Origin: Verrucomicrobiaceae bacterium
Lineage (GTDB): Bacteria; Verrucomicrobiota; Verrucomicrobiia; Verrucomicrobiales; Verrucomicrobiaceae
Direction of reading: 5' to 3'
Assembly (NCBI GenBank): GCA_027486585.1
Contig: JAIXOU010000011.1
Coordinates: forward strand, 1 to 64,000
Length of the DNA: 64,000 nucleotides
In this document: one piece after another, positions 1 through 64,000 of the stretch
How positions within the stretch are numbered: the first letter of the stretch is position 1
Layout of the letters: each line of letters starts with the position of its first letter
Notes under the pieces: generated by a model
Told to the model about the DNA's origin: nothing
Seen by the model: only the letters and a program-made list of their open reading frames with translations
The model's database searches: none
Translations under genes and position numbers: made by a program

Positions 1-84
1 GATGCTTCTGCCACACGGTGAGATGCTTCTGCCACACGGTGGGATGCTTCTGCCACACGGTGAGATGCTTCTGCCGCACGGCAA
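1..84. repeat. 21-bp tandem repeat, four copies, at window edge
   Basis: Four abutting 21-base units start at 1, 22, 43 and 64, each beginning GATGCTTCTGCCACACGG; the fourth is slightly diverged. There are no spacers, so this is a minisatellite rather than a CRISPR. The period is a multiple of three, and one frame (from base 2) is open through all copies and continues to a TGA at 119-121, encoding a heptapeptide repeat MLLPHGE/G. The array may continue leftward beyond the window, and it may be the 3' end of a gene or purely intergenic. Confidence 0.9.
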
Positions 85-231
85 AATGGGTTCACCTCGG
101 CTCGCTGCTGTGTCGGCATGAGTTAAAAGAATTTAACGGTCAAGCTCATATAGGCAGCTAGTCAAAGGCTGCCATAAGTGTTCACGATTCCGGTCTTGAC
201 CCTGACGTGACCCTTCGGAAGACTAGGGCGC

Positions 232-1500
232 GTGCCCCTCTTTGTTTCTGGCCTTTTATTCATCCTGCTGCTTTTGCTGCTGGCGGTTATCTCCGCTACG
301 GAGACGGCGATTCATTCGGCGCGGGATCTGGAGGAGCGGCTGGAGCGTGAAGGAGAGGGCAGTGTGGCACGAAAGCTGCGAAGCATCACTTCAAACCCCT
401 TCGCTCAGTTGCACCGGACTCTTCTTCTCTCTGCCACACTGAATCTCGCGCTTGCTGCGCTGGGACTTCATTTGGTCTCGGGACCTCTGATGCTCATTGG
501 TTGGAATCCATGGATGAGTTCCTCCCTACTGCTCATCTCGACGGTCATGATCGGGGATGTTCTGCCGAAGTTCTTTGCGGCCTATTCTCCATCGTCCGTT
601 CTGTTGGGGAGTCTGCGTTTGCTTGATCCGCTGCGCTCTGTGTTAGACCCTGTGGTGAATCTGGCGGATCGCACGACGGATGCTCTTATCGGCAAAATGG
701 TGCCTAAGCGTGTGAAATCCCGCACACCCATTACGAGGGATGAATTTGAGACGCTGGTGGAGATGCGCGAGGAACAGGGCCTGCTTGATACAGCTGAGGC
801 TGACATGATCCGGGAGGCTTTGGACATCGAGCGGCTCTCCGTCCGTGACTGCATGGTGCCGCGAGTCGATCTGACGCTGATGAGTGCTGAAGATGGACCG
901 GTCAAAGCAGAGAAGGTTCTGGATCAATCCGCTGGTCGCTGGGTGGTTGTTTATGGTGAGACGCCAGACATCGTGGTGGGGGTAATCGATGTCTTAGCTT
1001 GGCGCATGGCGGGTAGGCCTATTTGGTCGGAGGTGGTGCAAAAAATCGTTTTTGTGCCAGAGACGATGAACGTGATGGATGCGCTGGAAAAGCACCTCAA
1101 AGACACACCTCTGCCGGTGTTGATCGTGGATGAATACGGTGGCCTGGAGGGTATGGTAAGTCAGGAAGAAATCGCCGACTGGCTGCTGTATGAGGCAGCT
1201 CCCTGGCAGGGTGAGGCTGGTGAAATCCGCGAGCTGAGTCCTAACCGTTATTTGATCGATGGTGGCACGCGGCTGGATGATGTGTGCAGTGAATTGCAGC
1301 TGATTTTACCAGCGGGCGGCATCGATACCATTGGCGGTTTTGTCTTTAATCAGCTCGGGCATGTGCCAAAGGCAGGCGAGCGTATCCAGGTCGAGGGTGG
1401 GGAATTCAAAGTCCGCCGCGTGGTGCGGGCACGCATTCAGCAGGTGGAGCTTAGGCTTTCAGGGCGCAAGACCGATTCCAAGGAGGAGGATGAGGCATGA
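232..1500 (+). CDS. CNNM/CBS domain membrane protein (CorC/HlyC family)
   Basis: This is a 422-residue inner-membrane protein of the CNNM (DUF21)-CBS-CorC_HlyC architecture, a family linked to Mg2+/Co2+ efflux and once called hemolysin-like. Hydrophobic segments fill about residues 1-150. A CBS pair follows at about 200-320, beginning near VRDCMVPRVD, which matches the conserved DxMxPR-type entry to the CBS region. A CorC_HlyC domain lies at about 330-410 (GGIDTIGGFVFNQLGHVPK). The start is GTG at 232, with GGAAG upstream as a weak ribosome site. The stop overlaps the next gene by four bases (ATGA), so the two are probably translationally coupled. The transported ion cannot be read from the sequence. 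Confidence 0.88.
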   Translation: MPLFVSGLLFILLLLLLAVISATETAIHSARDLEERLEREGEGSVARKLRSITSNPFAQLHRTLLLSATLNLALAALGLHLVSGPLMLIGWNPWMSSSLLLISTVMIGDVLPKFFAAYSPSSVLLGSLRLLDPLRSVLDPVVNLADRTTDALIGKMVPKRVKSRTPITRDEFETLVEMREEQGLLDTAEADMIREALDIERLSVRDCMVPRVDLTLMSAEDGPVKAEKVLDQSAGRWVVVYGETPDIVVGVIDVLAWRMAGRPIWSEVVQKIVFVPETMNVMDALEKHLKDTPLPVLIVDEYGGLEGMVSQEEIADWLLYEAAPWQGEAGEIRELSPNRYLIDGGTRLDDVCSELQLILPAGGIDTIGGFVFNQLGHVPKAGERIQVEGGEFKVRRVVRARIQQVELRLSGRKTDSKEEDEA

Positions 1501-2435
1501 GTTGGCTGTTTTTGTTGCTCATTTGCCTGGTGCTTTCGTTTGCGCTTTCGGGATTGGAAAGCGCTGTGGTGGCAGTCAGTCGTGTGCGTGTGCGTCATGC
1601 CGCCCGTGAGGGAGATCGCCGTGCGGCGAGGCTGCTGCCGCTGATAGAGGACCGTGATGCCCTGCTCGGTGCGATCACGGTGACGAATCATTTGATGAAC
1701 CTGGCGTCCTTTCTCATTATTGCCTGGAAGCTTGTCGGTGTGTCAGGAGCTTGGGGTTATCTCACGGCCTTCTTGGTGGCTCTGCCGATTTTTCTCATCG
1801 GGCTGGAGGTGCTGCCAAAGAAACTTTTCAGGCGCTATCCATTCCGTGTCATTCGTGCTCTTTCACCTCTGGTGCTGTTTATTGGATGGTTCCGATCGTT
1901 GTTTCGCCTCATGGCACGCGGGCCGTCCGCGGATTCGATCTCTGTGCCGGATCAGTCGGCTGGGCGTGATGATCTGCGGCTGCAGGCCCAGATGCTGCAG
2001 GATCAGCATCAGCTCTCTGCAGGGGCGACAAGGCTGATTCATCAGGTGCTGGATTATCGTCAGCTGCGCGCTCGAGACATCATGCGACCACTGGCCAAGA
2101 GCATCGCGCTGTCGCCCGATCTGCCTCTAAATTCGGCGCTGATCATGGCACGTGAACATGGTTGTAGCACCCTGCCGGTGATTGGTGATAAAGGTGGTTT
2201 TGTCGGCGTGATCGATCTCGGGTCACTTGCTAAAAATCTGCCTCAGGATCGGCTGGTTAGGCAGCATATGCGCACGCTGGATTCTCTGCATGACCACGAC
2301 AGCGCCTTGCAATCTCTTCAGCGGATGCGTAAACGCGGTCGCAGCCTCTGCCTGGTGCTCGATGATAAGGAGCTGCCTTCGGGCATTCTCCATGAGGAAG
2401 ATCTGCTCAGGCAGCTCATGGGTACGAGGGCTTGA
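1497..2435 (+). CDS. second CNNM/CBS domain membrane protein, short form
   Basis: This 312-residue paralogue of the preceding gene overlaps its stop codon (ATGA at 1497). An N-terminal DUF21 membrane region (about residues 1-150) is followed by a CBS pair (about 190-310, starting at ARDIMRPLAKS). The C-terminal CorC_HlyC domain found in the upstream protein is missing. Tandem pairs of one long and one short CNNM protein suggest a hetero-oligomer, which is an inference from the coupling and not shown by the sequence. Confidence 0.82.
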   Translation: MSWLFLLLICLVLSFALSGLESAVVAVSRVRVRHAAREGDRRAARLLPLIEDRDALLGAITVTNHLMNLASFLIIAWKLVGVSGAWGYLTAFLVALPIFLIGLEVLPKKLFRRYPFRVIRALSPLVLFIGWFRSLFRLMARGPSADSISVPDQSAGRDDLRLQAQMLQDQHQLSAGATRLIHQVLDYRQLRARDIMRPLAKSIALSPDLPLNSALIMAREHGCSTLPVIGDKGGFVGVIDLGSLAKNLPQDRLVRQHMRTLDSLHDHDSALQSLQRMRKRGRSLCLVLDDKELPSGILHEEDLLRQLMGTRA

Positions 2436-2520
2436 GAAGATTCTCTGAAGTGAGGAATTTTTTTCAAAGGCGGCACTGGCACGTCCTGTGCTTTGAAGGT
2501 CTATTACCAACCCCTTTTGC

Positions 2521-5500
2521 ATGTCCATCCACGTCGCCCTTCGTCACGTCACTCATTACAAGTTTGACCGTCCTGTCACACTTTCTCCTCATGTGGTGAG
2601 ACTCCGTCCAGCACCGCATTGCCGAACGCCAGTGCTGAGTTATTCACTGAAGGTGAAGCCGGGCACTCATTTCATCAATTGGCAGCAAGATCCTCAGGCC
2701 AACTATTTAGGTCGTCTGGTGTTCCCTGAAAAAGCCACGGAACTCTGTGTCGAGGTGGATCTGGTAGCTGAGATGGCGGTTTACAATCCCTTTGATTTCT
2801 TTCTGGAGCCTGACGCGGAGCATGTCCCATTTAAATATGACCCTGTTCTGGCGCATGAACTGGAGCCTTATCATCGCAAGTTGCCTCTGACCCCGCTGCT
2901 CTCAGCCTACATGCGTGAGGTGCGCCAAATCATCGTCAAAGGCACCGGCTCACACGTTTCGTTTCCGCACTCTGAAGTGACCGATACGCATGCCCATGGC
3001 ACTTTGCCCGAGGCTGCCCCCGTCTTGCCTGCCGCCGATAAGGACAAGCGTCTGCGCACGATCGACTTCCTCGTGGCTCTGAATCAGATGCTTTGGAAGG
3101 ACGTCAGCTACACGATTCGCATGGAGCCAGGTGTGCAGACGCCAGAAGAGACTCTGGAACTCGGCAGTGGCTCATGCCGTGATTCGGCATGGTTACTTGT
3201 TCAGGTCTTTCGTCATTTGGGCATGGCCGCGCGCTTTGTCAGTGGCTACCTGATTCAGCTTAAAGCAGATGTGAAATCTCTGGATGGCCCTAGTGGCACA
3301 GAGGTGGATTTCACCGACCTTCACGCTTGGTGCGAGGTTTATCTGCCGGGTGCAGGCTGGGTAGGCCTTGATCCCACCTCTGGCCTCATGGCGGGGGAGG
3401 GGCATTTGCCTCTGGCTTGCACGCCTGACCCTGGTAGCGCTGCACCAATCAGTGGTGCTCTGGAAAAGTGTGAGGTCGAGTTCCATCATGAGATGTCAGT
3501 CACTCGCTTCTTTGAATCTCCGCGTGTGACGCAACCCTACACGGCAGAACAATGGGCGGCTATTGAGAAGCTCGGGCATCAGGTGGATGACGATCTGGTT
3601 AAAGGTGATGTTCGCCTCACGATGGGGGGCGAGCCGACTTTTGTGAGCATTGATGACATGGAAGGTGAAGAGTGGAACACCGCAGCCGTCGGGCCAAAGA
3701 AGCGTCTGCTTTCGGGTGAACTCATCAAGCGTCTGCGTGATCAGTTTGGCCCAGGTGGCCTGCTGCATTATGGCATGGGCAAATGGTATCCAGGTGAATC
3801 CTTGCCACGCTGGGCCTTCGGCTGCTACTGGCGCAAAGATGGTGTGCCGATTTGGAATGACGATTCACTCATTGCCGATGAAGCGGTCAATTACGGTCAC
3901 GACAGCGCAGAGGCACGGCGTTTTGGACTAGCATTGGCGGTGACTCTTGGCGTTGATCCTAAATGGCTGAAGCCTGGTTATGAGGACGTCTTCTACTATC
4001 TCTGGAAAGAAAAGCGTCTGCCCGTCAATGTCGATCCGCTGAAGTCCAATCTCAAAAATGCTGAAGATCGTGAGCGCTTGGCCAAAGTCTTTGAGCAGGG
4101 CTTAGACAAGGTCGTCGGTTTTGCGTTGCCTCTTCAGCGTGCGGTCTCGGGCACCAAACTGCGCTGGCAGAGTGGACCCTGGTTTGTCCGTGATGAGGCC
4201 ATGTACCTCATTCCTGGTGACTCGCCCATGGGGCTGCGCCTGCCTTTGGATGCCCTGCCATGGGTCAGCGCTACAGATTACCCATGGATCTATCCGACGG
4301 ATCCTGCCAGTGATTGGCCGGATCTGCCACCACGCCCTGAGAGCAGGCAGCGCTTTCTCGGAGCTGTCACTGAATGGCTGGATGGCATGCCTAGCGTGCC
4401 GACGAGTTATGGCAAAGGCATCTATGCTGGCCAAGGCAAGCCTGAGCGCCGCCAGCTGGATCCTTTGGACGAAGAAGAGGATACGAGCGTCGCCCGCTTT
4501 CCTTCACCGCAAGAGTCTGCCTCATGGATCATTCGCACAGCTCTCTGTGTGGAGCCGCGTGATGGCCGTTTGCATGTCTTCATGCCGCCTGTCGAGAAAG
4601 CTGAGGATTATCTCGATCTCGTCACCTCTATTGAAGCTGTGGCTGCAGCCATGAAAATGCCTGTCATCATCGAAGGTTCACCACCACCGTATGATCCGCG
4701 TCTCCAGGTGCTGAAAGTCACGCCTGACCCAGGTGTGATCGAGGTGAACATGCATCCAGTGAAAACTTGGAAAGAACTCGTCGCCAATACCAAGACACTT
4801 TATGAAGAAGCGCGTCTCACTCGCTTGGGCACAGAGAAATTCATGGTCGATGGCCGCCACACCGGCACAGGCGGTGGTAATCACATTGTCTTTGGTGGTG
4901 AGCGCCCTATCGACTCGCCGATGTTGCGCAGGCCTGATTTGCTGAAGAGCCTTTTGGGCTACTGGCACAATCACCCTAGCCTCAGTTATCTCTTTAGCGG
5001 TCTTTTCATCGGTCCGACCAGTCAGTGCCCACGCATCGACGAAGCACGTAACGACGCCATTTTTGAGCTTGAGTTAGCCTTTAAAGAGCTGGATCGAAAC
5101 ACGGCCAAAGAAGGCCATACTTCCCCCTGGCTGGTGGATCGCATCTTCCGGAATCTGCTCGCGGATTCCTCGGGAAATACGCATCGCACTGAGTTCTCCA
5201 TTGATAAGCTCTTTGATCCAGGCAGCAGCACCGGCCGTCTTGGTCTCGTTGAATTACGTTCCTTTGAAATGCCACCTCATGCCGAGATGAGCCTGGCCCA
5301 ACATCTACTCATCCGAGCTGCCATTGCTCGCTTCTGGGAGCAGCCTTACGAGCAAAAACTCGTCCGCTGGGGCACCGAGCTTCATGATCGCTTCCTGATG
5401 CCCCATTTTGTTTGGCAGGATTTCTGTGATGTCATGACAGACATGCAGGACTTTGGTTACGACATGAAGCCCGAATGGTTTGCGCCACATTTTGAGTTCA

Positions 5501-6042
5501 AGTTCCCCGCCATTGGTCAGATCAATCAGCGCGGCATCAACCTCGAAGTGCGCACCGCCTTGGAACCCTGGCACGTCCTTGGTGAAGACGGCACTGCTGG
5601 TGGGACGGTCCGTTATGTGGACAGCAGCCTAGAGCGTGTGCAGATCAAAACGAAGGGTCTTATTGGCAGTCGTTACATCGTGACCTGCAACGGCAATGTC
5701 GTGCCTCTGCATCCGACTGGAACCGTTGGCGAGTATGTTTCCAGCGTCCGATACCGCGCCTGGCAGCCACCGAATTGCCTGCAACCCACCATTGGCGTGC
5801 ACAGTCCGTTAGTGTTTGATCTGGTGGATACCTGGAATCACCGTAGTCTCGGCGGCTGCACCTGCCATGTCGCCCACCCCGGAGGCCGCAGCTATGATAC
5901 CTTCCCAGTCAATAGTTTCGAGGCTGAGAGCCGGCGTTTAGGTCGCTTCTTTCCCACAGGGCATACCCCTGGGAAAATGGAGCCCAAGACCATCCCAACC
6001 ATCCCTGAATTCCCATTCACCCTCGACATGCGTTTGAGCTAA
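2521..6042 (+). CDS. transglutaminase-like / DUF2126 fusion protein
   Basis: This 1173-residue protein starts at ATG 2521. Residues 1-80 match the bacterial transglutaminase N-terminal region (HYKFDRPVTLSPHVVRLRP). A transglutaminase core follows with a complete catalytic triad: Cys219 in GSGSCRDSA, His268 in DLHAWCEVY and Asp284 in GLDPTSG. The rest (about 330-1170) is a DUF2126 region, a large conserved domain in which peptide-ligase chemistry has been proposed. The pairing predicts an amide-bond forming or cleaving enzyme. In other bacteria such genes sit with circularly permuted ATP-grasp and alpha-E proteins, which are absent here. There is no signal peptide. The substrate is unknown. 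Confidence 0.85.
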   Translation: MSIHVALRHVTHYKFDRPVTLSPHVVRLRPAPHCRTPVLSYSLKVKPGTHFINWQQDPQANYLGRLVFPEKATELCVEVDLVAEMAVYNPFDFFLEPDAEHVPFKYDPVLAHELEPYHRKLPLTPLLSAYMREVRQIIVKGTGSHVSFPHSEVTDTHAHGTLPEAAPVLPAADKDKRLRTIDFLVALNQMLWKDVSYTIRMEPGVQTPEETLELGSGSCRDSAWLLVQVFRHLGMAARFVSGYLIQLKADVKSLDGPSGTEVDFTDLHAWCEVYLPGAGWVGLDPTSGLMAGEGHLPLACTPDPGSAAPISGALEKCEVEFHHEMSVTRFFESPRVTQPYTAEQWAAIEKLGHQVDDDLVKGDVRLTMGGEPTFVSIDDMEGEEWNTAAVGPKKRLLSGELIKRLRDQFGPGGLLHYGMGKWYPGESLPRWAFGCYWRKDGVPIWNDDSLIADEAVNYGHDSAEARRFGLALAVTLGVDPKWLKPGYEDVFYYLWKEKRLPVNVDPLKSNLKNAEDRERLAKVFEQGLDKVVGFALPLQRAVSGTKLRWQSGPWFVRDEAMYLIPGDSPMGLRLPLDALPWVSATDYPWIYPTDPASDWPDLPPRPESRQRFLGAVTEWLDGMPSVPTSYGKGIYAGQGKPERRQLDPLDEEEDTSVARFPSPQESASWIIRTALCVEPRDGRLHVFMPPVEKAEDYLDLVTSIEAVAAAMKMPVIIEGSPPPYDPRLQVLKVTPDPGVIEVNMHPVKTWKELVANTKTLYEEARLTRLGTEKFMVDGRHTGTGGGNHIVFGGERPIDSPMLRRPDLLKSLLGYWHNHPSLSYLFSGLFIGPTSQCPRIDEARNDAIFELELAFKELDRNTAKEGHTSPWLVDRIFRNLLADSSGNTHRTEFSIDKLFDPGSSTGRLGLVELRSFEMPPHAEMSLAQHLLIRAAIARFWEQPYEQKLVRWGTELHDRFLMPHFVWQDFCDVMTDMQDFGYDMKPEWFAPHFEFKFPAIGQINQRGINLEVRTALEPWHVLGEDGTAGGTVRYVDSSLERVQIKTKGLIGSRYIVTCNGNVVPLHPTGTVGEYVSSVRYRAWQPPNCLQPTIGVHSPLVFDLVDTWNHRSLGGCTCHVAHPGGRSYDTFPVNSFEAESRRLGRFFPTGHTPGKMEPKTIPTIPEFPFTLDMRLS

Positions 6043-6092
6043 AGGATCGAAAAACCTGCGACAATCTTCAACTCGGTGTATGGATCACCCGC

Positions 6093-8330
6093 ATGCCGCA
6101 CAAGACGCCTCCTGAAAGTGATTGGATCAACGCTCTGTCTGACTTCTTAGCCAGTCAGAGCGGTGTGGAGGCTATCCGTCTCAATGCGGAGGAGCGCAGT
6201 GTGCAGGTAGCGACTCTAGGACAGGTGGATGTCGGGGCTTTGCAAAGCCAGATTAATGAGTTGCTGCGCACTCTGGATGATAAGCTGCTGGCCCTGCCTA
6301 TCGACGCCCATGCTGAGGGTCTGCAATTAACGAGAAAAGAAGGGGAGCTTCTGCTGCAAAAGCCGACCTGTCCCACAGCGCCACGCTTCTGGAAATGGCG
6401 TGACTTTGAGTGGCCGGAGGCAGAGGAGATCGAACAGCAGAGCGACGAGGAGTGGCGCGAGATGGCCGTGCAGGCGACGATCTGTTTTGTGATGCTAGTT
6501 GCAGGTTTTGTCGCTAAAAACACTTTTCAGGCGCCTGCATGGTTGGTGCAATCTTTGTTCGGCCTGTCTTTGCTCAGTGGTGGTTGGGATGCTGCTAAAG
6601 ATGCCTGGGAGAATCTGCGTGAACGTCGGCTAGATGTTCACTTCCTCATGCTGGCAGTGGCTAGTGGAGCTGTGGCTATCGGGGCCTGGGAAGAAGGGGC
6701 GTTGCTGCTGTTTTTGTTTTCTACTTCTGGGGCGCTGGAGCATTATGTTTTGCATCGTACGCACCGCGAGATCAATGCTTTAACAAAGGCGGCTCCCAAG
6801 TATGCGCGCGTTTTGTTAGCGGACGGCTCTTCTGAAGAACGCGCCGTTTCGCTTTTGCGCGTCGGTGATCTCCTGCAGGTGCGCCCAGCTGAGCTTTTCC
6901 CGGTGGATGGTACGGTAATGACCGGGGAGACGGCAGCGGATGAATCCACACTCACCGGAGAGGCTGTGCCGATTGATAAAACCAAGGGAGCCGCCGTCTA
7001 TGGTGGCACGCTGAATCTTTGGGGCCTAGTCCAGGTGCACGTCGATCGCCCCGCCACGCAGAGTGCTCTGGCCAAGATCATTCACCTCATCCAGACCGCG
7101 CAGCATCTGCGGGCACCAAGTCAGCGTTTTACCGATCGTTTTGGCACTGGCTACACGCTGCTGACATTGGGAGCTGTTTTGATCATGTTTTTGGTTTGGT
7201 GGCTGGCTCTGGGGATTCCGCCTTTTGAAAATGTGGGCGATTCCAAATCAGCCTTCTATCGAGCCATGACACTGCTCGTCGTCATGAGCCCCTGTGCGCT
7301 GGTGCTTTCCATCCCTTCGGCCATCCTGGCCGCCATTGCCTGGGGTGCGCGCAGGGGTATCCTATTCCGTGGTGGCGCTGCGATTGAAAAACTGGCCGAG
7401 GTCGATGTCGTAGCCATGGATAAAACGGGCACGCTTACTGAAGGGAATCTGCGTGTGGCTGTGGTGGAAAGTTTTCCACAGGGCAGGGAAGTGGAAGTGC
7501 TCAGGCTGGCTGTCACATTGGATTCTAATTCCAATCACCCCATTGCCCGTGCCATCACTGCTCATGCCAAGGAGCAAAACATTGAGCCAGGCAGCTTGCA
7601 GGATTTCCAGTCTATCCCAGGCCAAGGACTGCGCGGTTTGACTGATGCTGGCATCACCTACGTTGGTCGTCGTGAGCTGATGGCTCAGGGGGACTTTTCC
7701 CAGTGGCTGAAGGATGTGAAGGATGCGCCGTTGGGCTTTTCAGAGGTTTGGGTCCTGAATGCTCAGACCATGGGCCGTATCCTGCTGAAAGATGAAATCC
7801 GCAGCGGCAGTAAGGCTGTGCTGGCAAAGCTGGCGGCGGATCAAGTGCGCACCGTGATGCTGACTGGTGATCGCCGTGCTGCGGCTGCTCAAGTAGCCCA
7901 GGAACTCGGCGTGACCGATGTCCGCGCAGGCCTGCATCCCGAAGACAAAGTCGCCGCGATTCAGGAAATGACTCAGCAAGGCCATAACGTGGCCATGATC
8001 GGTGACGGTGTGAATGATGCGCCCAGTTTGGCTGCTGCGTATGTCAGCATCGCAATGGGGGCCCGTGGTAGTGACGCCGCATTGGAGCAGGCAGACATTG
8101 TTCTCATGCAGGATAAGATTGAAAAGCTTCTTTCGGCACGGCACATCAGCCAGCAGGCCCGACGCATCATTCGGCAGAATTTGACCATCTCTCTCGGCTC
8201 CGTCATCGTCATGGCCATTGCCTCCCTCTTTGGGATTGTGCCTCTCACACTGGGCGTTCTGACTCATGAAGGCAGCACCGTCCTAGTTTGTCTCAATAGC
8301 CTCCGACTTCTGTTTGTGAAAGAAGAATGA
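6093..8330 (+). CDS. P1B-type heavy-metal-transporting ATPase (P1B-4-like)
   Basis: This is a 745-residue metal-exporting P-type ATPase. Visible elements are the actuator TGE (STLTGEAVPIDK), the phosphorylated Asp443 in DKTGTLTEG, NHPIARAI in the nucleotide domain, and the hinge GDGVNDAPS. The membrane metal site reads SPC (399-401), not CPC, and the last helices carry HEGST (His725). SPC plus HEG[GS]T is the signature of the P1B-4 group (CoaT/CtpD), which handles Co2+, Fe2+ or related ions. The first 75 residues have the pattern of a metal-binding HMA domain without CxxC. No metal-responsive regulator is adjacent. The substrate is inferred from motifs only. Confidence 0.9.
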   Translation: MPHKTPPESDWINALSDFLASQSGVEAIRLNAEERSVQVATLGQVDVGALQSQINELLRTLDDKLLALPIDAHAEGLQLTRKEGELLLQKPTCPTAPRFWKWRDFEWPEAEEIEQQSDEEWREMAVQATICFVMLVAGFVAKNTFQAPAWLVQSLFGLSLLSGGWDAAKDAWENLRERRLDVHFLMLAVASGAVAIGAWEEGALLLFLFSTSGALEHYVLHRTHREINALTKAAPKYARVLLADGSSEERAVSLLRVGDLLQVRPAELFPVDGTVMTGETAADESTLTGEAVPIDKTKGAAVYGGTLNLWGLVQVHVDRPATQSALAKIIHLIQTAQHLRAPSQRFTDRFGTGYTLLTLGAVLIMFLVWWLALGIPPFENVGDSKSAFYRAMTLLVVMSPCALVLSIPSAILAAIAWGARRGILFRGGAAIEKLAEVDVVAMDKTGTLTEGNLRVAVVESFPQGREVEVLRLAVTLDSNSNHPIARAITAHAKEQNIEPGSLQDFQSIPGQGLRGLTDAGITYVGRRELMAQGDFSQWLKDVKDAPLGFSEVWVLNAQTMGRILLKDEIRSGSKAVLAKLAADQVRTVMLTGDRRAAAAQVAQELGVTDVRAGLHPEDKVAAIQEMTQQGHNVAMIGDGVNDAPSLAAAYVSIAMGARGSDAALEQADIVLMQDKIEKLLSARHISQQARRIIRQNLTISLGSVIVMAIASLFGIVPLTLGVLTHEGSTVLVCLNSLRLLFVKEE

Positions 8331-8399
8331 ATTTCTAAGTGATTTGAACAGTGCCACGTTGCATCTCACGATAGGTCAGACTAACGTCTAGGTTCTACT

Positions 8400-9959
8400 A
8401 TGGAATTGATGCCACCAGAATTTCAACCTGATCTCTCTGAACTCCCGGATGCTCTCCGTGGGTCAGCGACTGATCTGGCGGCAGCCTTGCGTTCAGGTGA
8501 AGGCCTAGGCCAGGCATTTGTAGCCTTTTGTTCTCGTGCCTATGTAAAAATCGAATGGGCTGGTCCTTCCAGTGACTTTTTGGTCAACTTGTTTGAAGAT
8601 CAGGAGGATCTGCTAGCCGATATGGCACGCATTCCTGATCTCATCATTGAGCTGGCTTCTGGGCAAGTGGCGCTGACCTGCATGGTGGCTTTCCGTTGGG
8701 CGTCTCGCTCCAATACCGCTCAACTCGCCAAGTTGGCCGAAGCCCTGGCTGCTACTCATGCGAGGCATAGCGACCCTGAGATCGTTCATATCATGTTGGC
8801 CCTGGTCACCTCCCTGGCCATCACACGCTATCCGCGTGCCGAGCAGATGTTGACTGTCGCTGAGCCGCAAACTGTCGGTGAGCATTCAGATGGCTTGGCA
8901 GAGGCTAAGCTCTGGCTCGCGGCGGGTCGTATCATTCGCAGTTGCAGTCAGGAATCACGAGATCTCTGGGACCACCGCCTGCGCCGCACGCGCATGATTT
9001 GGACTTGGGATAATCCTGTTGAGTGTACAGCCCTTCGGGAGTTGGCCAGTCAGCTCAGGCATCAGCAGGATGGGCAATCATTGTTTCAAGCTGTTGTGCC
9101 TGCCGCTTGGTGGGATTTGGTGCAGCAACACATCATTGAGCAGATGCACTCCGATGCTTCTCTGCTTGAAGCTCGGAACGCTCTTAAGGCAGCTCAGGCA
9201 AAAACGGTTACCGCCCAAGAGGAAGCTAAGGCCGCTAACTTAGCAGAAGTTGAAGCTTCCTTGGCTTTTGCACCCTTTCTGGAAGCGCCTTCAGACATGC
9301 TTGCTGATCGGGACGCTGATTTTAAAGAAGCCGACTTCGCGCCGCCACCGATTGTCGTCTGGAATGTCAGACCCTTCCTTGTTGGTTGGCTGTTGGGCAT
9401 GGTTGGATTAGCTGCTGCCATCTGGATCGGTCCCTTTGATCTTCTAAAATCACAGCCTGTGGTTGAAGCTCCAGCTCCTGCTCCATTGCCTGCTGCAAAG
9501 GCTCCTGTAGCTGCCCCAGAACCGGTGGAAAAACTCCCTGAGGCCGATAGGGCTAAGGAACAGTGGAGGATCGAGCAGGCAGCCAATGTCCAAGCTGAAA
9601 GTGCTGACATCAAACCCATTTTTGACCGTGTCAAGACAGGCACTTGGGCGGAACATCAGGCGCTGCTTTCGGGCAATAGTCCAGAGCTCCCCAAAGACGA
9701 TGCCAAGTATTTACGCCTTTTGGCCTGGCTGCATCTTGAGCCGCCGGCAGACAAAGATATTCGCGCCCAATTGCCTGGACTTTTAGCCGGAATCCGCCCC
9801 GACAGTGATACTTTGGATCTGTGGAAAGAGCTCAGCTATCTCGGTTCTCCTTTAGTTCGCGAGATCCAGCAAGCGGCCCGTAAGCAACTGCACGAGAACA
9901 AAGAATCCTGGTCGGCCTCTCAAGAAGAAGATCTGAGCCGCATCGTTTGGGGACAGTGA
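8400..9959 (+). CDS. unknown one-helix membrane protein
   Basis: This 519-residue protein matches no family I recognise. The first 250 residues look all-helical and soluble. About 250-290 is Ala/Glu/Lys-rich with coiled-coil character (ARNALKAAQAKTVTAQEEAK). One membrane helix lies near 325-350 (FLVGWLLGMVGLAAAIWIG), followed by a Pro/Ala linker (355-385) and a helical tail. The arrangement suggests a cytoplasmic N-domain, one crossing and a periplasmic C-domain. It follows the metal ATPase by 69 bases on the same strand, and convergent genes lie downstream. Confidence 0.7.
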   Translation: MELMPPEFQPDLSELPDALRGSATDLAAALRSGEGLGQAFVAFCSRAYVKIEWAGPSSDFLVNLFEDQEDLLADMARIPDLIIELASGQVALTCMVAFRWASRSNTAQLAKLAEALAATHARHSDPEIVHIMLALVTSLAITRYPRAEQMLTVAEPQTVGEHSDGLAEAKLWLAAGRIIRSCSQESRDLWDHRLRRTRMIWTWDNPVECTALRELASQLRHQQDGQSLFQAVVPAAWWDLVQQHIIEQMHSDASLLEARNALKAAQAKTVTAQEEAKAANLAEVEASLAFAPFLEAPSDMLADRDADFKEADFAPPPIVVWNVRPFLVGWLLGMVGLAAAIWIGPFDLLKSQPVVEAPAPAPLPAAKAPVAAPEPVEKLPEADRAKEQWRIEQAANVQAESADIKPIFDRVKTGTWAEHQALLSGNSPELPKDDAKYLRLLAWLHLEPPADKDIRAQLPGLLAGIRPDSDTLDLWKELSYLGSPLVREIQQAARKQLHENKESWSASQEEDLSRIVWGQ

Positions 9960-9983
9960 TTGTTTATATCAGAAATGTCCTGA

Positions 9984-10496
9984 TCATCCCTGACTGGGCC
10001 TAGATTCTGTTTCGATACACCGAATGAGCCGTAGGCAATAGATCAGTGGAAAGATGCCAAGGACCCCAAATGAGCAATCCACAAGTCGCCAGTAAAAGGG
10101 GATCTCGCGGATCGAACCGCAAATCATCGCTAGTGGGATCACTCCAATACAGGCTGCGATGCCTGTGTAGATCGTCGCTCTACCCGACCTCGGATTGATC
10201 AGTGGGCCAATGAAAAACATGGCAATGACGATGTGACCAAAAGCTAACCAATCTGTGCCGTAGGCCATCCAAGGATATAGCGAGTAAGTCTGTTCCAGTC
10301 CGTGCCGAACGGTGAGAATCCAAAAAGGAAGACCACTGTAACCCTCCGGGCTTTGAGCCTCGCCGACCCCAAGCAGATTGGCGAGAATCCTGAGTTCGTG
10401 CAAAAGCGGGAAAGCTGTCACGCCACTAATTAGCAGGCCGATGATGAAGAAAATCATCACGACTCTGAATCTGTACAGAGCGCTTGAGGGGGACAT
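9984..10496 (-). CDS. small multi-pass membrane protein, unknown
   Basis: This 170-residue protein has four or five hydrophobic segments, the first directly after the N-terminus (VVMIFFIIGLLISGVTAF), and a Trp/Tyr-rich loop (FWILTVRHGLEQTYSLYPW). No catalytic motif was seen. It converges with the preceding unknown gene, with 24 bases between the stops, and it has about 50 bases before the next leftward gene. It looks like a conserved hypothetical; I assign no function. Confidence 0.6.
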   Translation of the reverse strand: MSPSSALYRFRVVMIFFIIGLLISGVTAFPLLHELRILANLLGVGEAQSPEGYSGLPFWILTVRHGLEQTYSLYPWMAYGTDWLAFGHIVIAMFFIGPLINPRSGRATIYTGIAACIGVIPLAMICGSIREIPFYWRLVDCSFGVLGIFPLIYCLRLIRCIETESRPSQG

Positions 10497-10547
10497 GATG
10501 CCGAATTACTGCCTCAACCTTGATCGGTGAAGGCTCTGCTGGCAATG

Positions 10548-11615
10548 TTACGGCTGTTTAGCTGATGATGCTGCGGCAGGCGGCGCTGCCTCGACCTTGA
10601 TTGGAGCGGGCGTTGCAGGCACGGTTACGGCTGGCTTGGCGGGCGCTGCAGGAGCTTCGATTTTCACAGGTGTGGCTGGTGCCGCAGGAGTCTCGACTTT
10701 GATGGGGGCGCTAGGTGATGCAGAGGCAGGCATGGTCGTGGCTGGCACGACGACTGGGGCAGATGTGGCTGTGCCGGGCTTGATGGTAATCGGCGTGGAC
10801 GTGGCTCCATTCGGGCCGACGCTGATGGCTGGACCACTACTGCCTGCGGTTGGGGATTGGATGGTTGGCGAAAGGCCGGTCGGGCTGTTCAGCTTAAAGT
10901 TGGGCATACCGGGGATATTGGGTGCGCCCGGAGTGGCTGTAGCTGGATCCACTTTTGGTTTTGGTGGGCCGTCCACTTCTTTGGTTGGGAGTTTGGCGGC
11001 GATCCATTGCAGGCGGTTTTGGCCTTGATCGAGAATGGCGTTGGCGACTCCAGGAAATTTGGCAGCTAGGCCATCATAGATTTTTTTGGCTTCGTCTTCT
11101 TTGCCATCGGCCCAGAGGAGGTCGCCCAAGCGCACCTGAGCTAATGCAGCGACGTCTGAGGTGGGGAACTCGCTGACGATGCGCTCAAAGACCGGCTTGG
11201 CGTCGGAGCGGTTGCCGTTGGACTCAAGCTTGCCACCGAGAGCAAGAAGGGCTTGGGGGAGGAATGGATGCTGCTTGTATTTTTCAGTGAATTCCTTCAG
11301 AGCATCGACGGACGTGCTTTTTTTGTTTTGTTCCCAAAGGAGGTCAGCTTTTTGTAGCAGAGCATTCCCGGCAGAAAGAGTGCCAGCGTATTTTGAGATG
11401 ACGACATCAAGGTCTTCAACGGTTTTGGCCGAAGCGTAGGCCTCACCAGCCTCAACAGCCTTGGCACGGTTCATGTAATTGATGACGCCATAGATGCCTA
11501 GGCCCGCAATGAGGGCGATGCATAGAAAGAGAATTTTTTTGAAGTTCTCTTCCAGAAATGTCTCCATGGATGAGGTCGTGGGAAGCGGGGCTGCTGCTGG
11601 CGTGGTCTGGGACAT
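10548..11615 (-). CDS. TPR-containing membrane-anchored protein (YfgM/BamD-like)
   Basis: This 355-residue protein has a short cytoplasmic leader, one membrane helix (about residues 28-50, ILFLCIALIAGLGIYGVI) and a tetratricopeptide-like region of about 160 residues with paired helices such as FLPQALLALGGKLESNGNRSDAK and VRLGDLLWADGKEDEAKKIYDGL in outline. The last 130 residues are Pro/Ala/Thr-rich, with repeated 'APxKVExPA' blocks. The topology resembles YfgM-type periplasmic TPR proteins that work with Sec or envelope assembly. It lies 42 bases after cysK on the same strand. The role is inferred from fold only. Confidence 0.72.
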   Translation of the reverse strand: MSQTTPAAAPLPTTSSMETFLEENFKKILFLCIALIAGLGIYGVINYMNRAKAVEAGEAYASAKTVEDLDVVISKYAGTLSAGNALLQKADLLWEQNKKSTSVDALKEFTEKYKQHPFLPQALLALGGKLESNGNRSDAKPVFERIVSEFPTSDVAALAQVRLGDLLWADGKEDEAKKIYDGLAAKFPGVANAILDQGQNRLQWIAAKLPTKEVDGPPKPKVDPATATPGAPNIPGMPNFKLNSPTGLSPTIQSPTAGSSGPAISVGPNGATSTPITIKPGTATSAPVVVPATTMPASASPSAPIKVETPAAPATPVKIEAPAAPAKPAVTVPATPAPIKVEAAPPAAASSAKQP

Positions 11616-11657
11616 GAGCGGTGTTTTCTAGAAAGGAGGCTTTGGAGGGGAATCAAA

Positions 11658-12641
11658 TTAACCGCCGACTTTGGCGCGGGCCTCATCGGCGAGTGCTGTG
11701 GAGAGGTAGCGTTCGCCTGTTGAGCAGGCGATGGTAACGATGAGTTTACCAGCGTTTTCAGGGCGCTGCGCGACGCGGATGGCAGCGACGACATTGGCGC
11801 CGGTGCTGATACCAACGAGCAGTCCTTCTTCGGCTGCGAGGCGGCGTGCCATGGCAAAGGCGTCGTCATTGCTGACTTTGACGCATTCGACGATTTGGGC
11901 GTTCCCTGCGGCGTCTTTGAGGTGAAGGTTTTTGGGGACAAAGCCTGCGCCGGTTCCCTGAATCTTGTGCGGTCCTGGCTGCACGGGTTCACCTGCCAGG
12001 GTTTGATTGATAACGGGAGAGGCTTCTGGCTCAACGGCGATGGCTTGGAAGCTTGGCTTGCGTGGTTTCAGCACTTCACAGCAACCAGTGATGGTGCCAC
12101 CTGTGCCGACGCCAGCGACGAGGATGTCCACTTTACCATCCGTATCGGCCCAGATTTCTTCAGCCGTGGTTTTCATGTGAATGGCTGGATTGGCTGGGTT
12201 CTCGAACTGCTGTGGCATCCAGGCGTTTGGTGTGGTGGCGACGAGTTCTTCAGCTTTGGCAATAGCGCCTTTCATGCCTTGAGCCCCCGGAGTGAGCACA
12301 AGATCAGCACCAAGAAGAGCCAGCAGTGTGCGGCGCTCGGTGCTCATGGTTTCAGGCATGGTGAGGATGAGTTTATAACCTTTGGCAGCAGCCACAAAGG
12401 CGAGCGCGATGCCGGTGTTGCCACTGGTAGGCTCGATGATGACGGTGTCTTTAGTGAGGACTCCACGTGCTTCAGCATCTTCGATCATGGCCATGCCGAT
12501 ACGATCCTTGACGCTGCCGAGTGGATTGAAGTACTCACATTTCAGCGCGACGGTGGCGTTGAGTCCAGCGGTGACTTTATTCAGTTTCACCAGTGGCGTG
12601 TTACCAACGGTTTCGACGATGTTGTTATAGATGCGGCCCAT
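11658..12641 (-). CDS. cysK: cysteine synthase A
   Basis: This is O-acetylserine (thiol)-lyase, which makes cysteine from O-acetylserine and sulfide using PLP. The 327 residues have the usual family length. Lys45 in [11 protein letters not shown] is the PLP lysine, [11 protein letters not shown] binds the substrate carboxylate, and [10 protein letters not shown] is the phosphate loop. The start is ATG 12641 ([10 protein letters not shown]). It precedes the TPR gene on the same strand and may be cotranscribed with it. No other sulfur gene is adjacent. Confidence 0.96.
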
Positions 12642-12762
12642 AGTGAGGTGGTATTAAAGGTGAAAAAGGTCGTGCACTGAGGAGTGCTCAGTGTGGAGGG
12701 TCGAGTTTATAGGTGGGGGGAGCAGGCCTTGCAAAGAAAAAATCCGTGGCAATAGGCCTTGT

Positions 12763-13419
12763 TTAAGTTGGCTGCTTTTTGCCTCCGGCCTTGGGTTCGG
12801 TGCCTGAGAGGATGCGCCGGATGTTCGCGGTATGTCTGACAATGACTAAAATCATGATAAGCAGGCCAAAACCGAGCATGACCCAATCCCAACTGCCGGT
12901 GCGACTCATTTGAACAATCATCGTTAGAGCGACACCGACTCCAGCCATCATGGAGGCTAGGGAAACGTAGCGCATGGTGAAAAAGAACAGCAACCAGACA
13001 GCAAGTCCGCCGAGCATGGCGACTGGGGCGATGCCGAGCAGTACGCCAGTGGCTGTAGCCACGCCTTTGCCACCTTTGAAATTGAGCCAAAAGGTGAACA
13101 TGTGGCCGAGTACAGCTGCTAGACCAGTAACAACTGCGGCAGTGGAAAGTAATGTCTCTGCGCCTGGTAGAGTGATCCACCACACCTTTGCCAGCCAGAC
13201 GGGAAGCCAGCCTTTGAGGAGATCGAGGATGAAAACTGGAATGCCGATGCTTTTTCCCAGCACGCGGATGGCATTGGTGGCACCAATATTACCGCTGCCA
13301 TGCTGGCGGATGTCGATGCCTTTGAGTTTGCCCGCCAGGTAGCCAAAAGGGGTGGCTCCTAAAACATAGCCGCCAGCTGCACAGAGGAGGATTGCCAAAA
13401 TGGGATTCATTCGGTGCAT
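12763..13419 (-). CDS. plsY: glycerol-3-phosphate acyltransferase PlsY
   Basis: This is an inner-membrane enzyme that transfers an acyl group from acyl-phosphate to glycerol-3-phosphate in the first step of phospholipid synthesis. The 218 residues include the PlsY motifs GSGNIGATNAIRVLG, a second glycine-rich stretch (FKGGKGVATATG) and the third conserved segment, with five to six membrane helices. Two in-frame ATGs (13419 and 13410) are possible; MNPILAILL at 13410 looks more typical. It is divergent from the alcohol-dehydrogenase-type gene. Confidence 0.95.
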   Translation of the reverse strand: MHRMNPILAILLCAAGGYVLGATPFGYLAGKLKGIDIRQHGSGNIGATNAIRVLGKSIGIPVFILDLLKGWLPVWLAKVWWITLPGAETLLSTAAVVTGLAAVLGHMFTFWLNFKGGKGVATATGVLLGIAPVAMLGGLAVWLLFFFTMRYVSLASMMAGVGVALTMIVQMSRTGSWDWVMLGFGLLIMILVIVRHTANIRRILSGTEPKAGGKKQPT

Positions 13420-13497
13420 TTAGCCAAGACTGAGCCTTCGCGCCAAGAGAAAATGCTTCTTCCTTGTCATGAGGCGCGGCCTGTCTATGAGCAGGTC

Positions 13498-14508
13498 ATG
13501 AAAGCATACCAAATCACTGGCACTGACGGACTCGCCTTGTTGCAGCAGGTCACTTTACCTGATCCCACCCCCGAGCCTGGGGAGGTGCTGGTCCGCCTCC
13601 GCGCTTGTTGCCTGAATTATCGGGATTACATGAATGTGATGGGCATCCGTGGTGTGACAGGGCCGATTCCACGCATCCCATGTTCTGATGGTGCAGGTGA
13701 AATCTTGGCGCTGGGTGAAGGTGTCACGGGCTGGCAGATCGGTCAGCGGGTGGTGATCCCGTTTATGCCGACCTGGATCGATGGTGGCTTCACACAGCAT
13801 CATGCGGGGAACGCGCTCGGCGGTGCGGTGAATGGACTTTTGCGTGAGCAGGCTTGTTTGCCCGCCGCCTGTCTTTTGCCGATACCCGACTATCTTTCCA
13901 TCGAACAAGCAGCCACCTTACCTTGTGCGGCAGTGACGGCTTGGGATGCGCTGTTTGTTCGTGGCAATCTTCAGCGCGGTGAGACGGTGCTCATTCTGGG
14001 TACAGGTGGCGTTTCGATTTTTGCACTCCAGTTTGCGAAGCAGGCTGGGGCCCGTGTACTGGTCACCACTAGCACTGAGGCCAAGGCGGATCTGCTCCGT
14101 TGTCTTGGGGTTGACGCCGTGCATGTTTATCAAAATGACCCAGCTTGGGACGATTGGGCACTTTCCCAAACTGGCGGACTGGGCGTGGATCATGTGGTCG
14201 AGATCGGTGGGCCAGAGACCCTGAATCGCAGCATCAAGGCCACTCGTTTTGGCGGGCACATTTCCCTGATTGGTGTGCTGACTGGCACGGCGGGGGATAT
14301 TCAGACAGTGGGTATTTTGCGCAAAGGCATCCGTCTGGATGGCATCTATGTCGGCTCACGCGCCATGTTTGCCCAGATGCTGGAGAAAATGACTGAGACG
14401 CAAATGACGCCAATCATCGACAGTACTTTTGACTTTGATCAGGCACCCAAAGCGTTTCAGCGCATGGCGAGTGGGCAGCATTCAGGAAAGATCGTCATCC
14501 GAATCTGA
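13498..14508 (+). CDS. zinc-independent alcohol dehydrogenase / quinone oxidoreductase family
   Basis: This is an NAD(P)-dependent medium-chain dehydrogenase/reductase. The 336-residue protein has a GroES-like N-domain (PGEVLVRLRACCLNYRDYM) and a Rossmann domain with GTGGVSIFALQFAKQAGA. The Cys/His pattern of the structural zinc site is not evident, which points to the quinone oxidoreductase-like branch. The frame is open back to 13414, overlapping plsY, but ATG 13498 (MKAYQITGTDG) gives the family's usual N-terminus. A bidirectional terminator follows. The substrate is unknown. Confidence 0.88.
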   Translation: MKAYQITGTDGLALLQQVTLPDPTPEPGEVLVRLRACCLNYRDYMNVMGIRGVTGPIPRIPCSDGAGEILALGEGVTGWQIGQRVVIPFMPTWIDGGFTQHHAGNALGGAVNGLLREQACLPAACLLPIPDYLSIEQAATLPCAAVTAWDALFVRGNLQRGETVLILGTGGVSIFALQFAKQAGARVLVTTSTEAKADLLRCLGVDAVHVYQNDPAWDDWALSQTGGLGVDHVVEIGGPETLNRSIKATRFGGHISLIGVLTGTAGDIQTVGILRKGIRLDGIYVGSRAMFAQMLEKMTETQMTPIIDSTFDFDQAPKAFQRMASGQHSGKIVIRI

Positions 14509-14516
14509 ACATGAAA

Positions 14517-14545
14517 AAAGGGAGCAGGCATGGCCCGCTCCCTTT
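14517..14545. terminator. bidirectional intrinsic terminator
   Basis: A 13-bp stem with one A/C mismatch and an ATG loop (AAAGGGAGCAGGC on the left arm, GCCCGCTCCCTTT on the right) lies between the converging dehydrogenase gene and the HTH-receiver gene. A-rich sequence before the stem and T-rich sequence after it let it act on both strands. Confidence 0.85.
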
Positions 14546-14572
14546 GAGGAGAAATGAACGACTGAATCAACC

Positions 14573-15142
14573 TTAAGAGGCGACTTGCTCGGAGCCTTTG
14601 TGACCCAGCTGTTTCACAGCCTTGTTCAATTGATCATACTCAAGAGGCTTCTTAATAACGGTCACTGGACCATGGGAAAGAATGCGGCTCAAAACTTCGC
14701 TGTCAGGATAGCCAGTGATGATCACGATTGGCAGATCAGGATGCAAAGCCTTTAGCTGTGAATAGACTTCATCTCCAGGAACGTCTGGGAGCTTCAAATC
14801 GAGGAAGACAAAGTCGAACTTCTGCTTTTTAGCCAATGCAATCGCTTCCGTGCCAGTGCCGACGACGAGGCGTCCGAAGCCAGCTTTTTTGAGGAATTGT
14901 TTGAAGAGAGCCTGGAGAGCTGGGTCATCATCCACGACCATGACGGTTGGTTGGCCAGATTCATCTTCCTTACGCAGCACGTCGCGGTCGAGCAGGCTGC
15001 GCTTAATGCGCCAGCGGCCACCGATCTGCACGGCTGGCAGCTGACCACGCTGGACGAGATAATAGACAGTCGGCAATGGAATGCGGAGGTACTCAGAGGT
15101 CTCCTTGACGGTCATGAGTTCGGGCGAGTTCAGGTCGGACAT
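14573..15142 (-). CDS. excisionase-type HTH fused to response-regulator receiver domain
   Basis: This 189-residue protein begins with a MerR/excisionase-like HTH (residues 8-52, MTVKETSEYLRIPLPTVYYL), of the type that binds DNA through a winged helix. A receiver domain follows (about 66-180) with acidic Asp71-73, phospho-acceptor Asp115 in FLDLKLPD, and Lys164/165 in VIKKPLEY. The order, DNA-binding domain first and receiver last, reverses that of most response regulators. No histidine kinase is adjacent. It converges on the dehydrogenase across the terminator. Confidence 0.88.
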   Translation of the reverse strand: MSDLNSPELMTVKETSEYLRIPLPTVYYLVQRGQLPAVQIGGRWRIKRSLLDRDVLRKEDESGQPTVMVVDDDPALQALFKQFLKKAGFGRLVVGTGTEAIALAKKQKFDFVFLDLKLPDVPGDEVYSQLKALHPDLPIVIITGYPDSEVLSRILSHGPVTVIKKPLEYDQLNKAVKQLGHKGSEQVAS

Positions 15143-15681
15143 AAAGTGTTTGTATGGTGAGTGTGGATTCGTTGAGCAGATGTGATTAACGCTCTCACAT
15201 TCATTTCTGATTCTAGCTTCTTATATAATTACCATGATGACAAGCCTTTTTTCGCACTTTTATTGCCCTTAGAGCTGTCTATAACAGATAAATCTACAAA
15301 ATGAGTCACAAAAAAGAGAGGTTTTGATCTCATTCTGCTTTTTTGGGGTCCATCATCACCAGTCCGCTGAGTGGGTGTGCTCCAGATTTTGCGGCTATGA
15401 TTGTGACGGGAAGTATGATCAGGCCAGATTCTGGCGGCATTTCTCAATGAATAAGTTCCTCTGCAATAGAAGGGCTATGATCGGGGGCTCTGGGTGGCAG
15501 GATTGCTATGCTTCAATGAGTAGATCTTATTTAAGGCATCGAATTCGGCGGATTTGGTGGATTACCACCTTCATGGACCTGCCTTCATCGGGTATTGGCA
15601 AAATGCTTCTAACAGAGAGAGTCTAAGGTTTCCCTTTCGCGATGGCCAAAAGCCCGTATCATCCGCGCCCCTTTTCCTCTT
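15143..15681. other. gene-free intergenic stretch
   Basis: About 540 bases separate the divergent HTH-receiver gene and rimO. The left third is AT-rich (TTATATAATT at 15221) and should hold the HTH-receiver promoter; no canonical -35/-10 pair with good spacing was found. The longest frames give Trp/Cys/Arg-rich products with no protein character. No RNA gene was recognised. Confidence 0.6.
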
Positions 15682-17040
15682 ATGATCAAAGTCGGACTCG
15701 TTTCCCTAGGCTGTGCCAAAAATCTCATCGACTCTGAAATCATGGTCGGTCACCTCCAGCAGGCTGGCATGACCATGACGCCGGAGGCCGATCTCGCTGA
15801 TGTGCTCATCATCAATACTTGCTCATTCATCGACATGGCCAAGAAAGAGTCCGTCGGTGCTGTGCATGAGGCAGTCGATGCCCGAGGCGAATCCAAGAAG
15901 CGGAAACGCCAAAAAATCATCGTTGCGGGTTGCCTATCCCAGCGCTTTTCCCAGGAGCTGCCTGGTCTGATGCCTGAGGTCGATGCCTTCATTGGCCTGG
16001 ATCAGATCACGCAAGTGGCCCCAATTATCCAGGGACTCATGGATAAAGACAAAGGTGAGCAGGAAAACCTCGTCACCCGTCAGCCGCAGTACATTCCAGA
16101 CTATGACACCCCGCGCTTCCGTCTCACGCCGAAGCACATGGCCTACATCAAGATCGCAGAGGGCTGCAATCACCCTTGTTCTTTCTGCATCATTCCACGC
16201 ATCCGTGGTCGTCACCGCAGTCGCACCCAAGAGAGCGTCTTGAAAGAGGCTCGTCAGCTCATCGAAAGCGGCGTCAAAGAAATCAATCTAATCTCCCAAG
16301 ACACTACCTACTTTGGCATGGACAAGTGGGAAGGCGAGCGTCCGAAGCCCCGCAGCGGTGTCGATTCCAGCAAGGGTGAGTCACTTTCCACCCTGATCCG
16401 CGAGCTGAATGCGATCCCTGGTGATTTTTGGATTCGTCTCCTCTACACGCATCCCGCGCATTGGAGTGACGATCTGATCGCCGCGATTGCTGAAAGTCCG
16501 AAAGTAGCGCGCTACATCGATATGCCGCTTCAGCACATCAGCGATCACATGCTGTCTTTGATGAAGCGCGAGACAGATGGTGCTTACATCCGTGATTTGT
16601 TGAAGCGTATCCGCGCAGGCATTCCCGGCATCGCCATCCGCACCACCTTCATCGTTGGGTTCCCAGGTGAAACGGAAGCTGACTTCAATGAGCTGGTCCA
16701 GTTCATCGAGGACGAAAAATTTGAGCGTGCAGGTGTCTTCAACTATTCCCGCGAAGAAGATACTCGCGCGGCTAAGATGGACGATCAGATTCATCACATG
16801 ACCCGCAAGGCTCGCTGGAATGAAGCCATGCGCGCCATCCAGCGCAGTGTCGAGCATGTCAATCGTCAGCAGGTGGGTAAAAAACTTCGTGTTCTTGTCG
16901 AAGAACCCGGTGTCGCCCGCACCGAGATGGATGCGCCAGATATCGACACGACCATCTTTGTGGATAAAAACCTGCCGGTCGGTAGCTTTGCTGACGTCAC
17001 TGTCAAAGAGTGGCGTGGTTATGACTTGGTGGCCGGCTAA
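15682..17040 (+). CDS. rimO: ribosomal protein S12 methylthiotransferase RimO
   Basis: This is a radical-SAM enzyme that adds a methylthio group to an Asp of ribosomal protein S12. The 452-residue protein starts with the UPF0004 domain (VGLVSLGCAKNLIDSE, the first auxiliary-cluster cysteine). The radical-SAM triad is C162-x3-C166-x2-C169 (CNHPCSFC). The C-terminus is a TRAM-like domain (RVLVEEPG...GSFADVTVKEW). Length and motif order match RimO rather than MiaB. It is followed by an ABC-transporter pair that is probably independent. Confidence 0.95.
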   Translation: MIKVGLVSLGCAKNLIDSEIMVGHLQQAGMTMTPEADLADVLIINTCSFIDMAKKESVGAVHEAVDARGESKKRKRQKIIVAGCLSQRFSQELPGLMPEVDAFIGLDQITQVAPIIQGLMDKDKGEQENLVTRQPQYIPDYDTPRFRLTPKHMAYIKIAEGCNHPCSFCIIPRIRGRHRSRTQESVLKEARQLIESGVKEINLISQDTTYFGMDKWEGERPKPRSGVDSSKGESLSTLIRELNAIPGDFWIRLLYTHPAHWSDDLIAAIAESPKVARYIDMPLQHISDHMLSLMKRETDGAYIRDLLKRIRAGIPGIAIRTTFIVGFPGETEADFNELVQFIEDEKFERAGVFNYSREEDTRAAKMDDQIHHMTRKARWNEAMRAIQRSVEHVNRQQVGKKLRVLVEEPGVARTEMDAPDIDTTIFVDKNLPVGSFADVTVKEWRGYDLVAG

Positions 17041-17047
17041 TCGTGGT

Positions 17048-17099
17048 CCAGTTGCAGTGCAACTGGTTCGGAAAAAACTCACTAGTTGCGGAGCAACTA
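17048..17099. repeat. two adjacent short palindromes
   Basis: The first is a 9-bp-arm palindrome around a single G (CCAGTTGCA G TGCAACTGG, 17048-17066). The second, at 17083-17099, is TAGTTGC GGA GCAACTA. Both share a GTTGC/GCAAC core and sit in the 75 bases between rimO and the ABC ATPase ATG. They could be operator half-sites, a weak terminator, or a small dispersed repeat element. Confidence 0.6.
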
Positions 17100-17114
17100 C
17101 GCTATCTTGCAGGC

Positions 17115-17768
17115 ATGATTTCCATCACTGACCTTAGCTTTGCTTATCCCGGCAGCTCATTTCGACTGCGGGTGGAGTCATTGACGGTCGCGGCAGGTCA
17201 GAGTCTGGCTTTACTAGGACCCAGCGGGGTCGGGAAGACGACCCTTTTGCGGCTCATGACAGGTTTGCTCCAGCCGCATACAGGAGAAGTGAAGTTGGGC
17301 GCGGTTTCACTCAGCCGTCTGAATGAGACTGATCGTCGCGCTTTTCGCCTGAGTGATGTGGGATTGGTTTTTCAGGATTTTGCTTTGCTGGATTATCTGA
17401 CCGTCGAAGAAAACATCCTGCTGCCTCAGCGCTTTCGAAAAGAGCATTCGAATGCGGTTACCCTCCAAGCTGTCCGTGGTTTGGCGGAGCGATTGGAGAT
17501 CGACAAGCATTGGGGGAAGTTGGCGGGTCAACTGTCTCAGGGCGAACGTCAGCGAGTGGCCATTGCCAGAGCTTTGGCGCATCGTCCACGATTTTTGTTC
17601 ACCGATGAGCCGACTGCCTCATTAGATGCCGTTCGACGTGAGGTGGTCATGGATTTGCTCCAAGATTACATCCATGAAAATCAGGCCTGTCTGATCATGG
17701 TGACTCATGATACGGAGCTGATCTCACGCTTTCCCATCCATGCTAAAGTAGAGGATTACACTTCATGA
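17115..17768 (+). CDS. ABC transporter ATP-binding protein (MacB/LolD type)
   Basis: This is a 217-residue ATPase that pairs with the permease downstream. Visible motifs are Walker A (GPSGVGKTTLLRL), signature LSQGERQR and Walker B (FLFTDEPTASLD) followed by the H-loop (VTHD). The overall type is that of the LolD/MacB/FtsE group. The frame is open to a GTG at 17043, but that extension covers the palindromes, so ATG 17115 (MISITDLSF) is preferred. The stop overlaps the permease start by four bases. Confidence 0.9.
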   Translation: MISITDLSFAYPGSSFRLRVESLTVAAGQSLALLGPSGVGKTTLLRLMTGLLQPHTGEVKLGAVSLSRLNETDRRAFRLSDVGLVFQDFALLDYLTVEENILLPQRFRKEHSNAVTLQAVRGLAERLEIDKHWGKLAGQLSQGERQRVAIARALAHRPRFLFTDEPTASLDAVRREVVMDLLQDYIHENQACLIMVTHDTELISRFPIHAKVEDYTS

Positions 17769-18940
17769 TCAGTGCTGCCCTTTACCTCGCTTGGCGTTAC
17801 GTGGCGCGGCATCGCTTGCAGACACTGCTGCTTGCAGGGGCTCTGGCTTTGGTGATCGCATTGCCGCTTTGCCTGCGTGTGCTCGTCCAGACCACTGAGC
17901 TGGCCATGCGTCATCGTGCTGTCTCGACGCCTCAATTGATCGGTGCTCGTGGCAGTGCGCTGGATCTGATGCTCACTGCCCTGTATTTTAAGAGACAGCC
18001 GCTGCCGCCGATCACGATGATGCATTTGCAGGGGCTTCGAGAGTCTGGTTTGGGCAAAGCGATTCCCCTAGATGTGAGATTTCATGCGCAGGAGTCGCCG
18101 ATTATTGGAACCGAGATCGATTACTTTGGCTTTCGTGGTCTTCATCTGGCTACGGGTCAAATGATCACTCGTCTTGGCGACTGCGTGCTCGGAGCGCGGG
18201 TCGCTCAGCGCCGGGGGCTGAAGCCTGGAGATGCGCTTTTTTCATCACAAGAACAGGTCTTCGATATCGCCGGTGTGTATCCTTTGAAGATGCGGATCAG
18301 AGGTATCTTAGCCGCAAATGGCACGCCAGATGATGACGCCATCTTTGTGGATCTGAAGACGGTTTGGCTCATCCAAGGGCTGGCCCATGGGCATGACGAC
18401 GTCGTAGCGACAAAGGATGCCGTGCTTAAAACGGAGTCGGGTAACACCGTCGCCAACGCCAGTGTGCGCATGTTCAATGAAGTCACCGAAGCGAACTTGA
18501 ACGGCTTTCATTTTCATGGTGATCAGTCAGGGTATGAAATCAGCGCCATCATCGTGGTGCCCAAGGATGCCAAGGCTGAGGCGCTGCTGGCGGGGCGCTA
18601 TTTAAAAAGTACGAGCCCTGTGCAACTCATCCGCCCGAGTGAAGAATTTGATGCGCTTATGAATACGCTTTTTCAGGTGCAGACATTGGCTCTTGCCGTC
18701 ATGGCGCTCACCCTCGGGGCCGCCCTTGCCATTGCGGCTCTGGTTTTTGCCCTTTCCTTCAGACTGCGCCGTCGAGAATTCGCCACACTCGGGGATGTCG
18801 GTGTTTCACCCTTTGCGCTGACTTTGACGAAGCTATTTGAGGTCGTGATCGTCGGTGCCGGTGGAGTGATTATTGCCGCTAGTTTAACGCTCTTGGTGCA
18901 GATCAATGCTCCATCATGGGTGCGTTGGTTGCTTGCCTGA
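17765..18940 (+). CDS. FtsX-like ABC transporter permease
   Basis: This 391-residue permease is coupled to the ATPase through an ATGA overlap. It has one N-terminal helix (about 17-38), a large periplasmic domain (about 40-290) and three C-terminal helices, the usual topology of MacB/LolC/FtsX permeases. Such pairs work in lipoprotein release or mechanotransmission. The substrate is unknown, and no membrane-fusion protein is nearby. Confidence 0.85.
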   Translation: MISAALYLAWRYVARHRLQTLLLAGALALVIALPLCLRVLVQTTELAMRHRAVSTPQLIGARGSALDLMLTALYFKRQPLPPITMMHLQGLRESGLGKAIPLDVRFHAQESPIIGTEIDYFGFRGLHLATGQMITRLGDCVLGARVAQRRGLKPGDALFSSQEQVFDIAGVYPLKMRIRGILAANGTPDDDAIFVDLKTVWLIQGLAHGHDDVVATKDAVLKTESGNTVANASVRMFNEVTEANLNGFHFHGDQSGYEISAIIVVPKDAKAEALLAGRYLKSTSPVQLIRPSEEFDALMNTLFQVQTLALAVMALTLGAALAIAALVFALSFRLRRREFATLGDVGVSPFALTLTKLFEVVIVGAGGVIIAASLTLLVQINAPSWVRWLLA

Positions 18941-18961
18941 GGTTGCCGCAGGAGCCTAAGT

Positions 18962-20287
<1,326 letters not shown>

Positions 20288-20636
20288 GGAAGTTAAAGAA
20301 TCTCAGGGCTTGGCACGAGGCGATGACGAGCCCGCTTGAAAGCTAGGCCCTCTTTTCGAACTGGCAAGTCTAGTCCGATCCTGGCCAAGGGCTATTTAGG
20401 GGTGCCCGTTGTCAGAACTTCAAGCAGTACCATGAATCAGCCTGGAGTATCTAGTTTTGAAACACATGAATGAAATTCATCAAAGGCACGAATAGGATTC
20501 AAGCCATCTTTCATTTCCGTCGGGCCAATTGGCACGCACACGGCTCAGTCTTTTTGTGTCTGAATCATCCCTGATTCTCATTTCTCCCTACAGCCGCCGC
20601 GTAGCCAAACTCAACAAAACAACACCCAACACCGAG
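20288..20636. promoter_or_regulatory. control region of the nitrate block (candidate operators)
   Basis: This is the divergent intergenic region before the porin gene. It contains ATGAAT-GAA-ATTCAT (20466-20480) and a hairpin GAATCA-TCCC-TGATTC (20562-20577) 60 bases before the porin ATG. Both are plausible regulator sites or leader structure, but no named consensus (NtrC, NarL, NasR) was matched. Confidence 0.4.
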
Positions 20637-22016
20637 ATGAAAAAAACAGCACTCCTCTTGCTTGCTTCGGCTTCATATGGCCTAGCCGGCACTCCCGCTG
20701 CTACCCCAGCAGCTCCCGCTCCACTCCCGCCTCCGGGATACGCCCCGATCACTTTTCTTGACGGAAAGCTGACCGTGGATTTCCAAGAAAAAATGCGTTT
20801 CGAAGCTCGTGAGAACAACTTCGATTTCAATAATGCAGTCAATGGCCCTCAAGATGCGTCATGGTTGCTTCAACGCTTCCGACTCGGGCTTGGCTACGCA
20901 GTCACACCATGGTTCAAGCTCTATGTGCAAGGACAAGACGTTCGTGAACTTGGTGGTAGCCGTGCAAACAACATTGGAGAAGCTAACAGCTTTGCCACAG
21001 AAGGTGATGACAATTTTGATATCCTTAAAGCATACGTGCAGCTCGGTGATATCAAGAAGGGTTTCAGTGCGACTGTTGGCCGTCAATTCTTGTCTTATGG
21101 TGATCAGCGTCTTGTGGGGCCACTTGAGTGGTTGAACCAAGCGCGCACGTTTGATGCAATCAAACTGCGCTATGCTGGAGCCTCCTTCGCCTTGGATGTT
21201 TTCACTTCAAGCCCAGTATCGTTTGAGAACAATAAATGGAACACCTCACAAGTGTTCGACGGCAATAACGCTCAAGACTCCGTTTTTAGTGGTATTTACC
21301 TCGCCACTCAATGGGTGCCGATTAATACCACAACAGACTTCTATGTTTTCCATCAAGGAAACCAGGGCGTCAGGGACCTGGACAGCAGCTACTTTACCTT
21401 CGGAACGTTGTGGAAAGGCGACCCAAAGAAACTCAATGGCTTTGATTATAGCATGGAAATGGCCTACCAATCGGGCGAGGTTTTAGGTCGTGATTTGAGC
21501 GCCTTCGCCGGAAACTGGGGCTTCGGATACAACATCGATCATGCCTGGAAGCCACGTATCGGCGTTCAATACAATTATGCTACAGGTGACGACAACGCTG
21601 CTGATGCTGACATCAATTCGTTCCAAAATCTCTATCCTACAAACCATCTCTTTTACGGTTTCATGGATACGACCGCCTGGTCCAATATGCAAAACCCTCA
21701 GCTGAATCTCAGTATCCAGCCGACCAAAAAACTTAAGCTCAGTCTTGATTACCACCTTTATTGGAATGCAGACAACAGTGACGGCTGGCGCCGAGTCAAT
21801 AACGTAACAGAAGTTCGCAATAACGGCAGAGCATCTAGCAAGTTCCGTGGGCAAGAAATCGATTTGATCGCTACCTACAAGTACAACCCACATGTGGGTT
21901 TCCAAGCTGGCTATTGTTACTTCCTGCCCGGTGACTATCTCACAGAAAGCCCTACCAGAACTGGTGGTGATGACTCAGCTCACTTTGCCTACATGCAGGT
22001 TCAAATCGATTTCTAA
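20637..22016 (+). CDS. alginate_export-type outer-membrane porin
   Basis: This 459-residue secreted protein has a signal peptide (MKKTALLLLASASYGLAG) followed by a Pro/Ala linker and a beta-barrel-like sequence with alternating aromatic/polar strands (for example FKLYVQGQDVREL, FRLGLGYAVTPWF). It ends in an aromatic residue (VQIDF), the usual C-terminus for Bam-dependent barrels. The frame is open to 20529, but MKKT at 20637 is the clear start. Position at the head of the nitrate genes, 30 bases before the flavoprotein, suggests nitrate or nitrite uptake. The substrate is an inference. Confidence 0.8.
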   Translation: MKKTALLLLASASYGLAGTPAATPAAPAPLPPPGYAPITFLDGKLTVDFQEKMRFEARENNFDFNNAVNGPQDASWLLQRFRLGLGYAVTPWFKLYVQGQDVRELGGSRANNIGEANSFATEGDDNFDILKAYVQLGDIKKGFSATVGRQFLSYGDQRLVGPLEWLNQARTFDAIKLRYAGASFALDVFTSSPVSFENNKWNTSQVFDGNNAQDSVFSGIYLATQWVPINTTTDFYVFHQGNQGVRDLDSSYFTFGTLWKGDPKKLNGFDYSMEMAYQSGEVLGRDLSAFAGNWGFGYNIDHAWKPRIGVQYNYATGDDNAADADINSFQNLYPTNHLFYGFMDTTAWSNMQNPQLNLSIQPTKKLKLSLDYHLYWNADNSDGWRRVNNVTEVRNNGRASSKFRGQEIDLIATYKYNPHVGFQAGYCYFLPGDYLTESPTRTGGDDSAHFAYMQVQIDF

Positions 22017-22046
22017 CTGCACTCATCTCTCAAGCCGCTCTGACAG

Positions 22047-23663
22047 ATGAAGATTGTTCCACTTATTCCTGATAACGCTCCGTTCACTGTTGAACAGCGT
22101 GCGTGGCTCAATGGCTTTCTTGCCGGAGTCTTGAATCGTGGTACGCCAGCTCCTGGCAGTGCCACCTTGGAAGAGAAACAACCTCTGCTGATCGCCTTCG
22201 GCAGTCAGAGCGGCAATGCGGAAAGTTTGGCCAAGCGGCTGGCCAGGGAAGCATCGGGTCGGGGTTTCGCAGCGCGAGCTGCGGGCCTCGATTCGCTGCA
22301 ACCAGCCGACCTTGTTAAAGATAAAAACGTTCTTCTCATCACTAGCACATGGGGGGAAGGGGAGATGCCTGATAACGCCATTTCTTTTTGGGATAGCCTC
22401 AATCAAAACGGCAGCAGCCCAAAACTAGAGGGTGTCCAATACAGTGTTCTGGCCCTCGGCGACATGAACTATGGAGACACCTTTTGCCTTGCCGGTAAAA
22501 ATCTCGATAAACGCCTCGCCGAGCTTGGGGCTAATCGCATCGTCGATCGTGTGGATTGCGATGTCGAATTTGATGATCTAGCCAAAAAATGGTCCAGTAC
22601 AGCCTTCACGATTCTCAGTGGTAAAAAAGAAACTGTTGCGGCGGACGAGCCAGAAGACGCATGTTTTTCCAAGAAGAAACCATTTCAAGCAACCCTGCTT
22701 TCTAAGACTAATTTAAACACCAAAGGCAGCAGTAAAGATACCCGCCATATCGCATTCTCATTGGCAGGCAGTGGTTTAACGTATGAAGTCGGAGATGCCC
22801 TCGGCGTCTTCGTTCAGAATTGCCCTGACGTGGTGGATTCCGTCATTGCCTCGCATGGCTTCGATTCGCAATCAGAGGTCAGCTTGCCTGATAGCGGATC
22901 AGTGCCTTTGCGTGAGGCTCTCATGAAGCATTACGAAGTTCGTCACTTGTTTGGGAAGACACCTAAAGTCGGTCTAACGCTGGCCGCCTTCATTGAAAAT
23001 CTGCGTAAACTTCAGCCTCGTCTGTATTCCATCGCCTCCAGTCTGAAGGCTCATCCTGAAGAAGTGCATCTTTGCGTAGCCGCCGTGCGCTACAATAAAG
23101 AAGGAATCGAGCATAAAGGTGTCGCCTCAACCTTCCTTGCCGACCGACTTGCACTCGGGGAAACGACCGGTCTTTTTTTTCATGCCGCCAATCATTTTCG
23201 TTTGCCGAGCGATCTGACCAAGCCGGTCATCATGGTGGGGCCAGGAACAGGTATTGCCCCATTTCGTGCCTTCCTTGAAGAACGTGAAGCTACGGCTGCC
23301 CCTGGCAAGAATTGGCTCTTCTTCGGTGATCAAAAACGCGACACCGATTTTCTTTATCATGATCAAATCACTGAGTGGTTGAAGAAAGGCACACTCACGC
23401 GACTGGACACCGCCTTTAGTCGTGATCAGGAAGAAAAGATTTACGTTCAAACACGCATGATCGAAGCCGCTAGCGAACTCTGGCATTGGCTGGAACAAGG
23501 GGCTCACTTGTATGTCTGTGGCGACGCTAAACTCATGGCCAAAGATGTGGAGGCAGCCTTGCATGAAATCATTCAAAGCGCGGGCAATAAAACAGCCGAC
23601 GAAGCCATCGCTTACGTCGCCCAAATGAAGAAAGACAAACGCTATGCTCGTGATGTCTATTGA
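22047..23663 (+). CDS. CysJ-like diflavin reductase (flavodoxin + FAD/NAD domains)
   Basis: This 538-residue electron-transfer flavoprotein resembles the sulfite reductase alpha subunit. It has a flavodoxin domain (about 45-185, GSQSGNAESLAKRL), an FAD domain (RLYSIASS) and a NADPH-binding segment (GPGTGIAPFRAFLEER). The first 30 residues carry a segment EQRAWLNGFLAGV that also occurs in the next siroheme enzyme. It probably passes NADPH electrons to the NirA-like protein. The hicAB pair starts just after the stop, on the opposite strand. Confidence 0.88.
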   Translation: MKIVPLIPDNAPFTVEQRAWLNGFLAGVLNRGTPAPGSATLEEKQPLLIAFGSQSGNAESLAKRLAREASGRGFAARAAGLDSLQPADLVKDKNVLLITSTWGEGEMPDNAISFWDSLNQNGSSPKLEGVQYSVLALGDMNYGDTFCLAGKNLDKRLAELGANRIVDRVDCDVEFDDLAKKWSSTAFTILSGKKETVAADEPEDACFSKKKPFQATLLSKTNLNTKGSSKDTRHIAFSLAGSGLTYEVGDALGVFVQNCPDVVDSVIASHGFDSQSEVSLPDSGSVPLREALMKHYEVRHLFGKTPKVGLTLAAFIENLRKLQPRLYSIASSLKAHPEEVHLCVAAVRYNKEGIEHKGVASTFLADRLALGETTGLFFHAANHFRLPSDLTKPVIMVGPGTGIAPFRAFLEEREATAAPGKNWLFFGDQKRDTDFLYHDQITEWLKKGTLTRLDTAFSRDQEEKIYVQTRMIEAASELWHWLEQGAHLYVCGDAKLMAKDVEAALHEIIQSAGNKTADEAIAYVAQMKKDKRYARDVY

Positions 23664-23667
23664 ACCA

Positions 23668-23910
23668 TTAAAGCTTCATCTCTCTCAGGATGAAGTCCAC
23701 ACTGGTGCTCCTTTGAAGAGCCACCTCATGCAATATGCTAGAAAACGTACCAATTTTGATCGGTTTGTGATTGGGGACGGTAACCGAGTGGACTCTAGGT
23801 TCATCACATTTCAATATCATGTGAGAACCAACTTGGCGGTGCAATTTGTATCCAAGTCTACTCATTGCTCTAGTCAATTCTGCACCCGAAATAGTTCGAG
23901 GCACTTTCAT
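23668..23910 (-). CDS. hicA: HicA-family mRNA interferase toxin
   Basis: This 80-residue protein has the HicA double-stranded RNA-binding-like fold and the catalytic histidine (His30 in VGSHMIL). The C-terminal VPNHKPIKIGTF is typical of the family. It overlaps hicB by four bases, downstream of it on the same (-) strand, and its end lies four bases from the end of the flavoprotein gene. The toxin cleaves mRNA, and its partner neutralises it. Confidence 0.85.
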   Translation of the reverse strand: MKVPRTISGAELTRAMSRLGYKLHRQVGSHMILKCDEPRVHSVTVPNHKPIKIGTFSSILHEVALQRSTSVDFILREMKL

Positions 23911-24134
23911 GCAGCTGCTTCCATGATGCGATCTTCCTCAAGGTGTAATCGTATTCTGCCGGGCTTTAGTTCTGCCTCCAAAAAATGGCAAAATACCGCA
24001 TCGCGGACCATCGTTTCCATTTCCTCCCACGAGTCTCCTTGTGTGGCTATCAAGCCAGTTGGCAAGCGACAATCAGCGGTGAAACCACCCTCTTCAGCTG
24101 GACGGACTCGAAAGGTCAATTCTAAATCGTTCAT
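23907..24134 (-). CDS. hicB: HicB-family antitoxin
   Basis: This 75-residue protein is the HicB-type partner. It has the partial RNase H-like N-domain (GGFTADCRLPTGLIATQGD) but no obvious C-terminal DNA-binding region, so it is a short form. The order antitoxin-then-toxin with an ATGA overlap fits the type. Its start codon lies three bases from the NirA start on the other strand, so the two 5' ends nearly abut. Confidence 0.82.
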   Translation of the reverse strand: MNDLELTFRVRPAEEGGFTADCRLPTGLIATQGDSWEEMETMVRDAVFCHFLEAELKPGRIRLHLEEDRIMEAAA

Positions 24135-24137
24135 GTC

Positions 24138-25907
24138 ATGAGTATTACCTCAGAGCCTTTTAAATCAAGTACAGCGATCACTTCAACATCAACTGAGGAC
24201 TTTTCTTCGGAACAGAAACGTTACCTCGAAGGCTTCTTTGCAGGCGTCGCGGCTGGTGGGGTTAGCTTTGGGGACTTGAGTGCTGCGCCAGCTCTTGCGG
24301 TGGTGGCGGGTCCTGCATTGGATGAATTGACCAAAGAAGAGCGCATTAAGCGCGAGTTGTATCCCTTTGATGCCATCGAGCAGTTGGTTATGGATGCACG
24401 GTGGAATGCAAAGCCAGATGCTGAGTCGGTTTTTCGTTACAAGTGGAATGGGCTTTTTTGGCTGAATCCAGTGAAGGATGGCTACATGTGTCGACTACGG
24501 ATTCCGGGAGGTGTGGTGAAAAGCTATCAACTGCGCGAGATCGCAGCCATCGCCAGTGAACTCACCACAGGTTACATTCAAATCACGACTCGTAATAATT
24601 TTCAAATTCGTCTCATCGAACCCAAAAATTGCCCTGAAGTCCTGCGTCGAATTCAAGGCTGTGGGCTGCATTCCAAAGGCGCTGGTGCCGACAATATCCG
24701 CAACATTACCATGAATCCGTGTGCGGGTTATGATCCCTATGAGATCATTGATGTGCGGCCGTTCGTGAATGAACTAGCAACGCTGATCATCGGTTCAAAA
24801 GAGTTCTATGATCTGCCTCGGAAATTCAACATCGCTTATGATGGCGGAGGACTGATCTCGGCAGTTGAGGATACCAATGACATCGGGGCTAGCGCAGTGA
24901 AAGTTGGAGAGAATGCTGAAGGCGTCGAACTGGGGGTTTACTTCCGCATCGCTCTCGGTGGTGTCACAGGACATCAGACATTTGCCAGTGATTGGGGTGT
25001 GCTCGTGAAGCCTGAGCAGCTCAATGATGTGATGGTGGCTCTACTGCGCGTTTTCATTGCCTTTGGTGATCGGACCAATCGTAAAAAAGCCCGTTTCAAG
25101 TATGTTATTGAAGATAAGGGTTTAGACGGCGTTTTGTTGGAAGCTGAGAAGCTTCTCAAGTTTAAATTGATACGCCTTGCCGCAGATTCAGTCATTCAAG
25201 AAAAACGCAGATTCTCTCAGCAAGGACATTCTCATGTCGGCACTTATCCGCAGAAGCAAGAGGGACTGGTTTATGTCGGTGCTATCGTTCCTGTGGGACA
25301 AATGACGGCCAAGCAGCTCACGCGATTAGCTGATCTGGCTGATAGTTATGGCACGGGTGAAGTGCGTCTGACGGTGTGGCAAAATGTCATCATTCCCAAT
25401 GTCAAAACGGCCTATGCCGCGACATTGGCAAAGTCACTGAAGAAGCTTGGCTTTCCTTGCGAGACCTCGACGCTTCGCAATGGCTTCATTGCCTGCACTG
25501 GCAGCAAATATTGTAAATTTGCGGCGACGGATACCAAAGGACATGCCATTGCCATGATGGATTACTTGGACAAGCGAGTGAAGCTGGACACTCCCATCAA
25601 TGTGCATTTCACTGGTTGTGCACACAGTTGCGCTCAACATTTCATGGGAGACATCGGCCTTCTCGGGACTAAAGTGAAGACTGAAAGTGGGGAAGGTTAT
25701 CACATCACTGTTGGTGGTGGTTTTGGCGAAAATCGTAAGATCGGACGTCAGGTGCTAAGTGGTGTGCCGATAGAAAGTTTGGGCAGCACCTTGGAAGTCA
25801 TGCTGAAGGCGTACATGAAAGGACGGCACGAGAATGAGAGCTTTCACGCCTTTTGCAATCGACACACGGTCGGCGAGTTGCAAGTAGCCTTTGACGCTGC
25901 GGCCTAA
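24138..25907 (+). CDS. nirA: NirA-like siroheme nitrite/sulfite reductase
   Basis: This 589-residue enzyme should reduce nitrite to ammonium, or sulfite, using siroheme and a [4Fe-4S] cluster. The ligand pattern is C453-x5-C459 (CTGSKYC) and C494-x3-C498 (CAHSC), with the ferredoxin-like half-domains before it. Context (nitrate reductase downstream, flavoprotein upstream) favours nitrite. The N-terminus EQKRYLEGFFAGV resembles that of the flavoprotein. Position 24138 is the only ATG available before residue 80. hicAB lies antisense just upstream, so the ribosome site overlaps hicB. Confidence 0.88.
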   Translation: MSITSEPFKSSTAITSTSTEDFSSEQKRYLEGFFAGVAAGGVSFGDLSAAPALAVVAGPALDELTKEERIKRELYPFDAIEQLVMDARWNAKPDAESVFRYKWNGLFWLNPVKDGYMCRLRIPGGVVKSYQLREIAAIASELTTGYIQITTRNNFQIRLIEPKNCPEVLRRIQGCGLHSKGAGADNIRNITMNPCAGYDPYEIIDVRPFVNELATLIIGSKEFYDLPRKFNIAYDGGGLISAVEDTNDIGASAVKVGENAEGVELGVYFRIALGGVTGHQTFASDWGVLVKPEQLNDVMVALLRVFIAFGDRTNRKKARFKYVIEDKGLDGVLLEAEKLLKFKLIRLAADSVIQEKRRFSQQGHSHVGTYPQKQEGLVYVGAIVPVGQMTAKQLTRLADLADSYGTGEVRLTVWQNVIIPNVKTAYAATLAKSLKKLGFPCETSTLRNGFIACTGSKYCKFAATDTKGHAIAMMDYLDKRVKLDTPINVHFTGCAHSCAQHFMGDIGLLGTKVKTESGEGYHITVGGGFGENRKIGRQVLSGVPIESLGSTLEVMLKAYMKGRHENESFHAFCNRHTVGELQVAFDAAA

Positions 25908-25924
25908 TTCATGATTTAAGACTT

Positions 25925-27538
25925 ATGATTTTTGATTCGGCAACTGATCCAGCGACGAGCGAAAGCTCTGCTTCTGGATTCGCGAATCCTAAACCAGATC
26001 TGATCCAGCAAGCGCTTCGTGAGCAGCAGACGCTGCAAACTCCCGTGGCTCTTTTTTCAGAGGAGTATGACTCGAAGGCAGTCAGAGACCGCTTCACGCA
26101 TCTCATTCCACTTTCAAAACCAAGTCTGGGTGAGCAATATGGCTTTGAAGTAAACCTCGATGCTTGCACTGGCTGCAAAGCTTGCGTAGCGGCCTGCCAC
26201 TCGCTCAATGGATTGGATGACGATGAATCCTGGCGCGATATGGGGCTGCTCGTTGGCACGCGTCTTCAGCCGTATCAACAAACGGTGACCACGGCCTGTC
26301 ATCATTGTGCCGAGCCTGCTTGTGCCGATGGTTGTCCAGTCCTTGCCTACGATAAAGATCCGATCACAGGCATTGTGAGACATTTGGATGATCAATGCAT
26401 AGGTTGCTCTTACTGCATCTTGAAGTGTCCTTATGATGTACCCAAGTTTAATTTCAAGCGTGGCATCGTGCGTAAATGTGACATGTGTCAAAGCAGGCTT
26501 GCTGACGGGGAGGCCCCAGCTTGCGTGCAGGCCTGTCCGAATGAAGCGATTAAGATTCAGGTGGTGAAGTTAGACGCAGTGCCAGATCGTGGAGAAATCA
26601 TTCCGGGTGCATTTGATTCCAGCTATACACGACCCACCACAACTTACTTGTCGGCAAAGCCCATCCCGCCTCAAGCAAAAGCCGCTGATGCAGGGGTTTT
26701 AAGATTGGAGAACGCTCATTTACCGCTGACTGTCATGTTGGTGCTTACACAAATGAGTGTCGGTTGTTTTCTCATCAATGCCTTGGCTGCATGGTTGGGT
26801 GCTGTGAACTTAAACGAAACGGGAATCCTTTCGTTGGTGGCATTCGTGATCGGTCTTGCGGGCATAGCCTTGAGTGTTCTGCATCTTGGTCAGCCCTTGA
26901 AGGCTTGGCGTGCTTTTCTAGGATGGCGGAAGTCGTGGCTTTCACGCGAGATCATTGCTTTTGGACTGTTTGCCAAGCTGGGGGCGCTTTGCATGGGGGC
27001 CTGGTGGTGGGGTGACTTTTCTTTGCTGCGCTGGGCCATCACCGTGGCCGCTGGTAGTGGTCTTTTAGCCGTCTTTACGAGTGTCATGGTCTATGTTGAT
27101 ACACGGCGTCCATTTTGGTCCATGAAGCTCACTGGCGGTAAGTTCTTTGGCACTACGCTGCTTTTAGGCACTGCTATACCTGGTATTGTTTGGGCCTGGA
27201 TGCAGGCTCCAGCAGCCCAGGTTGCTATTCCGGCGGCGCTCATTTTGCGCTGGTTGGTTTCTCTTTTCGAGATGAGAGAAATTCAGCGAGCCCGCAGTGA
27301 TCAGTCTAGCCCGTGGCATCTGAGTGCACGCGTTCTGACTGAAAAACTACCGCACTTGCTCAAAGCGCGTCGCATTATGCTGGCCATTGTGGGCGTTCTG
27401 TTGCCGACCATCATTTTTACGCAGTTTCATGTGCCGCTTATCTTTTCACTTTCCGTCGCCATCACGCTGGCTAGCCAGTTGATTGAGCGTTACTATTTCT
27501 TCACCGCTGCTGCTGGTAGCAAGATGCCAGGAAACTAA
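25925..27538 (+). CDS. fused DmsB-DmsC electron-transfer / membrane-anchor protein
   Basis: This 537-residue protein joins two subunits that are usually separate. Residues 78-215 hold four [4Fe-4S] clusters (C81/84/87/91, C125/128/133/137, C158/161/164/168, C185/188/200/204). The remainder (about 255-530) is a DmsC-like anchor with eight hydrophobic segments. It would carry electrons from quinol to the molybdopterin subunit, whose gene begins one base after its stop. This gives a membrane-attached, quinol-linked route for nitrate. Confidence 0.9.
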
Positions 27539-27539
27539 C

Positions 27540-29735
27540 ATGATTAAATTGCCTGCCCTGACTTTTCGCGAGTGGACCGGCCCGTTGACGGCTGACCTAG
27601 TTCGCGAGCCATCAAAGTTTGGTTTGGGTCAGATTCCTTCTCGTTTGCTGCCGGATGCAACGACGAAAGCCATTTGTGGTTTTTGTTCTACAGGCTGTGG
27701 GTTGACCATTCATCTCAAAGACGGGGAGGCGATCAATCTCACACCTGATCCAGAATATCCTGTGAATCTGGGGGCAGCCTGTCCCAAGGGTTGGGAGGCA
27801 CTGAGCGTACTCGATGCCTCAGATCGGGCCATGATGCCATTGTTGCACGGTAAGCCGGTAGATTGGGATACTGCACTGCGTTTTTTTTGCGACAAAATGC
27901 GCGAGATTCAAGCCAAGCATGGTACTGAAGCGACCGCTTTTTTGAGCACCGGACAGATCATGTTTGAGGAGATGGCCTATCTGGGTGCCTTGGCTAAATT
28001 TGGTATGGGCATGATCCATGGGGACGGTAATACACGCCAGTGTATGGCTACGGCTGTGGCAGCTTATAAAGAAAGCTTTGGCTTTGATTCGCCGCCGTTC
28101 ACTTATGAAGATTTTGAGCAAAGTGATGTGCTCATTTTCATCGGTGCCAATCCCTGCATTGCGCATCCGATCATGTGGCAGCGGGTGCTGAAGAATAAGC
28201 GCAATCCTAAGATCATTGTCGTGGATCCGCGCAGCACGGAGACAGCGATGGCGGCAACACAGCATTATGCCATCCGGCCAAAAAGTGATTTGACGCTGCT
28301 TTACGGTATCGCCCATTTGTTGATTCGGGATCACAGTATCGATGAGGCGTTCATTGCTAAACACACCACTGGGTTTAATGACTTTGCTGACTTTGTTTTC
28401 GACTTCGCACCGGAGCGTGTGAGCGCTGAGACTGGACTGAGCCAGGCTCAGCTCATGCTTTTTGCCGACACGATTCGGAAAGGGACACCGCGAGTTTCAT
28501 TTTGGTGGACGATGGGAGTCAATCAGGGGCACCAAGCCACACGCACGGCGCAAGCCATCATCAATCTGGCGTTGATGACGGGGAACATTGGTAAGCCTGG
28601 CACGGGAGCAAACTCCATTACTGGACAGTGCAATGCAATGGGGTCACGGCTTTTTTCAAATACCACGAATCTGCTTGGTGGTCATGATTTCCGCAATGCC
28701 ATGCATCGTGAAAAGATCTCTCAAGCAACGGGTATTCCGGTCGGGCGTATTCCAGATCGGCCCAGCCTGGCCTATGATCAAATCATTCAAGCAGCTGATG
28801 AGGGGCAGGTAAAAGCCATCTGGTTTGTTGCCACGAATCCAAGTCATTCCTGGATCGATCAGAATGAGATGAATCGTGTGTTGGATAAGCTCGACTTCGT
28901 AGTTGTGCAGGACATGTATTGCAGCACAGAGACGGCTAAGCGGGCGCATCTAGTTCTTCCAGCAGCAGGCTGGGGAGAAAAAGAAGGCTGCTTCATTAAC
29001 AGTGAACGTCGTCTTGGATATAGCCCCAAAGTTCGGCGTGCTCCTGGTCAGGCTTTGGCTGATTTTCAGATCTTTAAACTCATCGCGCATTACTGGGGAT
29101 GTGAAGATCTCTTTCAAGAGTGGACGACTCCCGAAGCGGTGTTTCGAGTGCTTCAGCGTTGCTCTGAAGGTCAGCCGTGTGAGATCACTGGGATTGAGGG
29201 TTACGAGATGATTCGGAAGTCAGGCGGTGTTCAGTGGCCACTGACCAAAGTTCAGGTGGCAGACTTTCAATCTCAGATTCCTCAGCATCGGCGCTTATTT
29301 GTCGATGGCCGATTTTTCACTGCCGATCAACGAGCAAATTTTTGTTTTGTTGAGCCTGAGGCCCCGCCAGAGCAGCGCAGTGATGAGTATCCATTTATCC
29401 TTTTGACTGGACGCGGTAGTAGCGCGCAGTGGCACACGGAGACGCGAACGGGTAAATCCGCTGTGCTAAGCAAGATGAGTCCCCAGGAATTGATGCTGGA
29501 TATTCATCCGGCGGATGCCGATAAGCTGGGCCTAGTGGATGGAGCAGCGATACGTGTGATCTCACGACGTGCTGAACTCACAACCATGGTCCGCATTACC
29601 AACTGCGTCTCTGAAGGGCAGGTCTATCTGCCGATGCATGATTCACGGGTGAATCAGCTCACGCATGCTTCTTTTGATCCGCACAGCCGCCAGCCGAGCT
29701 ATAAGTACAGTGCAGTCCGACTGATACCTGCGTAA
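27540..29735 (+). CDS. molybdopterin nitrate reductase catalytic subunit (NasA-like)
   Basis: This 731-residue molybdopterin oxidoreductase has a [4Fe-4S] motif C46-x2-C49-x3-C53-x27-C81. A large MGD-binding body follows, and the C-terminal dinucleotide-binding domain is seen at [21 protein letters not shown] 27540 follows the DmsBC stop by one base; a longer frame starting at 27483 would overlap it. There is no Tat signal, so it acts in the cytoplasm. The assimilatory nitrate reductase role is inferred from the neighbouring NirA and porin genes. Confidence 0.88.
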
Positions 29736-29787
29736 AGCTGAGGTTGAATAGGCTCGGGGAACGCCATATCTGAGAGTCTCTTGATCT

Positions 29788-30495
29788 ATGAACGCACCCA
29801 AAGAACACGGACCTCGCCGCGAACTGAAATCTCGCGACACTGCTTGGGCTAGAAGTTTGGCTAAAGTGGCTTGTGCTTCAGGCATCACACCCAATGCCAT
29901 CTCCGTGATCAGCATGGTTTTTGCAGCTGGTGCATGGGCCTGTTTTTATTATGCGCCAGATATGCTGACAGCCCCCAGTGCCTGTCTTTTATGGATCGGT
30001 GCAGTAGCCTGCATTCAGCTGCGTTTGCTCTGCAATCTGATGGACGGCATGGTCGCTGTGGAAGGTGGCAAAGCTAGCCTCACAGGGCCGATTTACAACG
30101 AAGCCCCAGATCGCATCGCCGATGTGCTGATACTTGTCGGGGCAGGGTATAGCACCAATGTGGTTCCAGGAGTGATCAAGCTTTTTGATGCTCTGCCTCT
30201 CGGCTGGACCTGTGCTCTGCTAGCCATGGGAACTGCGTATCTGCGCCTGCTCCAAGGAACCCTCACTGGCAAACAAAGCTTCATGGGACCGATGGCCAAA
30301 CAGCATCGCATGGCTGTTTTAACCATTGGTACGCTGTATGCCACTGGTGAACAATGGTTCTCTAAAGCTGCGGTGGCGGATGATCACATTCATGGCATCA
30401 AAATTGCCCTGATTGTGATTGCGGTTGGTGCTGTCGTGACCTGCCTGCGTCGATTGTCGTTGACGGTGATTTTGCTTAAAGAGTCTTCAAGATGA
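29788..30495 (+). CDS. CDP-alcohol phosphatidyltransferase-like membrane protein
   Basis: This 235-residue protein has about five membrane helices and the spacing of the CDP-OH-P transferase motif D-x2-D-G-x2-A-R-x8-G-x3-D-x3-D. Here it reads N83-LM-D86-G87-MV-A90-V91, then G100, N104 and D108, so two of four metal aspartates are Asn and the Arg is Val. Spacing is exact, but the chemistry may differ. The gene has no clear tie to the nitrate genes. Its 3' end overlaps the MOSC gene by nine bases in convergent orientation. Confidence 0.78.
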   Translation: MNAPKEHGPRRELKSRDTAWARSLAKVACASGITPNAISVISMVFAAGAWACFYYAPDMLTAPSACLLWIGAVACIQLRLLCNLMDGMVAVEGGKASLTGPIYNEAPDRIADVLILVGAGYSTNVVPGVIKLFDALPLGWTCALLAMGTAYLRLLQGTLTGKQSFMGPMAKQHRMAVLTIGTLYATGEQWFSKAAVADDHIHGIKIALIVIAVGAVVTCLRRLSLTVILLKESSR

Positions 30496-30945
30496 TTTCT
30501 TGAGCACTCCATCACTGAGGATCTTGGCGCGCAGTCCGCCGTGGCCTTTCATGGCTTCTTCGGCGCCTTCGGCAAAGGCCTGATTCATCCAGTAGCAGGG
30601 AGTGCTTTCTTGAGTGCCTAAAAAGCGTATGCCTTGGATTTCAAACTCTTGACCGATCAGCGCATTGAGGTCCACACCACGAGTGATGATGTTTCGGCGG
30701 AAGATGGATGGCGGCAGGTCAGTGATCTGGAATTGGGCACAGAGCCGCTCATAGACCTCATGAGAGAAGAAGGTCACCTGACCTTTGTAGTCTTCTTTGA
30801 ATCCAAAGAAGCGATCTCCCACAATGCCTTTGCCAGCGACGCATTGGATGCTTTCCAGCTCCGTCATGGGTGACTCTCCAGCAGGCTGCCCGTGGTGCCC
30901 AAAGTAATTGTGATCAGGTGAAATGTAGAGGTGAAGAAGCTGCAT
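30487..30945 (-). CDS. MOSC domain protein
   Basis: This 152-residue single-domain MOSC protein (molybdenum-cofactor sulfurase C-terminal fold) contains the conserved Cys117 (ESTPCYWM) and an RRNI-TRG loop (83-90). MOSC proteins bind or transfer sulfur to the molybdenum cofactor. It lies near the molybdenum nitrate reductase but on the opposite strand, so a functional link is only suggested. The overlap with the preceding gene is short and convergent. Confidence 0.85.
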   Translation of the reverse strand: MQLLHLYISPDHNYFGHHGQPAGESPMTELESIQCVAGKGIVGDRFFGFKEDYKGQVTFFSHEVYERLCAQFQITDLPPSIFRRNIITRGVDLNALIGQEFEIQGIRFLGTQESTPCYWMNQAFAEGAEEAMKGHGGLRAKILSDGVLKKSS

Positions 30946-31029
30946 GACTCACTTTCACACATCACGGGCAAAGCGCCAAATTAGAATCAAAGCTTTGCGT
31001 TCAGGCAACTTTGCGTGCCAAATAGCTGC

Positions 31030-32058
31030 ATGAACGAAGATCAGATCATTCGCATCGGTATTGTGGGCGCAGGTGGCATCGTGAAGCAGCGGCATCTGAT
31101 GGGATTGCGTGCTCTGCCGAAGGTGCAAATCACGGCCGTGGCAAACTCGACGCTGGAAAGCGCGGAGGCCTTCTGTCGTGAGTTTGCGCCTGAGGCCCAA
31201 GCCATCGCCCGCTGGGAAGACGTGGTGGATAATGAAAACGTGGACGTCGTCTGGATTGGCGCTCATCCCCATATGCATCATGACGCTACGATCTATGGCC
31301 TGCAATGCGGAAAGCACGTTTTCACTCAGGCACGCATGGCGGCCAGTCTGCAGGAGGCGGAACGCATGTGGGAAAAAGCTCTGAGTTCGCCCTCACTGGT
31401 TACGGGCATCTGTCCCGCACCTCATGGCATGAAGGGCGGCGAGATGGTGAAGAAGCTGCTCGATGAAGGTGCTATCGGCAGGCCCTTCCACGCCTTGCTT
31501 CACAGTTTCAATGCTGGCTGGCTGGACGCTACTCAACCCGCGCACTGGCGGCAAAAGGCTGAAATCAGCGGCGTGCAGATTTTGACCCTCGGTATCTACA
31601 CGGAAGTCTTGCAGCGCTGGCTCGGACACATTGTTGAGGTTGAAGCTCGTGGTGAAGTGGCCATTCCCGAGCGCGGTGGTTATAGTGTGGAGATCCCCGA
31701 CTTTGTACAGGTGATGGCTCGCTTCCGTAGTGGCCTAGAGGCAACGATGCTCTTCAGCGGTGTGGCGGCTCATGCACCCACGGATAAACTCTGGCTGTTT
31801 GGCAGCGAGGGCACGCTTTGCTATGATTTTGTGACTGAAGAAGTCTCGCTCGGCAAAGCTGGTGGCGCGATGGACATCGTACCTTTGCCCTATGCAATGC
31901 AGCGTGAGTGGACCGTTGAGCGTGACTTCATCCAGGCAGTGCGTGATCCGCAGGCCCCACGTCCTAAGCCCGACTTCACGGAAGGCGTCTGTTATATGCG
32001 TGTCGTCGAAGCGGTTTGGGAGGCGATGGAGACTCGGGCGGCTGTAAAGTGCGCATGA
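31030..32058 (+). CDS. Gfo/Idh/MocA-family oxidoreductase
   Basis: This is an NAD(P)-dependent sugar or inositol dehydrogenase-like protein of 342 residues. The Rossmann nucleotide-binding loop IGIVGAGGIVKQRHL is at the start, and the catalytic-lysine EKP-type motif is not clear: KHVFTQARMA replaces the usual EKP segment, which is odd. GTG 31015 could be the start, but ATG 31030 (MNEDQIIRIG) looks better. It is followed 32 bases later by the dipeptidase gene. The substrate is unknown. Confidence 0.85.
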   Translation: MNEDQIIRIGIVGAGGIVKQRHLMGLRALPKVQITAVANSTLESAEAFCREFAPEAQAIARWEDVVDNENVDVVWIGAHPHMHHDATIYGLQCGKHVFTQARMAASLQEAERMWEKALSSPSLVTGICPAPHGMKGGEMVKKLLDEGAIGRPFHALLHSFNAGWLDATQPAHWRQKAEISGVQILTLGIYTEVLQRWLGHIVEVEARGEVAIPERGGYSVEIPDFVQVMARFRSGLEATMLFSGVAAHAPTDKLWLFGSEGTLCYDFVTEEVSLGKAGGAMDIVPLPYAMQREWTVERDFIQAVRDPQAPRPKPDFTEGVCYMRVVEAVWEAMETRAAVKCA

Positions 32059-32090
32059 TTTACGCTCATCACGACGTTTTTTAAAGTCTC

Positions 32091-33161
32091 ATGCTTACTT
32101 TTGACGCCCACCTCGATCTAAGTCTCAACGCCCTCGAATACAATCGCGATCTCCGGCTGCCGGTGCATGAGATCAGGCGGCGGGAGAAAGGCATGACTGA
32201 TCTTAAAGGCCGCGCAGCAGGCACCACGGCCTTTCCTGAAATGCGCCAGACAGAGATGGGCATCTGCGTGGCCACACAGTTGGCCGGATGCATGAAGGGA
32301 GCGCGTCCGATGGCGGACTGGATGTCCCCTGAGCAAGCCTACGCTCAAACACAGGGTCAGCTAGCCTGGTATCGTGCCATGGAGGAGGCGGGGCAAATGC
32401 GGCAGATCATTGACCTGTGCGGACTGGAGGAAATGATCACTCTTTGGACCGATGGGAAGCCGCATGACGACAAGCCCATCGGCTACATCCTCAGCTTGGA
32501 AGGCGCCGACAGCATCCGCAGCGTGGGCCATTTGGAGCGCCACTGGGAGCAGGGATTGCGGGCCATGGGACCTGCGCATTATGGTGTGTGCCGATACGCC
32601 CTTGGTCACGATCAGATCGGCGGCCTAGCCCCAGAAGGAAAGGATCTCATTCGTGAAATGGATCGCCTGGGCATGATCCTTGATGTGACCCACCTTTCCG
32701 ATGGCTGTTTCTGGGATGCTTTGGATCTCTTTGAGGGAACGGTCTGGGCTAGTCATTCCAACTGCCGTGCATTGGTGCCAGACGTCCGCCAGTTCAGTGA
32801 TGATCAGATCAAAAAACTCATCGAGCGAGGTGCTGTCATCGGTGCCGCTCTGGATGCTTGGATGATGATCCCAGGCTGGGTCCGTGGTAAGACAACACCT
32901 CAGCTAACGGGCCTGAAACTGGAGGTCATGTGTGATCACATTGATCATGTCTGCCAGCTGGCCGGGAATGCCCTTCATAGTGGGATTGGCAGTGATTTGG
33001 ATGGAGGCTTCGGCATCGAGCAGACTCCCGTGGATCTAGATACCATCGCTGATCTCTCACGCCTGCCCGACATGCTGGCCAAACGAGGCTACAGCCAGAC
33101 GGATGTGGAAAACATTCTACACGGCAATTTCCTCCGCTTGCTGAAAAAAGCCTGGGCTTGA
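32091..33161 (+). CDS. membrane dipeptidase (peptidase M19 family)
   Basis: This 356-residue metallo-dipeptidase of the renal dipeptidase (M19) type has an N-terminal metal-binding H-x-D (DAHLDLSLNA). Further active-site signatures are DVTHLSDGCFWDAL, ASHSNCRAL and GIGSDLDGGFG. There is no signal peptide, so it is likely cytoplasmic. Physiological substrates are dipeptides or amino-acid conjugates, inferred from the family. Confidence 0.9.
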   Translation: MLTFDAHLDLSLNALEYNRDLRLPVHEIRRREKGMTDLKGRAAGTTAFPEMRQTEMGICVATQLAGCMKGARPMADWMSPEQAYAQTQGQLAWYRAMEEAGQMRQIIDLCGLEEMITLWTDGKPHDDKPIGYILSLEGADSIRSVGHLERHWEQGLRAMGPAHYGVCRYALGHDQIGGLAPEGKDLIREMDRLGMILDVTHLSDGCFWDALDLFEGTVWASHSNCRALVPDVRQFSDDQIKKLIERGAVIGAALDAWMMIPGWVRGKTTPQLTGLKLEVMCDHIDHVCQLAGNALHSGIGSDLDGGFGIEQTPVDLDTIADLSRLPDMLAKRGYSQTDVENILHGNFLRLLKKAWA

Positions 33162-33303
33162 TGTCAGGTTCTCTATTTTGAGACTTCTGTCGTTCTCGGA
33201 GGTAACTTCTTGACCTTTACCATGCTCAGACACTAACTGCACTTTGACACATCGACACGGCACGGCTCCTGCGTGCTAAGTCTTGACCGACCCCTTTTCT
33301 AAC

Positions 33304-33939
33304 ATGGCCTGCGCTAAAATTTCTCATCCATCCAGTCACCGCTCCTTCGGCGCACTGCTATGGGCGCTGCTTCTAGTGGTATGCACCGCCCCTGCCGCCC
33401 GTGCTTTTGATACTGTCGTCCTGGATGCAGGACATGGTGACTTTGACCGCGGAGCAGCCATTGGTTATGTCTATGAAAAGCACCTGGCGCTGGATACCAC
33501 ACGCCGAGTCGAAGAGTTGCTGAAAAAGGCCGGGCTAAAAGTCATCATGACCCGCTCGCGAGATGTGTTCATTCCTTTGCCTGGACGCGCCGCTGTGGGC
33601 AATCGCTACGGCAACGCGATTTTTGTCAGCATTCACTACAACTACAATCGCGGCGGCAGCGGTAGCGGTGTCGAGACCTACCACTACTCCACCAAGTCCT
33701 ACACCCTCGCCGCTTACATCCAGGCTTACCTCGTGCAGCGCACTAGCATGAGCAATCGTGGCGTCAAGCACGCCAGCTTTCACGTCATCCGCGAGACCAC
33801 AAGGAATCCAGCCGTGCTCGTTGAGTGTGGTTTTGTCAGCAATTCGACGGAACGCGGACGAATGATGACTGGGGAATTCCGCAAGCGCATCGCTGAAGGC
33901 ATCGCCCAGGGGATCGTCTCCTACAAGAAGGCTAACTAA
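33304..33939 (+). CDS. N-acetylmuramoyl-L-alanine amidase (Amidase_3)
   Basis: This 211-residue secreted peptidoglycan amidase has a signal peptide ending PAARA just before the mature start. The zinc ligands appear as LDAGHGDFDRG, then Glu in YEKHLALD, and SIHYNY; the catalytic Glu is in VLVECGFVSN. It cleaves the bond between muramic acid and L-alanine. The frame is open to a TTG at 33283, but the ATG at 33304 fits the signal peptide better. It lies eight bases before the NnrD/E gene. Confidence 0.9.
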   Translation: MACAKISHPSSHRSFGALLWALLLVVCTAPAARAFDTVVLDAGHGDFDRGAAIGYVYEKHLALDTTRRVEELLKKAGLKVIMTRSRDVFIPLPGRAAVGNRYGNAIFVSIHYNYNRGGSGSGVETYHYSTKSYTLAAYIQAYLVQRTSMSNRGVKHASFHVIRETTRNPAVLVECGFVSNSTERGRMMTGEFRKRIAEGIAQGIVSYKKAN

Positions 33940-33947
33940 GTACGCTC

Positions 33948-35420
33948 ATGCTTGTCACCTGTCAGCAGATGCAGGAGATCGAGCAGCAGGCTTTTGTTCG
34001 CGGCATTCAGGCCAGTGATCTTATGGAGATCGCTGGCTGCGGTATCGCTCAGGAGATTGCGAAGCTCTTTCCGCAGCCAGGCACGCTCATCCTTTATCTC
34101 GGCGGTGGTAACAATGCAGGAGATGCTCTTGTGGCCGCGCGTGAACTGCAAAAACTGGGCTGGCAGCTTTTGGCACGTCTTAGTGTTGCGCCCGAAGTGA
34201 TGAAAACACTGCCACGGCTTCATCTAGACCATCTCTCGGACATGCCACGCCTCACCGCGCCGCCTGTTCGTTTTGAAAAGCACCCCGTTTTAGCCATAGA
34301 TGGCCTGCTTGGTATCGGCACGCGTGGCGAGTTGCGGCCTGCCATGCGTGCAATGACTGCTGAGTTGAATGCGCTGCGTTTAAAGCATCACGCGGTGACC
34401 GTAGCCATGGATCTACCCAGTGGTTTGAATGCAGACACTGGTATCCCTTGTGAAGACTGTGTCGTGGCCGATGTCACGATCACGATTGGTTACGCCAAAC
34501 AAGGCCTTGTGGCTGATCGTGCTACCGCTCACGTCGGTCGGTTGGCGCTGGTGTGTTTGCCCAACTTGGAAGAGAGAAAGGATAGTGTGCCGCGATCCAT
34601 GCTCACGCCTGAACTAATGCGTGATTGGCTACCAAGGCGTGCTTTCGACTTTCATAAAGGTCAGGCAGGTCGTGTGGGCATCCTAGCTGGATCACCAGGT
34701 TTTCTTGGCGCTGCGGAGATGGCCTGTCGTGGTGCTTTGCGCGCAGGAGCGGGGCTTGTCACCCTGATCGTCAAAGAAGATACCTACAGCCTGCTGGCAA
34801 CACGGCTGCCGCCTGAAGTGATGGTGAAAGTCGTCAAAGACTATCGTGAAGTCTTATCCATGCGTTTTGATGCCCTCGCCATTGGCCCAGGGCTAGGCTT
34901 TGATCATGAAGTGGAAATCATGTCAGTGATTCGTGAGGCGTCACCTAGCGCTGTGATAGATGCCGACGCTATCACGATGGCCGCCAAAGAACCCGCAGTC
35001 TTAAAGGCCGGTCTTCGCCTGCTGACGCCACATCCGGGTGAAATGGCACGCCTTAGACCAGATCTCAGTCATTTGGAGCGAACCGAGCAGGTGGAAAGTG
35101 CAGCTGAATATTTCAAGCCACACACAATCCTGTTCAAAGGTGCCCGCACCGTGATTGCCTCTATGCATGAAGAAACCTTCTACAATACCACCGGTCATCC
35201 CGGTATGGCCACGGGAGGCATGGGTGATGTGCTCACCGGCGTCTGTGCAGCCCTCATCGGGCAGGGGATTCCCGTTCATCAAGCCGGAGCAATCGGGGCA
35301 TGGGTTTGTGGTCGTGCTGCAGAAATGGCGGCTCAAAGACAAGCGCAAATTTCGATTCTTCCCACAGATGTGATTGATCATTTAGGCCGTGCCTTTCTTG
35401 ATTTGCAGTCGGGTGCATAA
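33948..35420 (+). CDS. nnrD: bifunctional NAD(P)H-hydrate epimerase / ADP-dependent dehydratase
   Basis: This 490-residue repair enzyme converts damaged hydrated NAD(P)H back to NAD(P)H. The N-domain (about 1-215) is the YjeF_N epimerase (GGGNNAGDALVAARELQ). The C-domain (about 225-490) is the ribokinase-like dehydratase, with TPHPGEMARL, KGARTVIA and HPGMATGGMGDVLTG. Fusion of both activities is common in bacteria. Confidence 0.93.
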   Translation: MLVTCQQMQEIEQQAFVRGIQASDLMEIAGCGIAQEIAKLFPQPGTLILYLGGGNNAGDALVAARELQKLGWQLLARLSVAPEVMKTLPRLHLDHLSDMPRLTAPPVRFEKHPVLAIDGLLGIGTRGELRPAMRAMTAELNALRLKHHAVTVAMDLPSGLNADTGIPCEDCVVADVTITIGYAKQGLVADRATAHVGRLALVCLPNLEERKDSVPRSMLTPELMRDWLPRRAFDFHKGQAGRVGILAGSPGFLGAAEMACRGALRAGAGLVTLIVKEDTYSLLATRLPPEVMVKVVKDYREVLSMRFDALAIGPGLGFDHEVEIMSVIREASPSAVIDADAITMAAKEPAVLKAGLRLLTPHPGEMARLRPDLSHLERTEQVESAAEYFKPHTILFKGARTVIASMHEETFYNTTGHPGMATGGMGDVLTGVCAALIGQGIPVHQAGAIGAWVCGRAAEMAAQRQAQISILPTDVIDHLGRAFLDLQSGA

Positions 35421-35476
35421 TCTGGTGACTTTCCTCTGACCTTGAAGATAAGGCAGATCTGCGCCATTCATCTCAC

Positions 35477-35947
35477 ATGTCTCACCGCCACACTCTTACC
35501 GAGCGCGTCCAGTTTGCCGATACCGATATGGCTGGCATCGTCCATTTCTCCAATTTTTTCCGTTACATGGAGCGGGTCGAGCATGATTTTTTCCGCTCGC
35601 TTGAGCTTTCTATTCGCGAAGATCCTGCAAAGATCCCCGCTGAAGAATGTGTCGGTTGGCCGCGTGTCCATGCCTCCTGTGATTATAAGGCACCGTTGTT
35701 TTTTGAAGAACAGTTTACCATGGAGTTGCTGGTTGAAGAAGTCCGTACGAAGACCGTGCGTTACCTGATCCGCTTTTGGAAATTGACCGGTGAACTCTGT
35801 GCTGAGGGTCGCATCATCGCTGCCTGCGTGCGCCGAGAGGCTGCCACAGGTAAAATGAAAGCGGTCGAGATTCCTGCCAGATGTTTGGCTAAGATCGAGG
35901 TCGCCCCAGCAGAGCTGTTGGCAGCGGCTTCAGCTCCGAGCAGATAA
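35477..35947 (+). CDS. acyl-CoA thioesterase (YbgC / 4-HBA-CoA thioesterase family)
   Basis: This 156-residue hot-dog-fold thioesterase has the active-site block FADTDMAGIVHFSNFFRYM, in which Asp17 is the expected catalytic acid. Such enzymes hydrolyse short acyl-CoA esters and often accompany Tol-Pal genes, which are not seen here. It converges with the kinase-like gene, five bases apart. Confidence 0.9.
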   Translation: MSHRHTLTERVQFADTDMAGIVHFSNFFRYMERVEHDFFRSLELSIREDPAKIPAEECVGWPRVHASCDYKAPLFFEEQFTMELLVEEVRTKTVRYLIRFWKLTGELCAEGRIIAACVRREAATGKMKAVEIPARCLAKIEVAPAELLAAASAPSR

Positions 35948-35952
35948 AGAGG

Positions 35953-36678
35953 TTAGGCTTCCTTCATGAATTCGATGAGCCGCTCACGCATGAAGGTATC
36001 TGGTATGATTGGCACGATGTCGATAGGCACCAATTCATCACCGCAGATAAGGATGTTGCTCTGTCCGACATCAAAAAGCGCGATGTTTTGAGTTGGGTGA
36101 AACCAGCGTGTCGGGTCATCGTAGGCATCAGAACGCACGGGCTTAAATCCCATGCCGCGCAGGTAGGTATTGATTTCTTTCCATGTGGCATTGCGTGCAT
36201 CATACCAGCGCTGTGTCGTTACGATGCTGAACAGTCCATTGAGGTGGGTGAATCCCGCCAAGCCATTCAAGCCTGGTGAAAGCTGATCCATCAGATGAAG
36301 TCGCTGTAAATACTGGGCTGGTGTGGCCGGGCGCATCTCAAAGCACTCGTCAGCCATGGAGGAGACGATGTTTTGCGGGCAGTAAGGCCAAAAACCAAAC
36401 TTCTGACCTTTGGTGGCTTTGAAGACAGTTCCGGCGAATGGTTCAGGACGAAAAATATCATGTTCCATACGCCCGCGTTTTTGTTCGCCTAAGATAGAAG
36501 TATCCAGCCAAAGCTGATGTTGTTCTACCCAAGACGTTAGAAGCGCCAGCTGCCGATCACGTTCTAGCGCGAACCCTGCGGGCGTCCAAGGCTGCGGTTG
36601 ATTTGCTCCGACATCTCGTCCGATGAGATCAAGGGCTGCTTGGACGCTAAGGCTTCCATTTGTTCGCGGGTCATCCAT
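35953..36678 (-). CDS. putative polyvalent-protein-type kinase-like protein
   Basis: This 241-residue protein has a sequence pattern recalling the small serine/threonine/tyrosine kinases of phage and plasmid polyvalent proteins: RQLALLTSWVEQHQLW, then RGRMEHDIF, and finally FDVGQSNILICGDELVPIDI. I recall this pattern but could not search it, so the match is tentative. The N-terminal 38 codons overlap the upstream small gene in another frame. The first downstream in-frame Met is near residue 71, and no GTG or TTG start lies between in the part I read. Confidence 0.6.
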   Translation of the reverse strand: MDDPRTNGSLSVQAALDLIGRDVGANQPQPWTPAGFALERDRQLALLTSWVEQHQLWLDTSILGEQKRGRMEHDIFRPEPFAGTVFKATKGQKFGFWPYCPQNIVSSMADECFEMRPATPAQYLQRLHLMDQLSPGLNGLAGFTHLNGLFSIVTTQRWYDARNATWKEINTYLRGMGFKPVRSDAYDDPTRWFHPTQNIALFDVGQSNILICGDELVPIDIVPIIPDTFMRERLIEFMKEA

Positions 36679-36785
36679 GGTCGCACAGGTTCGAATGTGG
36701 GTTGGACAGGCTCTGGCTGAGTTTTTGCGACAGCTTTCCCTAGAGGGTGCTCCAAGCTGGTCTTGCGGGTGATGATAGCTGGCAT
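36564..36785 (-). CDS. small protein upstream of and overlapping the kinase-like gene
   Basis: This is a 73-residue acidic/basic mixed protein with a helical C-half (MTREQMEALASKQPLISSDE). It ends at a TAG inside the next gene, giving a 115-base overlap in a different frame. The N-terminus is short and polar. It may be an antitoxin-like or regulatory partner, or a spurious frame. A perfect 10-bp palindrome lies just upstream of the start. Confidence 0.45.
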   Translation of the reverse strand: MPAIITRKTSLEHPLGKAVAKTQPEPVQPTFEPVRPWMTREQMEALASKQPLISSDEMSEQINRSLGRPQGSR

Positions 36786-36791
36786 GAGTCT

Positions 36792-36801
36792 ATGCTAGCA
36801 T
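36792..36801. promoter_or_regulatory. 10-bp palindrome before the small gene
   Basis: ATGCTAGCAT is a perfect palindrome six bases ahead of the start codon on the (-) strand, so it overlaps the ribosome-binding region. It could be an autoregulatory operator, but a 10-base palindrome can occur by chance. Confidence 0.35.
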
Positions 36802-36914
36802 TGAGATCCATTTTCGCAACGATCAAGTCAGGTCATGATCCCGCATCCTCAAAGGCGCATCCACTGTGTAGAAGCGGGGAATCACCAACAGAATTAGGGT
36901 CGGGTAGATAAAAA

Positions 36915-36944
36915 AAGAGCGCGGATCTTTCGATCCGCGCTCTT
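36915..36944 (-). terminator. ilvC intrinsic terminator
   Basis: A perfect 13-bp stem with a TTTC loop (AAGAGCGCGGATC on one arm) lies 30 bases past the ilvC stop. The adjacent A-run on the + strand becomes a U-tract in the ilvC transcript, as an intrinsic terminator requires. Confidence 0.92.
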
Positions 36945-36974
36945 CAAATGGGGCGATTTTAGCTCGCCAAAAAC

Positions 36975-38003
36975 TTACGCGTAGCTGGCTTGTTGGCCTT
37001 TGATGTCACGCTTCTTGATCCATGGCATCAGGCTGCGGAGGCGGGCGCCGGTCTTCTCGATCGGATGCTTCTCACCGTCTTTAAGCAGCTTGTTGAAGGT
37101 CTTGTAACCGCTCTCTGTTTCAGCGATCCATTCCTTGGCGAACTTGCCATTTTGGATTTCTTTGAGAGCAGCTTTCATGCGCTTCTTGACACCTGCGTCG
37201 ATGATCTTTGGACCGACTTTGACGTCACCCCACTTAGCAGTCTCCGAGATGGAGAAGCGCATGCCGGCGATGCCAGACTCGTTCATCAGATCAACAATGA
37301 GTTTCAGCTCATGCAAGCACTCGAAGTAGGCCATTTCTGGAGCGTAGCCAGCTTCAACCAGCACTTCGAAACCAGCCTGAACGAGGGCGCTTGTGCCGCC
37401 GCAAAGAACCGTCTGCTCACCGAAGAGATCGGTTTCAGTTTCTTCTTTGAAGGTGGTCTCAAGGACGCCACCGCGGGTGCCGCCGACGCCGTGTGCCCAG
37501 GCAAGGGCGATCTTCTTGGCGTTCTTGTCAGCGTCTTGATAGACCGCGATCAGAGCAGGTACGCCTTTTCCTTCGGTGTATTGACGACGGACGATGTGAC
37601 CAGGGCCTTTTGGAGCGACCATGATGACGTTGATGTCTTTTGGTGGAACGACCGTCTTGTAATGAATGGCAAAGCCATGGGAGAAAAGGAGAGTCTTACC
37701 TTTGACCAGATTTGGAGCGATATCTGCTTTATAGACGCCACCGATCTTGGTGTCCGGGACGGCAACGAAGATGACGTCAGCCAGCTTTACAGCTTCGGCT
37801 GTGTCATAAACCTTGAAGCCTTTTTCTTTGGCTACTTCACGGCTTTTGCTTTTGGCATACAGACCGATGATGACGTTAACGCCGCTTTCCTTCAGGTTAA
37901 GAGCGTGAGCATGGCCCTGTGAGCCGAAGCCGATGACGGCGCAGGTTTTGCCTTTGAGTGGCGCCAGGCTGGCGTCCTTTTCAGTATAGATTTTAGCGGG
38001 CAT
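36975..38003 (-). CDS. ilvC: ketol-acid reductoisomerase
   Basis: This is the second step of branched-chain amino-acid synthesis, an NADPH-dependent rearrangement and reduction of acetolactate. At 342 residues it is a class I enzyme. The nucleotide loop is [17 protein letters not shown], and the metal-binding region includes [12 protein letters not shown] and [15 protein letters not shown]. The start is ATG 38003. A strong terminator follows. No other ilv gene is adjacent. Confidence 0.97.
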
Positions 38004-38059
38004 TAGTTAGTATGGGTCAGGTTTGAGGGCGCGCAGAGTGGTGCAACTGGGTGAAATGG

Positions 38060-39004
38060 TCAAGAGGGAGTTAGCGGACGGGCCGTTCTTCGCCAAACTA
38101 AAAGCCAGACACCGCCGATGAGACCCCACAGGCCAATGGCGGCAAAGCCGAGCAACGACAAGGTCAGTGAATCCACGTTTTTAAGGGGTAGCCAGTGGAT
38201 CAGTAGGCCTTCACGTATGCCCAGTCCACTAACACTCACTGGCACCGACGCGGCAAAATCCACGGCGGGCATGATGCCCAGAAAAAAGGGCAAATTGAGC
38301 TGCGCGCCCACACAATGCGCTGCCGCCCAATAGGCCGCGTAGGCACAGGCTGTGCTCAGGACTGACACCGCAAAGCCTGAAAATAACCAAGGATGCCGAA
38401 AAGTTCCGGCATAAAGGGGGGAGATCCAGGTCGAGATTTTAGCCAATCCGCGTATTCGAGAGATGAGCCGCTGGATGGGTGGTTCCATGATGACTCCCAG
38501 GCCGAGAATGGTGACAATTACCAGCCACGGCAAAAGGCGGTCCACCGCAGTGACGACGTTGATTGGCAGGGTGCCGTTTCTGCCAAAGATACAATAGAGA
38601 AGCACGCCTCCGAGGAGTCCGCTGACATGATCCATCAGGAGAGAGCCCAGGATGGCCCCGCGCTTACTTGGGAAATGCTGGGACAAATGTAGGAGCCTCA
38701 CTCCATCTGCGCCCAAGGGGCCTAGGAAGTAGAGATTGAAGAAATCCGCAAAGAACGTCAGGCGTAGCAGATCGCCAAAGCCAACTTTGATCTCATAAAC
38801 TCTGAGAAACCACCACCAGCGTGCTGCCCAGCCCAGGATGGAAAGGCCGCCAAACACAAAGGCCGCCACCAGCCAGTACAGATCCAATTGGGCCCACGAA
38901 AAGGTCTGCCATTCTTCAAAGCGTAGTTGCCGCGACACCCAAATCATCAGCCCAACCGCGCAGAGAAAGCGCAGGCAGAGTGAAAGGTTGCGGTAAGAGT
39001 ACAT
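38060..39004 (-). CDS. lysylphosphatidylglycerol synthase-type membrane protein (YbhN/AglD-like)
   Basis: This 314-residue protein has about eight membrane helices and conserved short motifs of the LPG_synthase_TM family (FNLYFLGPLGADGVRLLHL, VSVSGLGIREGLLIHW). There is no soluble transferase domain, so it is the membrane-flippase-like form only. It may move a lipid or glycolipid. It is divergent from the sulfatase gene. Confidence 0.85.
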   Translation of the reverse strand: MYSYRNLSLCLRFLCAVGLMIWVSRQLRFEEWQTFSWAQLDLYWLVAAFVFGGLSILGWAARWWWFLRVYEIKVGFGDLLRLTFFADFFNLYFLGPLGADGVRLLHLSQHFPSKRGAILGSLLMDHVSGLLGGVLLYCIFGRNGTLPINVVTAVDRLLPWLVIVTILGLGVIMEPPIQRLISRIRGLAKISTWISPLYAGTFRHPWLFSGFAVSVLSTACAYAAYWAAAHCVGAQLNLPFFLGIMPAVDFAASVPVSVSGLGIREGLLIHWLPLKNVDSLTLSLLGFAAIGLWGLIGGVWLLVWRRTARPLTPS

Positions 39005-39153
39005 GCCTTATCAATGATCGTGGTTATTCGTTTGTTATTAGCAGACAACGGTAAGCGCTCAAAACAAACGTTCTGATAGCACATCCGTCTAGCTTTAGGA
39101 ATCCACACTTGATTGTCAGATTTCGGCCAAATGCTCGTTCACTAGTTCCATCC

Positions 39154-40503
39154 ATGAACTTTTTCCGTCTTACTTGCCTGATTTCTTTGAGCTTGTTTTT
39201 GCTGGGCACCGTCCAGGCAGCCTCTAGCAAACCCAATCTTGTTTTCATTCTTTGTGACGACCTAGCGCAGGGGGATCTGGGCTGCTATGGACAAAAGTTG
39301 ATTCAGACGCCAAATCTCGACCGCATGGCGGCTGAGGGGACTAGGTTTCCTCAGCTTTATTCAGGGACCAGTGTTTGTGCGCCATCACGATCCTCACTGA
39401 TGACGGGACTGCATACGGGGCACTGCCCGATCCGCGCCAACCGCGAGCTGAAACCAGAGGGCCAAAAACCACTGCCAGCTGGAACGATCACGGTGGCTCA
39501 GGTCCTGAAAAGTGCTGGCTATGCTACCGCCTGCACGGGGAAGTGGGGCATGGGCATGTTTGATACCAGTGGCAGCCCTTTGAAAATGGGTTTTGATCAC
39601 TTCTTCGGCTATAACTGCCAGCGCCATGCGCATAGTTACTTTCCGACCTACCTTTGGAATGATGATAAGCGCGTTGATCTGGATGGAAAAACCTACGCGC
39701 AGAACCTCATTGCCGCGGACACTCTTGCCTGGCTGAGGGCGCACGCTGACGCCCCCTTTTTCCTCTTTCACGCCATCACTCTTCCCCATGGCAATTTCGA
39801 AATAGACGACCTTGGCATTTATAAAGACAAGCCCTGGACCGCACTTCAGAAACGTTATGCTGCCATGGTCACGCGCTTGGATAGTGATGTCGGCCATCTT
39901 CTGGATCTGCTGAAAGAACTGAAGCTGGATGACAAAACCCTCGTCGTCTTTTCAGGCGATAACGGAGCTTCATTTGAGCCTAAATCGGAAGTGGGTAGCC
40001 TCTTTGATCAGTCCATGGGAGGCAAGTTGCGTGGTTTTAAGCGCAGTCTCTATGAGGGAGGATTGCGTCAGGCAGGCATCGCTCGTTGGCCTGGTTCCGT
40101 TCCAGCAGGGAAAGTCAGCAATCAGGCCTGGGCCTTCTGGGATTTTTTGCCAACCGCTGCCGAGCTTGCAGGAGTTCCGCTTTCTTCAGTCCACGATGGT
40201 CAATCGGTCGTCTCTCTTCTCAAGGGCGGCTCTGCACCCTCAAGGGAAGCTTTTTACTGGGAGCTGCACGAAGGTTCCTCTCTGCAAGCAGTGCGCTTCG
40301 GCGACTGGAAAGCCGTCCGCAATGGCCCCTCTAAGCCTATCGAACTCTATGACCTGAAAACCGATCTGGCTGAGTCCAAGAATCTTGCTTCTGAAAAATC
40401 TGACCTCATTGCTAAAGCTGAGGCCCTTATGAAATCGATGCGCACCGAGCACGTCGATTGGCCGTTGGTGGACAAGCAGCCTGGAAAAAAGAAAAAGAAG
40501 TGA
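39154..40503 (+). CDS. secreted sulfatase
   Basis: This 449-residue alkaline-phosphatase-superfamily enzyme has a signal peptide (about 22 residues). The metal-binding [16 protein letters not shown] follows, then the formylglycine motif C75-A-P-S-R. Gly generation needs a formylglycine-generating or anSME enzyme, which is not in this window. Sulfatases are numerous in Verrucomicrobiota that digest sulfated polysaccharides. The frame is open to 39109, but ATG 39154 begins the signal peptide. The substrate is unknown. Confidence 0.92.
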
Positions 40504-40696
40504 GACGCAGGAGTCTTCGAAGGTGGTTCGCCTGTACACTAGTTTTTCCGCTGTTTTTGGGCATAATCGAGAGGTAACTACGGAGTGTTTCTTTCAGCCA
40601 AGGCACCCATTTGGCCCTTTTTACCCTTCCCCTGCCGCTTGACCCTCACCCTCCACGGGGTTACAGACTGCGCCCCCGACCTGCCCTGCCACACTG

Positions 40697-42493
40697 ATGT
40701 CTATCGAACGTACACGCAATTTCTCCATCATCGCTCACATCGATCATGGGAAGACCACACTCTCAGATCGCCTGCTGGAGGCCACACAGACCATCACCGT
40801 GCGCCAGCAGCAGGACCAATTGCTTGATAGCATGGACCTCGAGCGCGAGCGCGGCATCACCATCAAGGCGCATCCGGTGTGCATGAATTACAAGGCCAAA
40901 GACGGCCTTATCTACAAGCTCAACCTGCTCGATACTCCCGGTCACGTGGATTTCAGCTATGAAGTCAGTCGCTCGCTCGCTGCTTGTGAAGGTGCTCTTT
41001 TGCTGGTTGATGCCTCCCAGGGTGTAGAAGCTCAGACGGTGGCCAATCTCAATCTGGCCATGCAGCAGAACCTGCGCGTCATTCCCATCATCAATAAAAT
41101 CGACCTGCCCAGCGCCGATCTGGACAAGGTGAAAAAGCAGCTGGAAGAAATCCTCCAACTCCCCTCTGACGAAGCCGTGCCTGCCAGTGCCAAGATGGGC
41201 ATTGGCATCACCGACATCTTAGAAGCCGTCGTGGCCCTGATTCCACCGCCGACAGATCCCGGAGACGGCTACCTGCGTGCCTCTGTCTTCGACTCCATTT
41301 TTGATCCCTATCGTGGAGTTGTTAGCTATATCCGTGTGATTTCCGGTACGATCGTTCGCGGTCAAAAAGTCCGCCTGATGGCCTCAGGCAACGACTCTGA
41401 AATCAAGGATCTTGGCACTTTCCGGCCAAAGATGGTCGCTTGTGACAAACTGGAAGCAGGAGACGTGGGCTACATCATTGCGAACGTCAAAACCACCGCT
41501 GATGTAAAAATTGGTGATACCCTCACGGAGTCCCGCAAGCCTGCCCCAGAACCACTTCCAGGATTCAAAGAAATTCATCCCCTTGTTTTCAGCGGCATCT
41601 ATCCTGTCAGCACCGACGACTTCGAAGCACTCAAGCTCGCGGTCGGAAAGCTCCAGATCAACGACGCTGCTTTTACCTTCATGGCCGAAAGTTCGGCCGC
41701 ACTCGGTTTTGGTTTCCGCTGTGGATTCCTCGGGCTGCTGCACATGGAGATCATCCAGGAGCGACTTCGCCGCGAGTTCAACATGGATGTCATTTCCACC
41801 TATCCGTCCGTTATTTACGAAGTCCGTAAGACCGATGGCACTGAGCTCTTGGTCGATAATCCGACCTTCCTCCCGCCTGCGAACGAAATTGACGAGATCC
41901 GCGAGCCTGTGGTGAAAGTCTTCATCATGATCCCCAATGAGCACATCGGTGACATGATGCAGCTCGTTATGGAAAAACGCGGCCAGGTCAACAACACCGA
42001 GACTCTCGACGACCGCCGCGTGCTCCTGCACACCGTCATGCCACTGAATGAAATCCTTGTGGACTTCAACGACAAGATGAAGTCCATCACCCGTGGTTAC
42101 GGTAGCATGGACTATGAGCACGCTGGCTATAAAGTGGATGACCTCGTGAAGATGGACATCCTCATCGCCGGAGATCATGTCGATGCCTTCTCCTGCATCG
42201 TCCATCGTGGCAAGGCCGAATCCCGTGGCCGTGCTCTTTGCGCCAAGCTCAAAGAAGTCATCCCGCAGCAGCTCTTTGTCGTCGCCATTCAGGCCGCTAT
42301 CGGTGCCAAATTCATCGCCCGAGAAAGCATCAGCGCCCTGCGTAAAGACGTGACCGCCAAATGCTATGGCGGTGACATTTCACGTAAGCGCAAACTCCTC
42401 GATAAGCAGAAGGAAGGTAAAAAGCGCATGAAAGCCATCGGCCGCGTGAACATCCCACAGGAAGCGTTCATTGAAGTGCTGAAGAATAACTAA
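40697..42493 (+). CDS. lepA: elongation factor 4 (LepA)
   Basis: This 598-residue GTPase acts on ribosomes and biogenesis. G1 is IAHIDHGKTT, G3 is DTPGHVDF and G4 is NKID. The C-terminal domain (ending SRKRKLLDKQKEGKKRMK) is specific to LepA rather than EF-G. Length is normal. The rhodanese gene follows after six bases and is likely cotranscribed. Confidence 0.97.
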   Translation: MSIERTRNFSIIAHIDHGKTTLSDRLLEATQTITVRQQQDQLLDSMDLERERGITIKAHPVCMNYKAKDGLIYKLNLLDTPGHVDFSYEVSRSLAACEGALLLVDASQGVEAQTVANLNLAMQQNLRVIPIINKIDLPSADLDKVKKQLEEILQLPSDEAVPASAKMGIGITDILEAVVALIPPPTDPGDGYLRASVFDSIFDPYRGVVSYIRVISGTIVRGQKVRLMASGNDSEIKDLGTFRPKMVACDKLEAGDVGYIIANVKTTADVKIGDTLTESRKPAPEPLPGFKEIHPLVFSGIYPVSTDDFEALKLAVGKLQINDAAFTFMAESSAALGFGFRCGFLGLLHMEIIQERLRREFNMDVISTYPSVIYEVRKTDGTELLVDNPTFLPPANEIDEIREPVVKVFIMIPNEHIGDMMQLVMEKRGQVNNTETLDDRRVLLHTVMPLNEILVDFNDKMKSITRGYGSMDYEHAGYKVDDLVKMDILIAGDHVDAFSCIVHRGKAESRGRALCAKLKEVIPQQLFVVAIQAAIGAKFIARESISALRKDVTAKCYGGDISRKRKLLDKQKEGKKRMKAIGRVNIPQEAFIEVLKNN

Positions 42494-42499
42494 ACTGTC

Positions 42500-42886
42500 A
42501 TGAATCGACTCGCCTTTGTCCTTTGCCTCATTACTGCACTCACACTTCCCGCCATGGCAGAAGACAAAGTTAAACACGTCGATCCTGAAGCGGCGGCCAA
42601 ATTGATTCAGGCTGGCGGTATCACCATCCTGGACGTCCGCACAGCGGATGAGTTCAGTGAAGGTCATCTCAAAGACGCCAAGAACGCCGACATCCTCTCG
42701 AAGGACTTCGCCACTCAACTCAGCGCTCTGGACAAAGCCAAACCTATTCTCGTCCACTGCCAAGCTGGTGGACGCAGTACGCGCGCTCTGCCCACCTTAG
42801 AAAAACTGGGTTTCACCACGGTCTATCATCTCGATGGCGGCATGAACGACTGGCTGAAAGCTGGTAAGCCTGTGGTAAAGCCCTAA
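42500..42886 (+). CDS. secreted rhodanese-domain protein
   Basis: This 128-residue protein has a signal peptide (MNRLAFVLCLITALTLPAMA) and a single rhodanese domain. Its active-site Cys87 is in the loop HCQAGGRSTRA. It may act as a periplasmic sulfurtransferase or a persulfide carrier. It follows lepA with six bases between them. Confidence 0.9.
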   Translation: MNRLAFVLCLITALTLPAMAEDKVKHVDPEAAAKLIQAGGITILDVRTADEFSEGHLKDAKNADILSKDFATQLSALDKAKPILVHCQAGGRSTRALPTLEKLGFTTVYHLDGGMNDWLKAGKPVVKP

Positions 42887-43014
42887 GCAGGACGCAATTG
42901 ATAAGGTCTAAGGTCGTGCCAAGACGTCAATAAGTGAGGGAAGGGGGATTCACGTTCGTTAAACTGCCGCAAACGTCTTGAGAGACCGTCAGGAAGGCTT
43001 TACAGGAAAGCCTG

Positions 43015-45492
43015 ATGCCTCGCCCCCTCCATTTGCCTGAATTATTGTCTCCTGCTGGAAACTGGGAGTGTGCCCGCGCGGCGGTGGCCAATGGTGCAGA
43101 TGCAATCTTTTTTGGACTGCCAAAATTCAATGCGCGGATGCGGGCCGATAATTTCACGGCGGAGGATCTGCCTGAGCTGATGCGCTTTCTCCATCAGCAT
43201 GGCGTCAAAGGTTACTGCGCGTTTAATGTGCTTATCTTTACCAGTGAGCTGGGGGATGCTGAGCAGCAACTGCGTGTGCTGGAGTCGGCGGGTGTCGATG
43301 CCGTGATCGTGCAGGATCTCGGTCTAGCACGCATGGTGAAAGCTTTGACCCCCGGACTGCGCTTGCATGCTAGCACGCAGATGACAATCACTTCCCCTGA
43401 GGGGCTGGAGCTGGCCAAAGGACTGGGTATTGATCAGGCGGTGCTGTCTCGTGAGCTGAGCTTGCGGGAGTTGGAACGCTTCACGGCGAATGATTCGCCC
43501 GAATTGCCGCTGGAAGTCTTTGTGCATGGAGCGCTTTGTGTGGCCTACAGTGGTCAGTGCCTGACGAGTGAGTCCCTGGGCCGCCGCAGTGCGAACCGAG
43601 GCGAGTGCGCTCAGGCCTGCCGAATGCCTTATGAAATGATCGTGGATGGGGAACTGCGTGATCTGGGAGATAAACGCTACCTGCTGAGCCCGCAAGATCT
43701 GAGCGCCGTGCAGGAGATCCCGAGACTGATCGAGCTAGGCATCCGTAGCTTCAAGATCGAAGGACGACTCAAGACTCCCGATTATGTCGCCGCCGTGACG
43801 CGGGTTTACCGGAAGGCCATTGATGCGGCCCTGGCCGATCAGGATCTCACTCAGGTGATCACGGAAGAGGATCGCTATGAGCTGGAGATGACCTTTTCCC
43901 GTGGTCTCTACAGTGGCTGGATGCATGGTGTGAATCACCAGGAGCTGGTGGGTGCCATGTATGGGAAAAAGCGTGGCTATTATGTTGGCGTGGTGCGATC
44001 CGTAAACAAAGACGCGGTTGAGCTGGAGGAGATGCCGTCGCATCTAAAAAACGGTGACGGCGTCGTCTTTGAGAACCTGAAAAACACCAATGATGAGCAG
44101 GGCGGCCGCATCTATGGCATCCATGGGAACTGGATCGAGTTTCAACGGGATCGCCTGCACTTCCAGAGCATCAAGCCAGGAATGCGTCTCTTTAAAACGG
44201 GTGACCAAGCGCTGGAGCAGCGTCTGAGGCAGACCTTTGCAGGTGACATTCCCCTGCGCCGGAAGGCGAAGCTGGATCTTGTGATCACGGGCGAGGTCGG
44301 GGAGCCGCTGGTCGTTTTTGTGAGTGGCACGGAGGTCAAAGTCGAGTCGAGCATGGTGCTCGATGCCGCGCGTCAGCGTCCGCTGAATGAGGAGGTGCTG
44401 CGTGCGCAGCTAGGACGTCTCGGCGGCACGCCGTATGAGCTCGGTGCGCTGGATTGTCAAATCGTGGGTGAGGTGATGCTGCCTGTGAGTGAGCTGAACC
44501 GGATGCGCCGTGCGCTGGTGGATGCGATGGCGCAGCGTGTCGATGTCGGCGATTCTGAAACGGCTAAGCAACGCGTGGCGCCGACCTTTGCCTCCGTCAC
44601 CGAGATGCTGGCCAAAGTGGGTGCTGAGGTGAATGCGACGCCGGTAAATCCGACGCTTCACGTTCTCTGCCGCAGCGCCGATCAGATCGAGGCTGCACTG
44701 GCTGCGGGCGTCACGGAACTCTACGTGGACTTTGAAGACATTCGTCTCTATTCAGATGCCGTGAAGCGCGTGAAGGATCACGGAGCCGCGCGCATTTATC
44801 TGGCGACACCGCGCATTCAGAAGTCAGGAGAAGCGGGTTTCTTTAAGCTCATTTCAAGAGCTGAGCCACATGGAGTGCTGATTCGGAATCTCGGTGCCAT
44901 TTCCTTTTTCAAAGATGAGGGCATTCCTGTCACCGGTGATTTTTCTCTGAATGTGTCGAATCCACTCACCGCTGAGTTTTTAAAGCAAACAGGCCTGGAG
45001 CGCCTAACGATCAGTTACGATCTGAATGTGGATCAGGTGCTCAATCTCCTGCATGGAGCGCCGCCTGAGTGGTTTGAGATCACGCTGCATCAGCACATGC
45101 CGATGTTTCACATGGAGCACTGTGCCTTCGCCGCCTTCCTTTCCACCGGCACCGATTTCACCAATTGCGGTCGCCCCTGTGAGAAGCATAAAGTCACGTT
45201 GCGGGATCGTGTGGGCATGGAGCATCCTTTAAAAGCGGATGTTGGCTGCCGGAACACACTCTTTAATGCTGTGCCACAGACGGGAGCTCAATATTTTGCA
45301 GGCCTCATGCAGACCGGCTTGCGGCATTATCGCGTGGAGCTTTTGGAGCAAAATCGGGAGGAAGCCGCTCGGGTGATCCGCACCTATCAGGATCTACTGA
45401 TCGGACAACGTGGAGGTGAGGATATCTGGCGTGATTTGAAGGCGCAATCTCAGCTCGGCGTGACCCGTGGCACGATGGCGGACATGATTTGA
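43015..45492 (+). CDS. U32-family protein (peptidase U32 / RlhA-like)
   Basis: This 825-residue protein has the U32 N-domain (LLSPAGNWECARAAVANGAD) and the cysteine cluster GECAQACRMPYE around residues 195-206, with the further domains of long U32 proteins. Relatives hydroxylate tRNA or 23S rRNA using an iron-sulfur centre and prephenate, so this may be an RNA-hydroxylase rather than a peptidase. The assignment to RlhA itself is unproven. The start is ATG 43015. Confidence 0.87.
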   Translation: MPRPLHLPELLSPAGNWECARAAVANGADAIFFGLPKFNARMRADNFTAEDLPELMRFLHQHGVKGYCAFNVLIFTSELGDAEQQLRVLESAGVDAVIVQDLGLARMVKALTPGLRLHASTQMTITSPEGLELAKGLGIDQAVLSRELSLRELERFTANDSPELPLEVFVHGALCVAYSGQCLTSESLGRRSANRGECAQACRMPYEMIVDGELRDLGDKRYLLSPQDLSAVQEIPRLIELGIRSFKIEGRLKTPDYVAAVTRVYRKAIDAALADQDLTQVITEEDRYELEMTFSRGLYSGWMHGVNHQELVGAMYGKKRGYYVGVVRSVNKDAVELEEMPSHLKNGDGVVFENLKNTNDEQGGRIYGIHGNWIEFQRDRLHFQSIKPGMRLFKTGDQALEQRLRQTFAGDIPLRRKAKLDLVITGEVGEPLVVFVSGTEVKVESSMVLDAARQRPLNEEVLRAQLGRLGGTPYELGALDCQIVGEVMLPVSELNRMRRALVDAMAQRVDVGDSETAKQRVAPTFASVTEMLAKVGAEVNATPVNPTLHVLCRSADQIEAALAAGVTELYVDFEDIRLYSDAVKRVKDHGAARIYLATPRIQKSGEAGFFKLISRAEPHGVLIRNLGAISFFKDEGIPVTGDFSLNVSNPLTAEFLKQTGLERLTISYDLNVDQVLNLLHGAPPEWFEITLHQHMPMFHMEHCAFAAFLSTGTDFTNCGRPCEKHKVTLRDRVGMEHPLKADVGCRNTLFNAVPQTGAQYFAGLMQTGLRHYRVELLEQNREEAARVIRTYQDLLIGQRGGEDIWRDLKAQSQLGVTRGTMADMI

Positions 45493-45542
45493 GGTGGGAA
45501 CTCCCCCATTCAATCTGTGCAATGGATTAAGCTCGCCAGCGT

Positions 45543-46031
45543 CTATTCCCGTAGCCAGCGCTGCATGACAGGATAGGCTTCGGCACCGTGTTCTGCGGCT
45601 TTCTGGGCGTCGTAGCAAAGTCCCATCCATTGGAGCAGAGGCACGGCTAGGAAGTGACCGGCACGGAAGTTTTCCAAAAGGGAGTCGGAGCCGCTGCGGT
45701 AGCCGTGGGGGTGGAAGACAATGGCGGGATCGATGTCGATATGCAGGGCAGCGGCATAAGACCAGGCGATAGCGGCCATTTCTTCACCGCCGCCGACGGC
45801 GAGGTTTCCTCCTGCTTGTCGGCGCTCTTCGGGCGTGCTGATGGCTAGATGTCCGGCCTCATGCAGGATGTCTCCAGGGTAAAGCAGCTTGTTTTCGTCC
45901 ACCAAGATGCAACCGCCCTCAAGCGCTAGACCAGGTAGAAAAGTGCCCTCTTCTAAATCGCAGGAGCGGATGGGAAGTTGAATACTCTCCAGGAACGTGG
46001 CGATCTTTTCCGTGATGGGGTTGGTGAACAT
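45543..46031 (-). CDS. small HEAGH (zincin-like) protein
   Basis: This 162-residue protein has the metal-binding signature H57-E58-A-G-H61 inside GDILHEAGHLAIS, a minimal HExxH motif as in gluzincins and IrrE-type proteins. No signal peptide or membrane segment is seen. It ends the leftward operon with cysC, sulfotransferase and hydroxylase. Whether it is an active protease is unknown. Confidence 0.7.
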   Translation of the reverse strand: MFTNPITEKIATFLESIQLPIRSCDLEEGTFLPGLALEGGCILVDENKLLYPGDILHEAGHLAISTPEERRQAGGNLAVGGGEEMAAIAWSYAAALHIDIDPAIVFHPHGYRSGSDSLLENFRAGHFLAVPLLQWMGLCYDAQKAAEHGAEAYPVMQRWLRE

Positions 46032-46064
46032 GAAAGTATCTGCCGCGTGAGGCTTCAGTCGAGG

Positions 46065-46580
46065 TTACGCCAAAAGGAAGTCCAATACTTGGGTCAAGCT
46101 TTCAGGCAGTGTCTGCGTGCGGGTATCGACACTGAGGTCTGCGTCCGTTGGAGGCTCAAAGGCGGAGTCTTTGCCCGCGAAATCGCGGATCTGCCCAGCC
46201 TCAGCACGGGCATACAGCCCTTTTACATCACGATTGGCACTGGTCTGGTAGTCGCAGTCGAGGAAGATTTCGTGAAATGGGATGGGTTGAATGATCGAGC
46301 GAGCGGCAGCGCGCAGGCTTTGAGTGGGAGTGATCAGCGCGACTAGTACCACCAGCCCCTGCTGGCAGGCTAAGCGGGCCACTTCGGCCGTGCGGCGGAC
46401 ATTTTCAGCACGGTCTGTGGCGCTAAACTGCAAGTCTCGGCTCAGGCCTGCACGGAGTTCATCTCCGTCTAGCCGCAGACAGGGGATGTTGTTCTGCTTT
46501 AAATGGTCTGCCACGGCGGCGCTGAGACTGGTTTTACCCGCGCCAGACAAACCGTAAAACCAGATAACGGAGGGAGTCAT
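46065..46580 (-). CDS. cysC: adenylylsulfate (APS) kinase
   Basis: This 171-residue kinase makes PAPS from APS and ATP. The P-loop is G10-LSGAGK16-TS, and later motifs include DGDELRAGL and FAGKDSAFEPP. The usual ISPFR segment reads ITPTQSLR here, so the Ser that is phosphorylated in some enzymes is Thr. It lies 19 bases downstream of the sulfotransferase gene, giving a source of PAPS for it. No cysDN is nearby. Confidence 0.92.
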   Translation of the reverse strand: MTPSVIWFYGLSGAGKTSLSAAVADHLKQNNIPCLRLDGDELRAGLSRDLQFSATDRAENVRRTAEVARLACQQGLVVLVALITPTQSLRAAARSIIQPIPFHEIFLDCDYQTSANRDVKGLYARAEAGQIRDFAGKDSAFEPPTDADLSVDTRTQTLPESLTQVLDFLLA

Positions 46581-46599
46581 GCAGGGGTTGGGTGACGAG

Positions 46600-47562
46600 T
46601 TAGAGCTGACGCAATTGATCGTAGAGAGGATCTAGCAGCGTAGTGCAGAGCCGGCGAATCTCCTCGCTGGCTTCTTTCTGCTTGGACTCAACATCTGGCT
46701 GGAAGTGCTCTGTGGGTGACTTGGCGTGAAAGGCGGTTTTTTCCCGCATGACTTGGATCTGCTCTGCGGTCAGCTTCAGCCCAAAGTGCGGGGCAATTTC
46801 GGTAATCACGGATTCCGGAAGGCCCGTGTAATCCAAGGCTTTGCCTGCCTGTGGCTCTAGATGCTGGAGCGCAGACTTCAGCAAAGATTCCAGGATGCGG
46901 GCCATGTACTCGGTCTGCGTCATGTACTGCACTGAAGCTGGGTCAATCCCCGTTTGATCCTCGGTCAGGTAATTGCGGATCATGTGCATTCCGGGGCTGC
47001 GCATGGCAGAGACCATGACCTCCAGCGGATTCCGGTAGAGGAAAACCCAGGGCGTATCGGGGAAGGCACGCCTGAGCAGCGGCAGGTCAAAGACGTGCCA
47101 GGCGTCTAACTTTACGTAGAGCCTTTTTTCTCCATTGCGTGGCTGACTGATGGCATTCATCCAGGCACGCAGGTAGGTCATGCGTTGTTCGTCACTGTAG
47201 CCGCGCCGGTCTAGCCGCAGCAGCGTATCCACCGGCTGCGGCTCGGAGAGAACGGTGTGTTCGGCCACTGTGTCTAGCATTTGGCAGGCCAGCGTGGAGC
47301 CGCAGCGTGACATGTGATAGATGAAGCCGCTCGGCTCCAGCCCTTGGTTCTGGGCTTGCCGCTCCACCAGCATGTCCAGCGTCGTCTTGTGGCGGAAGAG
47401 TAGGTTGAAAGGCTTTCGAAGCTCATTCTGCACCGTGTGATCAAAGAACGGCTCAGAGAATCGGCGCGCACCAAAGCGGCACCAGTCCACGATGGGTTCC
47501 TGCGTAAAATGCGTGATGCTGATGGGCAGCCAGCCGTCGAGTGGGTCGCTTGCTCGGCTCAT
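46600..47562 (-). CDS. sulfotransferase-like protein
   Basis: This 320-residue protein has a PAPS-phosphate-binding-like loop HMSRCGSTLACQML and a later VFLYRNPLEVMVSAMRS that fits the 3'-phosphate-binding motif. It would transfer sulfate to a hydroxyl on a protein, lipid or sugar. ATG 47562 overlaps the upstream hydroxylase stop by four bases (ATGA); AGGAAT upstream may serve as ribosome site. A frame to 47583 exists but overlaps more. APS kinase lies downstream. Confidence 0.85.
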   Translation of the reverse strand: MSRASDPLDGWLPISITHFTQEPIVDWCRFGARRFSEPFFDHTVQNELRKPFNLLFRHKTTLDMLVERQAQNQGLEPSGFIYHMSRCGSTLACQMLDTVAEHTVLSEPQPVDTLLRLDRRGYSDEQRMTYLRAWMNAISQPRNGEKRLYVKLDAWHVFDLPLLRRAFPDTPWVFLYRNPLEVMVSAMRSPGMHMIRNYLTEDQTGIDPASVQYMTQTEYMARILESLLKSALQHLEPQAGKALDYTGLPESVITEIAPHFGLKLTAEQIQVMREKTAFHAKSPTEHFQPDVESKQKEASEEIRRLCTTLLDPLYDQLRQL

Positions 47563-48344
47563 AAGATATTCCTTTCCATCCAAGAGCGGCGCGCGGATTG
47601 CAGCGCTGCCGTCACATCTTCCTCTAGAAAGCTAAAACCACGCAGCTGAGCCAGTCCCATGATCCGCTGGATAAAGGCAGGCTGATCCGTGATGCCGATC
47701 AGCTCCTCTTGCAGGGCCGGCTCTTGTAGCACCTGGCGGTGAAAGGTCTCGTAGCTGGATTCTTCACCTGCACTTGCTTCCCCCTGAGAAATCAGGTCAC
47801 GCAGCCAACCATTGAGCTGGCAGTCGATTACTAGATGCACACGATCTGTCATCCCACGGTTCTGCACACGGTGGGGTTGGTTCAGGTCTAGATACCAGCA
47901 TTCTCCCTCGGCCATGCGGATGCGGCGGTTGTTCAGGTAAAACTCCACCTGCGGGTTCGTGATCACTGGCACATGCAGCCGCACCTCGCCGGCATCATAG
48001 CCTAAATCGTAGTCGCGGTGCTCGCGGATGATGGACCCCGCAGTCAACCGCAGCAGCCGCACCGAGCGCAGCGGGCATTGGAAGGACTCGATCACCGCCT
48101 GCAAATGTAGGCACTCTTGGAGCAGTGCCGTATTGGCGAAGTCGCCGTGGGAGGTATCCGCATAAATGGCCCCGTCTTTTCCGCCCACACTGCGCAGGGC
48201 CGCGCCGCTCCAGTCGCCGGAAAAGAACCCCGTATTGAAGTGGGCCACCCACTCCGCAGAGCCCAGCATGGCTAGGTCTGCCTGCAAGCCTGCTGGGTCA
48301 AAAACCAGCGGTAGTTTGGCAGCATTTGGGGGTGGAGAAGACAT
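47559..48344 (-). CDS. Asp/Asn beta-hydroxylase-like 2-oxoglutarate dioxygenase
   Basis: This 261-residue protein has the Asp/Asn hydroxylase fold. Iron ligands are H109-x-D111 (REHRDYDLG) and probably H158 (LNQPHRV), with a basic residue in DRVHLVID for 2-oxoglutarate. It would hydroxylate a peptide or small molecule. The frame is open to 48437, but the added part lies in an inverted-repeat element, so ATG 48344 (MSSPPPNAAK) is preferred. It is the first gene of the leftward operon. Confidence 0.85.
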   Translation of the reverse strand: MSSPPPNAAKLPLVFDPAGLQADLAMLGSAEWVAHFNTGFFSGDWSGAALRSVGGKDGAIYADTSHGDFANTALLQECLHLQAVIESFQCPLRSVRLLRLTAGSIIREHRDYDLGYDAGEVRLHVPVITNPQVEFYLNNRRIRMAEGECWYLDLNQPHRVQNRGMTDRVHLVIDCQLNGWLRDLISQGEASAGEESSYETFHRQVLQEPALQEELIGITDQPAFIQRIMGLAQLRGFSFLEEDVTAALQSARRSWMERNIL

Positions 48345-48411
48345 GGATCCAAGAGACTGGCAGGGCAAAAAGCTTTGTAAAGGCCCATGGCATAATGATG
48401 CAGGTTTGCAG

Positions 48412-48530
48412 AGTGTTGCAGACTTTCCAGCCTGCATGAAGTGCCGCAGATCGAAGAGATCTGCTTTCGTGCGGAGATCTTTCTGGAGAATGGCGAATCA
48501 AAGAATGCAGACTGGAAAGTCTGCAACACT
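48412..48530. repeat. MITE-like inverted-repeat element
   Basis: Arms of 25 bases (48412-48436 and 48506-48530) are inverted copies with one mismatch, each containing GCAGACTTTCCAG or its complement. The 69-base interior has its own hairpin, GCAGATC-GAAGA-GATCTGC (48446-48464 region). No transposase or coding frame is within. It lies between the divergent hydroxylase and DUF6916 genes, where it may affect both promoters. Confidence 0.75.
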
Positions 48531-48614
48531 ATCCTCCGACTTTAAAATGGCCCAGATTGATCTTGGCAAATCACCTGTGAAGTGTTACAAGAGATGCTTA
48601 ACCAAGTTCCGACG

Positions 48615-48965
48615 ATGAGTGATACGATTTCCAGGCCTGCTGATTCCACTTCCCGCTCTTTAGAGATCGCGGATCTGACGGTTGATGTCTTTGCACCGCT
48701 AGAGCAGCAGACGTTTCAGCTTCATTATGGGACTGCTGAGCCTGCGCCGCTGCTGCTGCTTTCTGCGAAAGCGGGGCCGGCATCTCATGCTCGCCCAGGG
48801 GGACGTGCGCCTTTTTCGCTGCTGTTTCGGGCTGGCTCGCGCGAGTTTTATGTGCCGCAGGGCACCTATTCGCTGGAGCACCCGCAGATCGGTCGGCCAG
48901 AGATCTTTTTTGTGCCCATCGGCCCAGATGATGCTGGCATGTTGTTTCAGGTTGTCTTCAGTTAA
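48615..48965 (+). CDS. DUF6916-like protein, cytoplasmic form
   Basis: This 116-residue beta-rich protein shares a clear pattern with the Tat-signal protein at 52155: FAPL-x3-T/P-F, then a Gly region, RP, and FSLLF/FTLKF, followed by G-x-YS/HS-x2-H-x-Q-x-G. The family is recalled as DUF6916, which occurs next to tail-collar genes. It has no signal peptide. ATG 48615 is used; the frame extends to 48582. It begins the collar cluster, 32 bases ahead of the first collar gene. Confidence 0.68.
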   Translation: MSDTISRPADSTSRSLEIADLTVDVFAPLEQQTFQLHYGTAEPAPLLLLSAKAGPASHARPGGRAPFSLLFRAGSREFYVPQGTYSLEHPQIGRPEIFFVPIGPDDAGMLFQVVFS

Positions 48966-48997
48966 ATCATCTTTTTCACCTCACACCGCTACACACC

Positions 48998-49534
48998 ATG
49001 TCAAATCCATTTATCGGAGAAATTAGAACCACAGGGCATAACTTTGCCCCGCGAGGCTGGGCTTTTTGTGATGGCAGCTTGCTCGCTATCGCTGAAAATG
49101 AAGCGCTGTTTTCTCTGATCGGAACCACGTATGGTGGGAATGGCCAGACCACCTTTGCTCTACCTGATCTGCGGGGACGGGTGGTGATCGGCACCGGACA
49201 GGGGCCTGGATTAGCGACGAACTACGCTCTAGGGCAGCCGGGCGGCACAGAAGAGGTCACTTTGACAGCAAATCACCTCCCCGCTCACAGGCATACCTTG
49301 CAGGCCAGCTCTAGCAGTAGTGGGGCCGTGTCCGCACCTGCTGGGCTGGTTCCTTCCGCCAATTCAAACAGCGGCGTCTTTCCTTATGCCGCAAGCACCG
49401 CCACTCCCCAGGTCAGCATGGCTGCTGCGGCTGTGAGCTCGGTGGGTAGCAATCAGCCTCATGAGAACATGCCGCCCTTTCTCTGCCTTAGCCACATCAT
49501 CGCGCTTGAGGGCATCTACCCTTCACCGACCTAA
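48998..49534 (+). CDS. phage tail collar (MdpB-like) protein 1
   Basis: This 178-residue protein has the collar domain signature: GEIRTTGHNFAPRGWAFCDG, then GTTYGGNGQTTFALPDLRGR, a variable Ser/Ala loop and a final GIYPS. Such domains occur in phage tail fibres and the free-standing microcystin-dependent protein MdpB. There is no signal peptide or phage neighbour. It is the first of three tandem copies. Confidence 0.9.
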   Translation: MSNPFIGEIRTTGHNFAPRGWAFCDGSLLAIAENEALFSLIGTTYGGNGQTTFALPDLRGRVVIGTGQGPGLATNYALGQPGGTEEVTLTANHLPAHRHTLQASSSSSGAVSAPAGLVPSANSNSGVFPYAASTATPQVSMAAAAVSSVGSNQPHENMPPFLCLSHIIALEGIYPSPT

Positions 49535-49560
49535 CTAAAAACTCAAAGAAACTCCCTCTT

Positions 49561-50061
49561 ATGGCAGACTACTTCCTAGGTCAGATTAAAACCTTCAGCT
49601 TTAACTTTATTCCCCGTGGCTGGTTCCCCTGTGATGGGCGCACCTTACCGATCAATCAAAATCAGGCGCTATTCTCGCTGCTGGGCACCACATATGGGGG
49701 CAATGGCACTACGACTTTTGCCCTGCCGGATTTCCGTGGCCGCATGCCCATCCACGTTGGGGCGGGTCACACACAGGGGGAGCGGGCAGGCACTGAGACG
49801 CACGTCTTGCTGACGACACAGATGCCTGCGCACACGCACAACCTGACGGCCAGCGCCAACAACGCTGACTTGAGTCTGCCAACCAATAACTTTCTCGGTG
49901 GCGGTGGTCAGGCCGTCTATAATGCGGCCTCATCGCTTGTCCCCATGGCCCCGGCGGTGGTGGAAAATGCAGGTGCTAGCCAAGCGCATAATAACCTGCC
50001 GCCCTACCTTCCTTTAACCATTGCCATCTGCGCGGCTGGCATCTTTCCATCTCGTAATTAA
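49561..50061 (+). CDS. phage tail collar protein 2
   Basis: This 166-residue collar-domain protein (GQIKTFSFNFIPRGWFPCDG, GTTYGGNGTTTFALPDFRGR) has a shorter variable loop than copy 1 and the same terminal GIFPSRN. The gene starts after a pyrimidine-rich stretch without a Shine-Dalgarno. It lies 26 bases from copy 1 and 18 from copy 3. Confidence 0.9.
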   Translation: MADYFLGQIKTFSFNFIPRGWFPCDGRTLPINQNQALFSLLGTTYGGNGTTTFALPDFRGRMPIHVGAGHTQGERAGTETHVLLTTQMPAHTHNLTASANNADLSLPTNNFLGGGGQAVYNAASSLVPMAPAVVENAGASQAHNNLPPYLPLTIAICAAGIFPSRN

Positions 50062-50079
50062 TCTTCACTTCCTCACTTT

Positions 50080-50613
50080 ATGGCAGATCCTTTTATTGGC
50101 GAAATCATGATGGCTGGCTTCAACTTTCCACCGCGAGGCTGGGCCGTTTGCGATGGTCAAATCCTGCCCATTCAGCAAAATACGGCGCTGTTTTCCCTGC
50201 TTGGCACCACTTACGGTGGCAATGGCACGACTACCTTCGCCCTGCCCGATCTCCGGGGCCGCACGCCGATGCAGCAGGGACAGGGACCTGGGCTCAGTGT
50301 CAGAGACATCGGTGAACAAGGAGGAGTAGAAAATGTCACGCTGACATCGGCTGAAATCCCCAGTCATAGCCATGCGCTGCGGGCCACCACGGCTCCCGCT
50401 ACCACGGCTGCGCCCGCAGGTGCCATCTGGGCCGTCTCAGGCTCCCGCCGCAGCACCACGAATCTCTACACAAATGCAGCCGGGGCGGGCGCGGTCATGA
50501 GTAATCAGGCTCTAGCACCTGCTGGCAGTTCCCAACCGCACAATAACATGCCGCCTTACCTGACGGTGACTTTCTGCATCGCGCTCACAGGGGTTTTTCC
50601 ACCTCGTAGCTAA
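50080..50613 (+). CDS. phage tail collar protein 3
   Basis: This 177-residue collar-domain protein (GEIMMAGFNFPPRGWAVCDG, GTTYGGNGTTTFALPDLRGR) is the third tandem copy. Its variable loop (TTAPATTAAPAGAIWAVSG) differs from both others. A hairpin lies a few bases after the stop. The methyltransferase gene follows after 47 bases. Confidence 0.9.
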   Translation: MADPFIGEIMMAGFNFPPRGWAVCDGQILPIQQNTALFSLLGTTYGGNGTTTFALPDLRGRTPMQQGQGPGLSVRDIGEQGGVENVTLTSAEIPSHSHALRATTAPATTAAPAGAIWAVSGSRRSTTNLYTNAAGAGAVMSNQALAPAGSSQPHNNMPPYLTVTFCIALTGVFPPRS

Positions 50614-50616
50614 TTC

Positions 50617-50635
50617 AGCCTGAATCAATCAGGCT
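50617..50635. other. hairpin after collar gene 3
   Basis: A 7-bp stem AGCCTGA/TCAGGCT with loop ATCAA has no U-tract, so it is not a standard terminator. It may stabilise the collar mRNA or separate it from the methyltransferase message. Confidence 0.45.
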
Positions 50636-50660
50636 AACCTGTCGGCCCTTCTTTCTAGAT

Positions 50661-51656
50661 ATGCCATCTCCTGCGGCCCAGCTCCATCAGCACAGCTTTG
50701 AGCTGATCAGCATCCATGAGGCGCTACTGCAGGATGCTCCCAGGAACCGTGCCTTTTATCAGGCACTGTCCCAGCAGGTGACGGCAGGCTCCAGCGTCCT
50801 CGACATCGGCTCTGGCACCGGTCTCTGGGCCATCATGGCGGCAAAGCTGGGCGCGGCCCGCGTCGTGGCCATTGAAAAAGATAGCCTCATGTGCGGCATC
50901 ATCCGCCGGCTAGCTCAGGAAAATGGCGTGGCAGATCGCGTCACTGTCATGGAAGGCCTGTCCAGCGCGGTCGATCTCGGCGGTGAAACTTTTGATATTG
51001 TCCTCTCAGAGACCGTCGGCCACCTGATTTATGATGAAGACATCGTCGAAGTCATGATGGACGCCCGTAGCCGTTTCCTGAAGCCTGGCGGCATCCTCAT
51101 CCCGCAGCACGTGGCCCTTTTTGCCGCTCCGCTGAATCTCGGTCTGTCAGGTGAAGCTTACCCGCACGGGCTAGAGGCACGCTTTGATTCCTTCCAAGCT
51201 CTGTCTCTGCACCGACCGCTGGCTTATCTGGATAAATCACCCTTTACCTGGCTAGGGCAGAAAGTGGAACTGACGCAGACCGACCTGCGCACCTGCACCG
51301 GTCGGCCAGATTTGACCCAGCTCACCGCCAGCTGGACCCTGGCAGATACCATCGCGCTGGATGGCGTGGCTGTCTGGGCAGAGATGCAGCTCAGTGACGA
51401 CCTGACCCTCAGCACGCTGGACACACCCTCCTGGTCCGTCACCGTCTATCGTCTGGCCCCATTCACCGCCGCAGCCGGTCAGCTGGATTACAAACTAGAG
51501 ATCCTGCCAGAAACCAATGCCTGGACCGGCACCCTCGGCGGCCAGACCCAGCGCCTCTCACCCGCCATCGCCGCCACTCAGATGGTCATGCAGTCCAGCG
51601 TGGCCATCTCCCACCTACCGCACCTACTTCATCCTTCCACGGAGGGTGCCGCATGA
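50661..51656 (+). CDS. PRMT-like SAM-dependent methyltransferase
   Basis: This 331-residue class I methyltransferase has SAM motif I (VLDIGSGTGLW, residues 47-57), AIEKDS as the acidic site and LSETVGHLIYDED, which takes the place of the double-E loop in protein arginine methyltransferases. The C-half is a beta-barrel-like extension, also PRMT-like. It may methylate Arg or another side chain of the collar proteins. Stop and next start overlap (ATGA). Confidence 0.85.
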   Translation: MPSPAAQLHQHSFELISIHEALLQDAPRNRAFYQALSQQVTAGSSVLDIGSGTGLWAIMAAKLGAARVVAIEKDSLMCGIIRRLAQENGVADRVTVMEGLSSAVDLGGETFDIVLSETVGHLIYDEDIVEVMMDARSRFLKPGGILIPQHVALFAAPLNLGLSGEAYPHGLEARFDSFQALSLHRPLAYLDKSPFTWLGQKVELTQTDLRTCTGRPDLTQLTASWTLADTIALDGVAVWAEMQLSDDLTLSTLDTPSWSVTVYRLAPFTAAAGQLDYKLEILPETNAWTGTLGGQTQRLSPAIAATQMVMQSSVAISHLPHLLHPSTEGAA

Positions 51657-52141
51657 GCCAGCTACCTGCCATTACACTACGTCCAGCCACAGACGCTGAC
51701 ATCCCGCTGCTTTTCCGCATCTATGCCGGCACGCGTGAGCAGGAGCTAGCCATGCTACCCTGGACCCCAGAGCAAAAGCATGAGTTCCTCGCCATGCAGT
51801 TTCATTGTCAGCACACGGACTATCACCAAAACTACGCCCAGGCTGCCTTTGACGTGGTGGAGTGTGAGGCTCAGCCCGTGGGCCGACTCTATCTGGACCG
51901 CCGAGCAGAGTCCCACCACATCATCGACATCGCCATTCTGCCTGAGCATCGGGGAAAAGGCATCGGTTCCCGTTTATTGGAGGATGTGATTGCCGAGGCT
52001 CACTCCTTGGGTAAACTCGTGGCCATTCACGTCGAAAAGCACAATCCCGCCCTCCGGCTCTACCAGCGTCTCGGCTTTATCGAGCGTGGCAGCAGCGACT
52101 TTCATTTCCTCATGGAGCATCCGCCCCAGCCTCACGCTTAA
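51653..52141 (+). CDS. GNAT acetyltransferase
   Basis: This 162-residue N-acetyltransferase has the acetyl-CoA-binding motif RGKGIGSRLLEDV and the LYQRLGF signature in motif B. It overlaps the methyltransferase by four bases and so is likely coupled to it. The acceptor is unknown: collar protein, small molecule or peptide. Confidence 0.9.
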   Translation: MSQLPAITLRPATDADIPLLFRIYAGTREQELAMLPWTPEQKHEFLAMQFHCQHTDYHQNYAQAAFDVVECEAQPVGRLYLDRRAESHHIIDIAILPEHRGKGIGSRLLEDVIAEAHSLGKLVAIHVEKHNPALRLYQRLGFIERGSSDFHFLMEHPPQPHA

Positions 52142-52154
52142 AAACCCACCTCTT

Positions 52155-52577
52155 ATGAAATCACGTCGCCAATTCATCCAGCGCTGCTCCAGCGCCCTGC
52201 TTAGCGCCTCCGTTCTCCCAGTCATGGGTGCGATCGTCACCGCTGCTCCAACACTCAGCTACAGTGCCTTTGCACCGCTGGTGAACACCCCGTTTGAGCT
52301 TCTCAGCCCTAACGGTGTCCAGATCCCCGTCCTGCTTGGCCGTGCTTCCCTGCACACCAGACCCAACTCGACGGTGACGGACGAGCGGAACTTCACGCTC
52401 AAGTTCACCAGTCAACAAGCCGAAGGTCTTGGCGATGGCATTCACAGCTTCCGCCACGCGCAGTTAGGCACCGTGCAGATGTTTGTGGTTCAGACCACCG
52501 CACGCGACGGCGACACAAAGAACTACTTGGCGACCTTTCAAGGCGTCCCCGTTTCTAGTGCTAATCGGCTCGCTTAA
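52155..52577 (+). CDS. DUF6916-like protein with Tat signal
   Basis: This 140-residue protein starts with a twin-arginine signal (SRRQFIQ at residues 3-9) and a hydrophobic segment. The mature part matches the 48615 protein (FAPL-N-TPFELL, FTLKF, HSF-H-QLG). It would be exported folded. The frame is open to 51990, overlapping the GNAT gene, but the MKSRRQF start is clear. It is a second copy of the family in the cluster, compartmentalised differently. Confidence 0.72.
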   Translation: MKSRRQFIQRCSSALLSASVLPVMGAIVTAAPTLSYSAFAPLVNTPFELLSPNGVQIPVLLGRASLHTRPNSTVTDERNFTLKFTSQQAEGLGDGIHSFRHAQLGTVQMFVVQTTARDGDTKNYLATFQGVPVSSANRLA

Positions 52578-52605
52578 GCCGAAGTTATTCGAGGAGGGTA
52601 ACCCT

Positions 52606-53181
52606 TCAATCAATTGGCGGGATGGAGGCGCGGATCTCATCCAGCAGCGTCCTGGTCCCGTGTAGGCCACACCAGTGGTGGATGTAGTCCCAGTCCAGGA
52701 ACTCATCTCCCTGCACGGCGATCACGTCCCGCACGTCCTCCGAGTCCTTGCCCCGTTTGGCGATCTTGGCCCAGCGTAGCTTCATGATGATCACATCCTC
52801 GGCCGTGGGGACGATGATTTCACAGCCGATCTGACTGGAAAAGACTCGCCTCCTACGCTCAAAGCGGGCTTGGTCATGGGGATCGGAGCTGAGCATGAAA
52901 AGCTCTATTTCAAAAGCGATGGTCAGCACCCGCAGGTGATAACGCATGGTTCCTGTGACCATCTCGAAGGTGCCTTGGTCATCAATGGCAAAATCGGGTC
53001 CTAATTGTTGAGCCACTTCAAACAGCGTCTTCGCGTCCACTGCCAGCACGATGTCAGCATCCTTTGTTGAGCGTGGGATGCCGTAAGCATTGCTGGAAAG
53101 CCCGCCCACCACCATGTGATTCACGCCCAGTTCGACAAATTTTTCCACGACCCGTCGTGTCGCCTCGTAGCCGTTTTTCAT
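52606..53181 (-). CDS. nucleotidyltransferase-like protein (AbiEii/MNT type)
   Basis: This 191-residue protein carries the minimal nucleotidyltransferase pattern G26-G-L-S-S-N-A-Y-G followed by D41-A-D43. Such proteins occur as toxins or antitoxins (AbiEii, MNT) and in housekeeping enzymes. It overlaps its upstream partner (ATGA, 53178-53181). The module is inserted between collar genes in antisense orientation. Confidence 0.78.
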   Translation of the reverse strand: MKNGYEATRRVVEKFVELGVNHMVVGGLSSNAYGIPRSTKDADIVLAVDAKTLFEVAQQLGPDFAIDDQGTFEMVTGTMRYHLRVLTIAFEIELFMLSSDPHDQARFERRRRVFSSQIGCEIIVPTAEDVIIMKLRWAKIAKRGKDSEDVRDVIAVQGDEFLDWDYIHHWCGLHGTRTLLDEIRASIPPID

Positions 53182-53465
53182 GATGCCTGGATGGGGTGCT
53201 TACTGTAAATGCCATGTTCATGCACCTGCTTGAGCCGCCGCAGTCGCCAGCGTAGCAGAGTCTCCACATCGGCGGCATCTTTATCAGGGAACTGAGCCCT
53301 TATCCCGTCTCGCATGATGCCTAAGGCACCCTCGAAGAGCTCGATAGCCGTATCGATGCGCTCACCGACCGACAAGCGCCTCGCCCGCCGCACTTTGTCA
53401 GCGTAGATCGCATCCGCTAGGGCTTTGATGTTCTCCTCCATGGTGGAAGGTATAGTCTCGATCAC
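53178..53465 (-). CDS. partner of the nucleotidyltransferase-like protein
   Basis: This 95-residue protein is Arg/Glu-rich and helical, with no domain recognised. Its stop overlaps the nucleotidyltransferase gene, and it precedes it in the operon. This fits antitoxin or chaperone roles in MNT-type pairs, by inference. An alternative in-frame start is ATG 53441 (MEENIKALADA). Confidence 0.65.
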   Translation of the reverse strand: MIETIPSTMEENIKALADAIYADKVRRARRLSVGERIDTAIELFEGALGIMRDGIRAQFPDKDAADVETLLRWRLRRLKQVHEHGIYSKHPIQAS

Positions 53466-54037
53466 TCAGCCTGCCACATTTTTTCGTAGCATCGAGTGGC
53501 ACTTGAAGTTTTGGCCTGTAGCTACAGGAACGGGATAAGCCGCCAATCATGGTGTTTGGTGAAAATGGTCTCTTCCCTGAATCTGCTGGAAGATCCTCAT
53601 CTTGCCCCTCAAGCAAGCCGTCTTGAGTCTAGGTGCTCTGTTCGGTGCCCCGGAAACTCATTCTCGGGCGGAGCATAGCTTTCTTGGCTGTGTAGGCACA
53701 GTCGAGACGCCTGTGCTCCATATTTACTCTCAGGGACTCCTCAATAATAAATCCATCATGCTCACTAAGAAGTGCACAGGCAAAAGATACGCAGGTGTGC
53801 AGAATTTTCCAAAAGGCTTGATCTTGGTCTTAAGTTCCTTCCAGCGCTTACTCGGGTGAGAATTGCTGTGATTTATTCGTCACGCGAGAAGAAAAAGGTT
53901 GATATGGATTGGTTGATTGACTTATAACCTGGTTAACTCTTCACCTTTTGAAGAGGTTGGTGGATCAGATGTGCTTCAGTCACCCCACGTGACGAGGCTA
54001 GACAAGGTTAAAATAATTCAAAACAAACATAAAAATT
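53466..54037. other. gene-free stretch before collar gene 4
   Basis: About 570 bases with no convincing gene. A frame at 53602-53859 gives a Ser/Leu/Lys-rich product with no family. The stretch ends in an AT-rich leader (ATAAAAATT) before collar 4, and a candidate promoter is listed separately. Confidence 0.6.
53899..53928 (+). promoter_or_regulatory. candidate sigma-70-like promoter for collar genes 4-5
   Basis: TTGATA (53899-53904) and TATAAC (53923-53928) with an 18-base spacer lie about 110 bases before the collar-4 start. The boxes resemble the sigma-70 consensus, but Verrucomicrobiota promoters are poorly known and the match is modest. Confidence 0.4.
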
Positions 54038-54568
54038 ATGGACCCATTCGTCGGACAACTCATGTGTGTAGGCTTTAACTTCGCTCCCAAAGGTTATGCT
54101 TTTTGTGATGGCAAATTGCTGTCGATCCAGCAAAACGCAGCGCTCTTTTCTCTTCTCGGTACAACTTACGGTGGCGACGGACGCACCACTTTCGCACTGC
54201 CAGATCTGCGCGGGCGCTCACCGATCGGGATGGGCAATGGGCCAGGCTTGAATCCGATTGCTCAGGGCCAAGCCGCTGGCGCACAGCAAGCGACTCTGCT
54301 GGCCAGTCAAATGCCAGCGCACAATCACATCTTGGCAGCTTCTAATACAGCCACGAGCACAGCCCCATCAGGACTGGTGCCTGCAACGACGAGTGATTCA
54401 GTTGTTGGAGCTGTCGTCAGTGCCTACGGCGCACCCACTCCCAACGTCAACCTGGCGGCTAATGCTTGTGGGCTTGCGGGTGGTAATCAGCCTGTCAATA
54501 TCATGAATCCTTATCTCGGCTTGAATTGGATTATTGCCCTGCAGGGCATCTTCCCTTCAAGGAACTAA
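54038..54568 (+). CDS. phage tail collar protein 4
   Basis: This 176-residue collar-domain protein (GQLMCVGFNFAPKGYAFCDG, GTTYGGDGRTTFALPDLRGR) belongs to a different subfamily from copies 1-3: the first strand reads MCVGFNFAP, and the loop contains AASNTATSTAPSGLVPATTSDS in outline. It ends GIFPSRN. Confidence 0.9.
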   Translation: MDPFVGQLMCVGFNFAPKGYAFCDGKLLSIQQNAALFSLLGTTYGGDGRTTFALPDLRGRSPIGMGNGPGLNPIAQGQAAGAQQATLLASQMPAHNHILAASNTATSTAPSGLVPATTSDSVVGAVVSAYGAPTPNVNLAANACGLAGGNQPVNIMNPYLGLNWIIALQGIFPSRN

Positions 54569-54598
54569 CCCCACCGATCACCCTTTACCTTCTTTTTT

Positions 54599-55129
54599 AT
54601 GGCAGAACCATTTATTGGACAGCTTATGTGTGTCGGTTTTAACTTTGCTCCAGTTAACTGGGTATTTTGTAACGGACAGCTTTTATCAATCGCAGAAAAC
54701 TCTGCTTTGTTCTCTCTTTTAGGCACGACTTACGGTGGTGATGGTCAGTCCACTTTTGCAGTGCCGAACCTCCAGGGGCGAGCGGCCGTGGGCATGGGAA
54801 CTGGGCCAGGGCTGCGCAATATCGCCTTCGGAGAGGCTGCAGGATCACAGCAAATCACGCTGAATATTAGCAATCTGCCGGCGCATAGTCATCCCATCGC
54901 AGCCTCAAGTACAGCGACGAGCACGGCCCCAGCAGGCTTGGTTTCTGCGACGACGAGTGACTCTGCGTTAGGTGCTGAAGTCAGCGCTTATGGCGCAGCG
55001 GATGGTAATACGCTGGCTGCGGCGGCTTGTATTAGTGCCGGTGGAGGTCAGCCATTCGATATCACCAATCCATATCTCGGCTTGAATTGGATCATTGCTC
55101 TCCAGGGAATTTATCCTACACAGAACTGA
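54599..55129 (+). CDS. phage tail collar protein 5
   Basis: This 176-residue protein is a close sister of copy 4: GQLMCVGFNFAPVNWVFCNG, GTTYGGDGQSTFAVPNLQGR, and a matching AASSTATSTAP-G-LVSATTSDS loop. The collar domain has Asn in place of the usual Asp in CDG. A pyrimidine-rich stretch (TACCTTCTTTTTT) precedes ATG. Confidence 0.9.
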   Translation: MAEPFIGQLMCVGFNFAPVNWVFCNGQLLSIAENSALFSLLGTTYGGDGQSTFAVPNLQGRAAVGMGTGPGLRNIAFGEAAGSQQITLNISNLPAHSHPIAASSTATSTAPAGLVSATTSDSALGAEVSAYGAADGNTLAAAACISAGGGQPFDITNPYLGLNWIIALQGIYPTQN

Positions 55130-55150
55130 TTTCTTGGATCGTCTCCTGTG

Positions 55151-55180
55151 CGGTTCAGTCAAAGATGGCTGAACCGTATT
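55151..55180 (+). terminator. terminator after collar gene 5
   Basis: A stem of CGGTTCAG/CTGAACCG, extended by a G-T and a C-G pair, with loop AAAGAT starts 22 bases past the collar-5 stop. It is followed by TATTTT, a short U-tract. It would end the collar 4-5 message. Confidence 0.6.
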
Positions 55181-55431
55181 TTGGCGGGGCTTCAGATTGG
55201 GAGCTTTTAGAGGAACAATAGGGCTATAGATCCCCGAAACTGTAAAAAAGCTAACGCGATAACTCACGAAACACAAGTTAACCAAGATTAGGGGAGTGCT
55301 TAAAAAGCGGCTTGTTTCTTGCTATTCATTTTTGCCATCCCGAGCCTGCCCAACCTCTACGTCGTCTTTAGCAAACGCTCTTTAAGCTCCTTGTGCTCGA
55401 CTGAGCCTTTTTTAATCACGGATCCTCCGCC

Positions 55432-55590
55432 ATGAAGCCTTCTGTCATCACCCGTCTCATCCTCACCCTGCGCGGTGAGTGGGTGATCTTGAAGTGTGAT
55501 CACTTGCTGAGCCAACTCTGGCATCAACTCCAGCCACTGCTCGCACCACAGCCCGTCCAGCCAAAGCCCCGCATCGGTTTTCATCAATGA
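55432..55590 (+). CDS. small ORF ahead of the FN3 protein
   Basis: This 52-residue frame (MKPSVITRLILTLRGEWVIL...) overlaps the longer start of the next frame by four bases (ATGA at 55587). The sequence has a hydrophobic start and a Gln/Pro-rich end. No homologue is recognised. The real start of the FN3 gene is likely 55632, which weakens the coupling argument. Real or spurious is undecided. Confidence 0.3.
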   Translation: MKPSVITRLILTLRGEWVILKCDHLLSQLWHQLQPLLAPQPVQPKPRIGFHQ

Positions 55591-55631
55591 ACCTTGTCAC
55601 GCCTGCCCGTTCCTCTCACGCTCCCTCTCTT

Positions 55632-57116
55632 ATGAAGAACTCGATCCTATCACGCCTTTTCGCGCCGTTCCATCGGTTTGCCCGCAGTGCCAGGCCAGTA
55701 CTTGCCTGCCTCGTTGGGTTCATGGGCATCTTCCTCAGTGCGCCACACCTGGCCCTGGCCGCACCGACGACTGGCACCACCACGTTTCCAACAAGCGGTG
55801 GGTTCACCACTATTGGAAATCAAACTTCTCCACGCTCGGTGAATTATCTGGGTTTCTCCTTCAATGCGGTTTCTGGTGGGAACGTCAGCATTTCTCAGGC
55901 TGGCACTGCGGTAAATCTTCTGGTGAATTCAGGAGGTCCTTCGTATCTGGGCTTTGCCTCGGATGACAGCAGCAAATTCAAGCTCAGTAGTTTTATCCTC
56001 CGCGCCACCAACGCGACATATATTAGCACGCTGACCTTGACGGGGTACAGCGCCGGCTCCGCTGTCTCTGGGGCCACGAGCACTCTGACCCTCACGGCCA
56101 GTGGCATCGGCAACGAGCGCACCTGGGATGTGTCTGCAATCACCGGGTTTCAAAACATCGACGAAGTGCGCATCACCGGACCGACCACAGGGACCGGCGG
56201 GGTCGCCTTGGTCAGCATCACCATTGCCACCGCCGTCACACCTGCCGTCGCACCCACCGTGACCACCGCCACCCAAAGCGCCGTCACGACCACCAGCGCG
56301 ACCTTGGGCGGCAATGTGACCGCCGATGGAGGCGCGAGCGTCACGGAACGTGGCATCGTTTGGGGCACCGCCACAGCGCCGACCACCGCGAACAACAAGG
56401 TGCAAAACGGCAGCGGCACGGGCGCTTTCAGCGGCACCGTCACTGGCTTGCCTGCGGGCGCCACCGTCTTTGTCCGGGCTTATGCCATCAACAGCGTGAA
56501 CACCAGCTACGGAAGCGAGATCAGCTTTGCTACCCAGCCGCCACCCAACACCGTCACCTCGCTGAACCGTGTCAATCCTGCCACCACGAACCTCACCACG
56601 GTGAACTGGACGCTGACCTTTGCCGCTGCCAACACCGGCGTCTCCGCCAGCAACTTCTCCCTCAGCGGCGCAGCAGCCGCAGGTGCCAGCGTCGGCTCGC
56701 CCACGACAAGCAATGCTGGCGTCACTTGGAACGTGCCTGTGACCACCGGCAGCACGGATGGCACGCTCACGCTGAGCCTCGCCAATGCCACCGGCACGAC
56801 ACCGGGCGTATCCACCACGCTGCCCTTCACCACGGCGGGCCAAAGCTACACAATGGATAAAACACTGCCCACCGTCATCTCCATCGTCCGCCAGACGCCG
56901 ACCTCCCAGACCACCAGTAGCACCAGCCTGACCTTCCGCGTCACCTTTAGTGAGGCCGTGAATGCGCCTGTTGCATCCAATTTCGCCGTCGCCGCAGTCA
57001 GCAGCAGCATTACCGGCAGTATTGGCACGGTCACTGCGGTCAACTCTAGCACCTATGACGTCCCCGTCACGATCACCGGCGGCTCGGGGGAGTTCAGGTT
57101 AAAGGTCATAGACTGA
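55632..57116 (+). CDS. secreted FN3/Ig-like beta protein
   Basis: This 494-residue protein starts with a signal peptide (MKNSILSRLFAPFHRF and a hydrophobic core) that is very like that of the RCC1 gene. A beta-rich N-domain is followed by an FN3-like domain (about 204-300, GIVWGTATAP...), an Ig-like part (302-412) and a final Ig-like segment (413-494) ending SGEFRLKVID before the stop. The frame also opens at 55587, but paralogy favours 55632. It is predicted secreted or surface-located, with no sorting signal seen. Confidence 0.78.
   Translation: MKNSILSRLFAPFHRFARSARPVLACLVGFMGIFLSAPHLALAAPTTGTTTFPTSGGFTTIGNQTSPRSVNYLGFSFNAVSGGNVSISQAGTAVNLLVNSGGPSYLGFASDDSSKFKLSSFILRATNATYISTLTLTGYSAGSAVSGATSTLTLTASGIGNERTWDVSAITGFQNIDEVRITGPTTGTGGVALVSITIATAVTPAVAPTVTTATQSAVTTTSATLGGNVTADGGASVTERGIVWGTATAPTTANNKVQNGSGTGAFSGTVTGLPAGATVFVRAYAINSVNTSYGSEISFATQPPPNTVTSLNRVNPATTNLTTVNWTLTFAAANTGVSASNFSLSGAAAAGASVGSPTTSNAGVTWNVPVTTGSTDGTLTLSLANATGTTPGVSTTLPFTTAGQSYTMDKTLPTVISIVRQTPTSQTTSSTSLTFRVTFSEAVNAPVASNFAVAAVSSSITGSIGTVTAVNSSTYDVPVTITGGSGEFRLKVID
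56866..57116 (+). repeat. duplicated Ig-like segment, copy 1 (of two)
   Basis: About 250 bases at the 3' end of the FN3 gene match the 3' end of the RCC1 gene (59704-59954) with only scattered differences, for example PTSQ(T/A)TSST and VNAP(V/A)ASNF. Both copies end at SGEFRLKV-x-D and then TGA. Confidence 0.85.
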
Positions 57117-57141
57117 CTTCCTTTTAACGCTTTCTCACGCG

Positions 57142-57402
57142 ATGCTTTCACCCTTTTCCTGCATGATACGCTGCTTCCGAGCCACTCTGGCCTTGGCCGC
57201 CTTCGGCTTCGGCACTTTCATTCCCTCGCAAGCCATCCCGACCTATTCGCTTCCCGTTCCCGCGGACGGCAACGCCACGTGCGATGTGACCGTGAACCTC
57301 ACCAGTGGGACCGGGGAATTCCGCCTTCGTGTCACCACTGATCCGTTCCTCAAACCTGTCTTTCCCCTTTCCTCTTTCCCTTCTCTGCCTTCTTTCTTAT
57401 GA
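57142..57402 (+). CDS. mini secreted protein (signal peptide + C-motif)
   Basis: This 86-residue frame has a signal-peptide-like start (near MIRCFRATLALAAFGFG) and then the same terminal motif as its neighbours (TSGTGEFRLRV), but a Pro/Phe/Ser tail follows. Its stop overlaps the RCC1 gene start (ATGA, 57399-57402). It looks like a minimal or remnant module, not a folded enzyme. It may be a pseudogene. Confidence 0.4.
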   Translation: MLSPFSCMIRCFRATLALAAFGFGTFIPSQAIPTYSLPVPADGNATCDVTVNLTSGTGEFRLRVTTDPFLKPVFPLSSFPSLPSFL

Positions 57403-59954
57403 AGAACTCGATCCTCTTCGCACCTCTGCATCGGTTTGCCGGCAGTAGCAGAGCATTCCTATTCCTGTTGGCCCTCATGGGTGCATCTACGACGACGGCG
57501 ATGGCGGCTATTGCGACGCTGGGAACCCAGTCCAGCCAATACACTAACAGCAATACGCTGGCTTACACCGTCAATGCAGGTACGGATCGTCTGCTGGTGG
57601 TGGCGCTAGGGGATCCCAATACGGCGACGAATCCGACTGCGGTGACCTACAATGGGACGTCGATGTTGCAGGCAAATGCCACCGCCGACCTCGGTTTTTC
57701 CAACGACGCGATCTGGTATCTGAAACTGGGCACGGGTGGGGCCATCACTTCAAACATCGTAGTTACGTTTGCGGCTGCCGGAAACGCGGGCAGCAGTCGC
57801 TTCATCGGTGCCTCGGCATATTCCGGGGTGGACCAGACGACGCCCGTGGATATCAACGGGCCCAAGATTTCAGGTTCCGTCACCACGACTGGATCATCAC
57901 TTAATGTCACCAGCCAAACGGGTGACTTGGTCTTTGATCTCTTCGACTCTTACAAAACTGCCAGCCAGACTGCGGTCACGACTGGTGCCGGGCAGACCCG
58001 AATCAATGAAGCCGGAGGATTGATTACGCCCACTGGAGGTAACGGGCACTACGTCACCAGCACGGAGGCTGGAGCAGCCACGGTGACGATGAGCTGGACT
58101 GGGGACTCCGAGGCCGTCCTGCATCTGACGATGAACATCAATGCGGGAGCTGTCGATACGACACCGCCCACTGCCATTGCCGTGAATCGCCAGCCGCTGA
58201 CGACTCTCGCGGTGAGTGGATCGAGCACGGTGTTCCGCGTGACCTTCAGCGAGACGGTGACGGGCGTGGATACGTCTGACTTCACGCTCTTCAAAATCGG
58301 CACTGTGAATGGCACCGTCGCTTCCATCTCCGGCAGCGGTGCGGTCTATGATGTCACGGTGAATTCCATCACGGGCTTCGGCTCGCTTCGGCTGGATTTA
58401 AAGCACAGCGGCACGGGCATCGTGGATGGGGCCTCCAATGCGCTCGCCGATGGCTATGACAATGGCCAGGTGGTCCGTGTGGGCACCACCGTCCCCATCG
58501 GCTGGGGCAATCACACCGTCGGGCAGATCGGCGATGGCACTGCGGTAGGCGGAAACAAAATCTTCCCCACGGCGGTGGATACTTCCGGTGTGCTCAGCGG
58601 CAAAAACATCGTGCAGATGGCCTCCGGGGCGAACTGGACGCTCGTCCTCACGGCTGACAACCAACTTTACGCCTGGGGTAACAACAACGTCGGCCAGCTC
58701 GGCACCGCCACGGCCAGCCTCGCCTTGTCAACTGTGCCAGTCGCCGTGCCCATGACCGGCGTGCTCAGTGGGAAGACCATCGTCAAGATCGCCTGTGGCG
58801 ATGCCTTTAGCATGGTGCTGGACTCAGATGGCAAACTCTACGCCTGGGGGGTGGGCACTTCCGGGCAGTTGGGCGATGGGCTCAGCACCACCGGCTTTGC
58901 GGCTGTCGCTGTCTCCACCAGCACTGGATTGAGCGGCAAGGTCGTCACCGACATGTCGGGCGGTAGCGCCTTCGCCATCGCGTGCACCTCGGATGGTGGC
59001 ATTTACACCTGGGGCAATCCAGGCAATGGACGCCTAGGCAATGGCACGACGACAGGCAACGTGACAATGCCCGCTCAGTTGGGTGGCGTTTTCACTGGCA
59101 AGCGTGTCATCGCCGTCTCCGGCGGCGGCTCCTTTGGCGCGGCTCTCACCTCCGATGGACGCGTCTATAGCTGGGGCAACAATACCGCAGGTCAGCTCGG
59201 CGATGGTGGCGGCACCATCGGCACGCCGACCAACAATCCTACGCCTGCGGGTATCCTTGGCACCGGTTTGCTGCCCGGCAGCCGCACCATCGCCAACATC
59301 ACCTGCACTTTTTCCGGCATGTATGCCATCGCCCGGGACGGCACCTTGTATTCTTGGGGTGCAGGCACTTTAGGCGGCTTGGGCAATGGCGGCACCACCA
59401 CCAGCACTTCCCCTGTTCTAGTGGACACCACGGGCGTGCTCTCCGGCAAAACCATTGCCGCCATCAACGGCGGCAACAACTTCGCCGAGGTTATCACCAC
59501 CGAGGGCAAAGCCTACAGTTGGGGCACCAATGCCAGTGGCCAGCTCGGTGACGGCACCACGACGCAGCGCAACAACCCCATCGCCGTCGATGTGAGTGCT
59601 GCCAACAGCGCCCTCAATGGCAAGACCCTCAGCTTCCTGTCTCAGAGCGGCCAGGGGACCTTCACCATGATGGCGGTCAACGCCGCCGTCCCCGACACCA
59701 CGCCACCCACCGTCGTCAGCATCGTCCGCCAAACGCCCACCAGCCAGGCCACCAGCAGCACCTCTGCCACCTTCCGCGTCACCTTTAGCGAGGCGGTGAA
59801 TGCGCCTGCTGCATCCAATTTCGCCATCGCCGCAGTCAGCAGCAGCATCACCGGCAGTATTGGCACGGTTACGGCGGTGAACGCCAGCACCTACGACGTA
59901 CCCGTCACCATCACTGGCGGCTCGGGAGAGTTCCGCCTCAAAGTCCAAGACTGA
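57399..59954 (+). CDS. secreted RCC1-repeat (seven-blade propeller) protein
   Basis: This 851-residue protein has a signal peptide (MKNSILFAPLHRF, cleavage after about 36). An N-terminal beta domain (about 37-250) is followed by an Ig-like segment (about 255-360). Then come seven RCC1-type blades marked by WG motifs (GWGNHT, AWGNNN, AWGVGT, TWGNPG, SWGNNT, SWGAGT, SWGTNA; about 366-770), a full propeller. A final Ig-like segment ends SGEFRLKVQD. The propeller may bind a protein or polymer. It lies directly upstream of the FN3/cadherin protein. Confidence 0.85.
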   Translation: MKNSILFAPLHRFAGSSRAFLFLLALMGASTTTAMAAIATLGTQSSQYTNSNTLAYTVNAGTDRLLVVALGDPNTATNPTAVTYNGTSMLQANATADLGFSNDAIWYLKLGTGGAITSNIVVTFAAAGNAGSSRFIGASAYSGVDQTTPVDINGPKISGSVTTTGSSLNVTSQTGDLVFDLFDSYKTASQTAVTTGAGQTRINEAGGLITPTGGNGHYVTSTEAGAATVTMSWTGDSEAVLHLTMNINAGAVDTTPPTAIAVNRQPLTTLAVSGSSTVFRVTFSETVTGVDTSDFTLFKIGTVNGTVASISGSGAVYDVTVNSITGFGSLRLDLKHSGTGIVDGASNALADGYDNGQVVRVGTTVPIGWGNHTVGQIGDGTAVGGNKIFPTAVDTSGVLSGKNIVQMASGANWTLVLTADNQLYAWGNNNVGQLGTATASLALSTVPVAVPMTGVLSGKTIVKIACGDAFSMVLDSDGKLYAWGVGTSGQLGDGLSTTGFAAVAVSTSTGLSGKVVTDMSGGSAFAIACTSDGGIYTWGNPGNGRLGNGTTTGNVTMPAQLGGVFTGKRVIAVSGGGSFGAALTSDGRVYSWGNNTAGQLGDGGGTIGTPTNNPTPAGILGTGLLPGSRTIANITCTFSGMYAIARDGTLYSWGAGTLGGLGNGGTTTSTSPVLVDTTGVLSGKTIAAINGGNNFAEVITTEGKAYSWGTNASGQLGDGTTTQRNNPIAVDVSAANSALNGKTLSFLSQSGQGTFTMMAVNAAVPDTTPPTVVSIVRQTPTSQATSSTSATFRVTFSEAVNAPAASNFAIAAVSSSITGSIGTVTAVNASTYDVPVTITGGSGEFRLKVQD
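59704..59954 (+). repeat. duplicated Ig-like segment, copy 2 (of two)
   Basis: Same segment as 56866-57116, ending at the TGA of the RCC1 gene. The high nucleotide similarity, including silent sites, points to recent duplication or gene conversion. Confidence 0.85.
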
Positions 59955-60027
59955 CCCTTTTCTGCTCCCGCCTCCCTTTTTTAAATCCTCGCCGCCGTCT
60001 CCCTCACCTCCGCCACATTTTTCCCGC

Positions 60028-63000
60028 ATGAAACTCCGCTCACTCCTCCTCGCGCTCTTCACGGTCTGCCTACCCGCTGCGCTCTCTGCTGCGGCGATCA
60101 CTGACCTGGTGGGCAACGCCATCGCGACTGGCACCTCCACGGATCGGGTGCCCTTCACGGCGAATAGCGCGGGGGTTTATGAGACCTTCATCCTGACCGC
60201 CGTTCCGGGCGCACCGACTTCGCCAGTGGCGACGCGCGGCAATGCTTCGGCAAGTGTGGCGTTCACGGCACCCGCAAGCAACGGCGGCTCGGCCATCCTC
60301 AGTTACACGGTGACTTCCAGCCCTGGTGGCCTCACCGGCACAGGCGCAGCTTCACCGATCAGCGTCAGTGGTCTGACCAACGGCACGGCATACACTTTCA
60401 CGGTCACAGCGACGAACGCAGTCGGGACGGGTGCGGCATCGGTGGCATCGGCAGCGGTGACTCCGGCAACGGTTCCGGGTGCTCCGACTTCGCCAGTGGC
60501 GACGCGGGGCAATGGTTCGGCTAGCGTGGCTTTTGTAGCGCCAGCGAGTAATGGCGGTTCGGCGATTACTGGTTACACAGTGACTTCCAGCCCCGGCGGC
60601 TTTACGGGCACGGGAACAGGCACGCCAATCGTGGTCAGCGGCTTGACCAACGGCACGGCCTACACTTTCACCGTTACAGCGACGAACGCAGTCGGGCCGG
60701 GCGCGGCATCGGCGGCATCGGCAGCGGTGACTCCGGCGACTGTTCCGGGAGCGCCGACTTCGCCAGTGGCGACGGCGGGCAATGCGTCGGCGAGCGTGGC
60801 TTTCACGGCTCCTGCGAGTAACGGTGGCTCGGCGATCACGGGCTACACGGTGACTTCCAGCCCTGCTGGCATCACGGCGACGGGGAGCACCTCGCCAATC
60901 AATGTAACGGGGCTGACCAACGGCACGCCTTACACCTTCACCGTCACTGCGACGAATGTGGTGGGGCCAAGCGCGGCTTCGGCGGCTTCGAACTCGGTCA
61001 CTCCGGCTGCGGCGGCGGACATCACCTCCTCGCTTAGCGGTGGAATCCTGACGGTCACCGCCAGCGTCGCTGCTAGCACCACTTTCCGCGTTGTCGGTGG
61101 TTTCTTGGAAATCTATGACCCGACGAGCACCCTTGGTGGCGGTGCGGGCATCACCATTGTGGACAGCCACACCGTTCGCATCCCGCTTGCTTCCATCCCG
61201 AACGGATTGGTCATCAATGGCAGTGCTGCGGCGGATACTTTCACGTTTGACTTCACCAATCCCGCGCTCGCGCTACCTGGTGGTATTACCGTCAATGGTG
61301 GGCTTCCGAACGTTTCACCGGGCGATTCGATCGCGGTGGTCAACGGCAACTTTGGCCAAGTGGAATACTCTACCACTGGGCCAGGGGCAGGAGTGGTGGA
61401 GGCGGATTTGACCCCCATCATCACCTTCACAGGCATGGAGCCCCTGGACTTCTCCAGCTCGACCATTGCCAGCCTCATCGTCGATGTGGACCCAACCAGC
61501 TCCTTCGCGGGCAACATCACCACCACCGTGGCCAGCGCGGACGCCGGGGTGAACACGCTGATCTCCTTTGGCAGCAGCGGGCTAGAAAGCATCAAAGTCG
61601 GAGCCGTGACTGGCAGCATCAGCGTTATTGGTGACGACTTGGAGCAAGATTACTTCATTCTGAGCAGTCTGGGCACGGCGATGCTGGGTGACTTCAGTGT
61701 CGATGGCAAAGGCGGCGACTCGGATGTGGTCGAGATCAACAATACCACCTTCACCGTCGCTGGTGCGGGTAAAAACTTCAGCGCCAAGGCAGACTTCATT
61801 GGTCTGGGCCGCGACGCGACCGGCATCAATCCCGGAGTGCTCGTGTGCAGCGGCAACATCACCCTGGAAGCCGATGGCGACGGCAGCCTCGCGAGCGTCT
61901 TCCTGGGCGCTGGCGGTGTCTGGGCGCTGCCTACTACGTTGGACTCCACGCAAGCCCTCGCCGTGGCACGCGGCAGCATCCAGGTCTGCGGAGCCATCAC
62001 CAAATCCAGCGGTGCTGATGCCACGCTGACGCTGAAGGCGAAAAATGGCGTCTTCCTCACCCGCGCCGGGACGTCCACCTCTGGCGGCACCATCACCTCC
62101 ACCAGCAACAAGCTGCACGTTGTGATGAATGCCGACTCCGACAACACCCTCGGCGGCGTGGTCCACTGCAAGCACTACAGCAGCGTCACCAGCAATGGCG
62201 GCGACATCACCCTCGGCGGCGGAGCCACCCCGGCTACCAGTCCGGCAATTGGCAATGGCGCTGGCTCAGGGGCCAGCGGCATCGAACTCGCTGCCACCAC
62301 GCTCACCTCCGGCGGCGGTAACATTTCCATCCGAGGCCAGGGCGCAACGGCAGGCACCAGCACCATCGGGGCTCTCATCGCCGCGAGCACTGGCACCCAA
62401 GACTGCACCATCAGCAGTGGAGTAGGCAGCCTGACCATCGTCGGCAACGGCGGCACAGCGGGCATTGCCACAGGCATCCAGATCAGCGGCAACACCGCCG
62501 GTCCGCTCTTTACCAAGATCCTCTCCACCACTGGCGCCATCAGTCTCACAGGCGTTGGCGGCGCAGTCGCCAACGCGGTTGGCATCGCCTCCACGAACAA
62601 CCTCGACATCATCGGCAGCGGGGCGGCGAATGTCAGCCTCAGCGGCACACCCACGGGAACAGGACTCGGCATCAGCTTTGGTGCAGCAGCCGGAGCAGCT
62701 ATCCGAGCGCAAAGTGCGGGCGGCAATGTCACCTTCATGGGCGACCGGATGAGCCTCAACCTCAGCACCGGCACCAAGACCATCAGCACCACCGGCAGCG
62801 GCATCGTTACCCTCAAGCCGCTGACCGCAGCACGTCTCATCAATCTAGGCAGCACCCTGGATAACACCGCCAACACGCTGGAACTCAGCAACGCCGAACT
62901 CGCCAACATCACCGCACCGACGCTCACCATTGGCGACGGCAGCAACGGAGCCATCACCGTGAGCGCCGTGATCAGCCCGGTCAATTACCCGACCCTCGCC

Positions 63001-64000
63001 CTCATCGGCAACACCACTTTCTCCGCCACGGGCGGATTCACCACTGACGTAACCAGTGCCAGCGTGTTCGAAAAAGTCACGGTCACTGGCACAGTGAACA
63101 TCACTGCCGGAGCCGCGCTTACGATGGCCAGCGCAGGCGGTTACATTTGGAACGGTTCAGATGCCTTCACCATCCTCGACAACGACGCCGCCGATGCCAT
63201 CACCGGCACCTTCACCGGGCCGACGCTAACGAATTTCCTCGGCAGTGCGCTCACGGTCACGCAGGGCTACGCAGCTGGCACAGGCAATGACCTGGTCTTC
63301 TCGGCTCCTCCCTCCGCCAATGCGGACCTCTCCGCGCTCTCCACCACCGCCACCGGCATGACGCCCGCGTTTGGTGCCGCGACCCTGACCTACAATGCCA
63401 CGGTGCTGAATGCCACCACGACGACCACAGTCACCGCCACCCGCGCCCAGGCGAACGCGACGCTGCAAGTGCAGGTCAACGGCGGAGGCTTCTCCCCGCT
63501 GACTTCGGGTGTCGCCAGTGGCCCGCTTTCACTCAATGTCGGCGCGAACCCCATCCAGGTGCGTGTTACCGCACAAGATGGCACAACGATCCAGACCTAC
63601 ACCATCACCGTCACGCGTGCGGCACCTGTTACTCCCGACGCACCGACCTCTGTGACGGGAACGGCGGGTGATGCCTCAGCTAGCGTCGCCTTTACCGCAC
63701 CTGCTTTTGATGGTGGCTCTGCCATCCTCAGTTACACAGTGACCTCCAGCCCTGGTGGCTTCACCGGAACAGGTGCTGCCTCACCAATCAGTGTCAGTGG
63801 TCTGACCAATGGCACGGCCTACACCTTCACTGTGACCGCCACGAATGCCATCGGCACAGGTGCGGCCTCAGCCCCATCCACAGCCGTGACGCCACGCACC
63901 GTCCCAGGTGCCCCGAGCTCCCCAGTGGCCACGCCGGGCAATGCCTCAGCCAGCGTCGCCTTTACCGCACCTGCTAGCAATGGTGGCGCTGCGATCACCA
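60028..64000 (+). CDS. secreted FN3/cadherin-like giant protein (3' end outside window)
   Basis: The frame from ATG 60028 stays open for all 1324 codons to the right edge. A signal peptide (MKLRSLLLALFTVCLPAALS) is followed by DLVGNAIATG, which resembles the end of an Ig-like domain. Three FN3 repeats (90 residues each) follow, then a beta-rich region with AxLSGG- and TSGGGNI-type repeats. A cadherin-like segment (about 1100-1195, LSTTATGMTPAFGAATLTYNA) precedes two more FN3 units at the edge. The protein is predicted surface-located. Confidence 0.8.
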   Translation, partial: MKLRSLLLALFTVCLPAALSAAAITDLVGNAIATGTSTDRVPFTANSAGVYETFILTAVPGAPTSPVATRGNASASVAFTAPASNGGSAILSYTVTSSPGGLTGTGAASPISVSGLTNGTAYTFTVTATNAVGTGAASVASAAVTPATVPGAPTSPVATRGNGSASVAFVAPASNGGSAITGYTVTSSPGGFTGTGTGTPIVVSGLTNGTAYTFTVTATNAVGPGAASAASAAVTPATVPGAPTSPVATAGNASASVAFTAPASNGGSAITGYTVTSSPAGITATGSTSPINVTGLTNGTPYTFTVTATNVVGPSAASAASNSVTPAAAADITSSLSGGILTVTASVAASTTFRVVGGFLEIYDPTSTLGGGAGITIVDSHTVRIPLASIPNGLVINGSAAADTFTFDFTNPALALPGGITVNGGLPNVSPGDSIAVVNGNFGQVEYSTTGPGAGVVEADLTPIITFTGMEPLDFSSSTIASLIVDVDPTSSFAGNITTTVASADAGVNTLISFGSSGLESIKVGAVTGSISVIGDDLEQDYFILSSLGTAMLGDFSVDGKGGDSDVVEINNTTFTVAGAGKNFSAKADFIGLGRDATGINPGVLVCSGNITLEADGDGSLASVFLGAGGVWALPTTLDSTQALAVARGSIQVCGAITKSSGADATLTLKAKNGVFLTRAGTSTSGGTITSTSNKLHVVMNADSDNTLGGVVHCKHYSSVTSNGGDITLGGGATPATSPAIGNGAGSGASGIELAATTLTSGGGNISIRGQGATAGTSTIGALIAASTGTQDCTISSGVGSLTIVGNGGTAGIATGIQISGNTAGPLFTKILSTTGAISLTGVGGAVANAVGIASTNNLDIIGSGAANVSLSGTPTGTGLGISFGAAAGAAIRAQSAGGNVTFMGDRMSLNLSTGTKTISTTGSGIVTLKPLTAARLINLGSTLDNTANTLELSNAELANITAPTLTIGDGSNGAITVSAVISPVNYPTLALIGNTTFSATGGFTTDVTSASVFEKVTVTGTVNITAGAALTMASAGGYIWNGSDAFTILDNDAADAITGTFTGPTLTNFLGSALTVTQGYAAGTGNDLVFSAPPSANADLSALSTTATGMTPAFGAATLTYNATVLNATTTTTVTATRAQANATLQVQVNGGGFSPLTSGVASGPLSLNVGANPIQVRVTAQDGTTIQTYTITVTRAAPVTPDAPTSVTGTAGDASASVAFTAPAFDGGSAILSYTVTSSPGGFTGTGAASPISVSGLTNGTAYTFTVTATNAIGTGAASAPSTAVTPRTVPGAPSSPVATPGNASASVAFTAPASNGGAAIT
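60202..61011 (+). repeat. FN3 tandem repeats, 270-bp period (three units)
   Basis: Units start at 60202, 60472 and 60742 with GTTCCGGG. Shared segments include GGCTCGGC, TACACGGTGACTTCCAGC and TGACCAACGGCACG. The same unit reappears at 63631 and 63901 with the same 270-base spacing. The repeats are nearly identical at DNA level, which suggests recent duplication. Confidence 0.88.

What the first reader, a model, noticed from the sequence alone, without database searches (positions are those of the whole stretch)
57060..60130. Signal peptides placed repeatedly after a GEFRL(K/R)V motif
The FN3 gene and the RCC1 gene end at SGEFRLKV-x-D, and the mini-gene carries GEFRLRV. Each junction is followed by a pyrimidine-rich stretch and a new signal peptide. 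The giant protein's first residues (DLVGNAIATG) look like the missing tail of the same Ig-like domain. The series may come from one long protein broken at a recurring point, or from module shuffling.
Basis: partly seen in the sequence, partly recalled or inferred. Interest (0 to 1): 0.65.

Follow-up and report, generated by a model that had tools for sequence, protein, structure and literature searches.

The report
Ig-like domain split between neighbouring proteins
In a group of aquatic bacteria, one small building block of secreted proteins is repeatedly found cut in two, the larger part ending one protein and the missing piece often sitting in the next gene's protein, with the parts in between exchanged; whether the two pieces join outside the cell is an open and testable question.

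Summary
Two genes end at SGEFRLK-V-x-D-stop and a mini-ORF carries GEFRLRV. The motif is the sixth of seven strands of an Ig-like domain (AlphaFold of the window's complete copy, pLDDT 93). The terminal copies ("heads") lack the last strand; the giant protein starts, right after its signal peptide, with that missing piece ("tail"). No assembly error: a second assembly (G061) has the same junction. Of 76 named loci, the 8 with GEFR stop there, 67 run on, 1 is cut. Of 17 heads with a visible stop, 8 have an orphan tail in the next gene, 6 do not, 3 are cut by contig ends. Of 9 orphan tails, 8 have a readable upstream gene; all 8 end in a head (search partly circular). In G154 head and tail sit in one chain, separated by a beta-propeller. 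Against G061 the RCC1 propeller is swapped (~63% identity, 94-100% on both sides), with edges in or near Ig-like copies. I favour trans-completion of the split domain, like donor-strand complementation, but this is inferred: the one model that could have shown it left the tail unplaced. Relics of domain shuffling is the main rival.

The parts
55587..57116 (+).
   Evidence: no Pfam match at E<=0.1
56859..57113 (+). terminal head of the FN3 gene: Ig-like domain without its last strand, ending SGEFRLKVID*
57142..57402 (+). mini-ORF: signal-peptide-like start plus the last part of a head (GEFRLRV, 57271-57336); read as the relic of a deleted head gene (inference)
   Evidence: differs by 1 base in the 282-base interval from G061; similar pieces in G024, G071 and G013
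57399..59954 (+). RCC1 gene (851 aa): signal peptide, N-terminal domain, complete Ig-like domain, RCC1 beta-propeller, terminal head
   Evidence: RCC1 2.7e-48, WD40_RLD 1.9e-65
58164..58490 (+). complete copy of the Ig-like domain (head and tail contiguous: GSLRLDLKHSGTGIVDGASNALADGYDNGQVVRV)
   Evidence: pLDDT 93.1; Big_12 3-93/102, 26.3 bits, cut-off 27
58250..59700 (+). propeller segment replaced relative to G061 (54-73% identity per 100-base bin in 58401-59700; identity falls over 58.2-58.4 kb and returns at about 59.70 kb)
59697..59951 (+). terminal head of the RCC1 gene, ending SGEFRLKVQD*
   Evidence: 10 synonymous, 1 non-synonymous change against G061
59955..60027 (+). pyrimidine-rich intergenic leader (82% C+T)
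60028..60090 (+). signal peptide of the giant protein (by eye)
60091..60207 (+). orphan tail at the mature N-terminus of the giant protein (AAITDLVGNAIATG...GVYETFILTAVP)
   Evidence: (E 1.2e-11, but it was in the seed alignment)
60028..63999 (+). giant protein (fn3 and cadherin-like domains), open at the window end and still open at the contig end (67,466); the frame is 4,763 aa in G061

Best explanation
These are modular secreted proteins of Verrucomicrobiota whose Ig-like (Big_12-like) domain is split before its last strand. Protein A ends in a head of six strands; in about half of the cases the protein of the next gene, B, carries the missing loop and last strand, at or near its mature N-terminus or inside the chain (in four genomes just after an ASH-type domain). 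Shown: the anatomy, its recurrence at one point in several genera, the neighbourhood of heads and tails, and the replacement of a propeller between Ig-like copies. Inferred: (1) the split arose by insertion of foreign sequence (a propeller in G154; elsewhere stop, leader, signal peptide and further modules) into the loop before the last strand, and was spread by recombination between Ig-like copies; (2) outside the cell the head takes up B's strand, so that exchangeable A proteins (FN3, RCC1 and other propellers) dock on a large B protein, as in donor-strand complementation.
For: Of 76 named loci the 8 with GEFR stop there, 67 run on, 1 is cut by its contig. Of 9 orphan tails, 8 have a readable upstream gene and all 8 of those genes end in a head. 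G192, in another family, has gene 1 head then gene 2 tail-first, and gene 2 head then gene 3 tail; the gene-3 tail was not in the search alignment. G154 has head, propeller, tail in one chain. AlphaFold puts the break after strand 6 of 7 of the complete copy; Big_12 matches the G192 heads only at 1-63 and 3-65 of 102 positions but the complete window copy at 3-93 (all below cut-off). The RCC1 head has 10 synonymous and 1 non-synonymous change against G061, dN/dS 0.03 against 0.41 for the gene's middle. Module swap.
Against: Trans-completion is not shown. In the AlphaFold model of the G154 chain, where head and tail could meet, residues 350-371 have pLDDT below 50 and no packing on the head can be claimed. 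6 of 17 heads have no tail in the next gene: four stand before another head gene, two (G024; G071 contig 584) before genes that look unrelated by eye. In G024, G057 and G071 no orphan tail was found at E<=1, though all three are fragmented (900, 510 and at least 584 contigs). The tail models were seeded with tails I found beside heads, so the adjacency count is partly circular; two (G060, G192 gene 3) were found blind and one of these has no readable upstream gene. Window heads do not match Big_12 at all: the RCC1 head gives Big_5 below cut-off, the FN3 and G034 heads no Ig-like family. The selection figures rest on two close genomes and few changes (tail: 3 synonymous, 1 non-synonymous).
Confidence: 0.4

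Rival explanations
1. Shuffling relics only. The Ig-like domain was cut by insertions and the pieces stayed near each other because the loci descend from a few events and are copied as blocks. Heads fold well enough alone and tails are leftovers.
For: Module exchange with edges in or near Ig-like copies; pieces of heads exist (mini-ORF; G024, G071, G013); heads without tails exist.
Against: The tail keeps a recognisable form in species where what stands before it differs; the RCC1 head changes far less in protein than the rest of its gene (two genomes only); occurrence in G192, another family.
Confidence: 0.35
2. The head is a C-terminal sorting or anchoring domain (by analogy with C-terminal domains of other secretion systems, recalled): different secreted proteins share it because an export or surface-attachment machine recognises it; the tails are incidental.
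For: Different bodies (RCC1; a weak DUF5050 propeller match below cut-off; TIG; Big_9) share the same last domain, and the GEFR copies all stop at the same place.
Against: Does not explain orphan tails beside heads, nor G154 where a head is internal. Found in 7 of 48 genomes of the genus, one to three complete heads in each.
Confidence: 0.2
3. Assembly or sequencing error, or recoding that joins the frames.
For: None found.
Against: The same stops and leaders in G061; junctions of different length and content in relatives; whole modules lie between head and tail in G034, G005 and G451.
Confidence: 0.02

Closest known systems
Donor-strand complementation/exchange (chaperone-usher pili, search listings; TasA fibres, PMC9674648, and archaeal thread, PMC9715654: abstracts and section lists seen)
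   Same: An Ig-like or related fold lacking one strand, and a neighbouring subunit with a strand that could complete it; in the window, G061, G013 and G192 gene 2 the strand is at or near the mature N-terminus; G192 gene 2 would be donor and acceptor.
   Different: Here the missing strand is the C-terminal one, acceptors are C-terminal domains of proteins with different bodies, in several genomes the donor is internal, no chaperone or usher was looked for, and no complex is shown.
Pfam Big_12 / Big_5 bacterial Ig-like domains
   Same: The window's complete copy matches Big_12 over 3-93 of 102 positions; G192 heads match its first 63-65 positions; the RCC1 head matches Big_5 at 2-57 of 105.
   Different: All these matches lie below Pfam's curated cut-offs; the FN3 and G034 heads match neither.
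Mosaic surface-protein genes with recombining modules (general knowledge; for example polymorphic toxin cassettes, PMC3482391, seen in a search listing only)
   Same: Conserved ends, exchanged middle; edges in repeated domains.
   Different: The edges lie in or near the Ig-like copies themselves, and a split domain lies at the joint.
SpyTag/SpyCatcher (recalled)
   Same: A last strand split from an Ig-like domain that finds its partner in trans.
   Different: Engineered and covalent; nothing here indicates an isopeptide bond.

Membership tests
Donor-strand complementation systems | acceptor domain lacks a strand of its fold | tested here: met
   Alignment and AlphaFold of the complete copy: the head ends after strand 6 of 7; the head itself was not modelled alone
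Donor-strand complementation systems | partner carries a strand that can complete the fold | tested here: inconclusive
   Tail aligns to the canonical last part, but the G154 model leaves it unplaced, pLDDT <50
Donor-strand complementation systems | non-covalent complex or fibre | not testable with these tools
   needs protein
Chaperone-usher pili | chaperone and usher genes | not tested
   not searched for; no claim of membership
Pfam Big_12 | score above the curated cut-off (27 bits) | tested here: not met
   26.3 (window complete copy), 26.2 and 23.2 (G192 proteins), 15.8 (G165 copy); no match for the two window heads
C-terminal sorting domain | C-terminal position on different secreted proteins | tested here: met
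   17 heads with a visible stop; bodies differ in Pfam content
C-terminal sorting domain | dedicated export or attachment machinery | not tested
   -

The most novel reading that the evidence does not exclude
A natural split Ig-like domain, distributed over adjacent genes, works as a plug-and-socket: any protein that ends in a head can be docked on the large protein that carries the last strand, and recombination at the Ig-like copies changes what is plugged in. G192 gene 2, tail at one end and head at the other, would allow chains.
Probability: 0.35. Interest if true: 0.8.

Novelty: new variant of a known kind. Interest (0 to 1): 0.6.

Why it matters
Splitting one fold between neighbouring genes at the same point, in distant families, would be a simple way to make surface proteins from exchangeable parts and could be a native source of strand-tag pairs. 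Even if the pieces do not join, the locus shows domain exchange in secreted proteins with its edges visible. I found no paper on it: donor strand + immunoglobulin-like + Verrucomicrobi gave 0 papers, and nothing of the kind stood in the titles and abstract starts listed (15 of 23; 1 of 1; 10 of 71; 12 of 488; 10 of 37); the rest of those lists was not seen.

Tried and rejected
Rejected: one protein freshly broken in this genome (no GEFR copy with tail among 76 named loci); assembly error (G061); recoding or bypass (whole modules lie between head and tail in G034, G005, G451).

Led nowhere: BLASTP of ten head proteins against each other without composition correction gave long low-identity alignments everywhere, so only the DNA comparison is used. 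A loose tail pattern matched all 67 run-on loci and is too weak to count tails. Fold search of the complete copy gave only weak antibody-like matches (TM 0.35-0.45 in the 50 listed, best E 2.9e-3), and a profile search of PDB sequences weak fibronectin-like matches (best E 0.0062): Ig-like fold class, no named relative. The search for a second copy of either propeller found none in the window's genome or in G061 (at most 6 candidates per genome were scored). Weak tail hits in G180, G206, G165 and a second place in G154 were ordinary complete domains; of the weak class-level hits, G206 and G562 look like ordinary complete domains and G573 and G638 like chance. NCBIfam gave nothing above its cut-offs.
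Full report
The observation. The window's FN3 gene (55587-57116) and RCC1 gene (57399-59954) end at GGSGEFRLKV-I/Q-D-stop, a mini-ORF between them carries TSGTGEFRLRV, and the giant ORF from 60028 starts with a signal-peptide-like stretch followed by AAITDLVGNAIATG. The leaders are pyrimidine-rich as described: the RCC1 and giant leaders are the two most pyrimidine-rich of 32 window ORFs compared (0.97 and 0.80, mean 0.58). The mini-ORF does not stop at the motif but runs into the RCC1 leader. The window's genome (G000) holds two terminal copies, one complete copy and the mini-ORF piece; its other four matches are weak (E 0.0018 to 3.7).

What the motif is. The motif is the sixth strand of an Ig-like domain of about 110 residues. 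The complete copy inside the RCC1 gene (58164-58490) was modelled with 43 aligned sequences: pLDDT 93.1, pTM 0.86, strands 6-12, 24-30, 42-48, 51-60, 63-72, 75-81 and 105-108. The terminal copies ("heads") stop after the sixth strand. The missing loop and last strand ("tail") align with the start of the mature giant protein. Pfam's nearest model is Big_12, below its cut-off; the complete window copy matches positions 3-93 of 102, the heads of G192 only 1-63 and 3-65; the window heads do not match it, the RCC1 head giving a sub-threshold Big_5 match.

Homologues. In a collection of one genome for each of 84,980 species the domain search returned 76 loci (two peptide patterns, so the list is not complete). 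In-frame reading: 8 stop just after the sixth strand, all with GEFR and all from records named Verrucomicrobia, Verrucomicrobiaceae or Brevifollis (L023-L029, L033); 67 run on; 1 (L058) is cut by its contig. In the genus of the window, 10 of 48 genomes matched; 7 of them have terminal heads (G000, G005, G013, G024, G034, G057, G061), G068 has an internal complete domain, G029 a broken piece and G059 a match cut by its contig. G451 (seen as G069 through L024) and G071 (through L033) add two more genomes. In 387 genomes of the phylum (at most 13 candidates scored in each), two further cases appeared: G154 and G192.

Heads and tails as neighbours. Heads with a visible stop, short pieces left out: G000 2, G061 2, G024 1, G013 3 (the one on contig 194 has lost its first strands), G034 1, G005 1, G057 1, G451 1, G071 3, G192 2 = 17. 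Left out: the mini-ORFs of G000 and G061, pieces in G024, G071 and G013, and a G024 head cut by its contig end. The next gene has an orphan tail in 8 (G000, G061, G013 contig 194, G034, G005, G451, G192 twice). It has none in 6: G000 FN3, G061 FN3, G013 contig 56 first and G071 contig 486 first, where another head gene follows (in G000 and G061 after the mini-ORF), and G024 and G071 contig 584, where the next gene looks unrelated (by eye: sulfotransferase-like; sulfatase-modifying-factor-like). In 3 the contig ends (G013 contig 56 second, G057, G071 contig 486 second). G000 and G061 are orthologous loci, one case seen twice.

Orphan tails lie right after the signal peptide (G000, G061, G013), some residues further in (G192 gene 2), after an ASH/HYDIN-type domain (G034, G005, G451, G060) or inside a long protein (G192 gene 3). 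With the tail model the genus search found 6 of 48 genomes: five beside heads and G060, where the upstream side is cut off. The model was seeded with five tails found beside heads and one ortholog, so these five are not blind; G060 and the gene-3 tail of G192 were found blind. The class search of 384 genomes found three of the known cases and G154, all in the seed alignment, and four weak hits that on reading look like ordinary domains or chance. So of 9 orphan tails, 8 have a readable upstream gene, and 8 of 8 end in a head. Against this, G024, G057 and G071 have heads but no tail was found in them at E<=1.

Two telling outliers. In G154 head and tail are in one ORF, separated by an NHL-like propeller of about 250 residues (propeller supported; the best PDB matches are six-bladed designs). 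In G192 three consecutive genes read head; tail-...-head...-tail-.... The second protein would be donor and acceptor at once.

Module exchange. FN3 and RCC1 genes of the window share DNA in two places only at E<=0.01: 222 of 260 bases from the start of the head to just past the stop, and 48 of 64 bases at the signal peptide start (a third reported match is the overlap of the two query pieces). Against G061, 57001-58200 is 99-100% identical per 100 bases and 59701-60300 94-99%, but 58401-59700 is at 54-73% (about 63% overall). Identity falls inside the complete Ig-like copy (91% and 79% in the bins from 58201 and 58301) and returns within one 100-base bin at the start of the terminal head. The FN3 gene shows a smaller dip (83-97%) at 55.6-56.3 kb. 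The window's propeller is closer to one in another genus (G454, 78% over about 1,200 bases) than to that at the same place in G061 (66% over about 890). G454 carries the same kind of complete Ig-like domain before the propeller but no head after it.

Selection. Window against G061 (Nei-Gojobori): RCC1 head 10 synonymous and 1 non-synonymous changes (dN/dS 0.03), RCC1 middle 0.41; FN3 head 1 and 0, FN3 middle 0.48; tail 3 and 1. Heads look well conserved; the tail is too short to say. The RCC1 figures partly compare a replaced segment with an unreplaced one.

Mechanism. Shown: the split, its recurrence, the neighbourhood, the swap. Inferred: insertion into the loop before the last strand as the origin, recombination between Ig-like copies as the means of spread, and completion of the head by the tail of protein B. 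For the last there is no direct evidence. The G154 model, which had the chance, gave pLDDT below 50 for residues 350-371 of 371, most of the tail. I put trans-completion at about 0.4, relics of shuffling at 0.35, and a C-terminal sorting domain at 0.2.

Known relatives. Donor-strand complementation is the closest mechanism: TasA (PMC9674648) and the archaeal thread (PMC9715654) show that it exists outside chaperone-usher pili (abstracts and section lists seen). Membership is not claimed: the completing step was tested only by one model and is inconclusive. The papers listed by searches (lists capped) showed nothing on split Ig-like domains in adjacent genes of this phylum.

Noticed in passing
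window 49561-55129: Four related small ORFs (MADYFLGQ..., MADPFIGE..., MDPFVGQL..., MAEPFIGQ...) that look like tail-collar / microcystin-dependent-protein genes (name recalled, not tested), just upstream of the cluster.
   Followed up: no
window 60028-63999: The giant ORF is still open at the contig end (67,466, beyond the window); in G061 the frame is 4,763 aa, so these loci hold very large proteins.
   Followed up: partly
window 55601-56300 against G061: Besides the propeller, a smaller dip in identity (83-97%) in the FN3 gene suggests a second exchanged segment.
   Followed up: partly
window, leaders of 32 ORFs: 4 of 32 long ORFs show a purine-rich Shine-Dalgarno-like word by a simple pattern; the RCC1 leader is 97% pyrimidine.
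   Followed up: partly
L181:7518-11972: G192 gene 2 holds an FGE-sulfatase-type domain, HYDIN/ASH-type domains and propeller-type matches between its N-terminal tail and C-terminal head.
   Followed up: no
G029:C122:108617-108742: A partial head match with an in-frame TAG in a short frame, perhaps a decayed head.
   Followed up: no
L025, between the head gene and the next gene: A further remnant reading ...GNGDFRLRALN* lies in the interval, like the window's mini-ORF.
   Followed up: partly
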